This document shows, in pieces, positions 1 to 21,911 of a DNA stretch of 21,911 nt; the first letter of the stretch is position 1; each line of letters starts with the position of its first letter. The notes beneath the pieces are model-generated. The model saw only the letters and a program-made list of their open reading frames with translations. It had not been told where the DNA came from and did no database searches. The stretch comes from Asaia bogorensis (GTDB taxonomy: Bacteria > Pseudomonadota > Alphaproteobacteria > Acetobacterales > Acetobacteraceae). The translations under genes and the position numbers were made by a program. The stretch is taken from assembly GCA_945871455.1 (NCBI GenBank), contig CAMBXJ010000013.1, positions 1 to 21,911 on the forward strand, given 5' to 3'.

Positions 1-233
1 ACGACCACCGACGCGCCCAGCCCGATACGGCTGGTCACGGCGGCGGCGTAGGTCAGCACGACGACAGGATCGAAGCAGGTGACGTGGTCCATGGTGTTTT
101 CCGTCACCCACAGATCGCGAAAGCCGAGTGCCTCCGCGCGTTGGGCAACTGTATGGACAACTGCCATGCCGATCGTATCGGGCGAGCGGTGCGGCAGCGA
201 CACGCCAAACGGGATCCGGTCTTTCAGGGCCAT
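1..233 (-). CDS. LLM-class (luciferase-like) flavin monooxygenase, N-terminal part
   Basis: Only the first 77 codons are inside the window; the rest runs off the left edge. Reading from the ATG at 233 leftwards, the protein starts MALKDRIPFGVSLPHRSPD and continues with QRAEALGFRDLWVTEN, then a segment ending in a TSRIGLGASVV-like strand. This is the usual beginning of luciferase-like TIM-barrel monooxygenases and F420-dependent reductases: first beta strand, then the conserved A-E-x-L-G-F-x-x-x-W-V-x-E helix/strand, then the strand typified by T-x-R-I-x-L-G. These enzymes use reduced FMN or F420 to oxidise or reduce small organic substrates; the substrate cannot be told from this part. An AGGA motif lies about 9 bases before the ATG. 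The gene starts only 10 bases after the stop of the VOC gene upstream, so the two are probably cotranscribed. Confidence 0.85.
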   Translation of the reverse strand, partial: MALKDRIPFGVSLPHRSPDTIGMAVVHTVAQRAEALGFRDLWVTENTMDHVTCFDPVVVLTYAAAVTSRIGLGASVV

Positions 234-243
234 GGGATGGATC

Positions 244-600
244 CTATACTTTTTCGATGATTTCCATTTGCGCGCCGTCCGGGGCTTCCACGAACGCGAC
301 ATGGCGGCCGTTGGTGGGCGGCAGTTCCTCCAGGATCTTCACCCCGTTGGCGCGAAGCTGTGCCATGGTGCCGGGATAGTCGTCGGTGACCACGGCCATG
401 TGCTCGATGCCGTAATGCTGTTCGTGGTTCTGGGTGGAGATCAGGGTGGTGATGTTCAGTTGCAGCCCGTGCAGGTCGAGCTGATAGCCGCGGCCGGCCA
501 TTTCACCCTTGATCGTGGCACCGAAGTTGTCGATGTAATACTTGATGGTTTTCTGTGGGTCGGGAGTCTTGAGGTGAACGTGTTGGACGGTCAGTGCCAT
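244..600 (-). CDS. VOC/glyoxalase-fold protein
   Basis: This 118-residue protein has one vicinal-oxygen-chelate domain filling its whole length. The first strand carries the H-x-x-L-K-T-x-D type motif (HVHLKTPDP, residues 7-15), and the second betaalphabetabetabeta unit has IEHMAVVTDD (65-74) and ends in VEAPDGAQMEIIE (104-116), typical of glyoxalase I, bleomycin-resistance proteins and extradiol dioxygenases. H7, H67 and E113 sit where metal ligands are usually found. The family covers isomerases, dioxygenases and binding proteins, and I cannot choose a reaction. The start is the ATG at 600, preceded by AAAGGGAAA as ribosome binding site. It precedes the LLM monooxygenase gene by 10 bases, so both may act on the same compound; that link is inference. 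Confidence 0.85.
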   Translation of the reverse strand: MALTVQHVHLKTPDPQKTIKYYIDNFGATIKGEMAGRGYQLDLHGLQLNITTLISTQNHEQHYGIEHMAVVTDDYPGTMAQLRANGVKILEELPPTNGRHVAFVEAPDGAQMEIIEKV

Positions 601-663
601 GGTCGTTTCCCTTTCTGTGTCTGAGGCGGCAGGTGGGAAGCCTGCGCGCGGTGGTCGGTAAGT

Positions 664-926
664 TCAAGCCCTGGGGGAAGGGCGGGGCTCCCGCCCCGGA
701 CCCCGGCCAGGGCTCTGCCCTGGACCCGCCAAAGGCGCGGCCTTTGGAATGCGATTCTTTGGTTGCCATCAGGATGGGGGCCTACACTGACCTCTCACCG
801 TCCGTGTAGGCCCCCATCCTGATGGCAACAATATTCCGGTTCCAAGGGCCGTCGTCCTTGGTGGGGTCCAGGGGCAAAGCCCCGGTCGGGGTCCGGGGCG
901 GAAGCCCCGCCTTTCCCCAAGGGTTC
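664..926. repeat. Nested palindromic repeat (chain of GC-rich hairpins)
   Basis: The gene-free stretch 601-987 is mostly occupied by a ~260 bp imperfect palindrome. The outer arms (about 664-747 and 842-926) are reverse complements with scattered mismatches. The core is a perfect 26 bp inverted repeat, 762-787 and 804-829, around a 16-base loop. Each arm is itself a row of short hairpins: for example CCAGGGC-TCT-GCCCTGG (707-723) and CCAAAGGC-GCG-GCCTTTGG (729-747) on the left, and GGGGC-AAA-GCCCC (871-883) on the right. From memory, such GC-rich 'CCCCGGACCCC' hairpin chains are dispersed repeats in Acetobacteraceae-like genomes. It could act as a bidirectional terminator or be a REP/MITE-like element. 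No coding sequence is convincing inside it. Confidence 0.85.
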
Positions 927-987
927 TTGCCAACCCCCACGCATATGGCAGTTTGCGCGCAGCGATGACGCAACGGGAGGGCCGAAG

Positions 988-1974
988 ATGCAGATCGGCG
1001 TGGTTGGGCTTGGCCGCATGGGCGCCAATATTTCAAGGCGGCTGATGCGCGCCGGACATTCCACCGTGGTGTGGGACGCAAACGCCGCGGTCGTCGACGG
1101 CCTGGGCCAGGACGGAGCCACCGGCGCCGCCAATCTGGCCGACCTGGTCGCCAAACTGTCCGGCGGACCGAAAACCGTCTGGATCATGCTGCCGCACGGC
1201 AAGATCACCGAGGACACGATCGACGCCCTCTCCGGCATGCTGGGCAAGGGCGACATCATCATCGACGGTGGCAACACCTATTATAAGGACGACGTCCGCC
1301 GCGGTCAGACGCTGGCCGCCAAGGGCATCCGTTATCTGGACGTCGGCACCTCCGGCGGCGTTTGGGGGCTGGAGCGGGGTTACTGCCTGATGATCGGTGG
1401 CGACACCGACGCGGTGACCCATCTGGACCCGATCTTCAAGGCGCTGGCCCCGGGCCTGGGCTCCATCGAGCGCACGTCAGGCCGCGAAGGCCGTGACCCG
1501 CGCGCCGAGTATGGCTACATCCATGCCGGCCCGGTGGGCGCCGGGCATTTCGTGAAGATGATCCATAACGGCATCGAATACGGCATGATGCAGGCAATGG
1601 CGGAAGGCTTCGACATCCTGAAGCACCGCGCGTCCCCCAAGCTGCCGGAAGCCGAACGCTTCGACCTGAATGTGGGCGACATTGCCGAGGTCTGGCGTCG
1701 CGGCAGTGTCGTCACCTCCTGGCTGCTGGACCTCACCGCCTCCGCGCTCGCCACCGATGAGGGGTTGGACGGGTTCTCCGGCCATGTCGATGATTCCGGC
1801 GAAGGACGTTGGACCATCGAAGCGGCGATCGAGGAAGCGGTTCCGGACGATGTCCTGGCCGCGTCGCTGTTCGTGCGATTCCGCTCCCGGCAGGAGCACA
1901 CATTCGCGGAAAAAGTCCTGTCCGCGATGCGATTCGGTTTTGGCGGCCATGTCGAGGCGCCGAAAAAGGGATGA
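988..1974 (+). CDS. gnd: 6-phosphogluconate dehydrogenase, decarboxylating, short NAD-type form
   Basis: The enzyme oxidatively decarboxylates 6-phosphogluconate to ribulose 5-phosphate in the cytoplasm. The N-terminal Rossmann fold has [12 protein letters not shown] (4-15). [10 protein letters not shown] (93-102) and [12 protein letters not shown] (120-131) are the family's substrate-binding segments, and [13 protein letters not shown] (187-199) holds the catalytic lysine K190 and N194. At 328 residues it belongs to the short class (about 300 residues) rather than the ~470-residue classical enzyme. The second beta strand ends in an aspartate (VVWDAN, D30) rather than the Asn-Arg of NADP enzymes, which suggests NAD preference. 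The ATG at 988 has GGGAGG eight bases upstream. Its stop overlaps the start of the gluconokinase gene (ATGA), marking it as the first gene of the operon. Confidence 0.93.
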
Positions 1975-2477
1975 GCGTCGTTGTGGTGATGGGGGTCTCC
2001 GGCAGCGGCAAGACCACCATCGCCGCTACCCTGGCGGAGCGGATGGGATGGCGTTTGCTGGAAGGCGACGCATTCCATCCACCTGAAAACGTCGCCCGGA
2101 TGCGCGCCGGCACGCCGCTGACCGACGCGGATCGCTGGCCCTGGCTCCACGCTATCGCGGCCGAAATCGACGCGGTGCGCGCGTCAGGCCAACCCCTGGT
2201 CGTCGCCTGTTCCGCTCTGAAGCGCGCCTATCGGGATATCCTGATCGGTCACCGCCCCGACGTTGTCCTGGTGCACCTGACCGGTTCGGTGGACACGATC
2301 GGTGAGCGACTGAAGGTCAGAACGGACCATTTCATGCCACCCGGTTTGCTGGATAGCCAGTTTGCGACCTTGGAAGAGCCTGGCACCGACGAATCTCCCA
2401 TCGTGGTCGCGGTCACGGCATCCCCCGATATCATCGCCGACCGGATCATCGCCGAATTGCGGAAACGAATGCCATGA
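1971..2477 (+). CDS. gntK: Gluconokinase
   Basis: This is a 168-residue P-loop kinase that phosphorylates D-gluconate to 6-phosphogluconate, feeding the enzyme encoded just upstream. The Walker A motif is GVSGSGKTT (8-16), followed by [20 protein letters not shown], the gluconate-kinase signature after the second strand, and [23 protein letters not shown] is also characteristic of GntK. The open frame extends upstream to 1809, but the ATG at 1971 gives the normal family N-terminus, places the P-loop at residue 8, and overlaps the gnd stop codon (ATGA). Its own TGA overlaps the next start in the same way, so translation along gnd-gntK-SDR is probably coupled. Confidence 0.93.
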
Positions 2478-3244
2478 GCCAGCCTTATGCCGTCTATCCA
2501 AGCCTGCGCGACCGCGTCGTGTTCGTCACCGGCGGCGCCAGCGGCATCGGTGCCGAGGAAGTCACCCAGTTTGCCCGCCAGGGCGCCAAGGTTGCATTCG
2601 TCGATATCGCCGACGACGCGGCCAACACCCTGGTGGAAACCTTGCGGGCAGCGGGACATCCAGCGCCGCACTATCGGCATTGCGATATCCGAGACATCGC
2701 CGCCTTGCAGGCCGCCATGGCATCCACGGCCGCGGTCCTAGGCCCGATCACGGTGCTGGTGAACAACGCCGCCAACGACCAGCGGCACGGTTACCAGGAC
2801 GTCACGGTCGAGTATTGGGATGAACGCATGGCCACCAATCTGCGGCACCAGTTCTTCGCCATCCAGGCGGTGGCGCCGATGATGAAAGCGGCGGGCGGCG
2901 GGTCCGTCATCAATTTCGGCTCGATTTCCTGGCACACCAATTCGGGTGGCATGCCGGCCTACACCACCGCCAAGGCCGCGGTCGAGGGCCTGACCAAGGG
3001 CATGGCCCGCGACCTGGGGCCCGATGGGATCCGGGTCAACACCGTCATCCCAGGTTGGATCATGACACAGCGGCAGATCGATCTGTGGCTGACGCCGGAC
3101 GCCGAGGAACAACTGCTCCGGGCCCAATGCCTGAAGGCCAAACTGGTGCCGGAGGATGTCGCGCGGATGGTGCTGTGGCTCGCCGCCGACGACAGCCGCA
3201 TGTGTACCAGCCAGTTATGGGTCGTCGATGGCGGACGGATGTAG
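2474..3244 (+). CDS. Short-chain dehydrogenase, D-xylose/aldose 1-dehydrogenase (XylB) type
   Basis: This is a 256-residue classical SDR. It has the cofactor motif TGGASGIG (19-26), an aspartate at the end of strand 2 (FVDIAD, favouring NAD), NNAAN (97-101), the catalytic serine S150 in INFGSISWH, and Y163-x-x-x-K167 in AYTTAK. From memory, the sequence follows Caulobacter crescentus xylose dehydrogenase closely: the N-terminal YPSL, WDER followed by NLRH, the GGGSVINFGSISWH segment, and QCLK..LVPEDVA near the end. Those enzymes oxidise an aldopyranose to the aldonolactone. Its place directly after gntK and gnd makes glucose, galactose or xylose plausible substrates; glucose to gluconolactone would fit the operon best. 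ATGA overlap with gntK. Confidence 0.88.
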   Translation: MSQPYAVYPSLRDRVVFVTGGASGIGAEEVTQFARQGAKVAFVDIADDAANTLVETLRAAGHPAPHYRHCDIRDIAALQAAMASTAAVLGPITVLVNNAANDQRHGYQDVTVEYWDERMATNLRHQFFAIQAVAPMMKAAGGGSVINFGSISWHTNSGGMPAYTTAKAAVEGLTKGMARDLGPDGIRVNTVIPGWIMTQRQIDLWLTPDAEEQLLRAQCLKAKLVPEDVARMVLWLAADDSRMCTSQLWVVDGGRM

Positions 3245-3257
3245 GGAAGGCCGCAGC

Positions 3258-4187
3258 ATGACAATCCTCGCGCGCCTGCACACCGCCTATGGCAACGACC
3301 TGATCGACGGCATCCGGGCCGCCTTACCCAACGAGACCGTGCATGAATGGCCCGAAACCGGCGATCCACAGGCTGTGGATATCTGCATCGTCTTTCGTAT
3401 GGAGCCGGGTTTCCTGCGCCCGTTCCCCAACCTGAAGCTGATCTCCGCCACCGGCGCGGGGTTCGACCATTTCCTGCTGGACCCGGAACTGCCGAACCAT
3501 GTTCCGCTGGTGCGGGTCGTGGATGACGACTTCGCCGCCCGGATGGCCGATTACGTGCTGTGCTGGGTGCTGTTCCACCACCGCGACGTCGCCCATTTCC
3601 TCGCCGCCCAGCGCGATCATCGATGGGACTACAAGCCGATGCGTTCGGCGCATGAGCTGCGGGTCGGCGTGATGGGGTTGGGCCAGATGGGGACTCTGAC
3701 CTGTCAGCGTATCGCCGAGCTTGGCTACCAGGTGCATGCTTGGTCGCGGACCCTGCACGACCTGCCCGCCGTGACCTGCCATGCCGGCATGGACGGGCTT
3801 GATCGTTTCTTGTCGGGCACGGAAATCCTGGTCAATCTGCTGCCCCTGACGGCTGCGACCCGCGGGATTCTGGGCAAGAGCTGCTTCAATCGGCTGCCCT
3901 TCGGCGCGGTGCTGATCCATTGCGCGCGCGGCGGCCATCTGGTCGAGGCCGATCTGCTGGCGGCCCTGGACAGCGGACAGTTGCGTGCCGCCACGGTGGA
4001 CGCGTTTCCGAAGGAGCCGCTGCCGCCGGATCACCCGCTTTGGGCGCGCCCCAACGTCTACGTGACACCGCATTGTTCCAGCACGGCAAGCCTGGAGACA
4101 ATCGTGTCCACGTTCGCCGAAAATGTCCGCCGCTTCCGGGCAGGCGAGGCGCTGCTGAACCAGGTGGATCACGCCCAGGGATACTGA
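3258..4187 (+). CDS. D-2-hydroxyacid dehydrogenase (glyoxylate/hydroxypyruvate reductase-like)
   Basis: This 309-residue NAD(P)-dependent enzyme of the D-isomer 2-hydroxyacid dehydrogenase family reduces 2-keto acids such as glyoxylate or hydroxypyruvate. The NAD-binding domain begins with VGVMGLGQMG (136-145). WSR at 162-164 at the end of strand 2 suggests NADP use, as in GhrA. The catalytic triad is visible: R224 (HCARGGH), E253 (DAFPKEPL) and H272 (TPHCSS). The open frame runs from 3156, but the ATG at 3258, with GGAAGG upstream, lies 13 bases after the preceding stop and gives the expected N-terminus. Overall it resembles GhrA more than GhrB or serine-pathway enzymes. It is the last gene of the sugar-acid operon and may recycle a keto acid; its actual substrate is not evident. 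Confidence 0.87.
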   Translation: MTILARLHTAYGNDLIDGIRAALPNETVHEWPETGDPQAVDICIVFRMEPGFLRPFPNLKLISATGAGFDHFLLDPELPNHVPLVRVVDDDFAARMADYVLCWVLFHHRDVAHFLAAQRDHRWDYKPMRSAHELRVGVMGLGQMGTLTCQRIAELGYQVHAWSRTLHDLPAVTCHAGMDGLDRFLSGTEILVNLLPLTAATRGILGKSCFNRLPFGAVLIHCARGGHLVEADLLAALDSGQLRAATVDAFPKEPLPPDHPLWARPNVYVTPHCSSTASLETIVSTFAENVRRFRAGEALLNQVDHAQGY

Positions 4188-4376
4188 TCCCAATCGGCCC
4201 TAACCATCGACCGGTCGTGTCCCGTCACCGTCATTGCCAAAGGGGGGAGGGCCGCGAGCATCGGTCAACGGTTGGGGCCGCCGGCGTGCGCCGGGATTCC
4301 GGCCGGCTCTTCCCCGCGCATCCCCCCTGTCGCATCCCCCCTTGCCGAGACTGTTGCGCTGCAACATCCTGACCGG

Positions 4377-6665
4377 ATGCTCGATCTGATCCAAAATGTG
4401 TCCCACTGGGGCGCCTTCACCGCCGAGGTGCAAGACGGCCGCATCCAAGCGGTGCGTCCGTTCGCGAATGACCCCGATCCGTCACCGATCATCCACGGAA
4501 CAGCCGAGGCCGTGCATGGTCGTATGCGGATCGATCGACCCTATGTACGCAAGGGGTGGCTCCACGGCGATCGCGCCGGCGGCACCCTACGTGCCACGGA
4601 ACCCTTCGTGCCGGTCGATTGGGACACGGCAACCCGCCTCGTGGCCGAGGAAATCGCCCGGGTTCGCGATACGCATGGCCCCGCCAGCATCTATGGTGGG
4701 TCGTATGGGTGGTCCTCGGCCGGGCGATTCCACCATGCCAAGACTCAGGTGCAACGTTTTCTCGCCGCGTCCGGCGGATTTACCAGCAGCATCGGCAGTT
4801 ACTCCTATTCCTGTGCTCAGGCATTGCTGCCGCGCATCGTCGGCGACACCGATTGCCTGATCAGCCCGATCGTCGATTGGCGCGCCATCGCGCGCCACGC
4901 CCGCCTGATGCTCTGCTTCGGCGGCATCCCGGTGCGCAACGGCCAGATCATCAACGGCGGCGGGGGAGAGCACGGCATGGGCCCGCTGCTGCGCCAGGCC
5001 GCCGCGTCCGGCGTGCGGATCGTAAACATCTCGCCGATCCGCGAAGACATGCCGGATGATGTGCCGTCCGAGTGGGTGCCGATCATCCCCGGCACCGACA
5101 CCGCCATGATGCTGGCGATGGCGCATGTCCTGATCACGGAAAATCTGATCGACCGCGATTTCCTCGACCGCTGCACCATCGGCTATGACCGTCTGCGCGC
5201 CTATGTGCTGGGGGAAAGTGACGGTGTGCCGAAAACCTCGGCCTGGGCCGCGGCGGAATCCGGTGTGCCGGCCGAAACCATCCTGCGTCTCGCCCGCGAG
5301 GCAGGGGGAACGCCCACCTTCATGGCCGCCTGCTGGGCGTTGCAGCGTGCGGAACGTGGAGAACAACCCTACTGGATGACCATCGCCCTCGCCTCCCTGC
5401 TCGGTACAATCGGCAAGCCCGGGCTTGGCTTTGGCTTCGGCCACGGCAGCAGCGGCGGCATGGGCACTCCGCGCACCCGAGTACCCTCGGTCGGGCTGCC
5501 GGCACTGCCGAACCGTGCCAACAGCTTCATCCCGGTGTCCCGCGTGACGGATCTGCTGGAGAAGCCGAACCAGGAATACGACTACAATGGCAGGCGTCTG
5601 ACCTACGCGGATATCCGCCTGATCCATTGGGCGGGCGGCAATCCGTTTCACCACCACCAGGACCTGAACCGCTTCCGGCGCGCCTGGTCTCGTGTCGAAA
5701 CGATCGTCGTGCACGAACCCTGGTGGACCCCCGCCGCGCGCCACGCCGACATCGTGTTGCCCGCGACGACGACGTTGGAGCGTAACGACATCGCCTCCAG
5801 CGCGCGAGACCGCTACGTGATGGCAATGAAGCGGGTGGTGGCGCCGCAAGGCCAGGCGCGCGACGACTTCGCCATTCTGTCCGACGTCGCCGATGCCCTG
5901 GGGGTGCGGGACCGCTATACGGAACAGCGCGATACCGCCGCCTGGCTGCGTCACATGTATGGCCGCTGGACCCGCCAGTGCGACGACATGGGCATCGCCG
6001 TGCCCGACTTCGACCGCTTCTGGGCCGAGGGCCATGTCGAGGTCCCGCTGACCGAGGCGGATTTCGTCCCCTATGCCGAGTTCCTGGCCGACCCGGCGGG
6101 CAAGCCGCTCAACACCGCGTCGGGGCGGATTGAGCTGGCATCCCCCACGATCGATAGCTTCCAATACGATGACTGCCCCGGTCATCCGACATGGTTCCGG
6201 CCGAACGAGTATCTGCGCTCACCGCTCGCCGCCCGGTATCCGTTCCATCTGCTGTCCGCCCAACCGGCAACGCGTCTGCACGGACAGATGGATCATGTCG
6301 GTGTCAGCAAGGCCAGCAAGATCAAGGGGCGGGAGCCGCTGATCCTGCACCAGGACGATGCGGCCGCGTTGGGCGTCAAGGCGGGCGATATCGTGCGGGT
6401 GTTCAACGATCGTGGGTCTTGCCTGGCCGGCGTGCAATTGGCCGGGGACCGGTTGCGCGGCATCGCGGTGCTGCCGACCGGGGCCTGGTTCGATCCGTTG
6501 GACGAAATGTGCGTGCATGGCAATCCGAATGTCCTGACCCTGGACATCGGGACGTCGCGCCTGGGGCAGGGACCGGTTGCTCAAAGCTGCCTGGTTGGCA
6601 TCGAGCGGTTCGATGGCCCATTGCCGCCAGTGACCGCGCACGAGCCGCCGCCGATCGACGAATAG
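4377..6665 (+). CDS. Molybdopterin oxidoreductase, biotin/TMAO/DMSO-sulfoxide reductase (BisC/TorA) type
   Basis: This is a bis-MGD molybdoenzyme of the DMSO reductase family with 762 residues from the chosen ATG. The N-terminus has SHWGAFTAEVQDG, with no cysteine motif for a [4Fe-4S] cluster, as in BisC, TorA and DorA. IYGGSYGWSSAGRFHHAKTQ and then IGSYSYSCAQ match the region supplying the molybdenum serine ligand, probably S143 here. HEPWWTPAARHADIVLPATT and LLSAQPATRLHGQMDH are MGD-binding segments, and the C-terminal domain has VFNDRGSCLAGVQ. There is no Tat signal, so the protein is probably cytoplasmic like BisC, reducing S- or N-oxides such as biotin or methionine sulfoxide. The frame is open from a TTG at 4272, but that extension is low-complexity and lacks a ribosome site. 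The 189 bases after the upstream gene suggest a separate promoter. Confidence 0.85.
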   Translation: MLDLIQNVSHWGAFTAEVQDGRIQAVRPFANDPDPSPIIHGTAEAVHGRMRIDRPYVRKGWLHGDRAGGTLRATEPFVPVDWDTATRLVAEEIARVRDTHGPASIYGGSYGWSSAGRFHHAKTQVQRFLAASGGFTSSIGSYSYSCAQALLPRIVGDTDCLISPIVDWRAIARHARLMLCFGGIPVRNGQIINGGGGEHGMGPLLRQAAASGVRIVNISPIREDMPDDVPSEWVPIIPGTDTAMMLAMAHVLITENLIDRDFLDRCTIGYDRLRAYVLGESDGVPKTSAWAAAESGVPAETILRLAREAGGTPTFMAACWALQRAERGEQPYWMTIALASLLGTIGKPGLGFGFGHGSSGGMGTPRTRVPSVGLPALPNRANSFIPVSRVTDLLEKPNQEYDYNGRRLTYADIRLIHWAGGNPFHHHQDLNRFRRAWSRVETIVVHEPWWTPAARHADIVLPATTTLERNDIASSARDRYVMAMKRVVAPQGQARDDFAILSDVADALGVRDRYTEQRDTAAWLRHMYGRWTRQCDDMGIAVPDFDRFWAEGHVEVPLTEADFVPYAEFLADPAGKPLNTASGRIELASPTIDSFQYDDCPGHPTWFRPNEYLRSPLAARYPFHLLSAQPATRLHGQMDHVGVSKASKIKGREPLILHQDDAAALGVKAGDIVRVFNDRGSCLAGVQLAGDRLRGIAVLPTGAWFDPLDEMCVHGNPNVLTLDIGTSRLGQGPVAQSCLVGIERFDGPLPPVTAHEPPPIDE

Positions 6666-6691
6666 GGGCCGAGGGTGCTCGCCGGTGTGGC

Positions 6692-7552
6692 TTATCCCAC
6701 CCGCACCGGAGCCGGCCGCCGGCCGGACATCGCCGCGGCCATACAGGCAACGGTGATGACACCCGCGCCGATGAAACCGACCAGATCGGGGGACTCGCCG
6801 AAAAACACCAGTCCCAATCCGGCGGCCATGATCAGCCGCGTGTAGTCGAACGGTGCCAGCACCGAGAGTTCCGCCGCCCGGATCGCCATCAGCCCGATAT
6901 ACAGGCCCGACGTACCGAGTACGGAGATCGCGAGCAGCCAGGGCCAGGTTTCCCATGGTGGCAAGGGTGTAAAGAGGCCAGGAACGCAGGCCACCATCGA
7001 CAGCGCCGTCAACCAGGCCATGATGGTCAGGGTGGAATCGCGGCGTTCCAGCACCTTGGTCGCCACCATGGCGCCAGCGTTCATCGCCGCGCCGGCCAGC
7101 GCGATCAGATAATCGGGGCGCCATTCGGCGAATGCGGGTTTGACGACGATCAGGCCTCCGATCACGCCAGCGACGATGCCAAACCAGCGGCCGAGGCCAA
7201 CATATTCCTTCAGGATTACAGCCGCGAGAATGCTGAGGAAAACCGCCCGCGTGTAGGTCACCGCGGTTGCATCGGCCAAGGGCAGTGCGGCGAAGCCGTA
7301 GAAAAGACCCCACAGCGAGACCATGGTCAGCCCGGCCCGGACGAATTGCAGCCACAACGTGCCAGTGCGGAAGACCGCAAGGCCGGTATTGCGTGCCAGG
7401 ATCAGCACCAGGACCACGCCCCCGAGATTGCGCATCAGGATGAATTGCAGCGGCGTCGCGGCGTGCCCGATCTGATGGATTGCGACGGTTTCGCCGGTCA
7501 GCAAAGCGTAAGAGATCAGGATAAGGATGATGCCGCGGTAGCGAGCGTTCAT
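6692..7552 (-). CDS. DMT-superfamily (EamA) transporter
   Basis: This is a 286-residue membrane protein with about ten hydrophobic segments arranged as two EamA repeats (roughly 6-140 and 150-272). The first half ends in EYVGLGRWFGIVAGVIGGLIVV, and the second has the matching LAPFDYTRLIMAAGLGLVFFGE...LVGFIGAGVI. Residues such as P34 in the second helix and the Y-T-R-A pattern after helix 4 are typical of drug/metabolite exporters of the RhaT/YedA/RarD type. The substrate is not predictable. The gene converges on the molybdoenzyme gene with only 26 bases between stops, so the two are independent units. The ATG at 7552 has only a weak ribosome site. Confidence 0.9.
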   Translation of the reverse strand: MNARYRGIILILISYALLTGETVAIHQIGHAATPLQFILMRNLGGVVLVLILARNTGLAVFRTGTLWLQFVRAGLTMVSLWGLFYGFAALPLADATAVTYTRAVFLSILAAVILKEYVGLGRWFGIVAGVIGGLIVVKPAFAEWRPDYLIALAGAAMNAGAMVATKVLERRDSTLTIMAWLTALSMVACVPGLFTPLPPWETWPWLLAISVLGTSGLYIGLMAIRAAELSVLAPFDYTRLIMAAGLGLVFFGESPDLVGFIGAGVITVACMAAAMSGRRPAPVRVG

Positions 7553-7799
7553 CGCGAACGACCCGAGGCAGCGGTTGTTCCGCGGGACCGGCGGGGCGGC
7601 GCGCGGTTCGGTGCCGCGATGCTATTGTAACTGGGGCGTTGCGAACGGGGCAGAATGCTGTCCGTGCCAGGTGGGACCTGCCCGTTTGTATCCACCAACG
7701 TCGCCTGCGAATCGATCAACCGTGAGGTCCTCTGGGGCAACAAAGTTCACCCAGCAGAATGGCGCATGGCGGACTGATTGAGTAGAGGCCGCGATGGAG

Positions 7800-7907
7800 T
7801 ACTGTCGCGACGGTAGTGCGTGGGGTTACTGTCGCGACGGTAGTGCGCGGAATTATTGTCGCGGCAGAGGCGCGCGGGATTATTGTCGCGGCAGAGGCGC
7901 GCGGGCC
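7800..7907. repeat. Four-copy 27 bp tandem repeat (minisatellite)
   Basis: Four head-to-tail 27-base units start at 7800, 7827, 7854 and 7881. Units 1-2 share TACTGTCGCGACGGTAGTGC and units 3-4 share TATTGTCGCGGCAGAGGCGC, so the array looks like a duplicated pair that diverged or two successive duplications. Units 1-2 contain the palindrome GTCGCGAC. The array ends 4 bases from the stop codon of the DUF6065-like gene on the minus strand, so in that transcript it would form the start of the 3' untranslated region. The remaining gene-free DNA, 7553-7799, shows no gene or strong promoter that I can support. Confidence 0.9.
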
Positions 7908-7911
7908 TCGA

Positions 7912-8682
7912 TCAGTCGTCCTGCTTGCGCCGGCGTCGCGCGGACGTCGCATACAGGCCGGCGGGCCGGAAGTCCATTGTGTGCGGGGCCACGACAGTCT
8001 TGTGAAACGCGTTCCAGTCATCATCGGTCCAATCGGATGGGTCACCGATGATGTCTACGTTGTTCATCAGGGTCTCAGCGTAATGCGCACGTAAGATTGG
8101 CGTGACTTGTAGCAATGGAAGCTCAGCCCGAAGAAGAATCGGTATGTCTGTCTTCGTCAAGCGGACGTTAATAAAGAGCGGTCCAAACCACTTGTCGGTC
8201 TCGATAATTCCCTCGAAGTAGTCTATCCCCTGCGGCCGCGGGAAATTGGCCGGCTGGCGAATGAGAGTGCTCCATCCCGGCTTGGTGCGAACCACCCAGC
8301 CAGTCCAGATCTGGACGATGGCCGGCTCGATCGTGCTGAGCAGAAACGGCGGCGGATAGTTTGCGGCTTCGCCCGGCGCGATGGAGGCGAAATAGTCCGC
8401 GAAATCGGGAAATTGCGCTGATTTGAGCGGATACCACGTATCGCCGCCCTCAGGCGTCCAGAAGACACCCGTGCCGCCATCCCACATCAGGCTGAGGCCG
8501 ATCGGTGGGAACGCCCACCATCCGAACGCGGTGGCGGAGGTAAGCGGATCGCAGTACCGTAACGCCCTCGTCGGGATCAACCCGCCCGCCGCCCGATCCG
8601 CTCGGCGCGGTTCGGGGGCAGTGGGGATCAATCGATAGAACCGGAGAAGCGGTTCCTCGGGGTCGTTCGTCGGGTCCGACAA
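7912..8682 (-). CDS. DUF6065-like protein of unknown function
   Basis: No characterised function is known to me; the sequence resembles proteins that I recall as DUF6065. It has 256 residues, no signal peptide or membrane segment, and a basic C-terminal tail (RRRRK). Conserved-looking parts are GWWAFPPIGLSLMWDG (54-69), VQIWTGWVVRTKPGW (123-137) and YFEGIIETDKWFGPLFINV (155-173). The pattern from residue 127 to 195 (TG...P.G...R, then G-I-I-E-x-D, then a G-x-L-x-I-x-V strand and a late Q) recalls the core strands of dUTPase/dCTP-deaminase-like proteins; this is a guess at fold, not function. The start is a TTG two bases after the stop of the repeat-peptide gene, so coupled translation is likely. 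Base composition is less GC-rich than in flanking genes. Confidence 0.75.
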   Translation of the reverse strand: MSDPTNDPEEPLLRFYRLIPTAPEPRRADRAAGGLIPTRALRYCDPLTSATAFGWWAFPPIGLSLMWDGGTGVFWTPEGGDTWYPLKSAQFPDFADYFASIAPGEAANYPPPFLLSTIEPAIVQIWTGWVVRTKPGWSTLIRQPANFPRPQGIDYFEGIIETDKWFGPLFINVRLTKTDIPILLRAELPLLQVTPILRAHYAETLMNNVDIIGDPSDWTDDDWNAFHKTVVAPHTMDFRPAGLYATSARRRRKQDD

Positions 8683-8684
8683 AG

Positions 8685-8924
8685 TCAGGCCGTCCGCATG
8701 TCCTGGATATTCCCGGAACCGAGCTTCACGGCACCCTTATCGGAGATCGCGCGGGTCGGCAGCGCAACGCGCATGTCCTGGATGTTCCCGGAACCGAGCT
8801 TCACGGCGCCCTTGTCGGCGATCGCGCGGGTCGGCAGCGCGACGCGCATGTCCTGGATGTTCCCGGAGCCGAGCTTCACGACGCCCTTGTCGGCAATGCT
8901 GATGGGGGCGAGGGAGATTTTCAT
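8685..8924 (-). CDS. Small tandem-repeat peptide (three 25-residue repeats)
   Basis: The 79-residue product consists of a short leader-like segment, MKISLAPISI, followed by three near-identical repeats starting at residues 11, 36 and 61. Each repeat reads roughly DKGAVKLGSGNIQDMR followed by VALPTRAI; the third ends early in DMRTA. At DNA level the 75 bp period is nearly exact, indicating recent duplication or conversion. There is no signal peptide, cysteine or membrane segment. The ATG at 8924 has GGAGG eight bases upstream; an in-frame TTG five codons earlier overlaps that ribosome site and is unlikely to be the start. The gene immediately precedes the DUF6065-like gene. I do not recognise the family. 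The multi-copy layout resembles multi-core precursor peptides or multivalent binding repeats. Confidence 0.8.
   Translation of the reverse strand: MKISLAPISIADKGVVKLGSGNIQDMRVALPTRAIADKGAVKLGSGNIQDMRVALPTRAISDKGAVKLGSGNIQDMRTA
8695..8895. repeat. 75 bp in-frame direct repeats, about 2.7 copies
   Basis: Units begin at 8695, 8770 and 8845, each with CGCATGTCCTGGAT. The period of exactly 75 bases keeps the reading frame of the minus-strand peptide gene. Differences between copies are few and mostly silent, for example CTTATCGG against CTTGTCGG, which points to purifying selection or recent copying. The third copy is truncated where the leader begins. Confidence 0.93.
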
Positions 8925-8996
8925 TTTTGGATCCTCCAAGACCGACAGTTGTTGTTCGGTGATGGGCGGAGGCTAGGGCGCATCTCTCACTCTGGA

Positions 8997-9012
8997 TGTG
9001 ATTTACTTCACA
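8997..9012. promoter_or_regulatory. CRP-type binding site 1 (TGTGA-N6-TCACA)
   Basis: TGTGATTTACTTCACA carries both consensus half sites of cAMP receptor proteins with the correct six-base spacer. Its centre lies about 80 bases upstream of the ATG of the repeat-peptide gene (8924, minus strand), a suitable distance for activation of that operon. It sits in an AT-rich stretch next to a gene for a class III nucleotide cyclase. Binding by a CRP-like protein is inferred from the motif only. Confidence 0.6.
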
Positions 9013-9127
9013 CAATCAGAATTGACGCGATTTTTTCGCCATTCTACTTTCGATATGTTTTTTTGGGAGATATATCGGGCGATCAAGGCGTCCCTGGTCC
9101 GCCGAGCGAACGGCTGGTTTCACATTT

Positions 9128-9149
9128 TTCTGTGATCCGGATCACAGAA
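9128..9149. promoter_or_regulatory. CRP/FNR-family palindrome 2
   Basis: This is a perfect 22 bp palindrome centred at 9138.5 with core TGTGATCCGGATCACA. It matches the CRP consensus TGTGA-N6-TCACA fully and the FNR/FixK consensus TTGAT-N4-ATCAA at 8 of 10 positions. It lies between the divergent repeat-peptide operon and the cyclase gene, 239 bases before the cyclase ATG. Confidence 0.65.
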
Positions 9150-9255
9150 CGCGGGACGTTCCCCCGGTAGACAGATCTTCCGCCGGCCCACGGAGCGGGA
9201 GGTGGCGCGTCCGGGCCGGATCTACCGCCCGGTCATTACCCACGAACCCGCCGTA

Positions 9256-9283
9256 TTGCCCTGTTGGGGTCCAGTGATATAAG
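9256..9283 (+). promoter_or_regulatory. Possible sigma70-type promoter for the cyclase gene
   Basis: TTGCCC (9256-9261) and TATAAG (9278-9283) are separated by 16 bases, about 105 bases before the cyclase start codon. The rest of the gene-free region 8925-9387 is AT-rich compared with its surroundings, with T-runs near 9031 and 9059, and holds the two CRP-type palindromes; I see no gene in it. Confidence 0.35.
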
Positions 9284-9387
9284 ATGTCGATGTCGTGTTT
9301 TAGCGAGTGCCCGGTTAACGAATGCCCAGACTGGGCATTATTGCTAGCGAACCGGGCTGATCAAACGCCTGTGGCTCGAGTGCGGAT

Positions 9388-11226
9388 ATGGACATTATCC
9401 AAAGGGACGCGGAACCGTCGAGTCTTGAAGGATCGCCCGGATCGGGGCCGGTCAGTCGCCGACTTGCGGCCATACTCGCGGCTGACATCAAGGGGTACAG
9501 CGCCTTGATGAACGACGATGAGGAAGCCACCCACAGCCGCGTCGGCGTGGAAATGGACAGGCTGGTCCAGGAAATCGAAAAATCCCAGGGCAGCGTCTTC
9601 TCATTTGCCGGCGATGGGCTGATGGCCGAATTCCCCAGCGCGGTCGAAGCGCTGCGATGCGCGCTCCGTGTGCAAAGCGATGCCGCCAGGAGGTCGGCCG
9701 CCCTGCCGCCGGATCGGCGGATCGAGTACCGAATCGGAATCAACGCCGGGGAGGTCCTGGTCCAGCGCGGCCATACCGGCGGCAATGCCGTCAACGTCGC
9801 GGCCCGCCTGGAACAGATAGCCACCCCGGGGAGTATATTTCTCTCCGAAGCGGTCTACGATCAGGTCAGCCATGCCGTTACCGCCAACTTCAGCAAGATC
9901 GGGCAGCCGCAGCTAAAGAACCTGCGCGACCCGGTGGTCGTCTTCTCGATCTCGGCGGAGGAATGTCAGAGCTGGGCCGGCACCCCGCCAATCGTGAAAG
10001 CCCGGCCCGCGATCCCGCCGGCCAGTACCGCGGATCGGCGTGCGTCCCTGGCCGTGTTGCCGTTCCGCACGATGCAGGACGACGAAGAAGGGGACTATTT
10101 CTCCCAAGGAATCGTGGACGACATCATCCGGATTCTGGGCGGCCTGAAGGACCTGCTCGTTGTTTCCCGCAGTTCCACACTGGGATTCGCCCGCCTGCCG
10201 GTCGACCTACGGCGCATCCGCCACGACCTGGACGTCCGCTACGTCCTGCATGGCAGCGTCCGTCGCTCCCGCGATCGGCTGCGTATCTCGGTCGAACTGA
10301 ATGAGGCCGAAACCGCCCGGGTGATCTGGGCGGAGCGATTCGACGGCGGCATGGCGGATCTGTTCGACCTGCAGGATCGCATCGCCCTGCAAGTGGCGAC
10401 CGCCGTTGCGCCACAGGTGTTGGAGCGGGAGTTGCTGCGGATCGGCCGCCTGCGCCCCGACAGCCTGACCGCTTATGACCTGACCTTGCAGGCGCTGGAT
10501 CTGATCTACCGGACCGATCGGGCCTCTTTCTTCAAGGCGCGGGACCTGCTGCGCCAGGCCACGGAGATCGAGCCGACCTTCGGGCCGGCCCATTGCCATA
10601 CCGCGTATTGGCACGTCACCTGTATCGGCCAAGGCTGGTCCGATGATCCACAGGCCGACGCCCGCCATGCCGCGGTGTCTGCCCTGGCCGCGATCGAGCG
10701 TGACGGGAACGACGCGCTGGCACTCGCGGTTTATGGCCATACCCAGTCCTATCTGAAAAAAGACTACCGGACCGCGACCGAATTCCAGGAGCGTGCCCTG
10801 GCCGCCGGACCGAGCTGCGCCTGGGCGTGGAGCTTCAGCAGCCTGACCCGCGGTTTCATGGGCGATGCGGAGACCGCACTGGTCCGGGCGCAACAGGCGG
10901 TGCGGCTGTCGCCGATCGGGCCGGATTGCTACTGGCATGAGCATGTGTTGTCGCAAGCCCACTACATCAACGGCAACTATGAGGAAGCCGCCAGCTGGGG
11001 CCGCCTGTCCGCCGCGCATAACGGCACGCAGACGTCCAATCTGCGGACCCTGATTGCCAGCCTGGTCGTGCTGGGACGCCTGGATGAGGCGCGGGAATTC
11101 GCCCAGCAACTGCTGGAGATGGATCCGGATTTCCGCGTGTCCCGGTTCCGCAAGAACACCCCGTTGCGAGGCGCCATGCGGGATGAATTCGCTCAACGCC
11201 TGCGCCTCGGCGGTTTGCCCGAATAA
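9388..11226 (+). CDS. Class III adenylate/guanylate cyclase with TolB-like and TPR regions
   Basis: This 612-residue, probably cytoplasmic protein makes a cyclic nucleotide, most likely cAMP. The cyclase homology domain covers about 22-190. D33 (AADIKGYSALM) and D76 (FAGDGLMAEF) are the two metal-binding aspartates, and N136 and R140 (NAVNVAARLE) are the transition-state residues, so it should be active. Residues 218-345 (SLAVLPFRTM...YFSQGIVDDI...VVSRSSTLGF...VRYVLHGSVRR) match the TolB-like domain common in alphaproteobacterial cyclases and CadC-like regulators. The C-terminal half has TPR-like helices (for example 360-400, 430-470, 545-580). The ATG at 9388 has a weak GAG-type ribosome site. 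There is no membrane segment. Two CRP-type palindromes upstream suggest cAMP feedback. Confidence 0.9.
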   Translation: MDIIQRDAEPSSLEGSPGSGPVSRRLAAILAADIKGYSALMNDDEEATHSRVGVEMDRLVQEIEKSQGSVFSFAGDGLMAEFPSAVEALRCALRVQSDAARRSAALPPDRRIEYRIGINAGEVLVQRGHTGGNAVNVAARLEQIATPGSIFLSEAVYDQVSHAVTANFSKIGQPQLKNLRDPVVVFSISAEECQSWAGTPPIVKARPAIPPASTADRRASLAVLPFRTMQDDEEGDYFSQGIVDDIIRILGGLKDLLVVSRSSTLGFARLPVDLRRIRHDLDVRYVLHGSVRRSRDRLRISVELNEAETARVIWAERFDGGMADLFDLQDRIALQVATAVAPQVLERELLRIGRLRPDSLTAYDLTLQALDLIYRTDRASFFKARDLLRQATEIEPTFGPAHCHTAYWHVTCIGQGWSDDPQADARHAAVSALAAIERDGNDALALAVYGHTQSYLKKDYRTATEFQERALAAGPSCAWAWSFSSLTRGFMGDAETALVRAQQAVRLSPIGPDCYWHEHVLSQAHYINGNYEEAASWGRLSAAHNGTQTSNLRTLIASLVVLGRLDEAREFAQQLLEMDPDFRVSRFRKNTPLRGAMRDEFAQRLRLGGLPE

Positions 11227-11268
11227 GCCAAATCGAATAGGCCCAATCGAATAGGCCACCCCTGGTGC

Positions 11269-12702
11269 TCAGTCGCCCGACTGAGCCGCCCGGAAACCGC
11301 CCACACCGCGTTCGATATTCGTCACATGACGCGGCAGAAAGCCGGTCGGGTCCGCCACACCGCAGGCATGGGCGATGACCTCGACCTCCTCCCGCACCCG
11401 GATGGCATAACGGGCGACCCGAGCCGCCTTGTCCGTTGGGTCCAGGCCGGCAATCAATCGCTCCTTCGACGATGTCACCCCGGTCGGGCACAGGCCGGAC
11501 CCGCATTTCATCGCCTGGATGCACCCCAGGCTGAACATGAAGCCCCGCGCCGACGACACGAAATCCGCCCCCATGCACAAGGCCCAGGCCACCTTGTCCG
11601 GCGTGATCAGCTTGGCGGAGGCGACGATCCGGATGCGATCCTTTAAACCATGCCGTTCCCGCGCCGCGACGACATGGCGCAGGGCCTCGGTGATCGGCAG
11701 ACCGACGTAATCGATCAGCGCAGCCGGCGCGGCACCGGTGCCACCTTCGCCGCCGTCGACCTGGATGTAGTCCGGACAATGCTCCGGATGCGCGACGCAA
11801 TCGGTGAACCAATCGTCCAGGAAGCCCGGATCGCCGACAACGAATTTCACGCCGACCGGCTTGCCGGTGATCGTGCGGACCCGATCCACAAACGCGCCAA
11901 GTTCCTGAATATTGCCGATATCGAGGTGTCGGTTGGGGCTGATACTGTCCTGACCGACGGGGATTCCCCGGATGGCGGCGATTTCCGGCGTTACCTTAAT
12001 GCCAGGCAGGATGCCGCCCTTGCCGGGCTTCGCACCTTGCGCGAGCTTCACCTCGAACATCCGGACCTGGTCATGGGCGGCGATCTCTCGCAGCCGCCCC
12101 TCCGACAGATTGCCGTGCTCATCGCGCACGCCGTATTTCGCGGTTCCCATCTGCATGACGATGTCGCACCCGCCTTCCAGGTGGTAGGGAGATAGGCCCC
12201 CCTCGCCGGTCGCCATCCAGATGCCGGCGTGCCTGGCGCCGCGCGACAGGGCAGAGACCGCGGCATGGCTCAGCGCGCCGTAGCTCATGCCGCTGATATT
12301 GAACAAACTGGTGGCGACATAGGGGATACGGCAGGCGCCCGGCCCCTGCGTGACGCCGATCTGCTTGCCGGGGAACGGCTTCCTGTCCTCATCCAGCACC
12401 GGGAAGGCCGCGTTGCGAAACACGAAGCTGGGAACGTTTTCGCTGCCGAAGCTGGTCAGGTTGGACACGCCTTTGGCCGATCGATAGACCCAGGCGCGCT
12501 CCAGGCGGTTGAAAGGGCGTTCAGCCCAGTCCGGCAGGTATTGGTATTGCCGCATGTACTCACCCATCGTCTCGGCGAAATAGCGGAAATAGCCAAGAAT
12601 CGGGTAGTTGCGCAGGATCGTATGCGTGGTCTGCATGCGGTCGTGGATGTAAAGACCCACGAGCCCGAGCAACAGAATTGCGATGATCGATAGCGCAATC
12701 AT
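11269..12702 (-). CDS. FMN-binding glutamate synthase-family protein, membrane-anchored
   Basis: This is a 477-residue protein with the FMN/synthase domain of glutamate synthase large subunit but no glutaminase domain. Residues 1-19 form a single N-terminal membrane helix, followed by HDRMQTTHTILRNYP, typical of this stand-alone family. FMN and active-site segments include GMSYGALSHAAVSALSRGA (138-156), ATGEGG (164-169) and VDGGEGGTGAAP (315-326). C394, C400 and C405 (C-x5-C-x4-C-P) correspond to the 3Fe-4S ligands of GltB. Ammonia-dependent glutamate synthesis or another amidotransfer or oxidoreductase role has been suggested for such proteins; the true reaction is uncertain. It converges with the cyclase gene (42 bases between stops). 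Confidence 0.85.
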   Translation of the reverse strand: MIALSIIAILLLGLVGLYIHDRMQTTHTILRNYPILGYFRYFAETMGEYMRQYQYLPDWAERPFNRLERAWVYRSAKGVSNLTSFGSENVPSFVFRNAAFPVLDEDRKPFPGKQIGVTQGPGACRIPYVATSLFNISGMSYGALSHAAVSALSRGARHAGIWMATGEGGLSPYHLEGGCDIVMQMGTAKYGVRDEHGNLSEGRLREIAAHDQVRMFEVKLAQGAKPGKGGILPGIKVTPEIAAIRGIPVGQDSISPNRHLDIGNIQELGAFVDRVRTITGKPVGVKFVVGDPGFLDDWFTDCVAHPEHCPDYIQVDGGEGGTGAAPAALIDYVGLPITEALRHVVAARERHGLKDRIRIVASAKLITPDKVAWALCMGADFVSSARGFMFSLGCIQAMKCGSGLCPTGVTSSKERLIAGLDPTDKAARVARYAIRVREEVEVIAHACGVADPTGFLPRHVTNIERGVGGFRAAQSGD

Positions 12703-12875
12703 GGACTTCCCTTCCGATTGACGGACGTTTCGTATCGAGTCGTCCAGTCAGCCTGCTTTGGGTTACAGGAGTAACGCGGAAAGAGAGAATATTTCGCTAA
12801 TATTTACGCCGCCCCGCGCGACCGACCAAACAGGCGATCGACCGCGACGACCGGTGCGGCTTTTGGGTCGGCTGC

Positions 12876-13196
12876 CTATCGTCGCCGTCTGCGTGGCGCC
12901 ATGCTGCGGCCGGAGTCAGGATTGCTGTCATCGTCGTTCGGCCCGGACACAGCGGGGGAGGAAGGCGCCGCCCTTTCTGCATCCCGCATAGGGTCAACCG
13001 CCTCGGCCCGTCCGGGTTGACCCGTATGACCATAGTCGATCCGCACCGGAATCCGAGCAGGATTGGTGATCATGCCGGCGACGATCGCGATCGCATCGGT
13101 GCCATCCAGTGCCAGAACCGCTGGAATTTTGATCGTGTTGGATCGAATGAAGTTGTCGGTCGGGTCGCCGCCCGTCGGGCCGTTATCATTGTTCAT
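12876..13196 (-). CDS. Small protein of unknown function (106 residues)
   Basis: I do not recognise this protein. The open frame reaches to 13376, but the ATG at 13196 has AAGGAA eight bases upstream and gives a 106-residue product starting MNNDNGPTGGDPTDNFIRS. The N-terminal 20 residues are polar and probably disordered. The middle (22-55) is a compact hydrophobic segment reading IKIPAVLALDG, then IAIVAGMITNPARIPVRID. The C-terminal half is rich in Pro, Ala, Asp and Ser and ends in five arginines. There are no cysteines. It lies between pdxJ and the glutamate synthase-like gene, 97 bases after pdxJ and behind a hairpin, so it probably has its own promoter. The middle segment has a faint, unproven likeness to the repeat peptide at 8685-8924. 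Confidence 0.5.
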   Translation of the reverse strand: MNNDNGPTGGDPTDNFIRSNTIKIPAVLALDGTDAIAIVAGMITNPARIPVRIDYGHTGQPGRAEAVDPMRDAERAAPSSPAVSGPNDDDSNPDSGRSMAPRRRRR

Positions 13197-13252
13197 GATA
13201 CGTTCCTTACCATTGAGCCCAATCGAATGGCAAGCCCTTCTCGCACTCAATG

Positions 13253-13274
13253 GGACGCCCGCAACAGGGCGTCC
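13253..13274 (-). terminator. Hairpin after pdxJ, possible terminator
   Basis: GGACGCCC and GGGCGTCC form a perfect 8 bp GC-rich stem around the loop GCAACA, about 20 bases after the pdxJ stop on the minus strand. There is no long T-tract, so an intrinsic terminator is possible but weak. Confidence 0.4.
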
Positions 13275-13293
13275 GGCAACCCGAACGCGGCCG

Positions 13294-14052
13294 TCAGGGT
13301 CGCGTGCGCATGGTTGTCGTCCCCAATGCGCGCGCATAGGCCGCGACCGTGGCGGCAAATCCCATTTCCAGCGCATCCGCGGTCAATTCATGGCCGATCG
13401 ACGCCTCCGCCAGTTCCGGCACCGCCTCCATCAACGGCGGCAGATTGAGCAGATTAAGATCGTGCCCGGCGTTCACCACCAACCCAAGCCTGGCGGCCTG
13501 CCGAGACGTTTCGGCGATCGCGGCCAAAATTCCCGCGTGGTCGTTCTGGCGGAAGGCGGCCGCATAGGCGCCGGTGTAGATCTCCACCCCGTCGGCGCCG
13601 GACTCGCGCGCGAGCGGCGGCACGGCGGGATCAGGGTCGATGAACAGGATCACCCGGCACCCCAGCGCCTTGATCGCGGCAATCGAGGTCCTGGCCAAGA
13701 TCATCTGCTCGCCGATCAGTTTCCACCCTTCCTCCGACGTGAATGCGTCCGGTGCATCCGGCACCAAGGTACATTGCTCCGGCGTGGTTTCCCGCAGAAT
13801 CTCCATCAGGCGTTCGTCGGGGTAGCCCTCGATGTTGAATTCCGCGGTCGGGCGGTAAGGGTGCAGGACCGCCGCAAGTCCCGGGACGTCCGACCGGCGG
13901 ATGTGCCGCTCGTCTGGGCGAGGATGCACGGTCAGGCCCTCGGCCCCGGAATCAAGCGCGAGCCGGCCGAAATGCAGCAGGTCGGGCACCCCGGTTCGCC
14001 GGGAGTTGCGCAAGAGGGCGATCTTGTTGAGGTTGACGCTCAGACGGGCCAT
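13294..14052 (-). CDS. pdxJ: Pyridoxine 5'-phosphate synthase
   Basis: PdxJ condenses 3-amino-2-oxopropyl phosphate (1-amino-acetone 3-phosphate) with 1-deoxyxylulose 5-phosphate to make pyridoxine 5'-phosphate, the last ring-forming step of DXP-dependent vitamin B6 synthesis. This 252-residue TIM-barrel protein has LSVNLNKIALLRNSRR (4-19), TVHPRPDERHI (41-51) with H43, FNIEGYP (72-78) with E75, TLVPDAPDAFTS, and VNAGHDLN (193-200) with H197. The wording of these motifs (NLNK, HPRPDERHIR, NIEGYP, VPDAPDA, NAGHDL) is that of the Bacteroidetes-type clade rather than the VNIDHVATLRNAR/NLEMA form I expect in Proteobacteria. It lies 55 bases after the acyl-CoA synthetase gene, possibly in one transcript. 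Confidence 0.9.
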   Translation of the reverse strand: MARLSVNLNKIALLRNSRRTGVPDLLHFGRLALDSGAEGLTVHPRPDERHIRRSDVPGLAAVLHPYRPTAEFNIEGYPDERLMEILRETTPEQCTLVPDAPDAFTSEEGWKLIGEQMILARTSIAAIKALGCRVILFIDPDPAVPPLARESGADGVEIYTGAYAAAFRQNDHAGILAAIAETSRQAARLGLVVNAGHDLNLLNLPPLMEAVPELAEASIGHELTADALEMGFAATVAAYARALGTTTMRTRP

Positions 14053-14107
14053 GGGTTCTTACCAGTTCTGCGACACGGACGGAGCAGCGTAACGGCGGAT
14101 CGCCGAA

Positions 14108-15994
14108 CTAGCCACGGAACACCTTGCTGATTTCGTCCAACGTCGCCGGATCCTCGATCGTCGGCGGCACCGGCACGGTTTCCCCATCGGCAATCTTGCG
14201 GATCGTCGCACGCAGGATTTTCCCTGATCGGGTCTTGGGCAGCCGGGTCACCACACGCGCATCGCGGAACGACGCAACGGGGCCGATCCGCTCCCGCACC
14301 AGCGCCACCAACTCCGTGGTGATGTCGATGTCCGGGCGGTTCACGCCGGATTTCAACACCACCAGGCCGACGGGCGTTTGCCCTTTCAACTCGTCCTTGG
14401 CGCCGATGACCGCGCATTCCGCGACATCGTGGTGCGACGCCAGCACCTCCTCCATGGACCCCGTGGACAGCCGATGGCCGGCCACATTGATGATATCATC
14501 GGTGCGCCCCATCACCCAGACATCGCCGTCCGCGTCGATCATGCCGGCGTCACCGGTGCGGTACCATCCTGGAAAATCCGCCAGATAAGACGACCGGTAG
14601 CCATCGTCGTTCTGCCACAGCGTGGGGCCGCAGGCTGGCGGCAGCGGCAGTTTCATCGACAGATTGCCCGTCGCGCCCCGCGGCAACACCACCCCATCAT
14701 CATCCAACGCATGCAAATCATACCCCGGGCTCGGCCTTCCACCAGACCCCGGCTTGAACGGAAACAGCCCGAACTGGCGGAATCCGCTGGTGATCGCCCA
14801 ACCGGTTTCGGTCTGCCACCAGTGATCGACCACGGGCTTCTTCAGCATCTCGGCCGCCCAGACCGCGGTCGGCGGATCGCAGCGCTCCCCGGCCAGGTAG
14901 AGCGCTTCCAGTCCCGACAGATCGTAGTTGGCGGACAGCTTGCCGTTGGGGTCCTGCTGCTTGATCGCCCGCATCGCGGTCGGCGCGGTGAACAGAACTT
15001 TTACCCGATGCTGAGCACAGACTCGCCAGAACGCGCCGGCATCGGGCGTGCCGACCGGCTTGCCCTCATACATAATGGACGTGCAGCCGCGCAGCAGCGG
15101 CGCGTAGACGATATAGCTGTGCCCCACGACCCAGCCGACATCCGACGCCGCCCAATAGGTATCGCCGGTGTCGCATCCGTAGAGCATCTTCATCGAATTC
15201 CAGAGGGCAACCGCGTGGCCGCCATTGTCGCGCACCACGCCCTTGGGGCGCCCCGTCGTGCCGGACGTGTACAGGATATAGAGTGGGTCGGTCGCCAGCA
15301 CCGGCACACAGCCATGCGGCAGGGCAGCGGCCTCGGCTGCCAGCAGGTCGTGATCGCGACCGGGGGTAAGTTCGGCCGGCGATTGATCCCGTTGCAGGAT
15401 CAGGCAGGCATCCGGCTTGTGCGGCGACATTTCGATCGCGCCGTCCAGCAGGGGTTTGTATTTGACGATCCGTCCCGGTTCCAACCCGCATGACGCGGAA
15501 ACGATGACCTTCGGTTTGGCATCGGCGATGCGGGTCGCCAGTTCGGCGGCGGCAAACCCGCCAAACACCACGGAATGGATGGCGCCCAGACGAGCACAGG
15601 CCAGCATGGCGATGGCGGCCTCGGGCACCATCGGCATATAGATGATGACGCGGTCGCCGCGGACCACACCCAGCTTCGCCAGGGCACCGGCCACCTTCGC
15701 GGTGCGGTCCCGCATCTGCGTGTAGGTCAGAACATCGAGCCGCCCGGTCATCGGGCTGTCCCAGATCAGGGCGGGCTGGTCCCCGCGTCCGGCTTCCACA
15801 TGGCGGTCCAGGGCGTTGTAGCAGGTGTTCAGCTCGCCCCCCGCGAACCATTGGCCATAGGCGCCCAACGAGGCGTCGAACGGACGGTCCCATCGCCTGG
15901 TCCAGGAAATGCCCTCCGCCGCTTCGGCCCACCAGGCGGCGGGATCGCGCAGGCAGGACCCATAGGCTTCATCATAGGATGTGGCGTTGCTCAT
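14108..15994 (-). CDS. prpE: Propionyl-CoA synthetase (PrpE/ACSS3-type acyl-CoA ligase)
   Basis: This 628-residue AMP-forming acyl-CoA synthetase activates propionate (or acetate/butyrate) to its CoA ester in the cytoplasm. The N-terminal ACAS domain has WTRRWDRPFD and NTCYNALDRHV. The P-loop is YTSGTTGRPKGVVRDNGGHA; the R-D-x-G-G-x-A tail distinguishes PrpE/ACSS3 from Acs. WWQTETGWAI binds AMP, WYRTGDAG holds the hinge-side aspartate, and the C-terminal catalytic lysine is K592 in PKTRSGKIL, a known acylation-control site in this family. The ATG at 15994 is preceded by GAGGG. It is divergent from an HSD10-like dehydrogenase, which suggests a shared role in short- or branched-chain acyl-CoA metabolism. 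Confidence 0.87.
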   Translation of the reverse strand: MSNATSYDEAYGSCLRDPAAWWAEAAEGISWTRRWDRPFDASLGAYGQWFAGGELNTCYNALDRHVEAGRGDQPALIWDSPMTGRLDVLTYTQMRDRTAKVAGALAKLGVVRGDRVIIYMPMVPEAAIAMLACARLGAIHSVVFGGFAAAELATRIADAKPKVIVSASCGLEPGRIVKYKPLLDGAIEMSPHKPDACLILQRDQSPAELTPGRDHDLLAAEAAALPHGCVPVLATDPLYILYTSGTTGRPKGVVRDNGGHAVALWNSMKMLYGCDTGDTYWAASDVGWVVGHSYIVYAPLLRGCTSIMYEGKPVGTPDAGAFWRVCAQHRVKVLFTAPTAMRAIKQQDPNGKLSANYDLSGLEALYLAGERCDPPTAVWAAEMLKKPVVDHWWQTETGWAITSGFRQFGLFPFKPGSGGRPSPGYDLHALDDDGVVLPRGATGNLSMKLPLPPACGPTLWQNDDGYRSSYLADFPGWYRTGDAGMIDADGDVWVMGRTDDIINVAGHRLSTGSMEEVLASHHDVAECAVIGAKDELKGQTPVGLVVLKSGVNRPDIDITTELVALVRERIGPVASFRDARVVTRLPKTRSGKILRATIRKIADGETVPVPPTIEDPATLDEISKVFRG

Positions 15995-16144
15995 GCCGGC
16001 ATTCCCTCAACCGCGTTGGACCCGTTGTCCCGCCGAGGCGACGGGTGGTCAAGCGCGGTGCCTTGCACAACCCCTGTCCGGGATGGTTTCCGTGGGGCGG
16101 TCATCGTCACGCGACGGCGGGTGGGATATTATCAACGGCCGTAT

Positions 16145-16177
16145 CCATTGACCGGTGCACTGCCCCACGGTCAATGG
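16145..16177. promoter_or_regulatory. Inverted repeat, possible operator
   Basis: CCATTGACCG (16145-16154) and CGGTCAATGG (16168-16177) are perfect 10 bp inverted arms with 13 bases between and half-site centres 23 bases apart. They lie in the 241 bp region between the divergent prpE and HSD10-like genes, about 60 bases before the latter's ATG. The geometry fits a dimeric repressor or activator, but a hairpin in the leader RNA is equally possible. Confidence 0.45.
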
Positions 16178-16235
16178 GCGCATGGATTGGTGCAAATCAC
16201 GCGGAGGCGCGTGGGAGCGACAGGATGTCACGGAT

Positions 16236-16997
16236 ATGATTCTGCACGGACAGGCGGCGGTCGTTACGGGTGGGGGCTCGGGCCTGGGCGCGGCGACGGC
16301 CGCGCTCCTGGCCAGTCGCGGCTGCAAGGTGGCGGTGCTGGACATCAACAAAGCCGCCGCGGATTCCAGCGCGGCACGATTCGGCGGCCTGGGCATCGCC
16401 TGCGATGTGGCGGACGGCCCATCCGGCGAAGCCGCGATGGCTGCCAGCCGAACCGCCCATGGTCCGGTTCGGATTCTGGTCAATTGCGCGGGCGTCGGCA
16501 TCGCCGGGCGGATCGTCGGGCGCGATGGCCCACTGTCCCTGGACGCGTTCGAACGCGTGATCCGCATCAATCTGATCGGCAGCTTCAACATGCTGCGCCT
16601 GGCCGCCGCCGAAATGAGCGCCACCGACCCGCTGGAGGAGAACGAGCGCGGGGTGATCATCAACACCGCCTCGATCGCCGCTTACGAAGGACAGATCGGA
16701 CAGCCCGCCTATGCGGCATCCAAGGCCGGCGTGGTCGGGATGACCTTACCGGCGGCGCGGGAACTGGCGCGCGCCGGGGTCCGCGTGGTTACCATCGCGC
16801 CCGGCCTGTTCCATACCCCGATGGTGGAAAGCCTGCCCACCGAGGTGCAGGCCAGTCTCGGCGCGTCCATCCCCTATCCGCCGCGGCTTGGCCGGCCAGA
16901 GGAATATGCCGCACTGGTGGAACACATCGTAACCAACCGGTTCCTGAACGGGGAGGTCATCCGCCTGGACGGGGCGTTGCGCATGGCGCCGCGATAG
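16236..16997 (+). CDS. Short-chain dehydrogenase, 3-hydroxyacyl-CoA dehydrogenase type II (HSD10-like)
   Basis: This is a 253-residue classical SDR with TGGGSGLG (11-18), an NAD-favouring aspartate (VAVLDIN, D36), NCAG (83-86), N112, S146 (NTASIAAYEG), Y159 and K163 (AYAASKAG). The long insertion DPLEENERGVIIN before the catalytic serine, and GLFHTPMVESLP with IPYPPRLGRPEEYA later, match mitochondrial HSD17B10 and its bacterial relatives. Those oxidise 3-hydroxyacyl-CoA, including 2-methyl-3-hydroxybutyryl-CoA from isoleucine breakdown, which yields propionyl-CoA, the product of the divergent PrpE. The frame is open from 16155, but the ATG at 16236 gives the family N-terminus and has AGGA about 10 bases upstream. 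Confidence 0.88.
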   Translation: MILHGQAAVVTGGGSGLGAATAALLASRGCKVAVLDINKAAADSSAARFGGLGIACDVADGPSGEAAMAASRTAHGPVRILVNCAGVGIAGRIVGRDGPLSLDAFERVIRINLIGSFNMLRLAAAEMSATDPLEENERGVIINTASIAAYEGQIGQPAYAASKAGVVGMTLPAARELARAGVRVVTIAPGLFHTPMVESLPTEVQASLGASIPYPPRLGRPEEYAALVEHIVTNRFLNGEVIRLDGALRMAPR

Positions 16998-17262
16998 CGG
17001 CCGCGGCCCGGCCGATCAGGCCATCCCTCACGAATGGCGGACTGATACAACGCAGCCTGAAAATCCGGCGCGACATGCGCGGTCATCCGGACCCGGTGCG
17101 CATCCATTTCCGCCAGCACCACCTACTGGCTCACCGGCGCCACAATCATCGGGCAGGGCGTGACAGTTGTCACAGGCACCCGGGCAGCCGCGTGATCGAG
17201 AATTAGGGACAGAGGCAATCGTGTCCCGACGCGCATGGAAATGCACCGCGGCGATGCACTGC

Positions 17263-17385
17263 GCCGATCACCACCACCGTCTTTCCGCGCAGGGCGGCGA
17301 AATCGATCGCATCCTCGGTATGAGCGCACAGGTGCCTCGGCAGGGACTGGCTGATCACAGCCGACATTGCGTCCGCGGCATGATC
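17263..17385 (-). pseudogene. Fragment of a flavin-containing monooxygenase-like gene
   Basis: Read on the minus strand, 17343-17263 encodes LPRHLCAHTED followed by AIDFAALRGKTVVVIG. This matches the segment before the second dinucleotide-binding motif in FAD/NAD(P)H monooxygenases, where one expects P-x-x-L-x-A-H-T-x-x-I-D-F-A-x-L-R-G-K-x-V-x-V-L-G-A-G. The glycine-rich continuation is missing: the frame changes to unrelated sequence and meets a stop shortly after. About 40 codons upstream stay open but are weakly similar. The rest of the gene-free stretch 16998-17413 has no supportable gene. The short open frames there have no ribosome site or family likeness, so this looks like a decayed locus. 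Confidence 0.45.
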
Positions 17386-17413
17386 GAGGGGGGCGTCCGT
17401 GGCGTGCGCCTCG

Positions 17414-17785
17414 TCAATCGGTGAAATAACCGATGAAGCCGAACAGCGTCTCTTCCGCCAGCGGCTTTTCCAGGACCGCGACCACGCCCAGTTCCAGGGC
17501 TTGTCGCGTCAGATCCGCGGACGGTGACCCGGTCATCAGGGCCACGCGGGGCATTTGTCCGATCTCGCGCAGCCGGCGCAGAAAATCGAGGCCGGTCAAA
17601 TGCGGCATATGTTGATCGACCAACAGGCAGATGCATGGATGGCTGATGGAAGCGGCGAGGAACTGGCAGGCGGACGCAAACGTATCGACGCCGAAGCCGG
17701 CTGTTTCCAGCAGGAAGCGCAAAGAGTCTCGTACAGCTTCATCGTCGTCTATCACCGCCACGATAAGGCGGCCGCCGTGTTCCAT
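17414..17785 (-). CDS. Stand-alone receiver-domain protein (FixT-like candidate)
   Basis: This 123-residue protein consists only of a response-regulator receiver domain of the FixJ subtype (IDDDEAVRDSLRFLLE). The acidic pocket is D13-D15, the phosphorylation site is D57 (LLVDQHMP), T85 follows strand 4 (ALMTGSP) and K107 precedes a conserved proline (LEKPL), so it should be phosphorylatable. There is no output domain. Cysteines occur at 40, 51 and 53. The ATG at 17785 with GGAG seven bases upstream is preferred over an in-frame TTG at 17803. It is next to FixJ- and FixK-type genes and has an FNR/FixK-type box about 80 bases upstream. In Caulobacter, FixT is a single-domain receiver under FixK control that inhibits FixL; a similar feedback role is inferred here. 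Confidence 0.85.
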   Translation of the reverse strand: MEHGGRLIVAVIDDDEAVRDSLRFLLETAGFGVDTFASACQFLAASISHPCICLLVDQHMPHLTGLDFLRRLREIGQMPRVALMTGSPSADLTRQALELGVVAVLEKPLAEETLFGFIGYFTD

Positions 17786-17833
17786 TGCCTGCTCCGCCCT
17801 CAACGATAGGCCGGCTTCCGAGCCCGCCGACAG

Positions 17834-17873
17834 ATTTTCACGCCTGGGCGGCGACGGCGTTGATTTGAGTCAA
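17834..17873 (-). promoter_or_regulatory. FNR/FixK-type box with class II promoter layout
   Basis: TTGATTTGAGTCAA (17860-17873) matches TTGAT-N4-ATCAA at 9 of 10 positions. Reading on the minus strand, a -10-like GAAAAT occurs at 17839-17834, which would place the transcription start near 17827 and the box centre about 40 bases upstream of it. That is the classical position for activation by FNR/FixK proteins. The downstream gene is the stand-alone receiver at 17785. Confidence 0.55.
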
Positions 17874-17985
17874 GCGTATGAAGCTTGACCTCGGACGGAG
17901 AGCACCAACCGTGAGACGGCTGATGTGTTTTTGTCGGTAACGCGAAGCGGAGGGTCGCTGGGGGGCGGCGCCACGGCGGATCGGG

Positions 17986-18600
17986 TCAGCGCAGCACGCC
18001 GGTCTCGAGGATCATGCGTACCAGGTCGGGCAGGCTCTTGGCCGCCATTTTCTCCATCACCCGGGCGCGCTGGACCTCCACGGTGCGCGGACTGGTCCCC
18101 AGGTCGAGCGCGATGGTCTTGTTGGGCTGACCGTCGACCAGCCGCACCAGGACTTCCCGTTCGCGCGGGGTCAAAGATTCCAGGCGCGCGGCCACATGGT
18201 TGCGGACCGAGACGGTTTCCCGGGTTTTCTCGCTGGACAGCAGCGCGTCCCGGACGACCGCCAGCAGGCGGATGTCGTCGAACGGCTTTTCCAGGAAATC
18301 GGTGGCACCCTGCTTCAGCGCTTCGACGGCGATGGGCACCTCGCCGTGACCGGTCATGACAATCACCGGCAGGTGCGAGCCCAAGGCCGTCAGTCGCTTC
18401 TGCAAGGCCAGGCCGTCGATGTCGGGCATACGCACGTCGGTCAGAACGCAACCGGACTCCAGTGTTTCGGCGGCCTTTAGAAATTCGGCGGCCGAGGCGT
18501 AGGTGCGCGCGCCCAACCCCGCGGATTCCAACAGGAATGCCAGCGAGTCCCGCACCGCCTGATCGTCGTCCACAACATGAACCAATCCTGGTTCGGCCAC
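17986..18600 (-). CDS. FixJ-family response regulator (receiver + LuxR-type HTH)
   Basis: This is a two-domain transcription factor of about 204 residues. The receiver (about 5-120) has VVDDDQAVRDSLAFLLESAG, phosphorylation site D55 (LTDVRMPDIDG), MTGHG and the LEKPF lysine. The C-terminal LuxR/FixJ HTH reads LTPREREVLVRLVDGQPNKT...GTSPRTVEVQRARVMEKM. This domain order and the SPRTVEVHR-like recognition helix are typical of FixJ, TodT and DctR-like regulators. I chose the GTG at 18600, giving MAEPGLVHVVDDD with a G-run nine bases upstream; an alternative GTG at 18627 adds nine residues. It is divergent from the FixK-type gene, as in FixLJ-FixK systems, but no histidine kinase is in the window. 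Confidence 0.88.
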   Translation of the reverse strand: MAEPGLVHVVDDDQAVRDSLAFLLESAGLGARTYASAAEFLKAAETLESGCVLTDVRMPDIDGLALQKRLTALGSHLPVIVMTGHGEVPIAVEALKQGATDFLEKPFDDIRLLAVVRDALLSSEKTRETVSVRNHVAARLESLTPREREVLVRLVDGQPNKTIALDLGTSPRTVEVQRARVMEKMAAKSLPDLVRMILETGVLR

Positions 18601-18719
18601 GCCCGACTGCCCCCCTATTCGCGGCACATACGTAGCATTCCGTACGGCTTCAACCGAATGTCGCGATGACTTCGGGTGACCTACCTATCGATTATCGCAA
18701 TCGCCCCAGGGAATCAGCC

Positions 18720-19451
18720 ATGCATGGGTTCATCCAACCTGTCGCAACCGCATCCGTCGACAGGCAGGACACCGTCGTCCCTCGCCCCCTGTCGGGGACC
18801 TTGCCCAGTGCCCGCCCGCGGGCGCCGGACGCGTTGGATTTGCTGGAGCAGTTCGGTTCCACGATCCATCTGCACCGCGAGGCTGAAATTCATGCCGAGG
18901 GCGATGAGGCGCAGTTTTGTTACCGGGTCGTGAGCGGCTGCGTGCGCACGGTGAAATTGCTGGAAGACGGCCGCCGGCAGGTCGGTGCCTTCTTCCTGCC
19001 AGGGGATCACTTCGGGTTGGACGACCTGGACACGTTCGACTTTGGCGCCGAAGCCGTCACCGATGTGACCTTGCGCCGTTATCCACGCCGCATGGTGGAG
19101 GCCCTGGCGGAAAGTCACCTGGGATTGACCCGGCGCCTGCGGGAATTCGCGTTGACGAATCTGCGTGTCGCCCGGGCGCAGTTGCTGATGCTGGGTCGCA
19201 AGACAGCCACCGAACGCATCGCCTCCTTCCTGCTGGACATGGATGCGCGCAATGGTTCGGCCCGCCGGTCGATCCTGGAATTGCCGATGAACCGGTCCGA
19301 TATGGCCGATTATCTGGGCCTGACGGTCGAAACCATCTGCCGCATCCTGGCACAGATGAAGCGCGACGGGGCCGTTGCGATCCACCGCCATGGGATCGAA
19401 CTGCGCAACCGTCGCGCCCTGGCCGAACGGGCGAACGAGACCGCCCACTGA
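18720..19451 (+). CDS. CRP/FNR-family regulator, FixK-like
   Basis: This 243-residue transcription factor has an N-terminal cyclic-nucleotide-binding-like beta barrel (about 45-130, with GDEAQFCYRVVSGCVRTVK and FFLPGDHFGLDDLD), a dimer helix, and a C-terminal winged helix. The HTH ELPMNRSDMADYLGLTVETICRIL (187-210) has the FNR-type recognition pattern E204-x-x-C207-R208, which fits TTGAT half sites. The N-terminus has no cysteine cluster, so it should not sense oxygen by itself; like FixK it would be controlled by expression. The frame is open from an ATG at 18666, but the ATG at 18720 has AGGGA seven bases upstream and is preferred. Likely target: the box at 17860-17873. Confidence 0.87.
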   Translation: MHGFIQPVATASVDRQDTVVPRPLSGTLPSARPRAPDALDLLEQFGSTIHLHREAEIHAEGDEAQFCYRVVSGCVRTVKLLEDGRRQVGAFFLPGDHFGLDDLDTFDFGAEAVTDVTLRRYPRRMVEALAESHLGLTRRLREFALTNLRVARAQLLMLGRKTATERIASFLLDMDARNGSARRSILELPMNRSDMADYLGLTVETICRILAQMKRDGAVAIHRHGIELRNRRALAERANETAH

Positions 19452-19557
19452 GTTCGACGCGCCTCCCCACGGCGGGGATGCGAGACGCTTGCGGCATCTG
19501 CCTGTTGCGTTCCGGTTCCCGTGCGCTAACGTCCTCCCGGTTGATGGAGGAACGACC

Positions 19558-20118
19558 ATGGACGCACTCGAACTGCTACTCAGCCGGGACTCCGCGTTGA
19601 AGCTGGAGTCCCCTGGGCCGACCGACGAAGAACTCGATCAGATCTTTGCCAGTGCCAATCGTGCCCCGGATCACGGCCGCTTGCGCCCCTGGCGCTTTCT
19701 GGTCATCCCGACCGAGCAGCGGGCCCGCCTGGGAGAGGTCATGGCAGACGCCATGAAGCGGCGCGAGCCAACCGCGACGGCGGAAGCCTTGCAGCGCGAA
19801 CGTGAAAAGCCGCTGCGGGCCCCTGTCATTGTCGTCGCATCGGCTCGGATTCAGAAAGGCCACCGGATTCCCGATGTCGAGCAATTCGCCGCCGCCTCGG
19901 CCGCGGTACAGAGCATCATGCTCGCCGCGCCGGCACTGGGCTTCGGCGCCATGTGGAAGACCGGCGATCCCGCCTACGATCCCTGGTTCAAGACAGCGAT
20001 CGGCCTGCCCGCGGAGGACGACATCATCGGCTTTATCTATCTCGGTACGCGTGCGGGGGGCGTTTCGCCGGCGCCCCGCCCCGCCCCGCGGGATCACGTG
20101 GCGGTCTGGCAGGGATAG
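19558..20118 (+). CDS. Nitroreductase-family protein, YdjA type
   Basis: This is a 186-residue FMN-dependent reductase. It begins MDALELLLSRDSALKLESPGP, followed by ANRAPDHGRLRPWRFLVI (FMN-binding arginine and the RAPDH-x-x-x-x-P-W motif), EKPLRAPVIVVASARI, VEQFAAASAAVQSIMLAAPALGFGAMWKTG and GFIYLGT. This order is that of E. coli YdjA, the smallest branch of the NfsB/nitroreductase superfamily. Substrates of this branch are poorly defined; reduction of nitro or quinone compounds or of selenite has been proposed. The ATG at 19558 is preceded by GGAGG. It follows the FixK-like gene by 106 bases; no clear FNR box is visible in between. Confidence 0.88.
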   Translation: MDALELLLSRDSALKLESPGPTDEELDQIFASANRAPDHGRLRPWRFLVIPTEQRARLGEVMADAMKRREPTATAEALQREREKPLRAPVIVVASARIQKGHRIPDVEQFAAASAAVQSIMLAAPALGFGAMWKTGDPAYDPWFKTAIGLPAEDDIIGFIYLGTRAGGVSPAPRPAPRDHVAVWQG

Positions 20119-20366
20119 AACCGGCGGGCGGTGCGGGACCGGTCCTAACCAATGACCGACGCTCCGCCCATCCCGGCCCCTTCGTCATTGCTGGGCTCGA
20201 CCCGCCGTCCGCGCTTTAACCCCAGGGGGCGGTTGCAGGATCAAGTCCGGCAGTGCCGGCGAGAGGACGATAGCGGTCCATCGTCTGGCCGGTTGGTCAC
20301 GCCTCGGGTGACTATGGTTCTAACGCGACGCGCAACGATAGCCGCACCATCTGGTGTTGAGTAGGC

Positions 20367-20412
20367 TCTCTCCACGTTATGGCGGGTGCAGACCCACCGT
20401 GACGTGGAGAGA
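20367..20412. other. Long near-perfect hairpin in a gene-free stretch
   Basis: TCTCTCCACGT (20367-20377) and ACGTGGAGAGA (20402-20412) are perfect 11 bp arms. As RNA, the inner TATGG and CCGTG can also pair (with two G-U pairs), followed by one mismatch and GGGT/ACCC closing the tetraloop GCAG, giving about 20 pairs in 46 bases. There is no T-tract on either side. It lies between the convergent nitroreductase (stop 20118) and cheZ (stop 20474) genes and may stop transcription in both directions, or may be the relic of a mobile element. The remainder of 20119-20473 shows no gene or other feature that I can support. Confidence 0.7.
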
Positions 20413-20473
20413 ACCGTGCTCCACATCGAATGCAGCGTCTGATGTCGCGGGTCGCCTTTGCGTGCAGCGCGGC

Positions 20474-21064
20474 TCAGGCGAACATGCGGTCGACATCATC
20501 CTGAACGAGATCCGGGTTGATCGCGGCCGGCGGACCCGGCTCGGGATGCTGATCAAGAGCCGCGGCGGCGTCCTCGGGCATCAGATCGGTCAGCATGGTT
20601 TCGACTTGCTGCAAATGTTCGATGGCGCGCCGGATGCGTTGGCCGGTGACGTCCTGGAAGGTGCAGGCCTCGAAAATCGTATTCACCTTCTCGGCGACGG
20701 CCTCCAATGATTCGGGGTCGCGCTTGCCGTCCCGCAGCCAATCGCCGATCGCTTCGGCGGCTTCCATGATCTTGTTCGCGGCGCTTTCGGTCGCCTGGAC
20801 CACGGCTTCCAACTCGATTCCGCTGTTGCGCGTGGCGGCGGCCGGCATCGCCACCATCGTGGCGATCTGATCATGAATCCGCGCCAACTGGCCGGACAGG
20901 TTGTTTTCGCTGTAGTCGACCAGCTGCACGGTCGCATGCACCTCGGCGCTCAACTCCGCGATCCGCCGATCCACGAAGCGGTGCATGTCATCGAAAAGCG
21001 GTGCGATCTCCGACCTGATCGCGTTTCGTAGCAACTGTTCGGAGCCTGTTGATGCTTCTTGCAC
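20474..21064 (-). CDS. cheZ: CheZ-family protein phosphatase
   Basis: This 196-residue, mostly helical protein of the CheZ family dephosphorylates CheY-type receivers. The long hairpin helices are at about 30-70 and 85-155. The catalytic segment IFEACTFQDVTGQRI (130-144) contains D138 and Q142, the equivalents of the D/Q pair that acts on phospho-aspartate in CheZ (D143 and Q147 in E. coli). Residues 155-185 form an Asp/Glu/Pro-rich linker, and the protein ends in DLVQDDVDRMFA, the amphipathic CheY-binding tail. The start is GTG at 21064 with GAGG five bases upstream. No other chemotaxis gene is in the window, so its receiver partner is unknown. Confidence 0.88.
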   Translation of the reverse strand: MQEASTGSEQLLRNAIRSEIAPLFDDMHRFVDRRIAELSAEVHATVQLVDYSENNLSGQLARIHDQIATMVAMPAAATRNSGIELEAVVQATESAANKIMEAAEAIGDWLRDGKRDPESLEAVAEKVNTIFEACTFQDVTGQRIRRAIEHLQQVETMLTDLMPEDAAAALDQHPEPGPPAAINPDLVQDDVDRMFA

Positions 21065-21149
21065 TGCCGCCTCGTCTGGAATCCCGTGTGACCGGGATCA
21101 AACACCAAGCAGATTAAGGAGGTGTAAAGCCCGCCGCCGCCTTGGGATT

Positions 21150-21911
21150 TCAAGCCAGGGCGCGGACATGCAGCGCGCGCCGCAAGGTGCGGGCGCGCAT
21201 CAGCAGAAACACGGCGATCGCGGTGTTCACGGCGTTCCAAATCATGCCGTTCGCGAATGCGGCTGTGTAGGATCCGGTCAGATCGAAGATCGCCCCGGAC
21301 ATCCATCCGCCAAGGGCCATGCCGAGAATCGTCATCATCATGACCAGACCGACCCGCCCGCCGGCCTCATTCGCCGGATAGCACTCCCGTATGATGATCG
21401 CATAACTCGGCACCAGACCACCCTGGAACAGCCCGAACAGCGCCGAAATCACATAAAGCGAGGTCAGTCCGTCGGACAGCAGGTAGAAACCCAACGCCAT
21501 CATCTGCGCGGCGGACCCGATGGTCAGCGTGGCCAGACCGCCCAACTTGTCCGCGATAAAGCCCGATGCCACCCGGCTGATAATGCCGAAGCCGAGCATC
21601 AGCGACAGCATCTGGGCGCCGCGGGCGACGCCATAGCCCAGGTCGCCGCAATAGGCGACGATATGGACCTGCGGCATCGACATCGCCACGCAGCAGGTGA
21701 CCCCGGCCACCGCCAGCAGCCCTTGCAGGACACGGGGGGACAAGCCGAGGGTGCCAAGGCGAGGACCGGCGAGCGGGGGAGCGCCGACGGGGCGGACCGG
21801 TGCCGGACTGCGCAGCAACCACGCCAGCGGCAGCATCGCGGCCAGGCAGAACAGGCCGATCGCGAAATGAGTCACGCGCCAGCCCTGGGAGCGCATCAGA
21901 TGCTCGACCAC
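21150..21911 (-). CDS. MFS transporter, C-terminal part
   Basis: The window edge cuts this gene; about 253 C-terminal residues are present. Visible parts are the end of the first half (QGWRVTHFAIGLFCLAAMLPLAWLL), a cytoplasmic loop rich in Pro and Arg, and six further membrane helices. The MFS loop motif between helices 8 and 9 is present as GFIADKLGG, and GLFQGGLVPSYAIIIRECYP and GGRVGLVMMMTILGMALGGWMSG follow. This arrangement is typical of the monocarboxylate/oxalate-formate-like MFS branch. The GTG at the window edge is probably internal rather than the start, because the GWR helix is normally preceded by six earlier helices. The substrate is unknown. The stop lies 85 bases before the cheZ start. 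Confidence 0.88.
   Translation of the reverse strand: MVEHLMRSQGWRVTHFAIGLFCLAAMLPLAWLLRSPAPVRPVGAPPLAGPRLGTLGLSPRVLQGLLAVAGVTCCVAMSMPQVHIVAYCGDLGYGVARGAQMLSLMLGFGIISRVASGFIADKLGGLATLTIGSAAQMMALGFYLLSDGLTSLYVISALFGLFQGGLVPSYAIIIRECYPANEAGGRVGLVMMMTILGMALGGWMSGAIFDLTGSYTAAFANGMIWNAVNTAIAVFLLMRARTLRRALHVRALA

Follow-up and report, generated by a model that had tools for sequence, protein, structure and literature searches.

A tandem-repeat peptide of Asaia bogorensis and its DUF6065-like partner look like an undescribed two-part peptide system

The window analyzed here is the whole 21,911-nucleotide stretch of Asaia bogorensis DNA (assembly GCA_945871455.1, contig CAMBXJ010000013.1). It carries a short gene for a tandem-repeat peptide, a DUF6065-like gene, an EamA-type transporter gene, and a divergent regulator-like gene (Table 1). 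The 79-residue open reading frame, its strand and coordinates, and its ribosome-binding site are as described in an initial annotation of this DNA; the full translation is MKISLAPISIADKGVVKLGSGNIQDMRVALPTRAIADKGAVKLGSGNIQDMRVALPTRAISDKGAVKLGSGNIQDMRTA. The 75-bp period reported there runs in exact register with the reading frame, and TRF placed it at 8695–8894 with period 75, 94% matches, and a score of 351. Over the full 75-bp frame, copy 3 is only 72% identical to copy 1 in DNA because the array stops within that frame. The separate 10-residue leader that had been proposed did not hold up: MKISLAPISI is the head of unit 1 and aligns to the linker VALPTRAI, and P0002, a two-unit relative, starts MKIDLPTPKIADKG. 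Since MKISLAPISI corresponds to the linker, the window peptide consists of three leaderless units. The repeat exceeds chance, with mostly synonymous differences between copies and a core that recurs at the equivalent place in many loci. The likely TTG start of the DUF6065-like gene sits two bases past the peptide stop, so the peptide and its partner may be translationally coupled. Tandem repeats of 27 bp were also seen at 7800–7905, in the gap separating the DUF6065 stop from the EamA gene (two overlapping TRF rows).

Table 1. Features of the repeat-peptide locus within the window.
Feature	Coordinates	Strand	Basis
Tandem-repeat peptide gene, 79 aa, three 25-aa units	8685..8924	-	ORF and translation
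Core of unit 1, DKGVVKLGSGNIQD	8850..8891	-	unit extraction
Core of unit 2, DKGAVKLGSGNIQD	8775..8816	-	unit extraction
Core of unit 3, DKGAVKLGSGNIQD	8700..8741	-	unit extraction
Ribosome-binding site GGAGG, ATG 8 bases further on	8933..8937	-	sequence
DUF6065-like partner, 256 aa, likely TTG start (8682)	7912..8682	-	Pfam PF19541, AlphaFold2, fold searches
EamA-type transporter downstream of partner, optional component	6692..7552	-	Pfam
Regulator-like gene, nucleotide-cyclase domain and TPR, divergent	9388..11226	+	Pfam Guanylate_cyc, TPR_2

A search of 5.8 billion sequences returned P0002 as the sole protein match to the whole peptide. Among 59 genomes searched, the peptide was present in two, the window genome itself and G032, a genome placed in the same genus by the genome search and carrying an array of at least four units that runs off its contig; viral contigs searched with the whole peptide gave no match. 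Homologues of the 25-residue unit therefore exist outside the window genome, and copy number varies among close relatives, with two units in P0002, three in the window, and at least four in G032. Two records titled Nitrosovibrio sp. (L056 and L058) hold the same contigs as G032; their closest relatives are Acetobacteraceae-like, which makes a mistaken title probable. Pfam, NCBIfam, PHROGs, and PADLOC gave no accepted family for the repeat peptides. Pfam matches below the cut-off were set aside as low-complexity noise, as was DUF3299 in locus L036 (25 bits against 22, with no single stretch passing), and PVV_CTERM in L039 fell below its cut-off.

The partner matches PF19541 (DUF6065) above the curated cut-off (E = 1.7e-13, 51.1 bits against 26.6) and phrog_7084 at 2.8e-7, and all 27 members of alignment A1 match PF19541 at E ≤ 0.01. 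Fold searches with its AlphaFold2 model (pLDDT 91.9) give a dUTPase fold, which the partner is predicted to adopt without intact dUTPase motifs. Neither the partner nor the A1 members matched PF00692 (dUTPase) in a Pfam scan; the consensus lacks the dUTPase motifs RSG and GFGSTG and retains a motif-3-like GI[VI]ETD, with D to E. Sequence profiles gave no significant match to dUTPases (hhalign probability 0.1, E 0.51), so the assignment of the fold depends on the predicted model. Many residues conserved at 93% or more in the peptide-linked clade are absent from canonical DUF6065 (e.g., R39, R42, W126, R142, E157, W165, and R249). The window genome contains three DUF6065 matches, including the window's partner, L036, beside which lies an array of at least ten TADAGKVRLGGFAPTLA units, and L037, beside a peptide containing LGGGFRLP. 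On a Rhizobium plasmid, a 36%-identical DUF6065 homologue is preceded by a peptide whose three repeats differ in sequence from those of the window; that peptide (WP_260111214.1, L034:5556-5942) is annotated from a far-upstream GTG, and MKHDDSLA (L034:5691) is the likelier start.

The whole-peptide search yielded P0002 and one other genome; the wide family became visible only through the partner gene. GTDB representative genomes were scanned with alignment A1, the best 80 of 231 relatives being kept, and viral contigs contributed 25 loci; together with the loci found before, the window-like clade (at least 36% identical) comprised 109 distinct loci, or 108 once fragment L159 was dropped. A 14-residue core recurs upstream of these genes and reads approximately D-x-G-[KR]-[VI]-x-L-G; it comes in one to about 20 copies separated by variable linkers. 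The core matrix was built from 23 seed cores, the window's included and partly drawn from the tested loci, with a match defined as at least 12 bits, within 800 nt upstream and on the same strand. Such a match occurs in 89 of 108 loci, in 76 of the 90 whose upstream stretch is 400 nt or longer versus 15 of 1610 control segments, and in 0 of 24 canonical DUF6065 loci scanned (about seven further canonical loci lie outside the scan). Since the matrix seeds overlap the tested loci, we grouped the DUF6065 proteins at 60% identity into 13 clusters of up to 66 members and scored each locus with its own cluster held out; core matches were recovered in 63 of 90 loci versus 0 of 452 controls. Similarly, a motif-free test found a same-strand, in-frame repeat in 55 of 90 loci versus 1 of 452 controls. 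By eye, the 14 of 90 loci without a core match divide into about seven with divergent cores (e.g., L124, L053, L050, L127, L037, L079, and L044) and about seven with no clear peptide (L070, L076, L086, L092, L094, L111, and L146). The shortest unit seen is the 7-residue RTIGGGY, upstream of DUF6065 in L044 (2645-2833, place approximate) and L047. The window peptide is a divergent member of this broad peptide family, and it resembles the peptide of Bradyrhizobium lablabi (MIKIKLPTSRTADAGKVKIGEGGGID..). The pair is distributed mainly in alphaproteobacteria. In the IMG/VR loci L137-L148, a peptide with one or two cores accompanies a DUF6065-like gene and a response-regulator-like gene; terminase- and portal-like genes follow on many of these contigs, for which phage, prophage, or gene transfer agent are all possible.

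The DUF6065-like gene, named as the only partner in the initial annotation, proved to be a constant one. A scan of 145 related genomes with an L036-type query located 57 array places after removal of antisense matches and of a single weak match interrupted by stops; 40 of them have a DUF6065-like gene no more than 1.2 kb downstream in the same orientation, and the remaining 17 run up to, or close to, a contig edge. Ten of these 17 end 2–11 nt from the contig end and five start 1–6 nt from the contig start; of the remaining two, one reaches the contig start, and in the other 165 nt separate the last core from the edge, the sequence after that core being a different one. Every array for which the DNA downstream was assembled had DUF6065. 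Because short-read contigs often break within arrays, draft genomes give a misleading picture of copy number and of seemingly orphan arrays. The two genes also diverge together: DUF6065 identity and core identity are correlated across 91 loci (Mantel r 0.70, against a maximum of 0.196 in 2000 permutations, uncorrected for species relatedness), and the nearest DUF6065 neighbor has the same residue class at core position 12 in 85 of 91 loci, with 40 expected. On a FastTree tree, position-12 class changes 8 times and copy-number class 30 times (without a shuffled control). The window DUF6065 is nearer to that of B. lablabi (62%) than to its own-genome paralogue (54%).

Units could be extracted in 91 of the 108 loci, with one copy in 21, two in 23, three in 12, and more in 35, up to a maximum of 19; L072, from Rhodopila globiformis DSM 161, has 21 core matches. 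These copy numbers are minima, as contigs break inside arrays and some arrays are masked. Modal unit length runs from 14 to about 30 residues in all but two loci; linkers differ between arrays while the core stays constant. In the last unit (n = 91), D1 is found in 83 loci, K/R4 in 82, V/I5 in 86, G8 in 90, and P12 in 54 or R12 in 26; no Cys, Ser, or Thr of the core is invariant. The peptide ends 0–6 residues past the final core in 71 of 91 loci. Single-base codon differences between units of one array number 385, 131, and 4548 at positions 1, 2, and 3, respectively, and 4592 between-unit differences are synonymous versus 472 otherwise; since counts are pairwise, long arrays weigh most. Taken per array, third-position differences outnumber the other two combined in 57 of 70; they fall short in 8 and tie in 5. 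In 16 evenly spaced arrays, mean unit identity is 0.87 in the core versus 0.69 in the linker. Together, the third-position bias and the greater conservation of the core than of the linker indicate that the reading frame is translated and that the core is under selection. Elsewhere in the family, peptide starts are short, unlike each other, and by eye without an obvious signal peptide, and in one family the core starts within a few residues of the peptide start.

The neighborhood supplies further, more sporadic components. A co-directional EamA gene lies within 900 nt downstream in seven loci, the window included, and the Rhizobium DUF6065 gene shares a 4-nt overlap with an MFS gene; most loci have neither protease nor exporter. 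A Pfam scan of seven window proteins and 19 neighbor representatives found no enzyme of a known RiPP class nearby, except a TldD-type metallopeptidase upstream in 14 loci (L036, L061, L064, L067, L072, L080, L087, L096, L097, L107, L113, L115, L123, and L135). TldD matures some RiPPs in other systems; here, apparent Acetobacteraceae synteny may account for the 14 loci, and we make no claim for TldD as a maturation protease. The window cyclase scores 34 bits against a cut-off of 400 for TIGR04510 ('putative peptide modification system cyclase'), a match set aside as domain similarity only. It matches PycC models at 4.7e-11, at the domain level, in PADLOC, where neither the peptide nor DUF6065 matched a defense model (Pycsar/anti-phage).

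The tight linkage, the co-divergence, and the conservation of the core indicate that the core is recognized by the partner; the two possibilities raised initially, a modified peptide and a scaffold of binding sites, both fit such recognition. The reading we favor, at slightly less than even confidence, is RiPP-like: a repurposed dUTPase-fold protein would recognize a multi-core peptide one repeat at a time and probably modify each repeat. The module would comprise short cores strung head to tail in one peptide together with a DUF6065-like protein of predicted dUTPase fold. The partner would bind each core, probably within what was once the nucleotide cleft or close to it, and the bound core would then be covalently modified or cut, giving several identical products per precursor; in some loci, an adjacent EamA or MFS exporter and a TPR regulator would complete the unit. 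As in RiPP precursors, a small gene is conserved as a pair with its cognate partner gene. Several observations count against the RiPP-like reading: no leader or follower distinct from the core was found (by alignment of the window start and by eye for the others), most loci have no protease or exporter, none of the Cys, Ser, or Thr residues that serve classic RiPP chemistry is invariant in the core, DUF6065 has no catalytic activity on record, and 14 of 90 loci have no core match, about half of them peptide-less by eye. Its stronger form, that DUF6065-like proteins would be the first peptide-modifying enzymes on a dUTPase fold, their cleft (C44, N146, E161, and D163 kept) processing leaderless tandem cores, is speculative and rather unlikely; if true, it would define a new RiPP-type class across alpha-, beta-, and gammaproteobacteria and phage-like contigs.

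A multivalent ligand, a reading we hold only a little less firmly, fits the linkage, the co-divergence, and the conserved core equally well. Repeated strand-forming motifs would then bind, cluster, or titrate the dUTPase-fold protein without any chemistry, copy number setting avidity or capacity. What all classes share is very short (Gly at position 8 in 90 of 91), like linear binding motifs, and the staphylococcal repressor Stl, a dUTP mimic, can occupy a dUTPase-fold active site (PMC9927489). However, multivalency has no need of the single cores found in 21 of 91 loci, phage-like ones among them, nor does a ligand readily account for exporters coupled in some loci or for peptides that mostly terminate directly after the final core. 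The RiPP-like reading is preferred over the ligand on these three points.

A third reading, which we consider improbable, makes the peptide a pro-pheromone whose signal copies are excised and sensed by the adjacent TPR regulator, with DUF6065 maturing or presenting the peptide. Multi-copy pheromone precursors occur in other systems, and the window cyclase-TPR gene belongs to a regulator cluster of 49 loci; 48 of 108 loci have such a regulator no more than 4 kb away, against 0/36, 0/41, 0/66, and 0/56 in the bins beyond 4 kb, although the regulator queries were drawn from these very loci. In front, the eight regulators scanned carry BTAD in six cases, a histidine kinase in L133, and a cyclase domain in the window. 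Yet only 19 of the 38 loci with 4 kb on both sides have the regulator, and most loci lack an exporter. A structural or surface repeat protein (solenoid or fiber) with DUF6065 as assembly factor would suit tandem repeats of this length with strand-like cores and is highly improbable, given that unit length varies around a constant core, a single core is enough in 21 of 91 loci, and the starts show by eye no obvious signal peptide. CsrA mimicry, suggested by the resemblance of the P-class VRLGxxAP to CsrA, was set aside as unproven: weak partial NCBIfam matches to PRK00568 lie far below the cut-off, and three peptides compared with the PDB matched no chain at E ≤ 10.

The peptide and the DUF6065-like protein thus look like an undescribed two-part peptide system. 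Among open-licence papers (closed ones may cover parts), we found none naming DUF6065 or PF19541 and none tying the dUTPase fold to a peptide or RiPP; those on repeat precursors concern fungi and graspetides, and one on Rhodopila and RiPPs is unrelated. The analysis links an unnamed, fast-changing peptide family to DUF6065 and provides DUF6065 with a predicted fold. Should the peptides prove to be modified, they would bring a new chemistry to the dUTPase fold and open up many multi-core precursors that have no leader; if they are unmodified, they offer a clean natural system for relating repeat number to binding. Either way, the function of DUF6065 is directly testable using two small genes, and copy number, from one core to about twenty, provides a built-in experimental series.

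Compared with known systems, the window protein shares C44, A50, G54, T133, N146, G158, E161, N172, and P195 with canonical DUF6065 (PF19541; phrog_7084) but is only 20–24% identical to it, and none of the 24 canonical loci has the peptide core. Unlike trimeric dUTPase (PF00692), the partner is longer, with an inserted helical stretch that bears the invariant C44. The dUTPase–Stl pair of staphylococcal islands (PMC9927489) places a protein partner at a dUTPase-fold active site, an arrangement that is only proposed for the present pair; Stl, however, is a repressor protein rather than a repeat peptide, and we claim no sequence relation. The multivalent graspetides plesiocin, chryseoviridin, and thuringinin carry near-identical cores and linkers in one short precursor, encoded beside a partner gene (PMC13003496). 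Unlike these, the window-type peptide is leaderless, and its partner is a DUF6065 protein of predicted dUTPase fold rather than an ATP-grasp ligase; like them, it combines several near-identical cores, linkers, and an adjoining partner gene.
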